Below, in pieces: positions 1 through 50,365 of a DNA stretch of 50,365 nt; position 1 is the stretch's first letter; each line of letters starts with the position of its first letter. The notes under the pieces were generated by a model, which did not search any database, was not told the origin of the DNA, and worked only from the letters and a program-made list of their open reading frames with translations. Origin of the DNA: a virus; the IMG/VR virus record IMGVR_UViG_3300015360_000062, positions 1-50,365 of that record; one strand, written 5' to 3'. The position numbers and the translations under genes were made by a program.

Positions 1-6
1 CTTAAG

Positions 7-858
7 ATGATTACAATGGTTAATAAGAAGCCAACTGGTAAAGTTTCAAGTGCATCAACAAGTAGAGATATCATTAATGCTGTCAAGTATAGTTTAGGTC
101 AAGCAATTGCTCCAACAGTAGATACATTGAAAGCATCACTTAAACCAATGCTTGTAATAATTAGCAAGGAACTAACTGAAATTGAAAGTAAATCTAATGA
201 TAATTTAAGTTTCAATATATCATTAGATTCTTTGATTGATTATACTAGAAATACAACTTTGAAAAAATTACGAAAACTTAAATCTGAATTAAATACCATC
301 GCATATATATTAAAAAAGCGTTTGGATGAAGAGATTTGGATTGTAGTAGAAAGACATTTTCGTAATGTTAATGCTACAGTAGACAAGGCATTAGAGTTAG
401 TTACTAAAATAGTTACTTTAGAGGCAGATAATGTAGATAAAAAGTTTAAAGCAGAAAATAATCCTGCTAATCCTACTAATACTGCTAATCCTGACAGTGT
501 ACCAGAAATTAGTCTTGAACATAAAAATAAGCTACATATGGGAGAGATAATGCTAAAAGATGTTGGATATTTCAGGTCTATTCTTGAAGCCGAAAGAGTA
601 GAGTTACGAGCATATATGATTTACTCAAAAAGAACTGAACAGGGATTACAAAGAGCCAATAGGTTTATTAACTGGTTAACTGGTATTGTATCAAACTATA
701 ATGTTGCAATTAGAAATATGCAAAATGAAGAAGGAAATATGATTCAAGCATTTGCAGCAGCTCGCTTGTTTGCAGGAGTACAAGATCCTGATGGTTATTC
801 CAATATAAAAAATCGTATTGATAATGGAATAAGTAACTACAAAACATCATGGGATTAA
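7..858 (+). CDS. Unknown virion-region protein; start may lie upstream
   Basis: I do not recognise a family. The frame codes for 283 residues from the ATG at 7, but the six bases before it are also in frame without a stop, so the true start may be outside the window; a second ATG lies at 16. The product is lysine- and glutamate-rich, mostly helical in appearance and has no cysteine. An Asn/Pro/Thr-rich linker at about residues 150-164 separates two helical halves. The next gene starts four bases after the stop. Its place at the head of a block that leads into the capsid genes suggests a structural or head-assembly role, which is inference only. Confidence 0.75.
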   Translation: MITMVNKKPTGKVSSASTSRDIINAVKYSLGQAIAPTVDTLKASLKPMLVIISKELTEIESKSNDNLSFNISLDSLIDYTRNTTLKKLRKLKSELNTIAYILKKRLDEEIWIVVERHFRNVNATVDKALELVTKIVTLEADNVDKKFKAENNPANPTNTANPDSVPEISLEHKNKLHMGEIMLKDVGYFRSILEAERVELRAYMIYSKRTEQGLQRANRFINWLTGIVSNYNVAIRNMQNEEGNMIQAFAAARLFAGVQDPDGYSNIKNRIDNGISNYKTSWD

Positions 859-861
859 TAA

Positions 862-1956
862 ATGACAAATAAAAATTACAAAGACATTCTTGGTCTTATA
901 AATAAGTTAGCTCAAGATATAAGTCCTACTTGGACCGTTCCTGCTAGTGCTCCTGCTGTTGGTGGTGTTATACCGGCACAGAGACAAAATGGTAAATCAG
1001 GACCAGCAGCTATAGCCGTAAATGCAAAGATTGAGGTTAAAGAAATGCAGCTTGCTATGCAAAGTTTAGCTAAAGCAGTTATTCAAGACTCATTATCTGA
1101 GACTATGAGAAACAAATCGCCTAGTGATTCTACTCCAATAGAAGCACCAGATCCTCAAAAAAAAGCCAAAAAATCATTTAATGATTTTATTGCTAGCAAT
1201 TACATTGGTGGATTAGATGAAGATCAAAAAGGTGTTGAGTGGAGTCAAGACACGTCTGTAAATACGTATCAAAAAAAGCAAGTGGCTCAAAGTGATATCT
1301 ATGAATTAGATGTTGTTATGCATACCTTAAAAATGCTTGGTGGACAAAAAAGTGAAATGGCTGCCGATGGTGTATGGAGTTTTAGAACTGATAATGCTCT
1401 TAGAAACATTATGGGTTTTGCTACAGCTTTACTTCAATTAGAAGGTGATTTTGCTTTGAATAATGGCAACATATATACATCCGATAACTTAAGGGCACTT
1501 AAACAGAGCTTATCTGGTTATACAGTAAAAGATGGTGTTGTAAACTTATCAGCAAAAAGAAAGAAGGAAAGGGCTTCTGATATAACAAAACATCTAAAAG
1601 GTATTACTAAGTTATATAATAATTTTAGAGCGCAAGTAACTGCTAAACCAGAATACAGACCTTTAATAGAAGGTGATAGGGCATTTGATTCTTATAGTTA
1701 TAAAGGATCTAATGCTGATAATCTTACAAGTGAAGAAAAGACCTTTGCATTTCTTGATGACTCAAAATTAGAAGGCGTAAATTACTATGCTCCTAACGAG
1801 ATTGGTAGGAAAATGACATATATTCCTTATAAAGCATTAACAAGCAAGTCTGCTTATATGGCTTGGATGGTAGATCATATAGGTGTTACTGCGGCAATAG
1901 CACTAAAGATATTTGAAACAGTTGTCAAACCAACCATATTGAATATGACGGGCTAA
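862..1956 (+). CDS. Unknown protein with a weak peptidoglycan-binding-like stretch
   Basis: A 364-residue protein starting four bases after the previous stop, so probably translationally coupled. The N-terminal 130 residues are rich in Ala, Pro, Ser and Lys and look flexible. Residues about 150-195 contain a helix, then an Asp-Gly-Val-Trp-Ser-Phe-Arg-Thr core followed by Ala and a helix. This loosely resembles the DG-x-[FW]-G-x-x-T-x-x-A-[VL] signature of type 1 peptidoglycan-binding domains, although the second Gly is replaced. If real, that would fit a virion protein that touches the cell wall. The rest of the protein matches nothing I know. No signal peptide or membrane segment is seen. 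Confidence 0.72.
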   Translation: MTNKNYKDILGLINKLAQDISPTWTVPASAPAVGGVIPAQRQNGKSGPAAIAVNAKIEVKEMQLAMQSLAKAVIQDSLSETMRNKSPSDSTPIEAPDPQKKAKKSFNDFIASNYIGGLDEDQKGVEWSQDTSVNTYQKKQVAQSDIYELDVVMHTLKMLGGQKSEMAADGVWSFRTDNALRNIMGFATALLQLEGDFALNNGNIYTSDNLRALKQSLSGYTVKDGVVNLSAKRKKERASDITKHLKGITKLYNNFRAQVTAKPEYRPLIEGDRAFDSYSYKGSNADNLTSEEKTFAFLDDSKLEGVNYYAPNEIGRKMTYIPYKALTSKSAYMAWMVDHIGVTAAIALKIFETVVKPTILNMTG

Positions 1957-1984
1957 TTTCTGCGATTTAAAATAAGGTGCTAAT

Positions 1985-3541
1985 ATGAGTTTTTTACATG
2001 ATCCAAAAGTTTTCTTGAAACTAATAGAGTCTCAAGCTACAACACAATCTTCTCCAGTATCTGGCGCCAGTCCAATAAATCAAATTGGTGTTGCTAAAAA
2101 ATTAGTTAATAAACTAACTAGAGAATTGACCTCTGTTCCAGAACCACCAAATCTTACTATTGCTGGTATGAATAGCGATCTTATGGTTAATAACCTAAAG
2201 GATCTTAGTGAATTGTTAAAATTTATTGATACACAGCAACTTATGATTGATGGTGCAAGAATTGCTTATGATGGCGGTGAAGCATCTAAACTTGCACGAG
2301 CTGATTTAGATAAGCTAGCTAAAATAACAGTAGACATTTCAAGAAACCAAGATGTTCCTGGTCAACCTGAAACAAGAAAATGGAATACTTCTGATTATTG
2401 GGCTAACATGGATTTGCTTATTAAGTATGTAGCTTATCTACAACAAAAAGCCAGATCCATGCAAGACAATAAAAATGATTCAGGTAAGGTTTTAGAAGTA
2501 ATGGTAGGAAAGATCATTGATCAAATCAATTTATACAAACCAAATTCAGGTCTAAATAGAAACCCAAAATCACAACCAGGTAAACCAAATGCAATGCCTG
2601 ATGATACTTTCATAGATGGATTAGAACCAAAAGTTTTTGACCCAACCGCAGCAATTTTTATAAATAAGACCACGGCAAATAACGATAATATTTTGAAAGC
2701 AAAAGATCTTGCTGGTAAAATTGCGCTTAATGCTTGGTTGGCTAACTCTAAAGTTATATCAGTTGATCCTAAAGGCGCCAAGTCAGCACCATTAGATTAT
2801 TCAGATTCAAAAGCTGATCAATGCATTGTAATAAATGTAATGTTTAAGCGTGCTAAATATCTTGAATCAAGAGCTGCTACCTCAGAAGAAGAAAAAGCTG
2901 CTGCTTTCTATGTAAGAAAAATGCAAGAGCTTGGACCATTATTCATAGGATTAGACAACAAGGCTTGCTCTATTGGTGGTGTAGTTGGAGTAGGCGCTGG
3001 TGCAGGAGCAAATGGAAATGGTACAGATGCTAATAGCCATGCGGCAGTAGAAGGAATTAAGAAATTAGTTACAAGATTACCTTTGATGGTAGAAGATGTA
3101 AGTTTTATAAGAATTAGAAATTTCTTTGCAGAATACGAAGGCATAACTGCTGATGCAGGTGCTAAAAATGCTATTGACCAAGCAAATAAATTGATGGCAG
3201 ATGTTAAAACTATGATGAAGAATAATGCTCAAGATGTATATGATCTTGGTATCGATGCAATCCAATTTAGAGATTCAATTGGCATGACTCCACCAGGAAG
3301 ATATTATGCTGCAATAATTGATAAACTTATGGAGATCGTAACTCTTACTAAATATGTCATAACAACTATCAAAGCAGCATATGTAGATACCAGACTTGTA
3401 GGAACAGAAACTGCTGCGCTTATTTATGGTCAAGTTGGTAGAGTACCTCAATCCAACTCATTTGCTTCTAGAAACTTAGAGTCACTAAATGTATTAAAGA
3501 ATCAAACCAGCAGTGTAAATCAACCAGGTAAAGCAAAATGA
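1985..3541 (+). CDS. Unknown 518-residue virion-region protein
   Basis: A long, mostly helical protein with no recognised domain. A Gly/Ala/Asn-rich flexible stretch at about residues 330-349 divides it into a larger N-terminal and a smaller C-terminal half. No signal peptide or transmembrane segment is visible. The start at 1985 follows an AAGGTGC sequence that can serve as a weak ribosome binding site. The stop codon overlaps the start of the next gene in an ATGA arrangement, which indicates translational coupling and joint function. Together with its neighbours it forms a block of unknown genes before the capsid gene; internal capsid or ejection proteins are one possibility, but nothing in the sequence proves it. 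Confidence 0.75.
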   Translation: MSFLHDPKVFLKLIESQATTQSSPVSGASPINQIGVAKKLVNKLTRELTSVPEPPNLTIAGMNSDLMVNNLKDLSELLKFIDTQQLMIDGARIAYDGGEASKLARADLDKLAKITVDISRNQDVPGQPETRKWNTSDYWANMDLLIKYVAYLQQKARSMQDNKNDSGKVLEVMVGKIIDQINLYKPNSGLNRNPKSQPGKPNAMPDDTFIDGLEPKVFDPTAAIFINKTTANNDNILKAKDLAGKIALNAWLANSKVISVDPKGAKSAPLDYSDSKADQCIVINVMFKRAKYLESRAATSEEEKAAAFYVRKMQELGPLFIGLDNKACSIGGVVGVGAGAGANGNGTDANSHAAVEGIKKLVTRLPLMVEDVSFIRIRNFFAEYEGITADAGAKNAIDQANKLMADVKTMMKNNAQDVYDLGIDAIQFRDSIGMTPPGRYYAAIIDKLMEIVTLTKYVITTIKAAYVDTRLVGTETAALIYGQVGRVPQSNSFASRNLESLNVLKNQTSSVNQPGKAK

Positions 3542-4629
3542 TTAAAAGCGAAGTTAGTCTATATGTAGATACTTTATTAGTTGAATCACTTTTAACCAAT
3601 CCACAAATCGTCAAAACTGCTCAAGGCAGCATGGCGAGCGGATTGGTTGAATCTGTTAAATCATATTTTGGTAATCACATAGATCCAAATGATAAGGCTG
3701 GAAGCTTATTAAACATTATTGCGCCAGGGGCAATATCAGTAGTTTTTGCAGGATTAGGTCTTGGCTGGTTTGGTACATTAATTGGTTTAGCTATGAATAT
3801 ATTCCATGTTGATATTAAAGGTATTCTAAGCTCAATTTACGATAAAATCAAAAGTGTCATTGGTGGTGGAGGCTTAATGAGCTCTTCACAAGTAGATGGA
3901 ATTGTTTCAGGAGCTGTTAGCTCGCTTAGCAAACCAGCAACCGAAGCAGATTTGAAAAGCCTACCAGCAGGCGCTATTCCAAAAGCAGCCTCAAAGAATA
4001 GTGATATACGTTTTGTTAGAATAGCAATGATAATGTATCACAATGAATACGAAGTAACTAAGCTAGCAGCTAAGCCTGGTGAGAGTAGTATGTTTTCTAG
4101 TTACAGTGAAAAGAAAGTAGCTACTGAACGTTTATTGTCAAGGGTAATTGGATGGTTTTTCAAAATAGCCATTGCATCTGCTGGTCTAATGATTGCAGGA
4201 GATGTAATCAATAAATTCTTAGGAAGGTCTAATGCTTTGGATGGTTCATTAAAAGATGGAAAACCAACTAGAGAAGAAACTGGATTTACACCTCCTGCCG
4301 CAACAACTACACAAAAAAAGTTTAAGCTAAATCCATCATATAAAATGAGAACGTACAATAGTGAAGATGGCTGGGTTGAGAGATATCAAAACAGTAATTC
4401 CGGCATAGATTCAATGTTAGTTAATTTTACAAAAGAAGTATATCAAGGACTAGATGGATTAGAATCAGTAATAAGAAATACTACTGGATTTAAAGTTATT
4501 TTAGATGTAATACTTGATTTCAATTATGCTGGATCAGGTAATTCAATAGTATACATACCACGTATGTATCAAACAAAAAAAGCAATTGTTGACTTTTTTA
4601 TCGATGATGTAGCCGAGAAAGTTAAATAA
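3538..4629 (+). CDS. Unknown protein with two hydrophobic segments
   Basis: A 363-residue protein overlapping the previous gene by four bases (ATGA). It has a long, Gly- and Ala-rich hydrophobic stretch at about residues 56-89 and a second one at about 203-228, both long enough to cross or insert into a membrane. Between them lies a polar, Ser/Lys-rich region. A virion protein with such segments could be an internal or ejected protein that enters the host membrane during DNA delivery; a non-virion membrane protein is equally possible. The preceding and following genes are on the same strand with short spacing, so they are probably co-expressed. No known family was recognised. Confidence 0.73.
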   Translation: MIKSEVSLYVDTLLVESLLTNPQIVKTAQGSMASGLVESVKSYFGNHIDPNDKAGSLLNIIAPGAISVVFAGLGLGWFGTLIGLAMNIFHVDIKGILSSIYDKIKSVIGGGGLMSSSQVDGIVSGAVSSLSKPATEADLKSLPAGAIPKAASKNSDIRFVRIAMIMYHNEYEVTKLAAKPGESSMFSSYSEKKVATERLLSRVIGWFFKIAIASAGLMIAGDVINKFLGRSNALDGSLKDGKPTREETGFTPPAATTTQKKFKLNPSYKMRTYNSEDGWVERYQNSNSGIDSMLVNFTKEVYQGLDGLESVIRNTTGFKVILDVILDFNYAGSGNSIVYIPRMYQTKKAIVDFFIDDVAEKVK

Positions 4630-4678
4630 CACCCGCATATGAAGACATATAATTACAAATTACTACCTGAGAGTGCCC

Positions 4679-5896
4679 ATGCAAAGAAGTGATGTTTTTG
4701 AAAACTTTATAAAAATAGCCCAGGATAAAGGTCTTATTTCTGAGGAGCCAAAAGACAAACGTGCCAGACAGTCTAAGACTGATCCTGCATCTGTTGCAAA
4801 GCTTTATGGTGTAAAACCTGAATCACCAAAAGATGCTCAATATAAGAAGAATATTATTGAAAGGGCTCACCCTGATTCCGTAGTCATCTCTCCATCATAT
4901 GATAAATTAAATGGTCTTGTTGAGAATGAAAATGAAAGACAAAATATCACTTTAAATATTCTTAATAGACAAACAAACGGCAATCTTACTAATAAGAAAT
5001 ATGCAGAAAAAGAACTTGTTCTATCATTAGTTAGTTTGGGTAATCATTTAGATAATATTGATAATGATCAATTAAGATTATTAACAGACGCTTGTTTATT
5101 ACAAACGGCATCTATTAAAAAGCAAGCTTTAGGTCAAGTAGCAATTATTGGATTATTAGCTGCTAGTGCAGGAGTAGTTGTTGGTCTTCTTTATTTACAT
5201 CAACATATGGATTTTGCTAATGAGGGATTTGTAGCAAACACAAGAAAAGTAATTGAAGAAGTAGATCATCTTTTAGATTCAAATAGTAATCTTGGAGTTG
5301 GTTATGAATATAACCATCAATTTTTGAATACAATGAAATTATTCAAACAAAAAATTGCAGCATTTGCTAACGAATATAATAATATATTACCAATCATTAA
5401 TAGTTTAGATATGCCAAGAACTGGTAATGAGCTAAAGCAACTTGCAGCAAGACCAGAAACTACTGGAGTAATTAATGCTTATAAAGCTTTCAGAGATTCT
5501 GCTGAAGATTTTATACCATTCATCAGTAAAGTGGTTCAAGATTTCTCTTCACCTGAATATAAAAATAGAGCTATTAAGGAAAAAGGTATTATTACTAGTT
5601 TAATTGATAAAACTAAAATTATGCATGGTGGTAAAGGATTAATTGTTGATGATTTTGATGATGTAGTTCATGCAATTGGTCCTTATAAAGAATCAATCAG
5701 TGAGCTTATTAACAAATTAAGAACTGCTGATTCATTGGAGGCATCTGCTACTAAACAAATTCAAGCTGCACAGATTGAAAGTTCACACACATATGGTGAT
5801 CCTAAAGTAGAAACTAAACCAGTTGGCTCTAATACACCTCATTCTCCAGAAGATGATCTGAGAGATTTAGATAAAGGATTACGACAAGGAGTGTAA
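4679..5896 (+). CDS. Unknown virion-region protein with one hydrophobic helix
   Basis: I chose the ATG at 4679 (405 residues) over an in-frame GTG two codons upstream at 4673, because the GAGAG ribosome binding site (4669-4673) lies five bases before this ATG and would overlap the GTG. The N-terminal half is charged and helical, with an Ala-His-Pro-Asp-Ser motif near residue 61 followed by an Asn- and Glu-rich region. A hydrophobic segment rich in Ala, Gly, Val and Leu spans about residues 152-178. The C-terminal tail is polar and Pro-containing. Last of the five-gene unknown block; it ends 135 bases before the decoration-like gene. No function is assigned. Confidence 0.73.
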   Translation: MQRSDVFENFIKIAQDKGLISEEPKDKRARQSKTDPASVAKLYGVKPESPKDAQYKKNIIERAHPDSVVISPSYDKLNGLVENENERQNITLNILNRQTNGNLTNKKYAEKELVLSLVSLGNHLDNIDNDQLRLLTDACLLQTASIKKQALGQVAIIGLLAASAGVVVGLLYLHQHMDFANEGFVANTRKVIEEVDHLLDSNSNLGVGYEYNHQFLNTMKLFKQKIAAFANEYNNILPIINSLDMPRTGNELKQLAARPETTGVINAYKAFRDSAEDFIPFISKVVQDFSSPEYKNRAIKEKGIITSLIDKTKIMHGGKGLIVDDFDDVVHAIGPYKESISELINKLRTADSLEASATKQIQAAQIESSHTYGDPKVETKPVGSNTPHSPEDDLRDLDKGLRQGV

Positions 5897-5907
5897 AATA
5901 AACAATC

Positions 5908-5960
5908 ATACATATTTTTCTGATAACTATATCAATAATGCAATATGTATTTTAGATTTT
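5908..5960 (+). terminator. Weak possible terminator hairpin
   Basis: An 8-base inverted repeat (ATACATAT at 5908-5915 and ATATGTAT at 5943-5950) with a 27-base loop is followed by a T-rich stretch. It lies between the unknown block and the decoration-like gene. The stem is entirely A/T except one G-C pair, so it would be weak. Confidence 0.25.
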
Positions 5961-5981
5961 GTAAGTTTGGTGTAAGTAATC

Positions 5982-6009
5982 ATGTCGAGATCACAAGTTG
6001 AACCGACAT
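5982..6009 (+). promoter_or_regulatory. Leader hairpin before the decoration-like gene
   Basis: ATGTCG (5982-5987) and CGACAT (6004-6009) form a 6-base inverted repeat with a 16-base loop in the leader of the 6032 gene. The AGGA ribosome binding site at 6020-6023 lies just downstream, outside the stem. It could stabilise the message of a highly made protein; the sequence alone does not prove a role. Confidence 0.3.
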
Positions 6010-6031
6010 AAAAGATATTAGGATAAAAAAA

Positions 6032-6706
6032 ATGGCTCTAAAACTATTACAACCAGGTATTCAACCAATTGGTCAATTTGACGGTCTTGACAGCGAAGTA
6101 CTAACTCTTTTGGGCGGCGAAGTCGTAACCCTTAAGTCCGTATTGAATTCAGCAGACGTAGGTTCAGCAGATTCTGACGACGGTTATGTTGGTTCATCAA
6201 CAGCTTTAGCAAGAAGAACAGTTGTAACCAAGACCCTAGGTTCAGGCAAACGTCCATTGATGTTAGCTGACGAAGGTATCGCAGGATACGGAACTCTATT
6301 CGGCACCGTAGTTGGTGGCGCAACAGGCAGAACAGTAACAGGTGGAGCATCCCTTGGACCTCACACCGCAACTGGTTCAGGTAAGGTAACTTGCTGGGCA
6401 CAAACAGGATTATATGCCGTATCTCTTGATGCATGTGACACCACTGCTTCAACAGGTCTTACTGCAACAAACGTAACTCTAGACACAGGTGGTGCATTAT
6501 ATGCAACAACTGCTGGTCTATTAACACCAAACGCAGGTTCTGCTTTCGAAGCAGTCGTAGTTGGTCGTTTCGTAAGTTTCGAAACAAATGGTTCTTTGGT
6601 TACTTCAACAAACTTCATGACCAGCGCTCTAAACAGCCCAACTGGAATGTCAGCTCCAACCAGAGCATTTGCTTTCGCAACTTTCTTCTTCACACCAAAC
6701 GTCTAA
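6032..6706 (+). CDS. Probable capsid decoration or head-stabilising protein
   Basis: A 224-residue protein rich in Ala, Gly, Thr, Ser and Val, of all-beta appearance, immediately upstream of the major capsid gene. That position, the composition and the small size match head decoration (lambda gpD-type) proteins, though I see no specific signature. AGGA at 6020-6023 sits eight bases before the ATG. Codon choice differs from neighbouring genes: AAC, TTC, GAC and GTC are frequent where neighbours use AAT, TTT, GAT and GTT. This codon set is shared with the capsid gene and suggests very high expression. A terminator-like hairpin follows. A minor capsid or tail protein remains possible. Confidence 0.68.
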   Translation: MALKLLQPGIQPIGQFDGLDSEVLTLLGGEVVTLKSVLNSADVGSADSDDGYVGSSTALARRTVVTKTLGSGKRPLMLADEGIAGYGTLFGTVVGGATGRTVTGGASLGPHTATGSGKVTCWAQTGLYAVSLDACDTTASTGLTATNVTLDTGGALYATTAGLLTPNAGSAFEAVVVGRFVSFETNGSLVTSTNFMTSALNSPTGMSAPTRAFAFATFFFTPNV

Positions 6707-6737
6707 TCTTAGCGTTTGAAATAAACTAACTACCTTT

Positions 6738-6790
6738 GGGGGACCGGGCGAACCTTGGTTCTAATCTTGAAAGAGAATCCCCCTTTTCTT
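6738..6790 (+). terminator. Terminator or attenuator between decoration and capsid genes
   Basis: GGGGGA (6738-6743) pairs with TCCCCC (6778-6783) and is followed by TTTTCTTT. A small internal hairpin (GAAC-CTTG-GTTC) sits in the loop. The G/C-rich stem followed by a T tract is typical of a rho-independent terminator, but the 34-base loop may make it leaky, so it could act as an attenuator or message-stabilising element. Confidence 0.65.
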
Positions 6791-6844
6791 TAACAAAAAT
6801 TTAAGCTGGTAAGACTGGCAAATAATTCCTTCAGGAGATTCTAA

Positions 6845-7855
6845 ATGAATATGTTTAACGGAAGAGGCGAGATGAATGCCTCATCACTAAAAGATGCATT
6901 ACAAATTATCACAAAGTATGCAGCGGTATTAGAAGAGAACACTCCATCAAATATGGGACTTGCTGGTCAAGTATCTCTATCTGATGACAAGCGTGATGAG
7001 CTTATCTCTCGCGCCATCATGACCCAAGACGGCAAGATTGCTTTAGCTCAAGCTATGGCAAACCCAATCCGTAGAAACTTGGATTACCATGGAATTGCAC
7101 GTAGAGCACTTGTAGTCGATCCTCTTCCACAAGGCGCAATGCCAACCTACGATCGTGATATCGACGTAGCAGCAGTTGTTATCTCAAGCAACGGTACAGG
7201 TCCAGAGTCTAGAGTATTCGGTGATAGAGTAGTTGTTCCAGAGTTTGAAATCTATGCAAACCCAACTGTCCGTATTGCAGAAGTCAAACGTCGTAGATTC
7301 AACGTAATTGATAGAGCTGTACAAAAGGCTCGTCAAGAAATCATGGCTCAAGAAGACGCAAACGTTTTCGCAGCTCTAGATGCAGCTTCAAGTGTTGAAA
7401 ATACACTTACCGACATCGCAGATGCTGGTCTTCTAAAGAGAGATTTAGTTGAAATCAAACAACAAATTGATCGTTGGGACTTAGTAACAACCAAGTACTT
7501 CATGAACATCAATGAGTTCACCGATATCCTTAAATGGGGTTCTGGTGGTGGTCAAGGAACTGGCGGCGGTGAATTCGATCCAGTAACAATGAGAGAAGTT
7601 CTACAAACTGGTCTATACGCCCACATCTGGGGTACAGACATTATGGTAAGCAAGATCGTTCCACCAGGAACCATCTATGGTTGCTCAGATCCAGAGTTCG
7701 TAGGAGTAATGCCAATTCGTCAAGACATTGAAGTATTACCAGCAGACGAGCCAAAGCAATTGAAGCTAGGTTGGGTAGTATCAGAAATCATCGGTATCGC
7801 AATCGTAAACCCAAGGGGTGTTGCAGCCGGTCGTAAATCAGTAGTAATCGAATAA
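6845..7855 (+). CDS. Major capsid protein (HK97-type fold likely)
   Basis: A 336-residue protein forming the head shell. It begins with a helical N-terminal arm (about residues 10-75), passes through a Pro-Gln-Gly-Ala loop near residue 98, and then has the strand and long-helix pattern expected of an HK97 spine helix at about residues 145-175, where a basic stretch containing three consecutive Arg leads into an Asp/Glu-rich helix. A Gly-rich loop lies at about 235-248. There is no sign of a fused protease or long delta domain. Abundant CGT arginine codons and C-ending codons mark it as highly expressed. A ribosome binding site (AGGAGA) is at 6834-6839, and strong terminators flank it. The fold call rests on pattern and context. 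Confidence 0.85.
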   Translation: MNMFNGRGEMNASSLKDALQIITKYAAVLEENTPSNMGLAGQVSLSDDKRDELISRAIMTQDGKIALAQAMANPIRRNLDYHGIARRALVVDPLPQGAMPTYDRDIDVAAVVISSNGTGPESRVFGDRVVVPEFEIYANPTVRIAEVKRRRFNVIDRAVQKARQEIMAQEDANVFAALDAASSVENTLTDIADAGLLKRDLVEIKQQIDRWDLVTTKYFMNINEFTDILKWGSGGGQGTGGGEFDPVTMREVLQTGLYAHIWGTDIMVSKIVPPGTIYGCSDPEFVGVMPIRQDIEVLPADEPKQLKLGWVVSEIIGIAIVNPRGVAAGRKSVVIE

Positions 7856-7877
7856 TTCGGTTCCTGACATAGCATAA

Positions 7878-7914
7878 AAAAGGGGAGGGTCGTAAGACTT
7901 CTCCCCTTTTGCTT
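7878..7914 (+). terminator. Strong rho-independent terminator after the capsid gene
   Basis: A-run plus GGGGAG (7878-7887) pairs with CTCCCC plus T-run (7901-7910); the loop contains a further GTC-GTAA-GAC hairpin. The stem has six consecutive mostly G/C pairs extended by four A-T pairs and runs into the U tract. This should end transcription of the capsid unit. Confidence 0.9.
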
Positions 7915-7978
7915 TTATAAAGCCAAAAGTTACAATAATAAGACATAAGCATATACGAACACAAGCAGAAAGTTCAAA

Positions 7979-8683
7979 ATGAACATAGAGGATATCTTAG
8001 AAATATATAAAACGATTTCTGTCGTTTCTGAAAGAACTTTTTCACGTAAATGTTGTTTAGTCGTAAGATCAAGTCAATTGGAAGCGCATGGTTTAGTAAA
8101 ATGTGCCGAGGCAATAGGATTTAAAAAAGTTGCTTTTGATACCAGAAGAGTAGATCAAGAAGAGCAATATAATCCACGTAGAAATTTACGTAATTATCAT
8201 AGAAGCGAAGCATTCGTATCAGATGATTTATCAGATAAACTAAAACTATTACACAAACTTCAAAATGTTCTATTGAAATTGAAATCAGTTTTTGGAAAAG
8301 ATCCAGACTGGCATGATAGCTATTCTAGGATTCTATTATCTAACATTACTAATGCATTACGTACAAATGAAAATGATGGAGATTACGCAGAAACTCAGCC
8401 TGGTGTCGGCAGCATGGACTATATTAAAGAAATGTTATATTTCAGATATAGATTAACTTATGATGACATTGCAAATTTAACAGATGAAGCTTTAGGTGAT
8501 GCAATATTGCATAAGGATGAAAAGCTAACTAAGAAAGATATGCCTGATAATAGAGATTTAGTTAGAAACTCTGATTCTAATAGAGACCCTTTTATAGATA
8601 AATTTTCTGGTCTTATGGATATTAGAGAAGATATTATAGAACGAGTTATAACTATAACAATTAAAGACAAAAGACAGAGGTAA
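7979..8683 (+). CDS. Unknown protein, possible neck or head-completion protein
   Basis: A 234-residue, charged, mostly helical protein directly after the capsid terminator. The Arg-rich N-terminal third includes a repeated Asn-x-x-Arg pattern near residues 65-75. The region around residues 150-200 is acidic and Asp-rich. No enzyme motif or membrane segment is seen. In tailed phages the genes immediately after the capsid gene often encode head completion, neck or tail terminator proteins, so that is the likeliest class, but this is position-based inference. The next gene starts four bases after the stop and its ribosome binding site lies inside the end of this gene. Confidence 0.72.
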   Translation: MNIEDILEIYKTISVVSERTFSRKCCLVVRSSQLEAHGLVKCAEAIGFKKVAFDTRRVDQEEQYNPRRNLRNYHRSEAFVSDDLSDKLKLLHKLQNVLLKLKSVFGKDPDWHDSYSRILLSNITNALRTNENDGDYAETQPGVGSMDYIKEMLYFRYRLTYDDIANLTDEALGDAILHKDEKLTKKDMPDNRDLVRNSDSNRDPFIDKFSGLMDIREDIIERVITITIKDKRQR

Positions 8684-8687
8684 TACA

Positions 8688-9308
8688 ATGGGAATGAATG
8701 TTTTTGCACCATACAGAAAAAGAAATACATCTTTCATAGTTAAAAATATTATAACTAATAGCAACAAAACTGTTAAGATATTTCATTACCCAATTCCTAT
8801 AGGAGCTGTAAGAGATCTTTTAGGTATACCTGGAATATCGGAATCTGATATTAGAGCTTCTCTTTTGAAAGGTGAAATTTTACACAAAATCTTAGCCAAA
8901 GAAATAACTGTTATTGAAAGTGATATAGATCTTTTACAATTCAACACTGCTCAAAAGCTTTTTCTACAAAAAGCTGGCGTAATTAACGGTCTTGAAGTAA
9001 CTGATTCTCAAGTTCAATCATCAAAATTGAGAGAATTAATATCTTTTATAGATGAAGGAGTAGAAACTGGTGGATATAAAGAAACCACCAGTTATCCATT
9101 TCCTACAAATATTACATGGTATACTGATAATACTAAGTCAAAAAAAGTTGTAGAAAAACTAATGACATATTATGGAAATAATTTGCCTTTTATCATTACT
9201 TGGAATATATATAATGATGATGGAATTACTATTTCAAATGTTATTATAGATACAATCGTATATCAAAGTAATTCATTTGAATTCACCAAAACAAGAGTGA
9301 TAGCCTAA
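8688..9308 (+). CDS. Unknown virion-region protein
   Basis: A 206-residue protein, started by the ATG at 8688 with AGAGG (8676-8680) seven bases upstream, which overlaps the end of the previous gene. It mixes helical and beta segments, has a Pro-Gly-Ile turn near residue 48 and no cysteine. Its stop codon overlaps the next start (TAATG), so the pair is translationally coupled. In this position a tail terminator or connector role is plausible; I found no motif to support a specific one. Confidence 0.72.
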   Translation: MGMNVFAPYRKRNTSFIVKNIITNSNKTVKIFHYPIPIGAVRDLLGIPGISESDIRASLLKGEILHKILAKEITVIESDIDLLQFNTAQKLFLQKAGVINGLEVTDSQVQSSKLRELISFIDEGVETGGYKETTSYPFPTNITWYTDNTKSKKVVEKLMTYYGNNLPFIITWNIYNDDGITISNVIIDTIVYQSNSFEFTKTRVIA

Positions 9309-9679
9309 TGTCAGATTCACCAGTATCTATTATATATGATAGTCTAGGTAATCCAATTGGTGTTATATTGGATGGTGTTACCTATAGGTTACAAGTAGAG
9401 GCTAAATTAGCTGCTGGTACTAACACTATTGGTAAAGTAAATCAAGGTGCCCCAGGAGATACTGCTTGGCCAGTTAATTTTGCTCCAGCAATTCTTAAAG
9501 AAGTTTATGATATAGGTGATACTGTAATATATGTGGGTTCAGCCGTGTTAGGAACACTTACTTCAGCGGCGGCATGGCGAATTAAAAGAACATATTTGGT
9601 TGGTGGAAATCCAACTATTACGCAGTGGACATCTAGTACTGCTGTTTGGGATAATCGAGCTACGGAAACTTTTGAATAA
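9308..9679 (+). CDS. Small beta-rich virion-associated protein
   Basis: A 123-residue beta-rich protein. The N-terminus has an Ile-x-Tyr-Asp-x-x-Gly-Asn-Pro-Ile pattern followed by Gly-Val-Thr-Tyr-Arg-Leu, the type of short strand-turn-strand start seen in phage appendage proteins. It has one-base overlaps (TAATG) with both the preceding and following genes, which strongly suggests co-translation with the 1082-residue fibre-like protein that follows. It may be an adaptor or a capping partner for that protein. No known family is assigned. Confidence 0.72.
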   Translation: MSDSPVSIIYDSLGNPIGVILDGVTYRLQVEAKLAAGTNTIGKVNQGAPGDTAWPVNFAPAILKEVYDIGDTVIYVGSAVLGTLTSAAAWRIKRTYLVGGNPTITQWTSSTAVWDNRATETFE

Positions 9680-12600
9680 TGGCAACTTATACTATTACTA
9701 CAGCAGTTAATATTGATACTTTAGCAACTAAAGTAGGGTCCGATACCTATAATATCAACGGAGGTTATCTTACAGTCGATCAGGATACTCGTTTTGGAAC
9801 AAACCAAAATACCAGCGCTGCTATGGGTAACATTACATTGTCAGCTACTTTAGGTGGTACTATAGAATTCAACTCTACTCTTATAAGAATAATTCCATAC
9901 AATACTGGTACTGGTAACGTGCCAGCGTATGATACTGTAATTTCTCAGGGGGCGGCGAGCGGAAAACTTTTAGGAGTTTATTCTACTTTAGGCGCTGCTC
10001 CAACAGCCGTTGCAGCAGCTATGCCTGCAACAGGGTTTATTAAAATAAGACAATGGAATAGCATTGCTTATTCTTCTGGAGCTTTAACTGGCATTAGCGC
10101 TTCAGCAACAGACGTTGACCGTGCAGGATGGCTGGAAATTGTTGGAGTTAATGCTTTAACTTGCACAGTAAATAGATTGAATCTATTTAAAGCTCGTGGA
10201 GATTGGTTTGATCTTGGCACTACTGATGGTACAAGGGCTACTACGTATCAAATACCTAGTAATGGTGCTATAGCGTATCTTCCTGGCGTATGGGTCGAAA
10301 CAGGTACGGCAACAAATATTTATGAATTCTATCCATGTGCAGGATCATTGACAGCTCTAGCTGCCAATATTGCTACCGATGAAATTAGAGGTAGATTTTG
10401 CTGGATATCAACAGAAGGATTACTTAGATTTGGTCATGATGGAACTAATTTAACTGGTGGATTTATTCCACAATCTGGTAGAAAAGTTAGAATACCTAAT
10501 ATATTTTTTATGTGTTGTACTGCTGCTGGACCAACAGTTAATGTTTTGCCAAATGCCACGCTTGCAACTAGATATGAATTTTCAACAATAGGTGGCGGTG
10601 TTATTGATATAGATAAGGCTTCTATTGATTGGTATATGAATATCAATCAGCCGTATTCTGTAGCTCTTACAAATACGGGTATTTTAACATCTCTTGTATG
10701 TACTGAAATAGCGTCTCCAATAGCATGGAGTCATGTTGGTGTTGGTCAGGAAGCGGCTAATACACAATTTGCTTTATCGATGTCACTTAATTTCGCTGGC
10801 GGCACTATGGATAGTTGTGTCTGGTCTCGTGCAACATTGGCTACAACAGGAAACTATGTTAATACGTATACTGATAATTCTGGCTTTGCTATAACAAATG
10901 AACGCACACATGCTTTAGGTGGTGTTAGAGGTAATGCCAATACTGGAGCACAAAATTTAGTTCGTGCTATTAGTTGTACTTGGACAAACACTACTATCGG
11001 TGGTGGTCGTATATTTATTACTACATGCACAGATGTATCATTTACAGATAGTATATATTATGATCATCCTGCTACAACAACACCAGTAACTATGCCTATG
11101 TATATGTTTGATATTTCTTCAAGCTGTCTGAGAGTTAAATTTGATGGCATTACTTTTGGAGGATTGGCGCTTGTTCAACCGTACAGCGGTATTTTGAATA
11201 TCAGTGCTGCTGGGTGTACTGATATTAAACTTAGAAATCTTGGAACATATGCTTCGCCACTTAATCTTGGTGGTACTCAAGAAAATAACGTTGCTTGGTC
11301 AAGGGCAACTACAACTGCAACTGTGACTAAAATAGCTCATGGATTAAAAGTTAATGATATTATTTATGTGTTAATATCATCAAATGTTGCTGCGATTGTT
11401 GTAGGAACTAAAACTGTGGCAACAGTTCCAACTGCTGACACATTTACATTTACATCTTTAAATGCCGGCGCAGCATCAGGAACATTAACATATTATCCAA
11501 CAATGTCTGCAAATTTATTTGTTTTAGCATCGGCAGCAGCGGCAAATACTGTAAATATAAAAAGATGTTATACTACAGGTACTAGGACAAATCTTTATAC
11601 CGCAGATAACTCTAGTAAGAATATTATATTAGAAAATGTCTATGGTGATTTTGTAGGAATACCACTAACGCGTCAACTAAATGGATATTTGAAAGGGGTG
11701 GGCAGTACACCTTCTTTAGCTGTTCAAACATCTTGTTACGGAACCCATTGGTTTGATGCCTTTACAGCAAAACCTACTACAAATACAGTAACAGTTGCTT
11801 GGACAAGATCAACTACTGTAGCAACAATTACATCTACTACACATAATTTACGTACTGGTTTATTTATTAACGTTAGTCAAACTAGTGATGCTGCTGCAAT
11901 TGTACTTGGGCAAAAAACAATTACTGCCACTACTACTAATGAATTTACGTTTACATGTTTAAATGCAGGCGCCGCATCTGGAACATTAACATTTGTACCA
12001 TTAACTGGTCGTATTGGTTTATTAATGAATGAATCAACGTCTGATACGGCTTCCCAATATACTGTTGATGCTGGTGCAACAGCGTTTACGAGCGCTGGTG
12101 GTTTATATATGCCTAATGTTAACGATCAAATAACATTCATATCACCAAATTATATTATTGGTCACACTGATTTTCCAATAGCGGAAGCTGTAATGGCAGG
12201 TGGCACTATAGCAAACTATACAATAACATATGCTATTGATAAAAATAATGGATCTGGATATTCATCATTCAATAATTTGTATTATACAAGGGTTGGCGGT
12301 GGTGGCAGCAATGCTTCAACAACTGTAACAATGACAAGTACTACAGGCGTAGCTGCAAATGATTATATATTTGGAACAAATATAGCTCCAAATGCTAAGG
12401 TTGTATCAATTGATAGCGCCATCAACGTAACTGTAAATATTGCAAATACAGGAGTTGTTTCTGGTATTCTTAGATTTAATCAATTACCATCAGAGACAAG
12501 TATCGACTCTCAACTTGGATTCAAGTTGAAAGTTAGAATACTTACTGCTACTGCTAACGTTACAGCGATTACATCATTATTTGCATATACCAATAGTACT

Positions 12601-12927
12601 GATACATCTAGAGCTTATCAGTATTCATTAGAAACAGTATCGCTGTCTATTACTGTAAAAAATACGCTTGGTGTAGCTATACAGAATGCCAGAGTTGCTA
12701 TTTATAACAGCGATGATAATTCAGAGTTGTTAAATGTTATAACTAATGCTAGTGGAATTGCTTCTGGAACAACTTCATTCACATCAAATCAAAATATTTA
12801 TATTAGAGTTCGTAAAACAACCACAGGATCAACTAGATATTTCAATAATGATTCATCTGGAACTATTTTATCTTCTGGATTTACATCAACTGTAACTTTA
12901 CTTACAGATACAATTGCCGCGTCATAA
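9679..12927 (+). CDS. Large fibre/appendage protein with duplicated domain
   Basis: A 1082-residue, Thr/Ser/Gly/Ala-rich, all-beta protein, typical of phage fibres or head/neck appendages. Residues 536-608 and 702-774 are two copies of one domain: both have an Ala-Trp-[ST]-Arg start, a His-Gly/Asn-Leu turn and end in the shared string LNAGAASGTLT. The C-terminal part (about 985-1060) looks like an Ig-like or carboxypeptidase-regulatory-like module (Val-x-Asn-x-x-Gly-x-x-Ile-x-x-Ala-x-Val, then Ser-Gly-Ile-Ala-Ser-Gly). Its ATG overlaps the previous stop. It is probably an outer virion protein that contacts the host or environment; where on the virion it sits cannot be told. Confidence 0.75.
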   Translation: MATYTITTAVNIDTLATKVGSDTYNINGGYLTVDQDTRFGTNQNTSAAMGNITLSATLGGTIEFNSTLIRIIPYNTGTGNVPAYDTVISQGAASGKLLGVYSTLGAAPTAVAAAMPATGFIKIRQWNSIAYSSGALTGISASATDVDRAGWLEIVGVNALTCTVNRLNLFKARGDWFDLGTTDGTRATTYQIPSNGAIAYLPGVWVETGTATNIYEFYPCAGSLTALAANIATDEIRGRFCWISTEGLLRFGHDGTNLTGGFIPQSGRKVRIPNIFFMCCTAAGPTVNVLPNATLATRYEFSTIGGGVIDIDKASIDWYMNINQPYSVALTNTGILTSLVCTEIASPIAWSHVGVGQEAANTQFALSMSLNFAGGTMDSCVWSRATLATTGNYVNTYTDNSGFAITNERTHALGGVRGNANTGAQNLVRAISCTWTNTTIGGGRIFITTCTDVSFTDSIYYDHPATTTPVTMPMYMFDISSSCLRVKFDGITFGGLALVQPYSGILNISAAGCTDIKLRNLGTYASPLNLGGTQENNVAWSRATTTATVTKIAHGLKVNDIIYVLISSNVAAIVVGTKTVATVPTADTFTFTSLNAGAASGTLTYYPTMSANLFVLASAAAANTVNIKRCYTTGTRTNLYTADNSSKNIILENVYGDFVGIPLTRQLNGYLKGVGSTPSLAVQTSCYGTHWFDAFTAKPTTNTVTVAWTRSTTVATITSTTHNLRTGLFINVSQTSDAAAIVLGQKTITATTTNEFTFTCLNAGAASGTLTFVPLTGRIGLLMNESTSDTASQYTVDAGATAFTSAGGLYMPNVNDQITFISPNYIIGHTDFPIAEAVMAGGTIANYTITYAIDKNNGSGYSSFNNLYYTRVGGGGSNASTTVTMTSTTGVAANDYIFGTNIAPNAKVVSIDSAINVTVNIANTGVVSGILRFNQLPSETSIDSQLGFKLKVRILTATANVTAITSLFAYTNSTDTSRAYQYSLETVSLSITVKNTLGVAIQNARVAIYNSDDNSELLNVITNASGIASGTTSFTSNQNIYIRVRKTTTGSTRYFNNDSSGTILSSGFTSTVTLLTDTIAAS
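11284..12000 (+). repeat. Two copies of a ~73-residue domain in the fibre gene
   Basis: Copies lie at 11284-11502 and 11782-12000. The protein copies share the Ala-Trp-x-Arg start, a Val-x-Gly-x-Lys-Thr middle and an 11-residue identical end. The DNA has diverged at synonymous positions, so the duplication is old or maintained by selection. Confidence 0.8.
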
Positions 12928-12989
12928 CATATATACTACTTTTTACTCATTGTATGTAGTACCTTTTAATAAAATAGCTGGAGCTTTAC

Positions 12990-15419
12990 ATGTCTGATAC
13001 AATTCTTGGTGGTGATTTTACAGTTTATTATTTGGCAGAAAATCGCCAAAAACGTATTGTATGGACTGGTTCCGCTACTGGCACCAGAACAACTAACCAA
13101 TTATATTCTACTTTAGCTGATTTGCTAGATGAACTAAATCAGATGGATGATGGTTCGGCAATTAGTGCCCAGACACCAACAGAATATACAATAGGTATTA
13201 TTGATCCATCAGATAAAGATCCATGGTTCATTGATAGAACTACCGTTGAGCATCTTGTTGGTGGCGCTCTTAAGACAAATGGATGGTTAAGAGCTACAAC
13301 TACAAATACTGGTGTAGTAAGAATTACTTATACTATTGGAACAGATTTTATTACAGGAGATATTGGTAAAACTGTAACAAATGCAACAAGCGGTGCTACT
13401 GGAACATTATTAGATTTTGCAACATCTAACTCGGTTAAATATGCATGGATTAGACCAACATCATTTGCTGCGGGTAATGATTGGGGCGGTACATCAGGTA
13501 CTATTACAGTAACATCAGGTTCAGTTGCAAGCGTAACTCAAGATACTGCCGCAGTTTCTGGTGAAATGTTATGGGCTAATATTTATAATACAGGAATTGC
13601 CACACTAGTAGCTAATACAGATCAATATGTTTATCAAAATGGATTAAACCTTGCAGCTTACAAGGGCACATTCTCTTGGTGGGCAAGTGGTACATTTGAT
13701 ATTTTAATTCCTGTTCAAGATATGGGTACTCTTATTGACGGTGGATTCATTACAGTTTTCGCAAGACAATCAAATCAGACGTACGCCCAATTCACATCAG
13801 GACTATCTGCTGGTGGTCGTAACCCTATCCCTCTACAAACCGGAACAGATCTTAACAATACTCTTATAGGTTATAACACATTCACATCTACTGCTGGAAC
13901 TGGCACATTTGTTGTTGGTGAAATTATTTATACTCCTGCGGCAGGCGCCTTAAGTGCTGCTACAGCTAAAGGTATAATAACAGCAGTTACAGGATCTCCA
14001 GGTACGACACCAACTTTAACATATTACTTGATTGGTGATTTAACTAATTTTGTTAATACAAATACTATTAAAGGTAATACATCTGATGCAACATGTACTT
14101 CAGCGGCACCAACAGCTACTGCAATAACTACATATACTGCAACTATAACTCATGCTAATGATACCAGCCAAGATATCAATGAAAATGGATCTGCGGAACC
14201 ATACTCAATTGCAATTGATTTAGTAAGTACATATTCAGTTCTACAAGGTTACCAATATACTCAATTTTTAACCCGTCGTGGCGGTACAACTACCGTCAAA
14301 ACTGATGGCATTGAAGGAGAGAGATATATTGGGTCTGATTATCGTATGACATATACTACGCTTACTGGTACAGTTGCTGAAGGGGCGACTGTTACTGGCT
14401 TAACAAGTTCAGCGAGCGGTACGGTTGTAGCTCATCATACCGTATTGAAAATATTAGTATTACGTAATTCTCGTGGTACATTTACAAATGGTGAAACCGT
14501 TCAGGTTTCTGGTGGTAACAATGTTTCGGCAGTAGTGCCAACAGCTATTACTCCAATTGGTGCTGCGCCATTTGGTATTTTTGCCGGAGGTACATGGTTC
14601 GCTGCGCCAGGTGTTGTTCTTAATAATTATCTTACTAGTGATGTTAACAAATTCCAACTTACAGATGATACTGGGGCGACTGTTACAGCACCTACGAAAG
14701 TTACCGTGCAGGTTTCTAATACAAGATTAGCTGATCGTGTCGCTGTATTTAGATTGGTAGTTGCTGGTGGTATTATAGATAAAAGTGAGTATCTTGGAAC
14801 TGCTCAATCAGCAGGGGCTACTACATTAGTTGCAGGCAGTGCAATAACAAATGATACTCCAGGTAAAACTAGTGGCGGAATTGTTCGTTTAGTAGATGTA
14901 AGCGCTACTACTGAATATAGATTAAGATATAATAGTTATGCATCTGCAACCTTCACATTAGCATCTCGTACAGGATTAACCGCTGATGGCGGTTCGAGTT
15001 CAACTCTTTTGGTTGATGCTGGAGCCACGTTTATTACATGGGGTATAAAAATTGGTGACTTGATAAGAAATACTACTGAGTCAGTTATAGCTTATGTTTC
15101 ATCTGTTGATTCTGAAACTCAATTAACAACAACAACAATTGGAAATTGGACTGGTGATTCGTATGAAATAAATACATTGCCAGTAGCTACAACGACATCA
15201 GATACAATCTATGTTCCAATTATAGATAGTTATGAAACTGTTGGAACCGGCGGTGCTCCTGGTGATGAAGCCGTAAGCGTAACATACCTTGCTAACGTAC
15301 CTGTTTTAGTTAGAGCTAGAAAAGCTGGAACTATTCTACCATTTGAAACAGAATCAACTATTACAAGCGGTGGAATGAATGTAAGCGTAATTCGTACCGC
15401 AGATTCAATCTTCACCTAA
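12990..15419 (+). CDS. Large beta-rich virion protein
   Basis: An 809-residue, Thr/Gly/Ala/Val-rich protein of all-beta appearance, with TGGAG (12979-12983) six bases before the ATG. The first 100 residues are less repetitive and may be the assembly domain; an Asp-Pro-x-Asp-Lys-Asp-Pro-Trp-Phe motif lies near residue 73. From about 105 on, a degenerate unit recurs at least three times (near 115-150, 300-350 and 455-510): a strand, a Gly-x-x-Val/Ile turn, then Ser-Gly/Ala-x-Gly-Thr. This unit resembles short beta modules common in phage structural proteins. It is a likely outer virion or fibre component, unplaced. Confidence 0.73.
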   Translation: MSDTILGGDFTVYYLAENRQKRIVWTGSATGTRTTNQLYSTLADLLDELNQMDDGSAISAQTPTEYTIGIIDPSDKDPWFIDRTTVEHLVGGALKTNGWLRATTTNTGVVRITYTIGTDFITGDIGKTVTNATSGATGTLLDFATSNSVKYAWIRPTSFAAGNDWGGTSGTITVTSGSVASVTQDTAAVSGEMLWANIYNTGIATLVANTDQYVYQNGLNLAAYKGTFSWWASGTFDILIPVQDMGTLIDGGFITVFARQSNQTYAQFTSGLSAGGRNPIPLQTGTDLNNTLIGYNTFTSTAGTGTFVVGEIIYTPAAGALSAATAKGIITAVTGSPGTTPTLTYYLIGDLTNFVNTNTIKGNTSDATCTSAAPTATAITTYTATITHANDTSQDINENGSAEPYSIAIDLVSTYSVLQGYQYTQFLTRRGGTTTVKTDGIEGERYIGSDYRMTYTTLTGTVAEGATVTGLTSSASGTVVAHHTVLKILVLRNSRGTFTNGETVQVSGGNNVSAVVPTAITPIGAAPFGIFAGGTWFAAPGVVLNNYLTSDVNKFQLTDDTGATVTAPTKVTVQVSNTRLADRVAVFRLVVAGGIIDKSEYLGTAQSAGATTLVAGSAITNDTPGKTSGGIVRLVDVSATTEYRLRYNSYASATFTLASRTGLTADGGSSSTLLVDAGATFITWGIKIGDLIRNTTESVIAYVSSVDSETQLTTTTIGNWTGDSYEINTLPVATTTSDTIYVPIIDSYETVGTGGAPGDEAVSVTYLANVPVLVRARKAGTILPFETESTITSGGMNVSVIRTADSIFT

Positions 15420-15439
15420 AAAGTACTGAGAGTTATTAA

Positions 15440-15595
15440 ATGGAAAATGTTATTATCACACCTAAAAAACCTAAATATAATGATGAGGATACTAAAAAGG
15501 AAGGAAGTCCAATAGAAACTCCTTATAAGTACTCAGATACAAGAAGAGTGTTACGAGATTTATTTGAATTGGAAGATGAAGATAAAAATAAATGA
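15440..15595 (+). CDS. Small acidic protein, 51 residues
   Basis: A short frame from ATG 15440 to TGA 15593-15595. It starts 21 bases after the upstream stop and overlaps the next start by four bases (ATGA), the same coupling used elsewhere in this region, which argues that it is real. The product is highly charged: a Lys/Pro-rich first third and an acidic end. GAG at 15428-15430 lies nine bases upstream and may act as a weak ribosome binding site. Function unknown; it may be a small chaperone or linker for the neighbouring fibre genes. Confidence 0.6.
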   Translation: MENVIITPKKPKYNDEDTKKEGSPIETPYKYSDTRRVLRDLFELEDEDKNK

Positions 15596-15963
15596 ACGAC
15601 ATAGAAAAAGAAGCATTAAAGTATGATCTGGTTTCTTTAATTGGTTTACAGGAAAGAAGAAAACAAAATGTACTTATATTTGAGCAATCTATAAAGAATG
15701 AAAGGGCTGCTTGTCAACAAGAAGAAACCGCTCAATCATTTCTTGAACAGAAATTACGTCAACATGATCTTAATCTTAATAAATTAACGGATACAGATAA
15801 GGAATTAATTCTATCTGATTTACCTAAGTTAAAATCTACTTATGAAAAACGTAATCAAACTATAATGCTTTTAAAGACTGCTATTCTAGAAGAGTATGAA
15901 GCTATGGATCATGAAGAGAAGATGATTCGATTCTTGGAGAAAACAAATGGCAGTAAGAAATGA
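15592..15963 (+). CDS. Small coiled-coil protein
   Basis: A 123-residue protein that is almost wholly charged helix, with Leu/Ile spacing suited to a coiled coil at about residues 1-115. It has one Cys near residue 39 and no membrane segment. Its start overlaps the preceding 51-residue gene (ATGA), and its end overlaps the next gene by 17 bases. This tight packing suggests it is made together with the beta-helix protein that follows. A trimerisation or chaperone partner for that fibre is a reasonable guess, but no family was recognised. Confidence 0.7.
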   Translation: MNDIEKEALKYDLVSLIGLQERRKQNVLIFEQSIKNERAACQQEETAQSFLEQKLRQHDLNLNKLTDTDKELILSDLPKLKSTYEKRNQTIMLLKTAILEEYEAMDHEEKMIRFLEKTNGSKK

Positions 15964-17500
15964 TGTTAGAGTTGATTGGTCACAAAGCCCGCGTTTAATA
16001 TTTATAGCTGCACCATCAGTTACTATTTCTATTCAAGATCTTGTAGATACGTTACGTGTTTTAGAGGAAGATTTGGTAGATGGATTAGCCAATAGTCAAA
16101 TTATTGCTGCCGCTGGAAAAGAAAACTTGGGTGGAGGTGTATCTGTAGGTATCACTGCAAAATTACTCAATGCAAGAATAGCTTTTGAGTCTAGAAAAAA
16201 TAGTACAGAATCAGGATCCATAACTACTTTAGATATTAACGGCGTAACCATTAACGATACGTCTGCAACATTTATAAGTAATGGTGTTGTTCCTGGTTCA
16301 TGGGTAGTTAATTTAACAGACGGATCTAGAGCAACGATTTTAAAGGTAGTATCTGAAACTCAACTTATAACTGATGGACTTGGCGATGGTACAGATAATA
16401 AATTTGAAATCTCTGATGTTTATGAAATACAAAATGTTATACAATGTGATATAAATGGAGGAAATATTGTTGCTGTAGGAGCTGATGGAGTATCAGTTCT
16501 ATCACCTATATTACCAACAATGGGCACTCAAGCAGTAAAAACTGCTTCATCTAGTGCTACTATTAACGATCAGCAACTTCAAACTCAACAAAAGTATCTT
16601 ATTGAAAGTCTTCGTAAAGATCATCAAGCAAGTGGTGAAATTTTCTATTGGAATCCATTAACTGGAAGTGATTCCAATTCTGGAGAATTGCCAGAATTAC
16701 CAAGAGCTACATTTGCTAGCATTCATGATAATTTGATAGTTAGTGGGCGTGGTGATGTTGTATTTATTGTAGCAAATAGTGGTGGAACAGGAATTACTAT
16801 ATCAGAAAGATTATCAATTAGTAAACATTCTGTATTCTTAAGGGCTCCTGGCAATACTAAATTCATACCATCCACAACAACAGGTCCAACAATTACTATA
16901 ACTGGCAATAACGTATCTTTGTCTGGTGTTTCTGTTTATAATATTGGTGGCGGTCATCCAGCTATAAGAGCTAATGGTGGTAACTTTAGAATGGAGAGTT
17001 CTCAAGTTATTACATCTACTGGTAATGGGTTAGAGATATTAGGTGGATCAGCTAATTTTATAGAACGTGTACTTATTAGAGGTTGTGCTGGTAATGGTAT
17101 TCTAGTTAAAGATACTACTTTAACTAATATAGAGAGTAGTATAATAAGAGATAATGTAGGATATGGGGTCAAATATGAAGCTACGTCACTTGGCTCATGC
17201 GCTATTTCATTATTGGATTATGGTGTTTGTCAAAATAATACAACTGGCGGTGTAAGTATAGGTGATGGAGTAGTATCTACTACTATTACAGATAGATTTT
17301 ATATAGCACTAAATGCAGAACAACCAATACGTATAAGTAATCTTGGCATTTATACTGATGAAAATGAAAAAAATGTTATTGACAGAAATGTAGATGCAAT
17401 ATGGGATGAACTAAAATCAACCCATACTACACCTGGATCTATAGGTAATGACTTGGCTACATCAAAAAATGTTATAGCAGCAAGTATAGTATTCAAATAA
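15947..17500 (+). CDS. Right-handed beta-helix tail spike/fibre protein
   Basis: A 517-residue protein. The N-terminal third (to about 210) is mixed helix and strand and probably anchors it to the virion. At about residues 232-255 is the pattern Tyr-Trp-Asn-Pro-x-x-Gly-Ser-Asp-Ser-Asn-Ser-Gly followed by Pro-Arg-Ala-Thr-Phe, which in pectate-lyase-like proteins marks entry into a right-handed beta-helix. Residues about 260-450 show the coil repeats (Ile-x-Ile-x-Gly-Asn-Asn-Val; Gly-Asn-Gly-Ile-x-Val). Such proteins act as receptor-binding spikes, sometimes cutting polysaccharide; no catalytic residues can be assigned. The end overlaps the opposite-strand CCA gene by eight bases. Confidence 0.75.
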   Translation: MAVRNDVRVDWSQSPRLIFIAAPSVTISIQDLVDTLRVLEEDLVDGLANSQIIAAAGKENLGGGVSVGITAKLLNARIAFESRKNSTESGSITTLDINGVTINDTSATFISNGVVPGSWVVNLTDGSRATILKVVSETQLITDGLGDGTDNKFEISDVYEIQNVIQCDINGGNIVAVGADGVSVLSPILPTMGTQAVKTASSSATINDQQLQTQQKYLIESLRKDHQASGEIFYWNPLTGSDSNSGELPELPRATFASIHDNLIVSGRGDVVFIVANSGGTGITISERLSISKHSVFLRAPGNTKFIPSTTTGPTITITGNNVSLSGVSVYNIGGGHPAIRANGGNFRMESSQVITSTGNGLEILGGSANFIERVLIRGCAGNGILVKDTTLTNIESSIIRDNVGYGVKYEATSLGSCAISLLDYGVCQNNTTGGVSIGDGVVSTTITDRFYIALNAEQPIRISNLGIYTDENEKNVIDRNVDAIWDELKSTHTTPGSIGNDLATSKNVIAASIVFK

Positions 17501-18713
17501 ATGACTTAGATAGTTCTAATAAATAATTTAAATTATTGCAAGAGGGTTCATTGATGATTGTTTTATAGCAGTCGTCAAGAGCCTTTTTTAGTTTTGGTCC
17601 CGGAGTAAACCCTATAGCCATCAAATAATTTCCATTGATTGCCATTTCTTTTCTAGAGAAGGCAGTATGCGCTTCACTGTCAGTAAATTGTAGTTCACAA
17701 TCCATTGCATCTAATAGATAAATGAATTGATCAAAAGTTTCTTTCCAGCCATCTCCAGTATTTTTAATAATAGAAACGAACTTCCTATATTCCAATGGAG
17801 ATTGATCATAAGATTCTTCAAAATTATTGAACAATTCATGTAGAAAGATAACCATGTTAATTTCTTTTGTTGAGAATTTCAATGATTTCATTTCAGAATC
17901 AATTTCTTCTTTAGTAGCATTTCTATATAAGAAAGCTAATCTTGTTTCTAGGTTACCTGAGCATCTTGCCTGATCTAACAAATAAGAACCACCACAATAT
18001 TGTACTAATAAAGGTGTCGCCACTATTAATGCCCTAGAATTAAGCATGGCAAGTAATCCAATTTGAGGATTTTTTGTCATAAGAGTTTTACAAAGCTCAT
18101 CTTTTATACGCTCTTTAGATACTTTTGTAAGAGTAGCTATGCTATTTTTCATTGAATGAAATGTATTCAATTCAATATGATAGTTGAATCTGGCTGAAAA
18201 CCTAGCGGCTCTCATTATTCTTAAACCATCTTCTTTGAAACGTTCATCAGCATTACCTACAGCTTTAATGATGGAACTATTAATATCATCAATACCTCCA
18301 AATGGATCGACTAATCGATCTGTTAATGGATCATAAGCTATTGCATTAATAGTTAAATCACGACGAGATAAATCTTCTTCAACATTAGTAACGAAGAAAA
18401 CTTCTTCGGGTCTTCTTCCATCTTTATATTCTCCTTCAACTCTAAAAGTCGTTACTTCAAAGGTATTTTGTATACCTTCACCTAGAGATACAGTTATTGT
18501 TCCGTGTTGAAGTCCAGTAGGATATGTTTTTGGGAAGATAGCAATTACTTGTTCTGGTGTAGCGCTTGTGGTTATGTCCCAATCTTTAGGTGTTTGACCT
18601 AAAATTAGGTCACGCACACAACCACCAACGATAAATGCTTGATGACCATGCTCGGTTAGTATTTGACAAACTTGTAAAGCACCTGGATTAACTTGGTCTT
18701 TTGTAATATTCAT
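17493..18713 (-). CDS. cca: CCA-adding tRNA nucleotidyltransferase (class II)
   Basis: A 406-residue enzyme of the class II nucleotidyltransferase family, which adds or repairs the 3' CCA end of tRNAs using CTP and ATP. All main motifs are present: GGCVRD at 30-35, the metal-binding DWD at 44-46, RRDLTINA at 117-124, DPFGG at 136-140 and EDGLRIMRAARFSARF at 161-176. A PGPKL element near 371-375 belongs to the C-terminal body/tail helices. The length is normal for bacterial enzymes, so it looks intact. Poly(A) polymerase I shares the core, but the overall motif set reads as CCA-adding. It is on the minus strand, tail-to-tail with a fibre gene, inside the accessory island. No clear ribosome binding site is seen. 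Confidence 0.93.
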   Translation of the reverse strand: MNITKDQVNPGALQVCQILTEHGHQAFIVGGCVRDLILGQTPKDWDITTSATPEQVIAIFPKTYPTGLQHGTITVSLGEGIQNTFEVTTFRVEGEYKDGRRPEEVFFVTNVEEDLSRRDLTINAIAYDPLTDRLVDPFGGIDDINSSIIKAVGNADERFKEDGLRIMRAARFSARFNYHIELNTFHSMKNSIATLTKVSKERIKDELCKTLMTKNPQIGLLAMLNSRALIVATPLLVQYCGGSYLLDQARCSGNLETRLAFLYRNATKEEIDSEMKSLKFSTKEINMVIFLHELFNNFEESYDQSPLEYRKFVSIIKNTGDGWKETFDQFIYLLDAMDCELQFTDSEAHTAFSRKEMAINGNYLMAIGFTPGPKLKKALDDCYKTIINEPSCNNLNYLLELSKSFI

Positions 18714-18801
18714 ACAGGCAATGTAACCACTGTAAATTGGGCGTCAAATATTAAAATTAGATATTGACATGTAATATTCTTACATAATGTAGAGGCAAAT
18801 C

Positions 18802-19149
18802 ATGGTAACACATAACTATTCTGGACTAGGTAAGAGAACGACTGGTAAAGATTTAAATTTTTATGAAAAAATAACTGTAACAAGCACTACATTCGGGGAA
18901 GAAGCCGATGGATATCAGCCGGATGCTTTTATTAGTTTTCATTCAACTTCTCTTATGCTTCTTAATGAGGGTACACTTTTAACCAGCGTTATTGAATATT
19001 CATTCAATGGAAATACGGTACATGGTGAATTAGATCCAACTTTACCAAGTAGAGGTTTAACTTTTGATAATAGGAGAGTATCATCTATTTGGTTTAGAGT
19101 TAAGAGTGGAAGTTCTGGACCAGTAATTGTTCGTGTTGATGCTTGGTAA
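18802..19149 (+). CDS. Small virion-region protein, unknown
   Basis: A 115-residue protein with AGAGG (18791-18795) six bases before the ATG. It is beta-rich and ends in Val-Arg-Val-Asp-Ala-Trp. A Phe-Ile-Ser-Phe sequence and Trp-Phe-Arg-Val near the end give it the look of a small beta-sandwich. It is divergent from the CCA gene across an 88-base gap and is followed after about 100 bases by another small beta-rich gene, so the two may be paired structural components. No family recognised. Confidence 0.68.
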   Translation: MVTHNYSGLGKRTTGKDLNFYEKITVTSTTFGEEADGYQPDAFISFHSTSLMLLNEGTLLTSVIEYSFNGNTVHGELDPTLPSRGLTFDNRRVSSIWFRVKSGSSGPVIVRVDAW

Positions 19150-19251
19150 TTGATATTTTAATGATTGGTGGTTCTGGTCAATTTGCACAATTTGGAAATA
19201 TAATTTTACCATGGAATACTGGAACTGTAAGCTTAACATAAGGAGATTCCT

Positions 19252-19515
19252 ATGGCAGCAAGAGATGGAAGTTTACAAGTTTTAGGCAATATAGGCAGTA
19301 GTACATTAGCTGGAAAGAAAGACCCAAGAGGAGGCTCTATTATGTTATCAGATAGAGTCGCTACCACCTATTATAGAATGCAGGGATATGATGTAGATAA
19401 CGTTCCTGTTATTGCGCGTTGTTGGACCGTATCAGGCACCCATGACATCACTGGTGCTAAAAGCGGAGTATCTTCGTTTAGTAATATTTCAATATTATTA
19501 TCTTGGACTGTTTAA
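19252..19515 (+). CDS. Small virion-region protein, unknown
   Basis: An 87-residue protein with a clear AAGGAG ribosome binding site (19240-19245) six bases before the ATG. The N-terminal Gly/Ser-rich half includes a Lys-Asp-Pro-Arg-Gly-Gly motif near residue 26; the C-terminal half is beta-like and ends with Ser-Trp-Thr-Val. It may be a small structural or fibre-associated protein like its upstream neighbour. The HNH gene begins at or near its 3' end in the +1 frame, so the homing-type endonuclease may have inserted just downstream of it. Confidence 0.68.
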   Translation: MAARDGSLQVLGNIGSSTLAGKKDPRGGSIMLSDRVATTYYRMQGYDVDNVPVIARCWTVSGTHDITGAKSGVSSFSNISILLSWTV

Positions 19516-19525
19516 TAAATGTAAG

Positions 19526-19876
19526 TTGTACGAGTGCGTTATATGCAAGTATGATATGAAATTAATAAAAAACAAATGTGAAATAGAATCTTGTCAAATT
19601 GACATGCCAGAAGCACTTCACCTACATCATATTATAGAGCGTACGGATATAAATACTACTAATCATGTATATAATTTAGCGATCCTATGTGCTAATTGTC
19701 ATGCAATGACACATAGTGGCAGATTGAAAATTATCGGAGTGTACCCTTCAACAAAACTTCCAAATAAGCGAACATTAATATATGAGCTTGATGGTAAGAG
19801 AAATATTGAGGGGATAGATTACCCATATATAGAATTCAAGAATAAGTCATTCAAGATAAATGGAGAAAGTAAATGA
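19526..19876 (+). CDS. HNH endonuclease, uncertain start
   Basis: From the TTG at 19526 the product is 116 residues. It carries a C-x2-C pair at residues 4 and 7, the His-Leu-His-His core at 32-35, Asn-Leu at 50-51, and C-x2-C-H at 55-59 with a further His at 63, the standard zinc-stabilised HNH layout. HNH proteins nick or cut DNA and in phages are often free-standing homing endonucleases. No ATG lies between the upstream gene's stop and the first zinc Cys. Alternatives are an ATG at 19442 inside the upstream gene or re-initiation after the stop at 19513-19515. Its end overlaps the next start (ATGA). Confidence 0.8.
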   Translation: MYECVICKYDMKLIKNKCEIESCQIDMPEALHLHHIIERTDINTTNHVYNLAILCANCHAMTHSGRLKIIGVYPSTKLPNKRTLIYELDGKRNIEGIDYPYIEFKNKSFKINGESK

Positions 19877-20205
19877 GTAAGAAAGATATTGAAGAAGGAT
19901 TATCAATTCTAAAGAGTGTTGATACCACTATGCACAAGGTCAATTTAGACGACCCTACAAACTATAGTGATAAAGTTCTTTCAGAGCGTGAGACAAGAAG
20001 AAGATTATTAAATCATGCTGCATTGGTTGGATGTCATAAGGACATGCTATTATTATTCGCAAAATTCGATGGACTATTACGTAATTGTAGTAATGAAAAG
20101 GAAAGAAATGATATTGGCAAACTTGGAGCTGTAGAGATGTACAGGCTTTTGGGTGGTGGTGGGGAATTATATGTTGATGGTCAACTTGTTTGTAAAGATG
20201 ATTAA
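19873..20205 (+). CDS. Unknown small protein
   Basis: A 110-residue helical, charged protein whose ATG overlaps the HNH stop (ATGA). The C-terminus has four consecutive Gly followed by a Glu-Leu-Tyr-Val-Asp-Gly-Gln-Leu strand-turn-strand. Two Cys are in the middle (near residues 54 and 73) and one at the end, with no pattern suggesting a zinc site. It is followed after ten bases by the cold-shock gene. Coupling to the HNH reading frame suggests co-translation, but the function is unknown. Confidence 0.68.
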   Translation: MSKKDIEEGLSILKSVDTTMHKVNLDDPTNYSDKVLSERETRRRLLNHAALVGCHKDMLLLFAKFDGLLRNCSNEKERNDIGKLGAVEMYRLLGGGGELYVDGQLVCKDD

Positions 20206-20215
20206 GAGGAAATAA

Positions 20216-20449
20216 ATGAGTAATGCTAAATTCGAAGGTGAAGTATTGTGGTTTGATCCAAAACGTGGATATGGTTTTGTTGATTGGAGTAAAGATGGTG
20301 TAAAGCAAAAAGACTTATTTGTCCATTTTTCGGATGTATCCTGTGAAGGATTCAAAACCTTATATAAGGGACAAAAAGTCTCATTTGGTCTAGGTGTTAA
20401 TAAGCATGGTGATCCAAAGGCTACAGAAGTAACAATTCTTAAAAGCTAA
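20216..20449 (+). CDS. Cold-shock-domain (CspA-like) nucleic-acid-binding protein
   Basis: A 77-residue single-domain protein matching the cold-shock family in length and motifs: RNP1-type KRGYGFVDW at residues 16-24 and RNP2-type DLFVHF at 33-38, with an aromatic Trp at 12. Such proteins bind single-stranded RNA or DNA and melt RNA structure. AGAGG upstream serves as ribosome binding site. A perfect palindrome terminator follows. In a phage it could assist translation of structured late messages or modulate host transcription termination. It differs from host CspA in its Asp-Trp after RNP1 and an insertion near 26-32. Confidence 0.9.
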   Translation: MSNAKFEGEVLWFDPKRGYGFVDWSKDGVKQKDLFVHFSDVSCEGFKTLYKGQKVSFGLGVNKHGDPKATEVTILKS

Positions 20450-20452
20450 ATT

Positions 20453-20478
20453 ATAAAGCCCTTATATAAGGGCTTTAT
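20453..20478. terminator. Perfect 26-base palindrome, probable bidirectional terminator
   Basis: The palindrome has a G/C core (AAAGCCC...GGGCTTT) with A/T ends, so each strand ends in a T-rich tract. It follows the cold-shock gene on the plus strand and lies about 100 bases past the 3' end of the minus-strand trio, so it could end transcription from both sides. Confidence 0.8.
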
Positions 20479-20580
20479 ATCTTTCTAAAGTGAGCGCAAC
20501 ATGGTACGATATTTGTTATTCTATAATCTATAGAATTATATCTAAACCAAATTGATTATACACAGATTTTCATTAAAACG

Positions 20581-20895
20581 TCATTTTTTTGCGAATATTT
20601 GAATTATCTGAATCACCAAACTTAGTAATCCAGTAATGAATAGAACTTGAATCTTAAACAAGTCCTTATTCATTTCTTCAGTTTGTTTTACTAACTTTTC
20701 TATTTTTTCATCTGCTTTAGTTTGTTTATCGACGCTTGACATAAAGATTGTTTTATGATCAGTAAGTAAATCGATTATTTCTTCATTTTGTGAAGCAACT
20801 TCTGTTTGAATTTCAATAGCCCTCTTATTAACTTCTAGTATTAATTCAAGATCTCTCTTGTTTATATTGTCATATACGTTAATCTTTTCAGGCAT
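20581..20895 (-). CDS. Coiled-coil protein with C-terminal membrane anchor
   Basis: A 104-residue protein: a charged heptad-type helix from about residue 13 to 80, then one hydrophobic segment at 82-101 and a short Lys-Lys end. GAGGA precedes the ATG by six bases. The layout resembles XhlA-type phage/prophage membrane proteins that assist holins, and also spanin-like or membrane-tethered coiled coils. It is the last gene of a minus-strand trio opposite to the structural genes. No adjacent lysin supports a lysis role, so this is only suggestive. Confidence 0.7.
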   Translation of the reverse strand: MPEKINVYDNINKRDLELILEVNKRAIEIQTEVASQNEEIIDLLTDHKTIFMSSVDKQTKADEKIEKLVKQTEEMNKDLFKIQVLFITGLLSLVIQIIQIFAKK

Positions 20896-20913
20896 GGAAT
20901 CCTCACAATTTTG

Positions 20914-21102
20914 TTATGGTTTCTCTTTCTCTTCTCTTTTCTTTCTTGCTTTAATTTTGCCAATTACACTATCGCATTTTTCTTTTAGTTTTTCATATTC
21001 TTCAACTAAAGAATTACTATCAAAAAATTCTTGTAGCGATTCGACTAGTATAGCCTCACCGATATCTACCTCAGGTATATTTGATTGTCTTCTTGGGCTC
21101 AT
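20914..21102 (-). CDS. Small charged helical protein
   Basis: A 62-residue protein with AAGGA six bases before its ATG. The N-terminus has Pro-Arg-Arg; the C-terminus is a Lys/Arg/Glu-rich helix. It overlaps the upstream minus gene by 32 bases and ends 18 bases before the next one, so the three form one operon. No function can be assigned. Confidence 0.62.
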   Translation of the reverse strand: MSPRRQSNIPEVDIGEAILVESLQEFFDSNSLVEEYEKLKEKCDSVIGKIKARKKREEKEKP

Positions 21103-21496
21103 TTTTATCCTTTGATTTTATAGGAACATTGTCTAGTTCTACGATTTCAATATTTTCTTCCGCGAACTGCTCATCGGTAACGCTAAGCTCTTCATACTTT
21201 TCTTCTTTAATAGTGAAAACTGATCTTTCTCTAGATGGAATGTATGTTTCTCTTAAAAATGGAACATTCATTTTAATGATCTCAGGTGCAACAATACGTT
21301 TCTTAATCTTACTTCTTTTACTATATACAGAGCCACTATCTACTGACTTCTGTAATTGTTCAAGTGTATAACTATAATGCTTGTTATCTAATAAGTTGAC
21401 TGATGATCGCGCTTTTATAGTTAGATTTAGGTCCGCAATACTAACGTTACTTTTAGAGATGTTTGTTAGCCAAAAACTTTTATCTTCTTTTACCAT
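21071..21496 (-). CDS. Small protein of unknown function, first gene of minus trio
   Basis: A 141-residue protein. The N-terminal 65 residues (Trp-Leu-Thr-Asn-Ile-Ser at 9-14, then Ser-Ile-Ala-Asp-Leu-Asn-Leu) form a compact-looking domain with a Tyr-Thr-Leu-Glu-Gln-Leu helix and a Lys/Arg-rich turn; the C-terminal half is acidic and probably flexible. This architecture suggests a small virion-associated or assembly protein, but I cannot name a family. It is divergent from the 299-residue gene across 82 bases that should hold promoters for both directions. No ribosome binding site was seen before its ATG. Confidence 0.65.
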   Translation of the reverse strand: MVKEDKSFWLTNISKSNVSIADLNLTIKARSSVNLLDNKHYSYTLEQLQKSVDSGSVYSKRSKIKKRIVAPEIIKMNVPFLRETYIPSRERSVFTIKEEKYEELSVTDEQFAEENIEIVELDNVPIKSKDKNEPKKTIKYT

Positions 21497-21578
21497 GATA
21501 CAGTATAATGTTTCTATAGTCTTAGATTTACCTAATATTTGATCATTATATTGTAGTGCTTATGCTTTAGGAGATGCT

Positions 21579-22478
21579 ATGACTATCAAAGCCCGTGGAG
21601 AATTAATAGACGTAACAGATCAAGTTAACTTGACCGTTCAATTCAAAGATAGTAACGGTAATCCTGTTGATACAGACTCATATCCAAGAATATCTATTAT
21701 TCAACCAAGCGGTTTAGTATTGTTAGCCGCAACCTCAACTGGGGTCGCTAAAGAGTCTACTGGTAAATATTCTTATATATTCACCGTACCTATCAATGGT
21801 CCTTATGGCGTATTCAATGACGCTTGGGTCGGTTTCGTTGGTGGTGTAAGAGTAGAAACTCTATTTAGCTTCGTTGTAGCCCATACCCAAATGCCTGCGA
21901 TAAACACAGATGGTTACGTCCATTTAGGTGATGATCCTGGTTTTGATTACTCTCAAGCAGCTACTAGAAACATAAATAAATTAGTAAAAGCATTACGGGC
22001 TAGGTTGAATAGTTCAGGTAAAGCAGTATCTACGGATGCTTTTGGAAATAAGATATATGTTGATTGTGATATATTCTCTGTAGATATGTTAGTTACCTTT
22101 TTAGCTAGTGCTTTATGGGATTTTAACCAAGTACCTTATTTTACTATGTTTACTTTCGATGAGGATGATTTCATTACTCAATTCGGACAGATTTTAGTTG
22201 AAGGTGCTACTATCTATGCGCTTGGCTCTAAAGCTCTTATCGAACGTGGACGTGAATTTCAAATTACTGATAATGGATTGAACTTTAACCCACCAACGGT
22301 AAGCGAGCTTATGACTACACAAGCTAGTACATTGTTTTCTCACTATTGGGAGAAGCTTAAATATATCAAAAACAGCTTAAGACCATCTCCAAAGGGTCTT
22401 GGTACATTCTCTATGACAAGTGCTATTAATCCAGCCTTTGCAAAACTTAGACATTTGAGAGCTAGGCGCTTATATTAA
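21579..22478 (+). CDS. Virion-type protein with N-terminal Ig-like domain
   Basis: A 299-residue protein with AGGAGA (21569-21574) ahead of the ATG. Residues about 8-100 look like an Ig-like beta-sandwich (Val-x-Leu-x-Val-x-Phe, Ser-Gly, Thr-Gly-Lys-Tyr-x-Tyr-x-Phe, then Phe-Ser-Phe-Val-Val). The remainder is mostly helical and contains a Phe/Tyr-rich stretch near 185-205. It ends in a basic Arg-rich string. The combination suggests a structural or baseplate-periphery protein that binds other virion parts. A startless frame continues past its end in the +1 frame. Confidence 0.7.
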   Translation: MTIKARGELIDVTDQVNLTVQFKDSNGNPVDTDSYPRISIIQPSGLVLLAATSTGVAKESTGKYSYIFTVPINGPYGVFNDAWVGFVGGVRVETLFSFVVAHTQMPAINTDGYVHLGDDPGFDYSQAATRNINKLVKALRARLNSSGKAVSTDAFGNKIYVDCDIFSVDMLVTFLASALWDFNQVPYFTMFTFDEDDFITQFGQILVEGATIYALGSKALIERGREFQITDNGLNFNPPTVSELMTTQASTLFSHYWEKLKYIKNSLRPSPKGLGTFSMTSAINPAFAKLRHLRARRLY

Positions 22479-22662
22479 TATTAAATCAAAATTATCAATC
22501 TTTAAAAGAATATACAATCTATTTAAGTACTATACAGTAGAAGATTTACGTAGAATATATTTTCCTAAGAGGTGTACTGAAAAGGAATGGAGAAACTGGC
22601 TTTATGAGAATGAAGATCAAACTCAAACTCAATCACCAGTCTCTTGGTATACAGAAGAGTAA
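22459..22662 (+). CDS. Open frame of 67 codons lacking a standard start
   Basis: The frame is open from 22459 to the TAA at 22660-22662 but has no ATG, GTG or TTG. The translated end is protein-like, with Val-Glu-Asp-Leu-Arg-Arg and Trp-Arg-Asn-Trp-Leu segments and an acidic tail. Its stop lies directly against the stop of the minus-strand gene at 22663, as would be expected for a real convergent gene. It could start at ATT 22474 or 22480, be reached by a +1 shift from the 299-residue gene, or be a decaying or mis-sequenced gene. Confidence 0.4.
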   Translation, partial: ELGAYINIKSKLSIFKRIYNLFKYYTVEDLRRIYFPKRCTEKEWRNWLYENEDQTQTQSPVSWYTEE

Positions 22663-23097
22663 TTACTCCTTATATTTATAAGTATTTATAAAATCAATAA
22701 GTGATTGTTTACCTGCTTGAGTCATTATACAAGTCTTAATAACATCAACTTCTTTTGTACTAAATTTTCTATCAAGAGTACTTTTAAAAGTGCTTATATG
22801 TATTGACCAAGTTTTACCAGTATTCTTGCATACCCAACCAAGGCGCAGTTGCATTGGGCGATCTGCCGAAACAAGCTCTCGACCATTATTTTTAGCATAT
22901 TCCATCATATCTTCAAACATATTATAAACATCATCCCATTCATCATCAACAGGATCATCTTTGTGAACTTTTGATAAAACACTAATAACTTCAAAAATTT
23001 CAGAAGACAGTGGCTCTCCTTTTTCTTTCTTTTCAAGATCTTCGGCAATTTTTATTAGTTTAGCAACAGCATCGTCATAGTTTAATTCGTTAATCAT
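22663..23097 (-). CDS. Unknown acidic protein
   Basis: I place the start at the ATG at 23097 (144 residues); a TTG at 23148 would add 17 residues but would overlap the start of the divergent HExxH gene. Neither start has a clear ribosome binding site. The N-terminal half is acidic and helical; the C-terminal half has a Trp-Val-Cys-Lys-Asn-Thr-Gly-Lys-Thr-Trp stretch and a helical end. It is convergent with the startless frame and the 299-residue gene. No family recognised. Confidence 0.62.
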   Translation of the reverse strand: MINELNYDDAVAKLIKIAEDLEKKEKGEPLSSEIFEVISVLSKVHKDDPVDDEWDDVYNMFEDMMEYAKNNGRELVSADRPMQLRLGWVCKNTGKTWSIHISTFKSTLDRKFSTKEVDVIKTCIMTQAGKQSLIDFINTYKYKE

Positions 23098-23141
23098 ACA
23101 TGCAAATATATCATCGAATATGCTTATTTCATCATCTGTAT

Positions 23142-23657
23142 ATGACAAAAAAAGAGCTATCGCTAGAAGAAGTTAAAGCAATCCCTTTCAAAACTCTCAA
23201 TCGAATGATTGAGAAGTTAAAAGAATTTCTTAAAACAGATGAAACTACGCTCAAAATGTTTGAAGAATATGAAATAGATATTGAAGAGATTGATTATATT
23301 CCTATGATGTTTGGCGAGCTTGATGTATCAGCCAAAACTGATCATGGTATTATCATATTCAACTACGCTCTTCTAATGGATGGTGACTTCTTCCAAGACT
23401 TCTCTTATGGCGTTCATGAAATAACTCATTGGTTACAACAAACTGCCGGAGATAAAGCCACTAGAAGCTCAGATGAAGGTAGTTATCTGGACAATCCTTA
23501 TGAAATAGAAGGTTTTCAAAATCAAATAGAGTATATAGCTAATCAATCTGGTGAAGATGAAGCTGAAGAATATGTAGATAACTTATTAGACCATCATGAT
23601 ATTGATTCTAAGAAAGAAATTAAGGATAAGAAAGATAAGTTAATGGCAAAGATCTAA
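23142..23657 (+). CDS. Putative zinc metallopeptidase-like protein (HExxH)
   Basis: From the ATG at 23142 the product is 171 residues. An upstream in-frame ATG at 23100 would add 14 atypical residues, so I prefer the later start. His-Glu-Ile-Thr-His at residues 92-96, preceded by a Tyr-Gly-Val turn and followed by Trp-Leu-Gln-Gln, is the zinc-binding HExxH motif. An acidic Tyr-Glu-Ile-Glu-Gly-Phe at 120-125 could give the third ligand. The C-terminal end is an acidic/lysine-rich helix. Such small phage HExxH proteins are usually called putative peptidases; the substrate is unknown. It lacks a signal peptide, so it would act in the cytoplasm. Confidence 0.72.
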   Translation: MTKKELSLEEVKAIPFKTLNRMIEKLKEFLKTDETTLKMFEEYEIDIEEIDYIPMMFGELDVSAKTDHGIIIFNYALLMDGDFFQDFSYGVHEITHWLQQTAGDKATRSSDEGSYLDNPYEIEGFQNQIEYIANQSGEDEAEEYVDNLLDHHDIDSKKEIKDKKDKLMAKI

Positions 23658-23711
23658 GGGTGCTAACCAGTATAATAACTACCTCTCCTATATATGTCCT
23701 CATGTTTTTGT

Positions 23712-23735
23712 CGAGATCAACCTCTATAAATCTCG
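23712..23735 (+). promoter_or_regulatory. Small hairpin in the leader of the 525-residue gene
   Basis: CGAGAT (23712-23717) and ATCTCG (23730-23735) form a 6-base inverted repeat with a 12-base loop, in a 124-base non-coding gap. It lacks a strong U tract, so a leader structure or weak terminator is possible. The first arm is part of an 11-base string also found before the 6032 gene. Confidence 0.35.
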
Positions 23736-23781
23736 GAAATTTATTAAAACTGAAAAGAGGCTAATAAATTAGAATAAGACT

Positions 23782-25359
23782 ATGGCTTATTACTTGAATC
23801 CAATAAGAGCTGGTTTAGACCATGTTGAATCATGTGGCGACGGCTATACAATCACTGTAAAATGGTATTTGGCGTATCCACATGTTACGACAAATAATAT
23901 TGCTTACAATATTTATTACTCGACAATAAAAGAAGAAGTATTCGTTGGTCCACCAAAATACGTTTCAATTGATGATTCTTTAGAAGCAAATATGATTGAC
24001 ATGGTTCCGGGTCAAGTTTATTTCTTTTCCGTACGTCCTATGGAGTACAATCCTAGTACTTACGACCTAACAATTTTACCTATTGCACACGACAACTTAA
24101 GATTTTATCCAAGCAGTGTGCTTCGTGAAGCTATGGAAGCAGATGACTTAATCGTACCTTTGGTTGATGTTGAAGGATTCCCTTCAACTGGTATGGTTAA
24201 AGTTGGAGCTGAACTAATTGAATATCTATCAGTAGATGATTTTAATCAAGATTTAGTATTGACCAATATAGATCAAAGGGGAATTGGTAATACAATATCT
24301 GTATCGCATGAAATCGATGGATATGATGGATATGTAGCTTGGGACTCAGCAGTATATTACTTCTTATCTGGCGAATCAACATTACATGACAGAATATTTC
24401 AATGTCAATCTAGATTTGAATATCCAAATTATGCCTATACTACAGAAGATGGTTATCGTCAAGAAGTAAAAGATTTACTTTCAACAGATTTAACGGCAAG
24501 TGATGCTGCTAATATTAATTTTCCTTCTTATGATTACGCAGGATATCATAGAACAGATCCAGTCCAATTACTTAATGGTACTTGTGTAGGTAGCTATATA
24601 GGTGGCGAACAGTATTGTTTAGACGGTTATGGTGTAGGTCAGATAGTTAGAGGTTTATCGCTACAAGACCATAATAATCAAAGACAAGAGTTTTTGTTAA
24701 ATGTTACTGGTAGACCAGCCGTATTAGTCAAAATAGTAAATACAGGTATACAATGTGCTTGTTATACGGCATCTACTGAATACTCAGATGATAGATGTCC
24801 TATCTGTTATGGATCTAAATTTGTATTTGGATATGAACAATATTTTAATCCAAGAAGGTCTGATGGAAGAATTTTAGTTAAACCAGGACCAGCAGATGAA
24901 AATATAAAGATGACTGAAGCTGGTTTAGAGTCAGAGTTTTCTTTAGATTTATGGACTTTAACAGTTCCAACTATCAAGACCAGAGATATTATTATTATGT
25001 TTGATCAAGATAATAATGAAGAATTTAGATATGAAGTAATGGGTATTACTAGAAATAATACAATAGTTGGAATGCAGGGAGGTCAAAAATTGAAAGTTCA
25101 AAGAATTAGAAAGACTGACCCAGCTTATCAAATTAGAGTATTTAGAGATACAAGTATGTTTCCATCGAAACTTAATACGAGTCTTGGTTCATCTGTAGGA
25201 ATTCCACCACATACACATCAAATAGTTGTAAATGAGGGTATTACATCTCTTACTCAAATAAACCAAACAACCGCAGTAGCGCAAGGACATAATCATCCTA
25301 TTGTGAATGGAACAGTGATAACTTTATTGGGGCACACTCATACTATAATCCTTGCATAA
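23782..25359 (+). CDS. Baseplate/fibre-type protein with FnIII-like, Cys-pair and HxH motifs
   Basis: A 525-residue protein with three readable parts. Residues about 20-88 look like a fibronectin type III fold (Val-Lys-Trp early, Asn-Ile-Tyr-Tyr-Ser, and a Tyr-Phe-Phe-Ser-Val-Arg strand). Cys325-x-Cys327 and Cys339-x2-Cys342, followed by Tyr-Gly-Ser and Gly-Tyr-Glu, look like a zinc site. The C-terminus has three His-x-His motifs at 477/479, 503/505 and 518/520 in Gly/Pro/Thr contexts. HxH motifs in trimeric phage fibre tips bind metal ions along the axis, so a metal-stabilised trimer is likely. It is probably a tail or baseplate appendage. Confidence 0.75.
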   Translation: MAYYLNPIRAGLDHVESCGDGYTITVKWYLAYPHVTTNNIAYNIYYSTIKEEVFVGPPKYVSIDDSLEANMIDMVPGQVYFFSVRPMEYNPSTYDLTILPIAHDNLRFYPSSVLREAMEADDLIVPLVDVEGFPSTGMVKVGAELIEYLSVDDFNQDLVLTNIDQRGIGNTISVSHEIDGYDGYVAWDSAVYYFLSGESTLHDRIFQCQSRFEYPNYAYTTEDGYRQEVKDLLSTDLTASDAANINFPSYDYAGYHRTDPVQLLNGTCVGSYIGGEQYCLDGYGVGQIVRGLSLQDHNNQRQEFLLNVTGRPAVLVKIVNTGIQCACYTASTEYSDDRCPICYGSKFVFGYEQYFNPRRSDGRILVKPGPADENIKMTEAGLESEFSLDLWTLTVPTIKTRDIIIMFDQDNNEEFRYEVMGITRNNTIVGMQGGQKLKVQRIRKTDPAYQIRVFRDTSMFPSKLNTSLGSSVGIPPHTHQIVVNEGITSLTQINQTTAVAQGHNHPIVNGTVITLLGHTHTIILA

Positions 25360-25385
25360 TATGCTACTTTTAACATATTGATGGT

Positions 25386-26708
25386 ATGACTACTACTTAT
25401 AGATCTAACGTTGGAAGATTGGTTGTTGATAGATATGACTTTCAAAATCATATTGATGGTTATTCACTTAACCATCCTGCTTCAGCTATTCAATTAGAAG
25501 ATCCGATTGAAATCTATGTAAGTGAGATCAGTCTTGTTACTGTAACAACTGTTCAAGAAGCTATTACGGCATTATCAGAGGTAATAGTGCCTTATTCGAT
25601 ACCGGATGCATCTGGAGTAAATAGAGGTCTTATAAAATTATTAGGAGACCTTGGTGGCTCAGCACTAGCACCAACTGTAACTCGTATTCAAGGTAAACTT
25701 ATAAATACAGAATTGCCAGCAGACGGTGACGTTTTAACTTGGGATAGCACAGCCTCTACTTGGGGACCAGCAGAGCCAACGACTTTTTCTGCCGGTATAG
25801 ATTTGATAGGAACTAATAGTGTTCAAGAAGTTATTCAGATAACTGGTCTTGGTGGAACAGTGGGTGTTCTTGCTCATACAGTACATTTTAATACTGATAA
25901 TAATATTCAATTTACACATGAAGATCATGTCACGGATCATGGTCATGATATGCTACTTATAGCACAAACGAGTACTTTCCTTAATAAGGATGGTGGAGAT
26001 GTAGTTATATCTGGCGGATCTCCTGGAATTGGTGGTAAGCTTGGTGGAGTTACATTATGTATGGATTCAGGTGCTATTGCTATGATAGATGCAAGAGAAG
26101 TTGCAGCAGGAAGAAGAGTAATAGGCTTATTTAATGGTAGTGAAATAAGCTCAACCCAAATGCCTTCCGATACTGGTGATATGGTAATGTTTATTAAAAA
26201 TGCAGCCACAGAGCCAACGTCAGGTAGCCCAGTTGGTGGAGCAATACTATATTCTAGTATCGGACAATTACGTATTAAGGAATCAAATGGATCTGATTTT
26301 AATATAGGTTCAAGTCCAAATCCAACAGTTTGGGGAAGTAGCGGGCAATTTACTTATCAATTCAGAATCAAAGTACAAAGTACTTCAACATTTGTAATTA
26401 CAGCTTTAACATACCCAATATCTGATAACTCTACAGTTAGAGTTAATGCTGTATTTGTTGGTAAGAAAGTTGGTTCGGCAGATGCCTCTCATTATGATGT
26501 AGTAATGGGTTATTATAGGTCTGGTGGTGCCCCAGTAGATGTTGGCGCTGTAGTTGTGAATGACACTAGAATTGTTGGAGCATCTACTCCATGGCTACCT
26601 CCAACCATTACTCTTTCTGGAAATAATGTGCTGGTTAAAACTGGTAGTAGTGCATTTATAACTATAAATTGGTATGTACACGTTACAATTTATATTTGCG
26701 GTGATTAA
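25386..26708 (+). CDS. Tail fibre-like protein
   Basis: A 440-residue, Gly/Ser/Thr/Val-rich protein. Residues about 78-140 contain the Leu-Gly-Gly-x-x-x-x-Pro-Thr-Val followed by Asp-Gly-Asp-Val-Leu-Thr-Trp-Asp and Thr-Trp-x-Pro, a pattern frequent in phage tail fibre shafts. A Gly-rich middle (about 200-235) and a beta-rich C-terminal domain (about 310-440) follow; the latter could be the receptor-binding head. It starts 26 bases after the 525-residue gene and precedes the holin-like gene. The receptor is unknown. Confidence 0.75.
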   Translation: MTTTYRSNVGRLVVDRYDFQNHIDGYSLNHPASAIQLEDPIEIYVSEISLVTVTTVQEAITALSEVIVPYSIPDASGVNRGLIKLLGDLGGSALAPTVTRIQGKLINTELPADGDVLTWDSTASTWGPAEPTTFSAGIDLIGTNSVQEVIQITGLGGTVGVLAHTVHFNTDNNIQFTHEDHVTDHGHDMLLIAQTSTFLNKDGGDVVISGGSPGIGGKLGGVTLCMDSGAIAMIDAREVAAGRRVIGLFNGSEISSTQMPSDTGDMVMFIKNAATEPTSGSPVGGAILYSSIGQLRIKESNGSDFNIGSSPNPTVWGSSGQFTYQFRIKVQSTSTFVITALTYPISDNSTVRVNAVFVGKKVGSADASHYDVVMGYYRSGGAPVDVGAVVVNDTRIVGASTPWLPPTITLSGNNVLVKTGSSAFITINWYVHVTIYICGD

Positions 26709-26780
26709 GGAATTTTATTCATAACTCTGTATAAAACAGCAATGTATTAATTCTTTTGCATATGTACTGAGGAGTTTTTT

Positions 26781-27245
26781 ATGGATAATGTAATTCAAGC
26801 AATTTTGGGTTGGCAAATAGTTCTGTTCGGATTAGGCATTACGGCTATTACATCTATAGCTAAAAAGAATTTAGAATTCTTTTTAGATAAAGATTGGGTT
26901 CCCGCAAGCAAAACATCAAGATTTTGGAAAGAAGTTTTTCTTCCACTTTTACCTGTATTACTAGGACCAGGTATTGCTTATTTATCAACAAGCTATCCAT
27001 ATCCTGAAGATTTAAAGATAACAAGTGGTAGAGTATTTTTTGGTCTTGTTGCTGGATTATTATCAGGATTATTCTTTAGAGTAATCAAAGGTACATTAGC
27101 AAAAGATGAAATTCCATCATTAACTGCCATTAATACAGCTATAGCTCCTATACCAGGAATCGAAAAAGTAGTATCAATAGTATCAGTACCAACTGAGCCT
27201 GAGCCTGAACCAGTAACAGTAACTGTTCCAGATCCAAATACCTAA
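26781..27245 (+). CDS. Multi-span membrane protein, holin candidate
   Basis: A 154-residue protein with GAGGAG (26769-26774) six bases before the ATG. Three hydrophobic segments lie at about residues 6-27, 52-70 and 83-103; the last is Gly/Leu/Phe-rich. A charged linker separates the first two, and the C-terminal tail is proline- and glutamate-rich (Glu-Pro repeats, about 137-146). Size and topology fit a phage holin or a small virion-linked membrane protein. No endolysin is adjacent, so the holin call is tentative. Confidence 0.6.
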   Translation: MDNVIQAILGWQIVLFGLGITAITSIAKKNLEFFLDKDWVPASKTSRFWKEVFLPLLPVLLGPGIAYLSTSYPYPEDLKITSGRVFFGLVAGLLSGLFFRVIKGTLAKDEIPSLTAINTAIAPIPGIEKVVSIVSVPTEPEPEPVTVTVPDPNT

Positions 27246-27295
27246 AAAACATCAATAAAACCAACCTGAAGATATATAATTGTAAATGGTGACCT

Positions 27296-30200
27296 ATGAG
27301 TAACTTTCCAACAACGCTTGATGATGACACTACACTACCTCCTATTAATGATAATATCACTGAATTAGGCGGGGAGTTACTTAATGCTTTAAGAGAAGCT
27401 GTTTTCAATATTGAAAGTAATATTGGGTTAACAGCGGCTGGAAGCGGCGATTCTCTTTCGGAGAGACTTGGTATATCAATATTGCCTGATGGTTCAATAA
27501 AACCATCAGCAATTGCTAGTATGGGATTGGTAACCCTGCCAATTTATAATTCTCATATCGCAGCCACAGCAGAAATTGATGAATCTAAGCTAAATCTAGA
27601 TCATAGCACACAAGATTTGTATAATTATACTAGAGAATTAGCAGGTAACTCTAGTTCAAGTTCAGGTTGGATTTCAGCAACTGGCGTTAAAGTAAGCCCA
27701 CATATTTCAGGAAGTCTTTATCGCCACAATTTAGATCATATTACTGTAGGTTCTTCTGAACAATACTTAACAAATAAATTTGCAGTATTAAGAGATAATT
27801 CAGATTCATATGAATTGATTAATGATATTAATGATGAGTTGCTACATCACCAATTAGCAGATGGAACCTCATATGCGCCTACAGCCAATGTAACTACGCA
27901 TGGCGGGTCTATATATTCGTCTGATTATGCTCATACTGCTAGCGGCGTTTTCATAGATAGTAGTAATTTCATTAGTATTTCTTCTCAAATAAATGATCTT
28001 CAACTATTAGCTGATTTCATCGATAGTTCAAGCGTATTTTTATATGGAAGTAGAATTCAGAATTTTTATGCTAATGCTATTTCTAGAAAATCTAGATCAT
28101 CATCTTTAAATGCAGATGGTTATGGTCAAAATATTATTCCAGCAACACCAGTAACTACATTCTTAAGAAGTAATGGTTTAAGCAGCACCACTGTTGATGA
28201 TATCGATGAAGGCGATGATATCGTTGAATTTTTCCCAGAGTCTGGCGTAGTAGATCATACTTTTGATGCTAAATTTTCAAAAATAAAAGCTGGAGACATA
28301 ATTAAAATTAATTATGGATCTATTGAAACTTCATTCATTGTAAAAGAAAAGAAATACATACAGAATGGTGTAAATAAGAAATATGTAATTAGAATTGCTG
28401 GTAAAAACTTACTATATACTGAATCTGGTGTAGCTAGAATTGATAGATCATTATCAAATACAAGTAAATTTGGTAATCTTGCAGTTTCTACAGCAAATAA
28501 CATTTTTGCTGAGAAACCAAGTCTAATTGTTGGTAGTCCTCGTGGTGCTTCAGTATTAGGTATTGGATTCAATGCCGAATTATTTGGACCAAATCACTAT
28601 CTATTATACTTAGTAATATATCCTTCAGGAAGTCCTGAGGATGGATACACGATTCTACCATCAGTAGACGTTACTGGAAATAGGGGTAGAACACCAGGCT
28701 CATATTCATTAGAGTCAATAGTTCAATCAACAAATGATCAATTTAGAAAAGCTGGTTACAACTATAGATTCAACGCATTTACATATGGCGGCGAATTCGG
28801 TATCATGCTATCTGATTCTTATAATAATTGTTCATTTTCTATATTGAATGTAGTTGTTGCAAATGACGGAACGATTGATGAATTAGCAACAGCCGCCACT
28901 TTCACAAAAAACGTTGTAGGTGTATTCACAAGTGGCGATCAAGTATATGCTCCAGACCCCCTTGGTTTTGGCACTCGTGCAGCTAATATAGCTAGCCCAG
29001 CATACAGGGCTTCTTATGGTTCTGCTGAAGCTTCTCAATATCCAACTAAAATCTTCTCACCATTGAAAAGAAATAATTTTTATGTAAATGGTATTGAGAA
29101 AGAGAAGTTGACAACTGAAGCATTTCAGATACTTGATGGTTATGGTGATGGTTATTGGGCTGCTGAAATAGTTGATAAAACTATTTTTCCTGGACCATCT
29201 CCATCTGGAAGAGTCAAAATGACATATCGTGTTGAAGAAGATCTTTCAACTGTAGATATTCAAACTGGAAAAACAATTGTAGTACAGCCACGTACTGATG
29301 GTACTCTTATTGATTGTGGTAGATTCATAATTGAATCAGTTACTTTCGGTTCTGGTTACACAGATATCACCGTATATGACGCAGTACATGGAGCAGCCAT
29401 ATCTCCATCAGATGTTATTGGCAGTGGAAGTGAAGTTGCATTATACTTCAGTTCAGATTCTGTTTCATTCAATACAGAATCTGCAACAGACTTTACGCAA
29501 CAAAGCGGATTTAAAATATACTCTGAAGTATACATAGATGAAAATGGTAAGACATTTACTCACCAAAGAGCGAGAGTAAATATTAGTGATTTTAATATGT
29601 TTATGAATGAAGGTGTAACCTTATACACAAATGCAGGTTTAGTTGATATTAATATAGTTGAAGTATCACCTAAATTAAAAGGATATCAAGAAGGTTCATT
29701 AAATAAAATAACATTCCATGCTACCAGTTTAATTACGTTAGCTTCTAACACATACACTGGGTACTTGTGTTATTATGATGGAGCAGATACAAGTCGTAGG
29801 GGTCCACTTGTAACGGGTAAGGTAGGTGTAGTATCTAGATTTTATGATGAAACAAACATTGATTATATTGATATAATTTTCAATCTTAATAATCCAGCAA
29901 GCGGAACAGATGTTAATATTGATATCCAGCTATTCCCAACATTGGGACTAGATGAAGATATTATGTTACTTGCTAGCTGTCAACTTGATGAATCAAGTAA
30001 TACTATATCGAATTTAAGAGACAGAAGACAATTTGGAAATATAAGCGAAAAAGAACTTAGTACTTCTGCATTAAATTTCATTTCAGCATCTGATAGACTA
30101 TTGAGAGGAAATGGTGTTGTACGAGGATTTGATTTATCATACTTATCTAGTGGTGATAATCCAATTGAAAATCATATCTATCTAAATGGTGGAGTAGCGC

Positions 30201-33200
30201 TTGTTAATGGTAAGTTAATATATGTTAACAATCAAACATTAGCCATTCCAACTGTGAAAGAATTACGTACATCATTGTATAATATCAATTGGGCGGTTTG
30301 TATTAATGATAAGAATGAGTATAAGCCAATAGCTTTACTTGATTATGATGTTTTATTTGGAACACCCAGTGTAGTTGACAGAGTAATGAATGTATTAAAT
30401 CCAGCTACTGGATTAACTTACAATATAGAAGCAGATACATTCTCAAGCATTGTTAATAATAGAAAAGATTTGGCGATATTATATATAGTCAAATCTACTG
30501 TTAATCATTTAATTTCTCCTGCCGGAATTGTTCTTGAGGTAAGCGATGCAAGAAGATACGTAAATGATTCTGATACAAATTTACAATTGAAATTAACATC
30601 TGATACTGCTCAAGGCAATTTTAGAAATGTAGATTCAATCTTGAATTGGGTAGTTTTCAATAATTCATTCAATGGCGTAGCTTGTGTTAGAGGTGCAACA
30701 GAAGATACTGGTATTGTTACAACAGAATTTACATTAGATTTTGATAATTTAGTAACTATCGATGGTGAAAATAACGCAATACTAACTATTAATACTCCAA
30801 TTATCCTAGGTTCTAATATCACATTCAAGAATTTAACTATAATATTTAATGCTGGTGTTGTATTAACAAGTGACATAACAAATCTTGTTTTTGATAATTG
30901 TACTATTACATATTTAGAAAATGAAGCTTTCGATGCGCCTATAGATAATATAATTTTTAATATGGACAACTCCGATAATGTCACATTTAAAGATTGTTCA
31001 ATTAATGTTACTTATGTTAGAGAAACAAATGGTGGAGCTATATTTAAATTGAATGAAAGTTCTAAGTTTTCATTCATTAACAATGACGTAACAGTTGATT
31101 ATAATTACATAGCTGACAGCGTAGTGCCTGGTAACGTCTTTGAATTTGTTTCAAGTGATAATTTATCAATCACTAAATCAATATTTACTGGAAATTTCCA
31201 TAAGTTATTAAATCTTAATAGTTCTAATTCAATACACCTTGATGATGTATCAGTAACATCTACATACAATCCTAACATATCTTCTCCAGGGGATTATGGA
31301 TATGATACTAGCGATTTAGTTAATTCTGGATCTGGTTTTATTTACTCTAATATAGATAATACTGTTAATAACATTTATATTAACAATGTAACTTTCAATT
31401 ATTTTCCAGTAGTTGCTAGCGGTGATAGATTCAGTTTCATTAATTTTGAATTGTCAACCATCAATGCTATGCTTACAAACTTGAATATTACAAATTGTAA
31501 GTTCAATCATTTGAATACTAGTTTAACAGTTGAAGATATTAGACCAGCCATATCAATTGTAAATACTTCTGAATTTTCTTTGATTGTTACATCTAAACAA
31601 CCAATACTATCAAATGTGCTTATTAGCCATAATTATTGCAATAGAAATCAATCAATTATAGTTACATCAAATATTAATTCGAATTTAGCTTATTACCCTG
31701 GCTTAAGCGCTCAAGGAGTAACAGTTGCTAACAACATTTGTGGTATGATTGGATATTGGGTTTCATCTGGATCAAAAGCATCTAGTATTACTCCAAACTT
31801 CAATTCATTAAGTGATAAAGATTCTAGCTTGTTAATTACTGGAAATACTTGTCATTATATTGCAAGCGTTGACCATACAGGTATATATTGGGACCCTTTC
31901 CAAAGTGATACAATTAAATCTAAATATCCATCAGGCAATGTAACTGTATCTAATAATAGATTAAGTTGGATTCATACAGGCGTATCGCATGAAGAAAACT
32001 CTTCACTACAAATTAAAAATAATTCTATGTCAGGATATGATGTTGAGTTCTTAACTTCTTATAATGCTGGTAATACACAAAAAGGATACAGCATTTATGT
32101 TGCAAGTAATCCTGTATCTATACCTAATGCTGAATTGCCAGGAGAAGGAAATGATACAAATTGTATTATAAGCGGCAATACAACAACTACTGGATATTAC
32201 TTGTCAAGTATAAATATACTTGTACCTTATACATATGAAAGAGGTTATATTTGGACGTTAACATCATCGATAATCGTTGATAATACTTTAAGGGGAATTG
32301 CTGAAAACGTTAATACTGGTAAGTGTATTTTATTAGCAGGTTTACATAACATTGTTTCAAGAAACAAAATATATAGAAAATCTAATAATATAATATGTTA
32401 CATCAACGTAGATAAGAGTAGCCATGTTGGTTGGGGTGGAGTTGGTTCTACAGGCATTATTTCACATAATTTCTTTGATAGTCCATATGCAGATGATGAT
32501 TTGAATGAAGAAGTAGTATTATTTAACAACGCAGAAGCAAAAGCTGGCTGGACCGTTGAGAAGAATATCAATCAAACTGTAACTTTATCATTACCATTGA
32601 CTAACTCTCAATTAATAATGAATACATTGGGTGCAGGTAAAGGTGGGTATATCAGTCTTGCAACAAATGCATATTATGTTACTACCGCTACTACCAGTGG
32701 TGACGGTTATGGGTACAAGTCACCAGTACTAAGAATACGTGATTCTGATACAGCTACAGCTAGAACATTGGGTTGGCAAGAAAATCTTGATAAACATATG
32801 CCAATAGGTACTAGAGTAATATCAGTAGCTATGAATGTCAGAGGTTTCACATCATCATTCGATGCTGCTCAAACAAATCTAACTATATTTTTGAATAAAT
32901 ATGATGAAGCTGATGAGCATTTAGATTTGAGCCAATTCTCATCAGCAACTGATACAGATGCTAAAATCATAAATGATGTAACAGAAGTACAATTTGATAC
33001 TGTTACTGGCGTAGAGCTAAATGGGTCAACATCTAGTCTACCATTACTTATAGATACTACAACTGGCGGTACAGCCGGGGCGGATATTTCTGATGATTTC
33101 ATATCAGGTAAGGGATATGGATTCAGCGTATCAGTTGACTTTAGGTTTAAGAGAAACGGTATAATGGACGTACTATTATCCCCAGTAGTAGTAAAATATA

Positions 33201-33208
33201 GATGGTAA
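27296..33208 (+). CDS. Giant 1970-residue tail fibre/spike with beta-helix
   Basis: The longest gene here. The N-terminal 110 residues contain a helical Asn-Ala-Leu-Arg-Glu-Ala-Val-x-Asn-Ile-Glu stretch, then Pro-Asp-Gly-Ser-Ile and Thr-Leu-Pro-Ile; this order resembles virion-attachment ends of phage fibre proteins. Residues about 330-1000 are varied beta domains. Residues about 1155-1735 form a long right-handed parallel beta-helix with many Ile/Val-x-x-Asn-x-x-coil turns (for example Ile-Thr-Gly-Asn-Thr-Cys, Val-Ser-Asn-Asn-Arg, Ile-Lys-Asn-Asn-Ser). The last 200 residues form a compact beta domain. Such proteins are extended receptor-binding spikes or fibres. No glycan-cutting residues could be assigned. 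Confidence 0.78.
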   Translation: MSNFPTTLDDDTTLPPINDNITELGGELLNALREAVFNIESNIGLTAAGSGDSLSERLGISILPDGSIKPSAIASMGLVTLPIYNSHIAATAEIDESKLNLDHSTQDLYNYTRELAGNSSSSSGWISATGVKVSPHISGSLYRHNLDHITVGSSEQYLTNKFAVLRDNSDSYELINDINDELLHHQLADGTSYAPTANVTTHGGSIYSSDYAHTASGVFIDSSNFISISSQINDLQLLADFIDSSSVFLYGSRIQNFYANAISRKSRSSSLNADGYGQNIIPATPVTTFLRSNGLSSTTVDDIDEGDDIVEFFPESGVVDHTFDAKFSKIKAGDIIKINYGSIETSFIVKEKKYIQNGVNKKYVIRIAGKNLLYTESGVARIDRSLSNTSKFGNLAVSTANNIFAEKPSLIVGSPRGASVLGIGFNAELFGPNHYLLYLVIYPSGSPEDGYTILPSVDVTGNRGRTPGSYSLESIVQSTNDQFRKAGYNYRFNAFTYGGEFGIMLSDSYNNCSFSILNVVVANDGTIDELATAATFTKNVVGVFTSGDQVYAPDPLGFGTRAANIASPAYRASYGSAEASQYPTKIFSPLKRNNFYVNGIEKEKLTTEAFQILDGYGDGYWAAEIVDKTIFPGPSPSGRVKMTYRVEEDLSTVDIQTGKTIVVQPRTDGTLIDCGRFIIESVTFGSGYTDITVYDAVHGAAISPSDVIGSGSEVALYFSSDSVSFNTESATDFTQQSGFKIYSEVYIDENGKTFTHQRARVNISDFNMFMNEGVTLYTNAGLVDINIVEVSPKLKGYQEGSLNKITFHATSLITLASNTYTGYLCYYDGADTSRRGPLVTGKVGVVSRFYDETNIDYIDIIFNLNNPASGTDVNIDIQLFPTLGLDEDIMLLASCQLDESSNTISNLRDRRQFGNISEKELSTSALNFISASDRLLRGNGVVRGFDLSYLSSGDNPIENHIYLNGGVALVNGKLIYVNNQTLAIPTVKELRTSLYNINWAVCINDKNEYKPIALLDYDVLFGTPSVVDRVMNVLNPATGLTYNIEADTFSSIVNNRKDLAILYIVKSTVNHLISPAGIVLEVSDARRYVNDSDTNLQLKLTSDTAQGNFRNVDSILNWVVFNNSFNGVACVRGATEDTGIVTTEFTLDFDNLVTIDGENNAILTINTPIILGSNITFKNLTIIFNAGVVLTSDITNLVFDNCTITYLENEAFDAPIDNIIFNMDNSDNVTFKDCSINVTYVRETNGGAIFKLNESSKFSFINNDVTVDYNYIADSVVPGNVFEFVSSDNLSITKSIFTGNFHKLLNLNSSNSIHLDDVSVTSTYNPNISSPGDYGYDTSDLVNSGSGFIYSNIDNTVNNIYINNVTFNYFPVVASGDRFSFINFELSTINAMLTNLNITNCKFNHLNTSLTVEDIRPAISIVNTSEFSLIVTSKQPILSNVLISHNYCNRNQSIIVTSNINSNLAYYPGLSAQGVTVANNICGMIGYWVSSGSKASSITPNFNSLSDKDSSLLITGNTCHYIASVDHTGIYWDPFQSDTIKSKYPSGNVTVSNNRLSWIHTGVSHEENSSLQIKNNSMSGYDVEFLTSYNAGNTQKGYSIYVASNPVSIPNAELPGEGNDTNCIISGNTTTTGYYLSSINILVPYTYERGYIWTLTSSIIVDNTLRGIAENVNTGKCILLAGLHNIVSRNKIYRKSNNIICYINVDKSSHVGWGGVGSTGIISHNFFDSPYADDDLNEEVVLFNNAEAKAGWTVEKNINQTVTLSLPLTNSQLIMNTLGAGKGGYISLATNAYYVTTATTSGDGYGYKSPVLRIRDSDTATARTLGWQENLDKHMPIGTRVISVAMNVRGFTSSFDAAQTNLTIFLNKYDEADEHLDLSQFSSATDTDAKIINDVTEVQFDTVTGVELNGSTSSLPLLIDTTTGGTAGADISDDFISGKGYGFSVSVDFRFKRNGIMDVLLSPVVVKYRW

Positions 33209-33227
33209 TTAATAGATTGGATAGCTT

Positions 33228-34019
33228 ATGAGTACTGGTAATATCTTCAAAACAGATCTTTTTAAGATACATGATATTGTTCAAGCATCAATGTTAGCGT
33301 ATCCTAAAGAAATAATAATATCTACTTTAAGAGATTTTTTCTCTAAAGATAGTTATTTTCATTATTCAAAAGATAAATGGGGCTTTGCTAATACGGTCGA
33401 TCATACTGATTTAGTTCCTGGGGCTGGTATTGATGATGATCTAACTACTAGAGTATTTATTGGTGAAAACTATAGAAAGAACGTTGTTTTTTATCCAGCT
33501 ATCTTAGTTAAAAGCGGTGGTAGTAAATACGTCCCTATTTCAATAAATAGGGATAAAGGTAGTATTCAGTACGATAGAATTATATTTGAAGATGGTTATG
33601 GTAATGAAAGTATAGTAAGTAGACCAGTATCATTTGTCACTGCTGGTGCATGGGAAGGATCTATTATTATAGATGTTATGACTAGAAGTTTAACATCTAG
33701 AGATGCTTTAACTGAAGCTATTGGTATGTGTTTTACAGAAATTACATTTGATTCACTTTATGATATTGGTATTATAGTAAAACCGATATCAATAAGCGGA
33801 ACTTCAGAGGTTGATGATAGAAATCATAAGTTATTTAGGCAAACTCTAACATTAGATATAAGAACTGAATGGCGTCGTGAGATACCAATTGGCAATATTA
33901 TCGATGCAATATTCTTTACTACAACGTTTGAAGATATTTCAAGACCAGAAAGCCCAGTTTCACCAAATCTTACCATCAACACTGAGCTTACTATTTTGGA
34001 TATACTACTAAATACGTAA
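33228..34019 (+). CDS. Tail completion or sheath-region protein, unknown
   Basis: A 263-residue protein placed between the giant fibre and the sheath gene. It has mixed helix and strand, a Thr-Ala-Gly-Ala-Trp-Glu-Gly turn near residue 142 and a long strand region with Arg-Thr-Glu-Trp-Arg-Arg-Glu near 214-220. No membrane segment is seen. In contractile-tail phages the gene just before the sheath often encodes a tail terminator, sheath stabiliser or neck protein, so that class is the best guess from position alone. Confidence 0.7.
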   Translation: MSTGNIFKTDLFKIHDIVQASMLAYPKEIIISTLRDFFSKDSYFHYSKDKWGFANTVDHTDLVPGAGIDDDLTTRVFIGENYRKNVVFYPAILVKSGGSKYVPISINRDKGSIQYDRIIFEDGYGNESIVSRPVSFVTAGAWEGSIIIDVMTRSLTSRDALTEAIGMCFTEITFDSLYDIGIIVKPISISGTSEVDDRNHKLFRQTLTLDIRTEWRREIPIGNIIDAIFFTTTFEDISRPESPVSPNLTINTELTILDILLNT

Positions 34020-34059
34020 AATAATATAAAATATAGGTAGTCTGGTTTGATAAGTTTCT

Positions 34060-34113
34060 CCATGATAATAAAGAATTGTTCTAATATATCATGGGCGATA
34101 GCAATATTAGAAC
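34060..34113 (+). promoter_or_regulatory. Two competing hairpins in the sheath leader
   Basis: CCATGATA (34060-34067) can pair with TATCATGG (34087-34094). GTTCTAATAT (34078-34087) can instead pair with ATATTAGAAC (34104-34113). The second 5' arm lies in the loop of the first hairpin and shares base 34087, so the stems compete or interlock as a pseudoknot. Both lie in the 137-base gap before the sheath gene. The second is followed by ATTTT and could act as a weak terminator or attenuator. Confidence 0.5.
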
Positions 34114-34156
34114 ATTTTAATGATACAATTTACCAAACGAATGACAAGGATTCAAC

Positions 34157-36925
34157 ATGGCTAACATACCCGGAGCAACAAATATCCTACCAGGCGTTAT
34201 TACCGATGTAGTAACACAATCACGCGGAGTTTCGATCCCTGGTGGTTCCCGTATAGCGGCGATAATCGGAGAAGGCTCTACTGACCAAACTTTAGTTTCA
34301 ACAGCTTCAGGTGGTGGAAAAGACGGATTCGATCCAACGTACGCATCAGCAACTGGTGCTGATGGAAGGCATTTTAGAATTTCTGGCGCTCCATTGGTCG
34401 CTAGAAGAACAACTTTATACAAGAATGGTATTCCATTAGTTGGTTTAGAATCACTAATTGATACAGATCCATTTAGCAAGAAATATGATTATAGGCTTGA
34501 TATTGCTACTGGTAAAATTGAACTTCAAACCGCATACATCTTCGATCAAGGTGGGGCATATTACTTACCACTAACAACAAATGTTGGTGCAGGTACACTT
34601 ACTGGTCTAGAGTTATTAGATGTAAATGCACCAGCAGAAACATGGACCATTAGATGCGTATCTGTTCAAAGAACCGCATTAAATGCACCTATTGCCGGAA
34701 CTGCTAAATTCTTGGCTTTTGGATCTATCTCAGGCGCAAAACTTGATGCTAATGGGAATCCAATTCTTTGGACTGTTGGTGGCGCTGAAGTTGACAATGA
34801 TGTACTTAATTTTGCCATTGCAGAAACTACCCCAGTTTTCAGAGAGGGTGATGCCTTCACTGTAAAAGTAAGAAGTGGCGTTCTAAATAGAAGCGATTCT
34901 TTAACTACAAACTTTATCCCAACATTGACACTTAATGATCCTGTTTTGGTACAAGGTCCAGGTGATACATATGCAAGACACGGATTGCCAAGTGTTGGAA
35001 ATAACTTAAGCTTGGGTGCTCAATTAGCTTTCGCTAACGCAGCTCCAGCATTAGTTACAGTTCAAGCTGCTCCTCCAATGCCAAGAAGAACCTCATATAT
35101 TCTTAACTCATCGGTAGATGCAGATTCTTCGGATTTAAATGAATTTATGTATCCATTACCAGCAGGTGCAACTCCTGACGTAAATGCATCAATTCATTTC
35201 TTCGTTACAAATAATACAACAAATGTTGAAACTCAAATTCTACCAAATAAGTACGAATATTATTTGGTTGGTGAAGGTGGTGGAGAGCCAACTTTTTCAG
35301 AGTTCATTACAGATGACACTGCTGCACCAGCCGGATTTTCTTACTTCTATACAGTAGTTGAGTCTGCTGCAACTATGGAAACAGAAGAAGATGGTTATAT
35401 CGCTAGAGTTCCTAGCACAACCAATCAAGGTATTTTCGAATCTTCAGTAACGTTCGATTTGACTCATGATGGTAAGAATTTAGTAATTACTGGTTCTACC
35501 AATAGCGCAAATGATGGTACTTATTTAATTGATTCAGTATCTAATGGTAATTTATATGTTACTAAAACAACAGCTTTCACTAATTTAGTTAATGGAAGCG
35601 GCATTACTTTTGCAGTAATAGATGTCGAAACAGGAATTGCTGTAACTGAAGATGTAAGTGAAGCAACAGACGGTTACTTAGTATCTCTTGGTTCTGGAAC
35701 TGCAACTTTTGGAAGCTCAATAGTAGTAGATTTCGGAGATCTTGATGGTTATACTGATATACTTACTCGTCGTTTGCTAATTTCTGGTTCAACTACAGGA
35801 AATAATGGTTTATACGATATTACTGCTATCAACATTCCAGCCAATACAATAACAATTGCAAAAGCAATCGTTCAAGAATCTGGTTTAAGATTTGAAGTTA
35901 AAGATACAGATGATGTAGATAATTACGTTGTAGTAAATAAGAATGTTGTTCCAGATAATCATCAACTAAGAGTAACTTTGATTGATACATTAGAAGCAAG
36001 CTTCTATGATGCTGGTTGGATCAATGCTTTAGAATCACTTGAAACAGTTGAATGTGATATCGTTGTACCACTTCCAAAACAAACAATCTCCGTAATATTC
36101 CAAAACGCATTGAATCATTGTAAAGCAATGAGCAATATCCGTAACAAGAAGGAAAGAGTATTATTTGCTGGAGCAATCAATGGATTAACAAGTGCCAATG
36201 TAATCGGAACAGCCGATGCAGCGGTAGAAGATATTGGTGTTCTAGAAGGTATTCAAGGAGAAACAGTTACTGACATTCTTGCAGGAAACGTTGAAGATTT
36301 AGCAAACTACTCAGTATCAGATGCCTTCGGAAATACATTCAGATGTGTATACTTCTACCCTGACCAAATCGTTGTTCAAGCTGGTGCAGAGAACGTCCTA
36401 ATCGATGGTTTCTATATAGCAGCAGCCGCAGCAGGTTACTTGTCAGCAGATACAAGAGTTGAAAACCCACTAACGAATAAGGTCTTGAGTGGTTTTACTA
36501 TTCTAAGAAACAGAACGTTCTCAACTTTGACATTGGAACAATTAGCATCAGCAGGTATTTGTACATTACAACCAGTAACTGGTGGTGGTAGAGTTGTATG
36601 GGGCATTACAACAACTCAAAGTGGATTCCCAGAGGAACAAGAAATCTCTATTGTATTCATTAGAGATAGAGTAGCAAAGAGCTTGAGAGCAGGCTTCGCA
36701 GGATTCATTGGTTTAGCTGAGACCCCAGATACAGGTTCAATATTGAATACTCGTGCTGTAATCTTACTAAACGCCTTAATGTCTCAAGGTTTGATTACAG
36801 ATTATAGGGATCTATCTGTAGCTAGAGACAGCGCTGATCCTCGTCAATGGAATATCGGAGTAAGAGTACAACCTACCTACCCTGTCAATTTCATTTACAT
36901 CAAAGTGGGTCTAGGTCAACTATAA
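34157..36925 (+). CDS. Tail sheath protein, enlarged
   Basis: A 922-residue sheath subunit; these stack around the tube and contract to drive infection. The N-terminus (Pro-Gly-Val-x-Thr-Asp-Val near 12-18) and the C-terminal domain (about 690-922, with Gln-Trp-Asn-Ile-Gly-Val-Arg-Val near 905 and the Ala-Gly-Phe/Phe-Ile-Gly strands near 845-855) match the sheath family core. AAGGA (34146-34150) precedes the ATG. It is longer than typical sheaths (about 350-660 residues) because of inserted beta domains in the middle, including a duplicated one at 429-489 and 520-583. The last third uses C-ending codons more often, consistent with high expression. The tube gene follows after 14 bases. Confidence 0.92.
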   Translation: MANIPGATNILPGVITDVVTQSRGVSIPGGSRIAAIIGEGSTDQTLVSTASGGGKDGFDPTYASATGADGRHFRISGAPLVARRTTLYKNGIPLVGLESLIDTDPFSKKYDYRLDIATGKIELQTAYIFDQGGAYYLPLTTNVGAGTLTGLELLDVNAPAETWTIRCVSVQRTALNAPIAGTAKFLAFGSISGAKLDANGNPILWTVGGAEVDNDVLNFAIAETTPVFREGDAFTVKVRSGVLNRSDSLTTNFIPTLTLNDPVLVQGPGDTYARHGLPSVGNNLSLGAQLAFANAAPALVTVQAAPPMPRRTSYILNSSVDADSSDLNEFMYPLPAGATPDVNASIHFFVTNNTTNVETQILPNKYEYYLVGEGGGEPTFSEFITDDTAAPAGFSYFYTVVESAATMETEEDGYIARVPSTTNQGIFESSVTFDLTHDGKNLVITGSTNSANDGTYLIDSVSNGNLYVTKTTAFTNLVNGSGITFAVIDVETGIAVTEDVSEATDGYLVSLGSGTATFGSSIVVDFGDLDGYTDILTRRLLISGSTTGNNGLYDITAINIPANTITIAKAIVQESGLRFEVKDTDDVDNYVVVNKNVVPDNHQLRVTLIDTLEASFYDAGWINALESLETVECDIVVPLPKQTISVIFQNALNHCKAMSNIRNKKERVLFAGAINGLTSANVIGTADAAVEDIGVLEGIQGETVTDILAGNVEDLANYSVSDAFGNTFRCVYFYPDQIVVQAGAENVLIDGFYIAAAAAGYLSADTRVENPLTNKVLSGFTILRNRTFSTLTLEQLASAGICTLQPVTGGGRVVWGITTTQSGFPEEQEISIVFIRDRVAKSLRAGFAGFIGLAETPDTGSILNTRAVILLNALMSQGLITDYRDLSVARDSADPRQWNIGVRVQPTYPVNFIYIKVGLGQL
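35441..35905 (+). repeat. Duplicated beta domain inserted in the sheath protein
   Basis: Copies at residues 429-489 (35441-35623) and 520-583 (35714-35905). Both have [LV]-[LV]-Ile-[ST]-Gly-Ser-Thr at corresponding positions (442-448 and 540-546), then Asn-x-Gly-x-Tyr-[LD]-Ile, an Ile/Val-x-Lys strand and an ending with Phe-[AE]-Val-[IK]-Asp. They are not part of the conserved sheath core and probably project from the tail surface. Confidence 0.72.
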
Positions 36926-36939
36926 TTAGGGAGTTTTAA

Positions 36940-37626
36940 ATGGTCTCAAGTCCAAACGCACAGTCTACAGTATCACTAAATACAGGTGTTAACAAAACTA
37001 GTACAGCAATTTCAACCAACATTATTATTTTGGTTAACAACATTCCAGTCGGCGCTGTTCAATCATTAGCAATACATGAAAAAAGAAGTGTTAAGATGAT
37101 CGATGAAGTTGGAACAGACGGTCATATTGACTCTGTTCCAAATCAATCAACTGAAATCTCTGGTACCTGCCAAAGAATAAGGTTTGATAAGTTAAGAATT
37201 GCCGAAGCTTTCAGCAGAGGTTTTATTCACGTAGCTTCTCAAGTTTATCCTTTCGACATTGTTATCTTAGATAAACAAAAGAGAGATAGAGGAAGCCAAA
37301 TCTCTACCGTAATTAAGAACGTATGGATCGAAGGTATTGAGTATACTTATACAGTTCAAGATTGGGTTATCTCTGAAACCATGCAATGGAAAGCTGAAAC
37401 AATTTTCAGTATCTTGAATGGTGGGTCAAGACCAGGAGCTAGTGGATCATCTTCTGCATCAGTTGCAGTTGGAGGAGAAAGAGCAATTCAACACGCTACA
37501 TTCGCTATGGGTGATGGTGGAAGCATTGCTAACATTGAACAAGTTACTGATACAGGCGGCAGAAGAGGTTCTCTTGATGCAGCAGGTCTTATCGATCTTG
37601 ATATGGGTAACCCAAGCTCATACTGA
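36940..37626 (+). CDS. Probable tail tube protein
   Basis: A 228-residue protein starting 14 bases after the sheath stop with AGGGAG (36928-36933). The order sheath then tube is standard in contractile tails. It is largely beta, with Ile-Glu-Tyr-Thr-Tyr-Thr-Val-Gln-Asp-Trp near 133-141 and Trp-Lys-Ala-Glu near 152, then a Ser/Gly-rich C-terminal stretch (about 163-200). Frequent AAC, TTC and ATC codons point to high expression. A hairpin terminator follows directly. The tube call rests on position, size and composition. Confidence 0.8.
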   Translation: MVSSPNAQSTVSLNTGVNKTSTAISTNIIILVNNIPVGAVQSLAIHEKRSVKMIDEVGTDGHIDSVPNQSTEISGTCQRIRFDKLRIAEAFSRGFIHVASQVYPFDIVILDKQKRDRGSQISTVIKNVWIEGIEYTYTVQDWVISETMQWKAETIFSILNGGSRPGASGSSSASVAVGGERAIQHATFAMGDGGSIANIEQVTDTGGRRGSLDAAGLIDLDMGNPSSY

Positions 37627-37664
37627 TTAATTTAACAGATTAGATTAGCTTAAAAAAGAATTAG

Positions 37665-37706
37665 CCTACAACTTGATATATTTAAGTTGTAGGTTTATTT
37701 ATTTTT
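37665..37706 (+). terminator. Rho-independent terminator after the tube gene
   Basis: CCTACAACTT (37665-37674) pairs exactly with AAGTTGTAGG (37684-37693), loop nine bases, followed by a T-rich tail. The tail runs straight into the GGAGG ribosome binding site (37707-37711) of the next gene, so readthrough must feed the chaperone and later genes, and the hairpin may set their level below the tube. Confidence 0.88.
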
Positions 37707-37715
37707 GGAGGATGA

Positions 37716-38390
37716 ATGGGAAGTTATGATAGTCCACTTGGCAGTAGAAAAGTTACAAGCGCCCCTTTGAGAGAGTTTGATATTCCAGATGAAGCTGAAG
37801 AAGATCAAGCAGTAAGAAGAACAACTAGAAATTTTTCAAGCTCTACACCAGTTTATGATGAAGCAGCTATGAGAGAATTTCAATCAAGAGCAGATCAGCA
37901 AGAAGAGCCTGATGCGGCTGAAGTTGAAAGACAAATAAAAGCTGCTAGAGATAGCAGAAGGTCTGGTAAAGAAAGATTAAATGACGGTGCCAAACGTAGA
38001 ATTGAAATGCTACTTGGTATGACCAGAACTGTTCATAGAGTAGATTTTGGTGATAATAAATCATTTGGATTACATACACTAAAATCTAAAGAGATGAGAG
38101 AGGCTATCATGGTTTCTGCTGAATTTGATGGCACTGTACAAGGTCCATTTGAAATTAGAAAACAATTACTTGCCAGATCTATTTTTGAGGTATCCGGTAT
38201 TGGTATTGATCAATTTGTCGGGTCAGATAGTATGGATGTAAAACTTGCTTTTATTGATGAACTAGATGAAAGTTTATTAAATAAGTTATATGGTGAATAT
38301 TTTAAGCTAGTAGCGGAATCAAAAGAAAAGTTTTCAATCAAAACTGATGAAGACGCGAAAGAGGTAATTGAAGACTTAAAAAAATCGTAA
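37716..38390 (+). CDS. Tail assembly chaperone, short (G-like) form
   Basis: A 224-residue, charged protein between the tube and tape measure genes. GGAGG (37707-37711) precedes the ATG by four bases. The first 90 residues are acidic and flexible; residues about 95-200 are more compact, with a Phe-Gly-Asp-Asn stretch and a helical end. The gene ends with Lys-Lys-Ser and a stop right after a run of seven A, where a -1 frameshift is predicted. In lambda-type and many other tails, two overlapping frames in this slot make the short and long forms of a chaperone that coats the tape measure during tail assembly. Confidence 0.8.
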   Translation: MGSYDSPLGSRKVTSAPLREFDIPDEAEEDQAVRRTTRNFSSSTPVYDEAAMREFQSRADQQEEPDAAEVERQIKAARDSRRSGKERLNDGAKRRIEMLLGMTRTVHRVDFGDNKSFGLHTLKSKEMREAIMVSAEFDGTVQGPFEIRKQLLARSIFEVSGIGIDQFVGSDSMDVKLAFIDELDESLLNKLYGEYFKLVAESKEKFSIKTDEDAKEVIEDLKKS

Positions 38391-38749
38391 ATGAACCGGA
38401 TCAGAGATTTATCTGGTTTTTATGTAGAGAGATATACAAAACAACACCGGATGATTCTAGGATAACCGATATGGACCCGGTTCTGAAGATATGGATGTAT
38501 GAGAATTGGCTTGCGGTTCAAAATGATCTTGCTGAGATAGCTAAAAATCACGCATATTTATTAGCATCATTCTCTCATCCAGATGCTGTTAAGAAAATAC
38601 TTGGCGATGATAATGTTCATGAATCTAATGAAGAAGACTTCGACGAGTCACTTAAGATCGTAAAAGAAGGCACTTTAAGAATTTTCAATGAAGAAACCAC
38701 TAAGAAGCAAGAGCCTATAAGGCGAAAACGTCGTCATATAAAAGGATAA
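37716..38749 (+). CDS. Predicted frameshift fusion (G-T-like) tail chaperone
   Basis: If ribosomes slip -1 at A AAA AAA (38378-38384), the 223 in-frame residues join 121 residues read from 38384 to the stop at 38747-38749. The -1 frame has no stop between the slip site and the ATG at 38471, which lies in the same frame. The added part holds a Glu-Pro-Asp-Gln-Arg-Phe-Ile-Trp-Phe start, a Trp-Met-Tyr-Glu-Asn-Trp helix and a Lys/Arg-rich end. In lambda this long form recruits the tape measure while the short form coats it. The second part could also start alone at ATG 38471, which has AGGA eight bases upstream. Confidence 0.75.
38378..38418 (+). other. Predicted -1 ribosomal frameshift signal
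   Basis: Slippery heptamer A AAA AAA at 38378-38384 in the correct phase (TTA AAA AAA in the zero frame), four bases before the zero-frame stop at 38388-38390. A 9-base spacer leads to an 8-pair stem: 38394-38401 with 38411-38418, one G-U pair, 9-base loop. Heptamer, spacer and stem fit known -1 signals in phage tail chaperone genes. Confidence 0.8.
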
Positions 38750-38752
38750 TTT

Positions 38753-41284
38753 ATGTCTGATCCAATAACACCAGTAGTAGTAACAGTAGATCCAGCTGCA
38801 GTTGAAGATAGTACTCAAGCTTTAGAGAGATCTGCTGATGCTTTGAAAAGATATGGTGATGTGGCTCAGCAATCTGGTTCATTAATAGATCTTTTTAATA
38901 AGAAAATGGCTGAGGTTGGAATATCATTAACTGATAATCAATCTTTAACAGAAGAGCAAGCTACAAAATTTGGATTATTGACACTTGCTGTTGGTGTTAC
39001 AAAAAAATCTTTTGATAATCTTGCTGGCATAGATGTTAGAGGCATGTCCACATTCAAAGGACAGATAGAGGGTATGATTAGCTCATTAGGAAAGGGTAAT
39101 GGTGCTATTGATGCTCTTACAGCAATGGCGCTAAATAGCTTTGGAAAGGTAATTCCAGACTCTATTAAGGGTAATATATCGCTTGTAAAAGATTTCGTTT
39201 TGAATCTAGCTGAAAGTGCCGATAACGGCATGAGATTACAGAATGCTTATGTCCAATTAGCAGGTAAAACTGGTAATCTTGGGCAAGTATTCAATGGTGC
39301 TGGCGATAGTCTTGGTAACATGAATGCTCTTTTATCTAAACAACAAGAGCTAATGGCAAGTGCTGGAGAAGCAACCGGCGCACTACCAGAAGAAATTCAT
39401 AAATACTGGGCTGAACTTGGAACTGTACCTAAAGCATTAGATAGTGTTATCGCTAGTAGTACTCATAGCGGTCAAAGTATCAGTATGTTAACAGCTACTA
39501 TTAAGTTAGCTACAGGAGGTGCGCGAAATTATTCTGAAGTAGTACAAGACTTGCACACAGCATTTAAGACATACAATATTACAGGGTCTGAGGCGTTACA
39601 ATTTACTGCTCGAATGAGTGAAATAGCTAGCAAGTATGGGACTGATCTTGATGATGTTAGAAGATCATTGTTAGACACTGCTGGAGCATTTAAAATGTTT
39701 GGTAATGAAGCAGAAGGTGCTGCAAGAATGATGAATAGTTATATGGGCGCCCTAAAATCCACAGGTTTAAGTGGAGCATCATCAATTGAAATAATAGGTT
39801 CATTAACAAAATCAATGGCTGGATTGAGTATTGCCCAAAAAGGATTCTTATCAGCACAGACTGGTGGTCCTGGCGGTTTAATGGGTGGTTTCCAAATTGA
39901 AAAGATGATGAATGAGGGTAAGATAGATGAGGTATTTGAAAAAATACGTACGCAAATGCAGAAACAATTTGGAAAGATTGTATCTGTTGAAGAAGCAGCT
40001 AATAGTCCACAAGCAGCAGCACAACTAGTTAAACAAAGAGCTATTCTTAAACAAGGTCCATTAGGTAATTTCGCTAAGGACGATCAAACTGCAACAAAAA
40101 TTCTTGATGCATTCAGAGCTAAACAAGAAGGACGTGCCGATGTAGCTCCATTATCTGAAACGATTGTTAACGATCAAATGGATCGTGGTACTAAAATTCA
40201 AGAGCAGTCATATACAGAACTAACTAAAATAAGAGCATTAATTGCCGCACAAAAGGGACAGGCAGAGATTGCAGTGAAAGGTACTTTTGAAGAAGTTGCA
40301 GCCGCAAGAACTGGCACTAAAATTGATCCAAATGGTGATCACCGTGATTTAGCTAAAGATAATTTGAGGCAGAATATGAAAATGGCTGCTTCAAGGAGTG
40401 GTACAGTTGCCAATGATCATAGAGAATCTTTAGAAACAGGTCAAGTTAAAGATAAAGCCGGCGAGGCAATGAAAAATAGTATAGGTAAGACTTTGGAGAT
40501 ATTTGGTGAAATACCAAGTATCATAGGATCATCTTTATTAGCAGCTAAGAGCAAGATAATGGGGTCAGATACCAAACCGCAAACTCTTACAATAGATAAA
40601 ATAAAAGAAAAGATTGAAGCTAGAAAAGAGCAGGATGCTAATGTAGAAAAGGCTCCAAAAAGCACTAACGGAATATCTACTGCCATTGCATCAGCTACTC
40701 CTGCAAAGACGATGGCTCAACAAGTTGGTGGAGTATTATCTGGCATTGGAGATACTATATTTGGAAGAACAGGAATTCCAACCGCTGATACTAAAGCTAA
40801 TGTAGGTTCAGGTAATGGAATTCCAACATCGAGGGCACCTGCTGAAGCTGAAGCTAATGTAGTTCCAGGTAATGGAATTACAGCATCGAGGGCACCTGCT
40901 GATACTAAAGATAATGGAATTTCAAAATCGAAGGCACCTGCTGAATATAAGCCTAATAATATTCCAGCATTAGCAAAAAAGCAAGCTACAGGTACTGGAA
41001 GAATGCCTGAGTTGCATCAACACGCACAAGCTGGTGTAAAGGCAAAATCTGCAAGCCCTGCACAACAAGTGCAGCAAGCTGTTGCAGCGAATGGAATTAC
41101 AACTAGTGCCCCACCAGAAAAAGGACAAAGACCAACTGGTGCGGTTGTAAGCAGACCAACTGTTGAGCCACCACCTCAAAAAGTTCATGTTGAAATTACT
41201 GGGTATTGTGTAAAATGTAAGAATGAAATTGCTGGTTCTAGACAATCTCATTCAACAAGTGCCGCGAGTGGCGCAGGAGACTAA
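38753..41284 (+). CDS. Tail tape measure protein
   Basis: An 843-residue protein directly after the chaperone pair, with AAAGGA before its ATG. Tape measures set tail length and are threaded inside the tube. It is long, helical and rich in Ala, Gly, Ser, Lys and Glu, with the repeating small-residue pattern of the family. Using the family rule of roughly 0.15 nm per residue, the tail would be about 125 nm. The C-terminal part (about 660-800) is a Pro/Ala/Asn-rich low-complexity region with short repeats. The extreme end has Cys819-x2-Cys822 in a Gly-Tyr-Cys-Val-Lys-Cys-Lys context, a possible metal or disulphide site. Confidence 0.88.
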   Translation: MSDPITPVVVTVDPAAVEDSTQALERSADALKRYGDVAQQSGSLIDLFNKKMAEVGISLTDNQSLTEEQATKFGLLTLAVGVTKKSFDNLAGIDVRGMSTFKGQIEGMISSLGKGNGAIDALTAMALNSFGKVIPDSIKGNISLVKDFVLNLAESADNGMRLQNAYVQLAGKTGNLGQVFNGAGDSLGNMNALLSKQQELMASAGEATGALPEEIHKYWAELGTVPKALDSVIASSTHSGQSISMLTATIKLATGGARNYSEVVQDLHTAFKTYNITGSEALQFTARMSEIASKYGTDLDDVRRSLLDTAGAFKMFGNEAEGAARMMNSYMGALKSTGLSGASSIEIIGSLTKSMAGLSIAQKGFLSAQTGGPGGLMGGFQIEKMMNEGKIDEVFEKIRTQMQKQFGKIVSVEEAANSPQAAAQLVKQRAILKQGPLGNFAKDDQTATKILDAFRAKQEGRADVAPLSETIVNDQMDRGTKIQEQSYTELTKIRALIAAQKGQAEIAVKGTFEEVAAARTGTKIDPNGDHRDLAKDNLRQNMKMAASRSGTVANDHRESLETGQVKDKAGEAMKNSIGKTLEIFGEIPSIIGSSLLAAKSKIMGSDTKPQTLTIDKIKEKIEARKEQDANVEKAPKSTNGISTAIASATPAKTMAQQVGGVLSGIGDTIFGRTGIPTADTKANVGSGNGIPTSRAPAEAEANVVPGNGITASRAPADTKDNGISKSKAPAEYKPNNIPALAKKQATGTGRMPELHQHAQAGVKAKSASPAQQVQQAVAANGITTSAPPEKGQRPTGAVVSRPTVEPPPQKVHVEITGYCVKCKNEIAGSRQSHSTSAASGAGD
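40808..40950 (+). repeat. Short degenerate repeats in the tape measure gene
   Basis: Three copies of an element containing AATGGAATT and then TCGAGGGCACCTGCTG (the last as TCGAAGGCACCTGCTG) begin at 40814, 40871 and 40913. Spacing is 57 and then 42 bases, both whole codons, giving Asn-Gly-Ile-x-x-Ser-[RK]-Ala-Pro-Ala repeats. Such repeats can change in number and vary the C-terminal linker length. Confidence 0.8.
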
Positions 41285-41285
41285 G

Positions 41286-42161
41286 ATGGGTATAGCTGAT
41301 TTAATCAAAGATACTAATGATGTACAAGATCAATTAAATAAAGTAAACCCAATAAAAGATCCTATTGGTAATTATAGAAGTGATGGATTTCTAATACCTG
41401 CAACTTATCAGGCAGATGGAAATGGATTGCCTTATAATAACGTTAAAGGTGGTAGAGATGCTACAATAAGACGAAATATTATAACTTGGTTTGTTCCTGA
41501 ATTTGGTATTGTAAGAATGTATGTAAACCCAGCATCTATTACTTATAATCATAAAAAAGCAATAGTAAAGGATAGAACTAAGGGTGGTTATACTTTACAA
41601 TATTGGGGTGAAGAATTAAGCACCTTGAACATATCAGGAACTACTGGTAGTTCTGGTATGGAAGGCATGAATGTTCTCTATGAAATATATAGAGCAGAAC
41701 AGTATGCATTCGATGGTATTGGTTTAACGCTAGCATCACAAGGTGCAGCAGCCAGTCTCGCAAACAATCTAGTAAGTGCCGCAGGAGGCGCGCTAGGTGG
41801 CTTGTTCTCTACTAGTAATGCTACTAAGGACTCAGCAGCAACACTTGGTGCTGGTCTGTTAGGTGGTGTTCTAGGGGTAGAATCATCGAGCAATTCATTA
41901 GCAGCTAAAAACATTCCTTCATTAGCACAACTTGCATTTACAGTTGAGATGTATTATTCTGGCTGGGTATATAGAGGATTTTTTGAAAGTATGACAATAA
42001 ATGAAAAAGCAAATGATTTTCTTTTGGATTATCAGATGTCATTTGTTGTAACACAAAGAAGAGGTTATAGAGTTAATAGCTTTCCATTCAATAGAAGTGC
42101 TAAAGATGGTCCAAGTAATTATACTACACCACATTCTTTCTCAGGAAAAGTCACAGGATAA
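41286..42161 (+). CDS. Tail/baseplate protein following the tape measure
   Basis: A 291-residue protein from the ATG at 41286, chosen because AGGAG (41275-41279) precedes it and upstream in-frame codons lie inside the tape measure gene. Residues about 60-125 are beta-rich (Trp-Phe-Val-Pro-Glu-Phe-Gly-Ile, then Asn-Pro-x-Ser-Ile-Thr-Tyr). A Gly/Ala-rich loop covers about 149-209, followed by a Tyr/Phe-rich end (Tyr-Tyr-Ser-Gly-Trp-Val-Tyr). The slot after the tape measure usually encodes tail-tip, tube-initiator or baseplate proteins. I could not name the family. Confidence 0.78.
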   Translation: MGIADLIKDTNDVQDQLNKVNPIKDPIGNYRSDGFLIPATYQADGNGLPYNNVKGGRDATIRRNIITWFVPEFGIVRMYVNPASITYNHKKAIVKDRTKGGYTLQYWGEELSTLNISGTTGSSGMEGMNVLYEIYRAEQYAFDGIGLTLASQGAAASLANNLVSAAGGALGGLFSTSNATKDSAATLGAGLLGGVLGVESSSNSLAAKNIPSLAQLAFTVEMYYSGWVYRGFFESMTINEKANDFLLDYQMSFVVTQRRGYRVNSFPFNRSAKDGPSNYTTPHSFSGKVTG

Positions 42162-42163
42162 AT

Positions 42164-45100
42164 ATGAGCTTTCTCGATAAACTTGCAGATCAACTATCTT
42201 CTCAATTTTCTTTAGGTGAGAATGATACACATTCACTAGATTCACCAGTTATTGACGGTGAGGTCAAAAAATATGGTGCATTAGGTGATTTTGCAAATAA
42301 ATTTGATCAATCTGCACAGAGAAAATATCTTGAAGAAGGTTATTTGAGAACAGATCCATTCAATGCTGAACCAAAAGAGTTCGAAGTATTGATGCAAGAG
42401 CCTAACGCTACTGTATTAGTTAAGAAGAGAATGTTCTCATCGATAGGTGAGAATTTTAGACCCGACTATATGGACAAAGAAGAAAAGCTTTATTATAAAG
42501 CAATGAAAATTCTTTTTCAAAATAAGTGTCGTCAAATATCCGCTCTTGAAAAACTATCTAAGATTGAAAGAATTACATCTACCGTCGGTCAAGTAGATAA
42601 TCAGCTAATACCACTTATTGTATCATTAACAGATGCAGCTAATAATGGATTAGGCGATGGTTCTAATTTATATGGCGTCTTTGGTAGCTCGAACCCATTA
42701 GCAGATAAATCAACTGGTAATTTTACTAAAGTAGTAGATAGACTAAGAAGACTTTATTCTTTTGGTAATCCAAATGCTTTAACAACTTGGATTACAGATG
42801 AAAGTAATTTATTTCAATCCCAGTTCGGTCAAGGAACTGGTGTAATGGAGATAACTAATTTTACTAGTTTATCTACATCAACTACAATTGATTTCAAAAG
42901 CCCAGGAAAATGCACTATTAATATAGTTGATCCTTATCAAGTAATGTTAATTACAGAGTATGATATAGAGAAAGCAATTAGTGACGCAACTAATTCATTC
43001 TATAATCACAAAATAGTTCAATTCGGTAAGGAGAGTGCAGATCAAATAATTAGCAATAATACAAGTAGATTTAATGCACTTAGAAGATTAAGGAAAGCCA
43101 GTCCAGTTACTTTTAAAGTAAATCCAGATACAGTGCTTGGAAGAAGAGTAACTGCAATATTTGATCGTACTGGTGAGCAATTAGTATTTGATTATGATTC
43201 TTCAGCGGGCACAGATCTTATAGGTCTTGGCGGTTTGGGTAACAGTGTATCTGTATCTGATGAATATCTTGTAGGCGGTGCAGTTGCTGGATATGATGGA
43301 TTAGATTCAAAACAACATAAAGCAACTTTAAAAGTACTTGATTCAGAGTTATCTGTATTCAAAACACTTGTTGCAGCGATTTACAATAAACTTCAATTAG
43401 ATGCTAATTCACAGCAGGCTATCAAAGGCGCAAATAAGAATACAAACTATACTAGAAGAAAATTGAGATTTCAATTCTCTGGTAAGTTGATAATTCAGGA
43501 AATGGATTTGATTCACATTTATATGAGATCAAATTCTCAATACGATAATAATATTTCTGGCGGATTAAGAAACACATTTAATCCGCAGTCAGCTTTGACT
43601 AACATTAGTCAAGCAATGGGTCAAACATTTGATTCATTTCAATCATTATTCAATCCATCGGCTAACGGCAATTTTCAAATAGAGAAAGCTGCATATGTTG
43701 GAAAAGACTTTCCAAATTATTTATGGTCTGCAATTAGAAGTCAGTTCATTAATGAAAAAGAAGGTATGCATGTTTTCGGTGGTGTAGTTGATAGCGCATC
43801 AGATGCTTGGTCTGGTGGAAAAGGTACTGTAGATGTACAAGCTACGGATAACTCTGTTTATTTTGATATGGGAAAAATAAACTACAAGCCAGGTGTAGAT
43901 AATTTTGCTGGTAATGCATTTGATCCTCTAACCCCATTTAAAAGTTCGTTTGATAGTATTACTAGTAATGTTAATGATACATTACCAGAATTGTTAGATG
44001 AGAATAAAGCTTTACTAGGAAGCTCTAAGGATCAAGATTCACCACTTGTAAAATCAAAAGCTGGACCATATCCAGGTCAACCTGTTTATGAAGATAATTA
44101 TGTACAAGATAGAAGCGTTGATAGTGCTACTGGAAGAGTAACTAAAGTATTTCATGCTCCAGATGGATTAGTCTATAAATGGAAAGAAGGTATCGGCGTT
44201 CTTGTTCAATATGGTAGTTCATTAGACATTAACAGTGCTAATAATGTGGGTATTCCTTCTTTGACCAAACAACCATTTGCTGGTCAAGACATAATGAATG
44301 TTTTATCTTTATTGGTTACAGGTCAACCATATAATTTTGCTAATTATTGGAAGACGGTAATAAGTATGGATGGTTTTGGTCGTGATCCACAAAGTCAGCA
44401 AGACCCTGCTCATTCTTATTATAATTCATTGAGAAATGATTTATCGAAGAGCAATGAAATATGGGGTAATTTCATTCCATTCAAAAATTTGGTTATGAAT
44501 GAGGTTGCTTATGCTGCTGCTTTGAAAAAGCAATTTGATATTACGAATACTAATAAAGAGTTAGAACTAAAGTTAGATAAGTTGAAAGAGTTGAATAATG
44601 CAGCTAAACTGGTAGGTGCAGCTAATGCTATATCGGAAAATACGACAAGCAAATTCAGTAGAGAGTTTGTAACGATACAATCTCAAGTTAAAAATCTTCA
44701 ATTTCAAATCGATGCAAGACTTGATAGTTTAAGTGCTGACGATAAAAATAATTTTGTAATGGTTGGAGATCAAGTAACATTTGATGTAAATGATATTATT
44801 AATCCAAGTTCTTTAGAGAAGCAAACAGATGGTAATCTTAGAAGAGCACTAAGAAGGCAGATCAATCATCTTACCCGTAGAATGTCATATACTGTCAGAG
44901 GTAATGAGGATAAGAACTTATTTATCGTGGATGATTTTTATGATAAAGATTACGACATTACTGCTTATGAGCAATCATTAACTGAAGGTATAAAATTATT
45001 TGATAATGAATATACGAGTGTTAGAGATAAAATTATTGGTACATCTGGCTTATTAAATCTAGAAGTTTTTTGTGATACACAAGGTCATATTAGAGTAAGA

Positions 45101-47089
45101 CCACCACAATACAATAGAATGCCAAGCTCTGTTTTCTACAAAATGATGTATCTAAAGAAAACAATGGGCATTCAGGTATTCCCACAGTACTTAGATGATT
45201 TATTCTCAGATCAATTAAAAACGCTAAGAGAAAGAGTTGAAATAATTGAAGATATGATTAGATTAGATTGTGCTGTGCTTGGACATAATGGTGATTCTTC
45301 TGCCAAAATGTTTCTTCTTAAGGATGAAGCAAGTAAAGGTGAAGGTGACTACTTTAGATTTATCTCTAATGAAGCAGGAGTCATATCCGATATTTCATTA
45401 TTGATGCAAGCTGCAAATCCAGATCAATCTGAAGATAATCAATCACAAGCGTTTAATGATTATAAAAATATAAAAGCTCAAGCTTTAACTAATAAAGATT
45501 TGTTTACAAGTACACAGAGGTACGCTAGTATTATTGATGCTTTGGAAATACAAAATGGTATAAAAGAAGGCGTATCAATAAGCAGCCTTGATACCTATAA
45601 TGCCAATACTGAAATAGATAAACTAATTGAAAGAATTCAAACTAAATCAGGTCAAAAAATATCAAGAAATAGCTTTTTAAATACTGCTACATTAGTAGCT
45701 AATAGGGGGACTACAGATCCTGGAACTGAAGTCGATGTATTTAAAGTGACTAAAGAGCTTTCAAGTAAGCTTGTCGAAAGACAAAAGGTATTGAAGCTTT
45801 TCTATGGAGCATTGAAGAATGCTGTTGAATTTAAAAGCCTGGATGATAGTCCTAATACAGCTAGCCAGCTTGTTAGCTCTGGATCATATGCTAATTCACA
45901 TGTACCTGAAATTTTCGAACACATGATTGAAGATGAGACATATGATGATTATGGACCTGGATCTGGATCTAGATATATAATCAAAAATAGTCAAATTAAA
46001 AGCATGAATTTTACGTCTAATCCTCCACCATTCACGAGTGTTGAGGTTAGCGGCTATATGAATAACTATGAGCCTAATGCACTTCCAGGTGATTTGAATT
46101 CATTTCCAAGCACAGGTAATGCTTTAGTTACTGCATTAGCTATAGACTATGATATGTGGCGTAATTATGGATTCAAAACTGCTAGTAAAATAACTGTACC
46201 ATTTCTTAGTGATCCTAACTCTCAATGTGCGCCTTATGCCAGCATGATGTTAAGTACTAACCGTAAGAATTTATTAAAAGGAAGCATCACAATTTCTGGT
46301 AATGAATACATGCAACCAGGAGAAGTAGTATTCGTTGAGCAAAGAGGAATGTTGTTTTACGTAAATTCTGTTAGACATAATATGACAATGGGCGTTTCTT
46401 TCACTACAACATTAGAACTAACCTATGGTCATTCACCAGGTGAATACATACCAACGTATCTTGATGTTCTTGGTAAAATAATATTGAAGAATAAAGATAT
46501 TGCAGCATTTTCAGTACAAAGAACATCAAGTTCAAGTAATGAAGTTAATATGGGTGTTGTAGTAAGAGACGGTAGTTCTGCTGGAACGGATAGTAAATTG
46601 AAAGATTCGTTCTCAGCAGCTAATGTTAAAACAATAAACAATATAGTTTATCAAGCTGCTACTGTAATAAATTCAAATAATGCGAAAGAAAACTCAACAG
46701 CCGCAAATCTTGAATTAAGAATATATCATGATGAAGGGCATTCAGCTAATTCTAAACTAGAGGCTTTTGCTGAAACTGTTAAAGCCATATTCGTTCAAGG
46801 GTCTATTAATACTACAGATAACGATAAGACTAAGCCAGTATCATCGTTAGAAGAGAAGAATGTTAGAATTGTATTGGTTGATTTGAGCGATGAGGATGAT
46901 GGACGTTCACCATCACAAAAGGCTATTGATATTGCTAGGAATAAAATGAAAGTGTCGCCTTCATCAAATGATGGTGCTAAGACAAATGGTAAAGAAAAAG
47001 ATAATTTGAGGGAAGCTTTATTCAGTTATATAATTGACTGTTGGGTTAAATTCGATCCTCCATCACCACAAGACTCGGCTGGTTCTTAA
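42164..47089 (+). CDS. Baseplate hub candidate, 1641 residues
   Basis: A very large protein between the post-tape-measure gene and the spike, the usual hub position. The first 600 residues mix helix and strand. A long coiled-coil-like region at about 770-870 (Leu/Lys/Glu-rich) follows, then helical regions. Residues about 1345-1436 contain Gly-Ser-Ile-Thr-Ile-Ser-Gly-Asn, then Pro-Gly-Glu-Val-Val-Phe-Val and a Tyr-Val-Asn-Ser-Val-Arg-His strand, which resembles the hub domain of baseplate proteins that hold the spike. The stop overlaps the next ATG (TAATG). At 1641 residues it is several times longer than gp27-type hubs, so it probably carries additional domains. Confidence 0.75.
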   Translation: MSFLDKLADQLSSQFSLGENDTHSLDSPVIDGEVKKYGALGDFANKFDQSAQRKYLEEGYLRTDPFNAEPKEFEVLMQEPNATVLVKKRMFSSIGENFRPDYMDKEEKLYYKAMKILFQNKCRQISALEKLSKIERITSTVGQVDNQLIPLIVSLTDAANNGLGDGSNLYGVFGSSNPLADKSTGNFTKVVDRLRRLYSFGNPNALTTWITDESNLFQSQFGQGTGVMEITNFTSLSTSTTIDFKSPGKCTINIVDPYQVMLITEYDIEKAISDATNSFYNHKIVQFGKESADQIISNNTSRFNALRRLRKASPVTFKVNPDTVLGRRVTAIFDRTGEQLVFDYDSSAGTDLIGLGGLGNSVSVSDEYLVGGAVAGYDGLDSKQHKATLKVLDSELSVFKTLVAAIYNKLQLDANSQQAIKGANKNTNYTRRKLRFQFSGKLIIQEMDLIHIYMRSNSQYDNNISGGLRNTFNPQSALTNISQAMGQTFDSFQSLFNPSANGNFQIEKAAYVGKDFPNYLWSAIRSQFINEKEGMHVFGGVVDSASDAWSGGKGTVDVQATDNSVYFDMGKINYKPGVDNFAGNAFDPLTPFKSSFDSITSNVNDTLPELLDENKALLGSSKDQDSPLVKSKAGPYPGQPVYEDNYVQDRSVDSATGRVTKVFHAPDGLVYKWKEGIGVLVQYGSSLDINSANNVGIPSLTKQPFAGQDIMNVLSLLVTGQPYNFANYWKTVISMDGFGRDPQSQQDPAHSYYNSLRNDLSKSNEIWGNFIPFKNLVMNEVAYAAALKKQFDITNTNKELELKLDKLKELNNAAKLVGAANAISENTTSKFSREFVTIQSQVKNLQFQIDARLDSLSADDKNNFVMVGDQVTFDVNDIINPSSLEKQTDGNLRRALRRQINHLTRRMSYTVRGNEDKNLFIVDDFYDKDYDITAYEQSLTEGIKLFDNEYTSVRDKIIGTSGLLNLEVFCDTQGHIRVRPPQYNRMPSSVFYKMMYLKKTMGIQVFPQYLDDLFSDQLKTLRERVEIIEDMIRLDCAVLGHNGDSSAKMFLLKDEASKGEGDYFRFISNEAGVISDISLLMQAANPDQSEDNQSQAFNDYKNIKAQALTNKDLFTSTQRYASIIDALEIQNGIKEGVSISSLDTYNANTEIDKLIERIQTKSGQKISRNSFLNTATLVANRGTTDPGTEVDVFKVTKELSSKLVERQKVLKLFYGALKNAVEFKSLDDSPNTASQLVSSGSYANSHVPEIFEHMIEDETYDDYGPGSGSRYIIKNSQIKSMNFTSNPPPFTSVEVSGYMNNYEPNALPGDLNSFPSTGNALVTALAIDYDMWRNYGFKTASKITVPFLSDPNSQCAPYASMMLSTNRKNLLKGSITISGNEYMQPGEVVFVEQRGMLFYVNSVRHNMTMGVSFTTTLELTYGHSPGEYIPTYLDVLGKIILKNKDIAAFSVQRTSSSSNEVNMGVVVRDGSSAGTDSKLKDSFSAANVKTINNIVYQAATVINSNNAKENSTAANLELRIYHDEGHSANSKLEAFAETVKAIFVQGSINTTDNDKTKPVSSLEEKNVRIVLVDLSDEDDGRSPSQKAIDIARNKMKVSPSSNDGAKTNGKEKDNLREALFSYIIDCWVKFDPPSPQDSAGS

Positions 47090-49110
47090 TGACTCATTCA
47101 TTTACTGAAGAAGTAGGCTTACTTAAACTAGGATCTATAGTTAGTTATGATTCTAGAAGAGGCTTAATAAAAGTTCAACTTACTAATTCTGATGCTGTTA
47201 ACGCTAAGCCTCATACAGTAGATGTGCCAGCTCCACACTCTATGTTTTACAATAATGGATTATTTGTTGGTACTATGCCAGGTGCCAACACTCCAGTTAT
47301 TGTTGGTCAAGGAAGTGGTGGGCAACATTACTTCGTTTCATTTATAGCAGAGAATTTATCAGCCGTACCAGAGTTGAAACTTGGTCAGCTACTTATTCAA
47401 GCTGGCAAGAATGCTAAATTGTCACTGGATTTGAAAAATGACATTTATCTTGGATCAGATGGAAATAGAATTCATATCAATTCATCATCTAACTTAATGA
47501 GTAGTAATTTTTATAATAATTATCAATTTACTCAGGCAAGTAGAATGGTTGATGGTATTGTAAAGAGAGATTTAGCTTTCAACACTAATTATGATCATGA
47601 TTCTAAATTAGAATCAGATGTTTATGATTCTAGGTTTACTACAATTGGTTTAGATCCAAGCGTAAGCCCTAGCACAGTTATGTCTGGGTCAGTTAAGAAT
47701 CCTCCTTTCGTAGAACAGAGGGAGATGGTATATGAATTTCAATATTTATCTGATGTTGATAATGAATTATTTGAATCATCTCTTTATAGTGCTTCGCCTC
47801 AAATAACACCTTCTTATAATTTACCTAATCGTAGAAAGAGTAGGGCGGATACTTTAAGTTTGACATTACTATCTCCTAATTATCTTATGGAGACTGTTAA
47901 AGGAACTGTAATTGATATCTTTGGAAATATACTTGACTTAAATAGAAGTCCTTTACCAATTGGTAAGGAACAAAATACATTAAGGTCAGATAAAACAACC
48001 GATAAGGTTACATCCTATTTGAAGATAAGAGAGCTTGAAAGAAAAAGCCTTGCTTATCATTTCGAAATAAACTCTAGAAAAGACTTCTCTGGTAATGACG
48101 GTCAAGTAAATCTACCAAATATAAATTCAAACGAAGATTATGCTCGTAATAGAAGTAGATTTTTCGTCGATATTGATAAAGAAGGTCAATTCAAAATCAA
48201 TATACCAGCCTCAAGTGAAAAGGGTAATATACCATTACTAACAAGATATGAAAATTATTCTACATTTGGTACAGAAGATAATGGTAATCCAAATAAGTTA
48301 ATTTATCGCGAAGATAAGTTAGATATATTTCAAGATTCATTTGCTGCATCTAAAATGGAGTTTACTGGAGATAGTCCTAGTACAAATAGTACTGTAAAGG
48401 GATCTATAGAATTAAAGAATGATGATACGGAAGGTGCTCCATTAGATAGGATTTTGAACACCCATATTAAACATGGCACAGCATATCATGATATTTTACA
48501 AACTTGCTATGCACATCAAACAAATAATTTTCTAAGATATCAAACTGATGATGTTGATGAAAATGAAGAGTATTTAAATATTGATGTTAATCAATTTACA
48601 CAACTATCTAAGGTTGTTACAGATACAATTAAATTATCTGGACCTAAAGCAAATGCTGGTGGAAGAAGCGGCTCCATTAATTTTGATGGTTCATTAGATT
48701 TGAATATAGGTGCTAATACGGTTGATAGACAATCATTATGGCTTGATACTGCTGGTGGCATTGTAGCTAATATTGGAAGAGATTTAAAAAACATGAGTGC
48801 AGCTATCTCTATGAATGGTGACGTATTCTTTCAAGTAGGTGGTATGGGTGTATCTGGTGATAGTCGATTTGTTAATGAACCAAATGGTCAAATAGGGGCT
48901 GTATTTGACTTAAGGGTATTTAGTGATGGGATCTACACTCATATGATAAGAATAGATAAGAATGGTATAACTGTAATGACGCCTGGTTCTATGAGCTTAC
49001 ATTCTGCTGGACCACTTAAAATTACTTCAAACAGTGATGTAAAGATAGATGCTGAAACTTTGTATTTGCAAGGTAGGATGGTAATCAAAGAGTTTGGCGG
49101 ATCAATATAA
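47089..49110 (+). CDS. Baseplate central spike (gp5/VgrG-like) candidate
   Basis: A 673-residue protein that overlaps the hub stop by one base. Residues about 10-90 look like an OB-fold: Gly-Ser-Ile-Val-Ser-Tyr, Gly-Leu-Ile-Lys-Val-Gln-Leu, then Val-Asp-Val-Pro-Ala-Pro and Gly-Ala-Asn-Thr-Pro-Val-Ile-Val-Gly. This is the start seen in T4 gp5 and related cell-puncturing spikes. A long middle region (about 150-460) is polar and unassigned, and the last 150 residues are beta repeats (Ile-x-Leu-Ser-Gly; Ser-Met-Ser-Leu-His-Ser-Ala-Gly; Val-Lys-Ile-Asp-Ala) that fit a triple-stranded beta-helix needle. No lysozyme domain is seen. Confidence 0.78.
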   Translation: MTHSFTEEVGLLKLGSIVSYDSRRGLIKVQLTNSDAVNAKPHTVDVPAPHSMFYNNGLFVGTMPGANTPVIVGQGSGGQHYFVSFIAENLSAVPELKLGQLLIQAGKNAKLSLDLKNDIYLGSDGNRIHINSSSNLMSSNFYNNYQFTQASRMVDGIVKRDLAFNTNYDHDSKLESDVYDSRFTTIGLDPSVSPSTVMSGSVKNPPFVEQREMVYEFQYLSDVDNELFESSLYSASPQITPSYNLPNRRKSRADTLSLTLLSPNYLMETVKGTVIDIFGNILDLNRSPLPIGKEQNTLRSDKTTDKVTSYLKIRELERKSLAYHFEINSRKDFSGNDGQVNLPNINSNEDYARNRSRFFVDIDKEGQFKINIPASSEKGNIPLLTRYENYSTFGTEDNGNPNKLIYREDKLDIFQDSFAASKMEFTGDSPSTNSTVKGSIELKNDDTEGAPLDRILNTHIKHGTAYHDILQTCYAHQTNNFLRYQTDDVDENEEYLNIDVNQFTQLSKVVTDTIKLSGPKANAGGRSGSINFDGSLDLNIGANTVDRQSLWLDTAGGIVANIGRDLKNMSAAISMNGDVFFQVGGMGVSGDSRFVNEPNGQIGAVFDLRVFSDGIYTHMIRIDKNGITVMTPGSMSLHSAGPLKITSNSDVKIDAETLYLQGRMVIKEFGGSI

Positions 49111-49145
49111 CAGTGAAACTAAATAGCCTGATATATAAATAAACA

Positions 49146-50365
49146 ATGTGTCCATGTAATCCATTAGATGTAACTGTAGATATTCCAAGCGGTCCCAGCG
49201 GACCATCAATCCCTGGGTTTGGCTTGCCTTTTGCATTAAAGGTTCCTGCTATTCCATTCCCAGAAGGAGTACCTGAGGATCTATTGGCTTTATTCGATAA
49301 GCTTAAACTACTTGTTCCACCAGGGGCATTAAAATCAGCATTAAACCCTAATTTTGGTAAAGATATTTTCGATTCAATCATGAAATTGTTGGATCAGTTC
49401 TTACCATTCCTAATGCTTTATAAATTTTTCTTACCAGTACTTAATCTTATTATTTGTATTATTGAAGTCTTGTGTGCCATACCTAATCCATTCAAATTGA
49501 TTAGAGCCATGAAAAGATTATTCAGAAATTGCCTTCCTGATTTTCTTAATATGTTCCCTATATTTGCTTTGATTATTATGCTTATTTCATTATTGCTACT
49601 TCTTTTAGCTTTAATTGAATATATAATCCAACAAATTCTAAAGTTTATAAAGACTATTCTTAGAAACATTAGAGCTTTAGAGAAAGCATTTAACGATGCT
49701 GATGAAGGTACTGTATTAGCTATTGCAAAGAAGCTTGGCGCACTATTATGTGTATTCCAAAACTTATTTGTATTGTTATCTTTGTTTGCAATCATCATTC
49801 AAATAATAAAGGATATTTTAAGTCTAAGCTTCTCTATCCCACCATGCGATGATAGTGATTCAGCGGGTGATGATGGATGCTGTACTACTGATGTATGCCC
49901 AGAGATTGTAAAGAACACATACACAAGAACAACTGGCAAGCTACAATACTTAAATAAAGTATCGGCAAAAACTGGATTAGTATTACCAGCACCGTTCAAT
50001 GAATTTTCTGTTGAGGTTAGAAAAGAAAGTATTCAATTATTTGATACGCTTCAACTAACTTCTGAGCAATTTAGGAATATTTTTGATGCACACGATGTAA
50101 CAATCAGCCCTAAACCAGTATTTTTCCCAACAGATGTAACTTATACAGCCTTTACAACTCCAAGGCAAGCAGCCTATACGATTGATATGAGGCTATTCTA
50201 TAACCCAATTAGTTGGGGTAGAACAGGCTTACCTCGCTATATTAGGTTTAAAGATTGCATTTTAACTAAGGTACCAACCGTTTCTTTAGATGGCTATGAC
50301 AATAGCGTTAGTACTGTAACGTCTGGAATCGTTACAATAGCTGGCGGTCTTGGCTATGAAGATAA
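49146..50365 (+). CDS. Hydrophobic baseplate-region protein, truncated at the window edge
   Basis: The frame is open from the ATG at 49146 to the last base, at least 406 codons. The upstream in-frame codon at 49140-49142 is a stop, so the start is well bounded. The N-terminus has a Cys-x-x-Cys-Asn-Pro pattern and a Pro/Gly-rich stretch (about 13-45). Residues about 85-235 hold several long hydrophobic helices (Leu/Ile/Phe-rich), unusual for a tail protein. A Cys/Asp-rich cluster follows near 240-265, and the rest is mixed. Located after the spike, it is probably a baseplate or tail-tip protein, perhaps one that meets the membrane. No family was recognised. Confidence 0.78.
   Translation, partial: MCPCNPLDVTVDIPSGPSGPSIPGFGLPFALKVPAIPFPEGVPEDLLALFDKLKLLVPPGALKSALNPNFGKDIFDSIMKLLDQFLPFLMLYKFFLPVLNLIICIIEVLCAIPNPFKLIRAMKRLFRNCLPDFLNMFPIFALIIMLISLLLLLLALIEYIIQQILKFIKTILRNIRALEKAFNDADEGTVLAIAKKLGALLCVFQNLFVLLSLFAIIIQIIKDILSLSFSIPPCDDSDSAGDDGCCTTDVCPEIVKNTYTRTTGKLQYLNKVSAKTGLVLPAPFNEFSVEVRKESIQLFDTLQLTSEQFRNIFDAHDVTISPKPVFFPTDVTYTAFTTPRQAAYTIDMRLFYNPISWGRTGLPRYIRFKDCILTKVPTVSLDGYDNSVSTVTSGIVTIAGGLGYED

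Follow-up and report, generated by a model that had tools for sequence, protein, structure and literature searches.

The window, a 50,365-nucleotide stretch of viral DNA that was analysed over its whole length, encodes a complete class II CCA tRNA nucleotidyltransferase of 406 amino acids within the virion gene block of a huge phage. We put the probability at roughly 0.65 that the product is a working CCA-adding enzyme that re-tails damaged or trimmed tRNAs and belongs to a set of RNA-repair and translation-maintenance genes. By this account, a huge tailed phage would make the enzyme from its own promoter, and during infection the enzyme would rebuild CCA ends that had been damaged or trimmed in the pool of phage and host tRNAs, acting within a small phage set of such genes. 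CCA enzymes are already known from huge and jumbo phages, to which this protein adds another. They are usually passed over as tRNA-maturation genes; the encoded CCA ends and the unusual common promoter described here point to repair.

A complete class II CCA-adding enzyme

The open reading frame is intact from its ATG start with 0 internal stops, and Pfam and fold matches place the head, RNA-binding (neck) and C-terminal domains all in its product at normal length. Three Pfam domains scored above cutoff (PF01743, 131.7 bits; PF12627, 38.3; PF13735, 43.1), and the NCBIfam equivalog PRK13299.1 (cutoff 290) was passed with 306.6 bits. The five class II motifs that a first-pass annotation had reported are literally found in the translation (GGCVRD at residues 30-35, DWD at 44-46, RRDLTINA at 117-124, DPFGG at 136-140 and EDGLRIMR at 161-168), leaving the head-domain series GGxxRD...DxD, RRDxTxN, DPxxG and EDxxR fully intact. 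The catalytic residues, whose disruption would have spoken against the annotation, are likewise kept across the family, as the catalytic motifs are present in 48/48 phage homologues, with EDGLR in 47 of the 48. For most of the closest pairs among these homologues dN/dS is 0.08-0.13, indicating purifying selection. The open frame, the PRK13299.1 score, the 48 homologues and these dN/dS values together rule out a chance or broken ORF.

The AlphaFold model of the protein has a mean pLDDT of 94.7, and the PDB folds that match it best belong to CCA-adding enzymes, with alignments spanning almost the full chain (6qxn, TM 0.79, 401 alignment columns for 406 residues), in agreement with the annotation of a complete enzyme of normal length. 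The class II bacterial enzymes of Planococcus halocryophilus (6qxn/6ibp) and Geobacillus (1miv) share with the phage protein the domains, the catalytic motifs, the flexible loop and the fold over the full length, at 27-31% identity by structural alignment. As judged from family, motifs and predicted fold, the product would be catalytically active. Its best PHROG match is the tRNA nucleotidyltransferase family phrog_2244 (224 bits, residues 24-377), and the closest full-length phage records are less than 40% identical to it. The features of the locus are collected in Table 1.

Table 1. Coordinates of the CCA gene, its promoter and the neighbouring features in the window.
Feature	Position	Strand	Remarks
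Class II CCA tRNA nucleotidyltransferase, 406 aa, complete	17493..18713	-	Pfam, NCBIfam, fold
ATG start codon of CCA gene	18711..18713	-	
-10 element TACATT	18720..18725	-	16 nt from -35; end 6 nt from ATG
-35 element TTGACG of CCA-gene promoter	18742..18747	-	Conserved in 37/38 homologues
Major capsid protein	6845..7855	+	In relatives, CCA gene lies downstream of the orthologue, adjoining the 7979 orthologue
Usual CCA-gene site in relatives (capsid gene / 7979-8683 interval)	7856..7978	.	Empty of CCA gene in the window
517-aa virion-region protein	15947..17500	+	Weak beta-helix match; end overlaps CCA stop end tail-to-tail, 8 bp
115-aa gene divergent from CCA gene	18802..19149	+	Bounds the unusual insertion site on the right
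Tail sheath	34157..36925		

Setting, distribution and descent of the gene

The window is taken to be a 50 kb fragment of a huge phage because relatives in IMG/VR carry capsid proteins 88-97% identical to its own on contigs of up to 480,838 bases, and because, by capsid, the closest match among cultured phages is Bacillus phage G (53% identity over 84% of the protein). Relatives were gathered through capsid and alignment queries; a query of viral contigs with the single protein returned 0 matches, probably because conserved motifs were missing from the search patterns. The major capsid and tail sheath genes flank the CCA locus, which places it in a virion gene block, and the ORF map confirms that it runs opposite to the structural genes, as first annotated. 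The same annotation spoke of a tail fibre region. The position between capsid and sheath genes bears this out in part, but the fibre identity is weak, since the beta-helix match of the neighbouring 517-aa protein (24.6 bits) falls below the cutoff of 25.9. No known family was matched by the products of 9679-12927 and 12990-15419. Near the CCA gene, the block also holds an HNH endonuclease-like ORF at 19412-19876(+) and a cold-shock-type protein at 20216-20449(+).

A CCA enzyme was found in 26 of the 42 relatives searched, at 49-56% identity and with every frame open. In nearly all of those mapped, its gene and the orthologue of 7979-8683 are arranged head-to-head, with the CCA gene usually directly 3' of the capsid gene; a few relatives (e.g. 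L076) had no recognisable orthologue beside it. In the window, the gene instead lies about 10 kb from this usual site, between the 517-aa and 115-aa genes, a placement found only here among the relatives mapped. In enzyme-free relatives (e.g. L401, L403, L404) the orthologue of the 517-aa gene directly precedes that of the 115-aa gene. The gene may have relocated within the lineage, or may have been lost and then regained from a relative; the two histories are indistinguishable, as neither the structural-gene tree nor the CCA tree places the window firmly.

Presence of the enzyme on the structural-gene tree is patchy and calls for at least 9 gains or losses, from which it follows that the gene has been repeatedly lost or exchanged. 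A comparison of the protein with bacterial enzymes, as the first-pass annotation had suggested, gave a tree of 160 enzymes in which a branch with support 100 separates all 48 phage-family homologues from the bacterial and other viral enzymes. The phage clade is thus set among bacterial enzymes, from which it differs in its long stem, its length of about 406-430 aa and the adjoining phage virion genes. A recent capture from a host is not supported, as the clade is single and deep. This depth, the conserved motifs and the low dN/dS argue for an old phage gene under selection.

A start-abutting promoter common to several genes

A sigma70-like promoter, TTGACA-N16-TAnnnT, lies no more than 15 nt from the start codon in 37 of 38 unique CCA loci, and in 29 of these 37 the site ends 6-7 nt before the start codon. 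The pattern was first spotted by eye upstream of the CCA genes and then counted in the same sequences, where shuffling yielded a mean of 4.4 sites and a maximum of 9. All promoter shuffles preserved base composition only (over whole upstream stretches or blocks of 100-200 bases) and not dinucleotides, and the counts are not fully independent because several of the tested genomes are related. The gene in the window keeps this promoter despite its unusual placement, and among window ORFs of at least 60 aa it is the only one with the arrangement. No Shine-Dalgarno-like sequence was found just upstream of its ATG. With a -10 element ending 6-7 nt before the ATG, the promoter geometry predicts a leaderless mRNA whose 5' end would coincide with the start codon or adjoin it. 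The promoter would probably be read by host RNA polymerase.

A strict genome scan of enzyme-bearing relatives found 12 start-abutting sites, which belonged to genes for peptidyl-tRNA hydrolase PTH2 (four), RNA ligase (three), the CCA enzyme (two), and NADAR, FGE-like and kinase-like proteins (one each). The same scan over 1.16 Mb of enzyme-free relatives found 1 such site, and shuffles gave 0-1. In a wider sample of viral contigs, the strict-scan genomes among them, the promoter lay against the start codon in 15/21 PTH2 loci (shuffled, 0.2) and in 8/11 loci of the same RNA ligase family (shuffled, 0.1), compared with 0/14 for distant RNA ligases. These two genes provide the more independent test, the pattern having been spotted by eye upstream of CCA genes. 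Genes for EF-Ts and thioredoxin carry the same promoter class, here followed by a leader of some 15-25 nt, and that for a Ro60-like (Ro60/TROVE) protein in G026 carries it with a 66-nt leader. As the enzyme-free clade shows no excess of promoter-class sites, the class is a property of the lineage and not of the CCA gene alone. The huge phages with this promoter class upstream of EF-Ts are L113, L176 and L199 (and L192 and L207). In G026, the PTH2 frame (L448, G026:89722-90144) contains one in-frame TGA.

Possession of a common promoter is evidence, at the sequence level, that the CCA enzyme, PTH2, RNA ligase and NADAR may form a regulatory set. More tentatively, the huge phages of this family could use host-type promoters to run a dedicated regulon for tRNA repair and translation maintenance. 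It would comprise the CCA enzyme, PTH2, RNA ligase and EF-Ts, with NADAR and Ro60 in some, its core repair genes would be leaderless, and it would sustain translation while host defences cut tRNAs, including the CCA tail. A search of the open-access literature did not turn up any description of such a regulon. The common promoter offers a handle for listing more genes of the set in huge phages that have not been cultured.

tRNA ends and the role of the enzyme

Both ARAGORN and Rfam found 0 tRNA genes in the window, confirming the earlier impression that none is visible. Among 17 large family records searched, 10 hold 29-65 tRNA genes, and the other 7, all partial records of 114-204 kb, hold 0-8. 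To score encoded CCA, ARAGORN was run on fetched stretches of relatives and the three bases after the discriminator were read. In seven enzyme-bearing relatives, CCA is encoded in 284 of 302 tRNA genes (94%; 81-98% per genome). In the enzyme-free records (n = 4, of which two represent one virus or nearly identical ones), it is encoded in 106/154 (46-87%), a contrast that counts as one comparison because all the large enzyme-free genomes belong to a single clade. The high encoded fraction in the enzyme-bearing relatives holds without this contrast.

These counts bear on the suggestion of the first-pass annotation that such phages mature their own tRNAs. That the enzyme chiefly serves phage tRNAs lacking an encoded CCA would fit the many tRNA genes of most large enzyme-bearing relatives, the 18/302 tRNAs that would need addition, several with a CUA anticodon, and the low encoded fraction in three other enzyme-bearing phages (1/24, 0/10 and 10/24). 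In further enzyme-bearing groups, though, the fraction is high (27/29, 8/8, 51/53 and 30/33). The scan for CCA-less tRNA genes that had been proposed, carried out in the relatives, thus finds some, but too few for this to be the main job when 94% of the family's tRNA genes already encode CCA. In addition, CCA-less genes are commoner in the enzyme-free clade (48/154), the reverse of what a maturation role predicts. We therefore consider maturation an improbable main function and infer that the chief substrate is damaged tRNA and not CCA-less precursors. CUA-anticodon (amber) tRNAs occur in most relatives (G024-G026, G032, G034, G036, G037, G019, G043), several without encoded CCA, and are possible suppressor tRNAs.

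Repair of tRNA ends, the other role first suggested, is favoured because the distinctive promoter of the CCA gene is found also on PTH2, RNA ligase and, with a leader, EF-Ts, although both the tRNA counts and the partner-gene promoters come from relatives, the window itself contributing only the CCA gene. Against repair stand the 18/302 tRNAs without CCA, the patchy distribution of the gene and the single clade behind the enzyme-free contrast. It also counts against repair that bacterial hosts normally own a CCA enzyme. A repair role for the phage enzyme has already been proposed in a jumbo-phage review (PMC7824862), and a huge-phage study places the enzyme among translation genes (PMC7162821). 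As far as the accessible portions of these two reports and of that on XacN1 ORF446 (PMC5852040) go, they likewise describe a full phage-encoded CCA enzyme in tRNA-rich huge phages and give its presence and a proposed role, to which we add counts of tRNA ends and a start-abutting promoter common to PTH2 and RNA ligase.

Counter-defence is a plausible purpose of the CCA gene. Cas12a3, reported in 2026, blocks phage by removing the CCA tails of tRNAs; according to its authors, resistance would require of viruses some means not yet known (PMC12851939), for which the family described here provides named, testable candidates. The promoter is also common to PTH2, RNA ligase and NADAR, which the jumbo-phage review groups with the CCA enzyme as RNA-repair and conflict functions (PMC7824862). 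That the gene is specifically a counter-defence, re-tailing tRNAs after immune nucleases of the host, Cas12a3 for example, have cut them at the CCA end, nevertheless seems unlikely, as the presence of EF-Ts and thioredoxin in the promoter set suggests general translation upkeep. Cas12a3 can also remove the discriminator base (ACCA product), which goes beyond repair by this enzyme alone, and it is active in E. coli, a host that already possesses a Cca enzyme. General re-tailing of damaged tRNAs thus remains our preferred reading. RtcB was considered as a common repair partner and rejected, having been found among 16 records searched only in two enzyme-free relatives (G032:8546-9850 and G036:363250-364554).

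Finally, it is very unlikely that the product is a poly(A) polymerase or adds only CC or only A: poly(A) polymerases share its superfamily and pcnB models also match it (187 bits), but these PcnB scores fall below cutoff (187.2 vs 305.65 and 115.1 vs 702 bits), as does that of the A-adding tRNA nucleotidyltransferase model NF041569.1 (58.6 bits against 1440), the flexible loop between motifs A and B, whose loss or shortening marks CC-adding enzymes, aligns to Geobacillus 1miv without gaps and is not shortened, and the best folds for the model are those of CCA-adding enzymes.

The idea that enzyme-free relatives lack any related protein was considered and proved wrong. A second protein of about 257 aa, with the PolyA_pol head domain only, is encoded at L108:1441-2211 (G025:229258-229887) and equivalent positions in most large relatives, tens of kb from the capsid gene, and occurs in 4/4 large enzyme-free records as well as in most enzyme-bearing ones. 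The E. coli type of CCA enzyme carries an HD domain. Two divergent viral CCA enzymes (L358:3929-6058 and L360:351-2546) carry a fused HD domain at the C terminus as well as a tRNA_NucTran2_2 segment that is repeated, and by analogy these HD-domain fusions may lend some support to repair.
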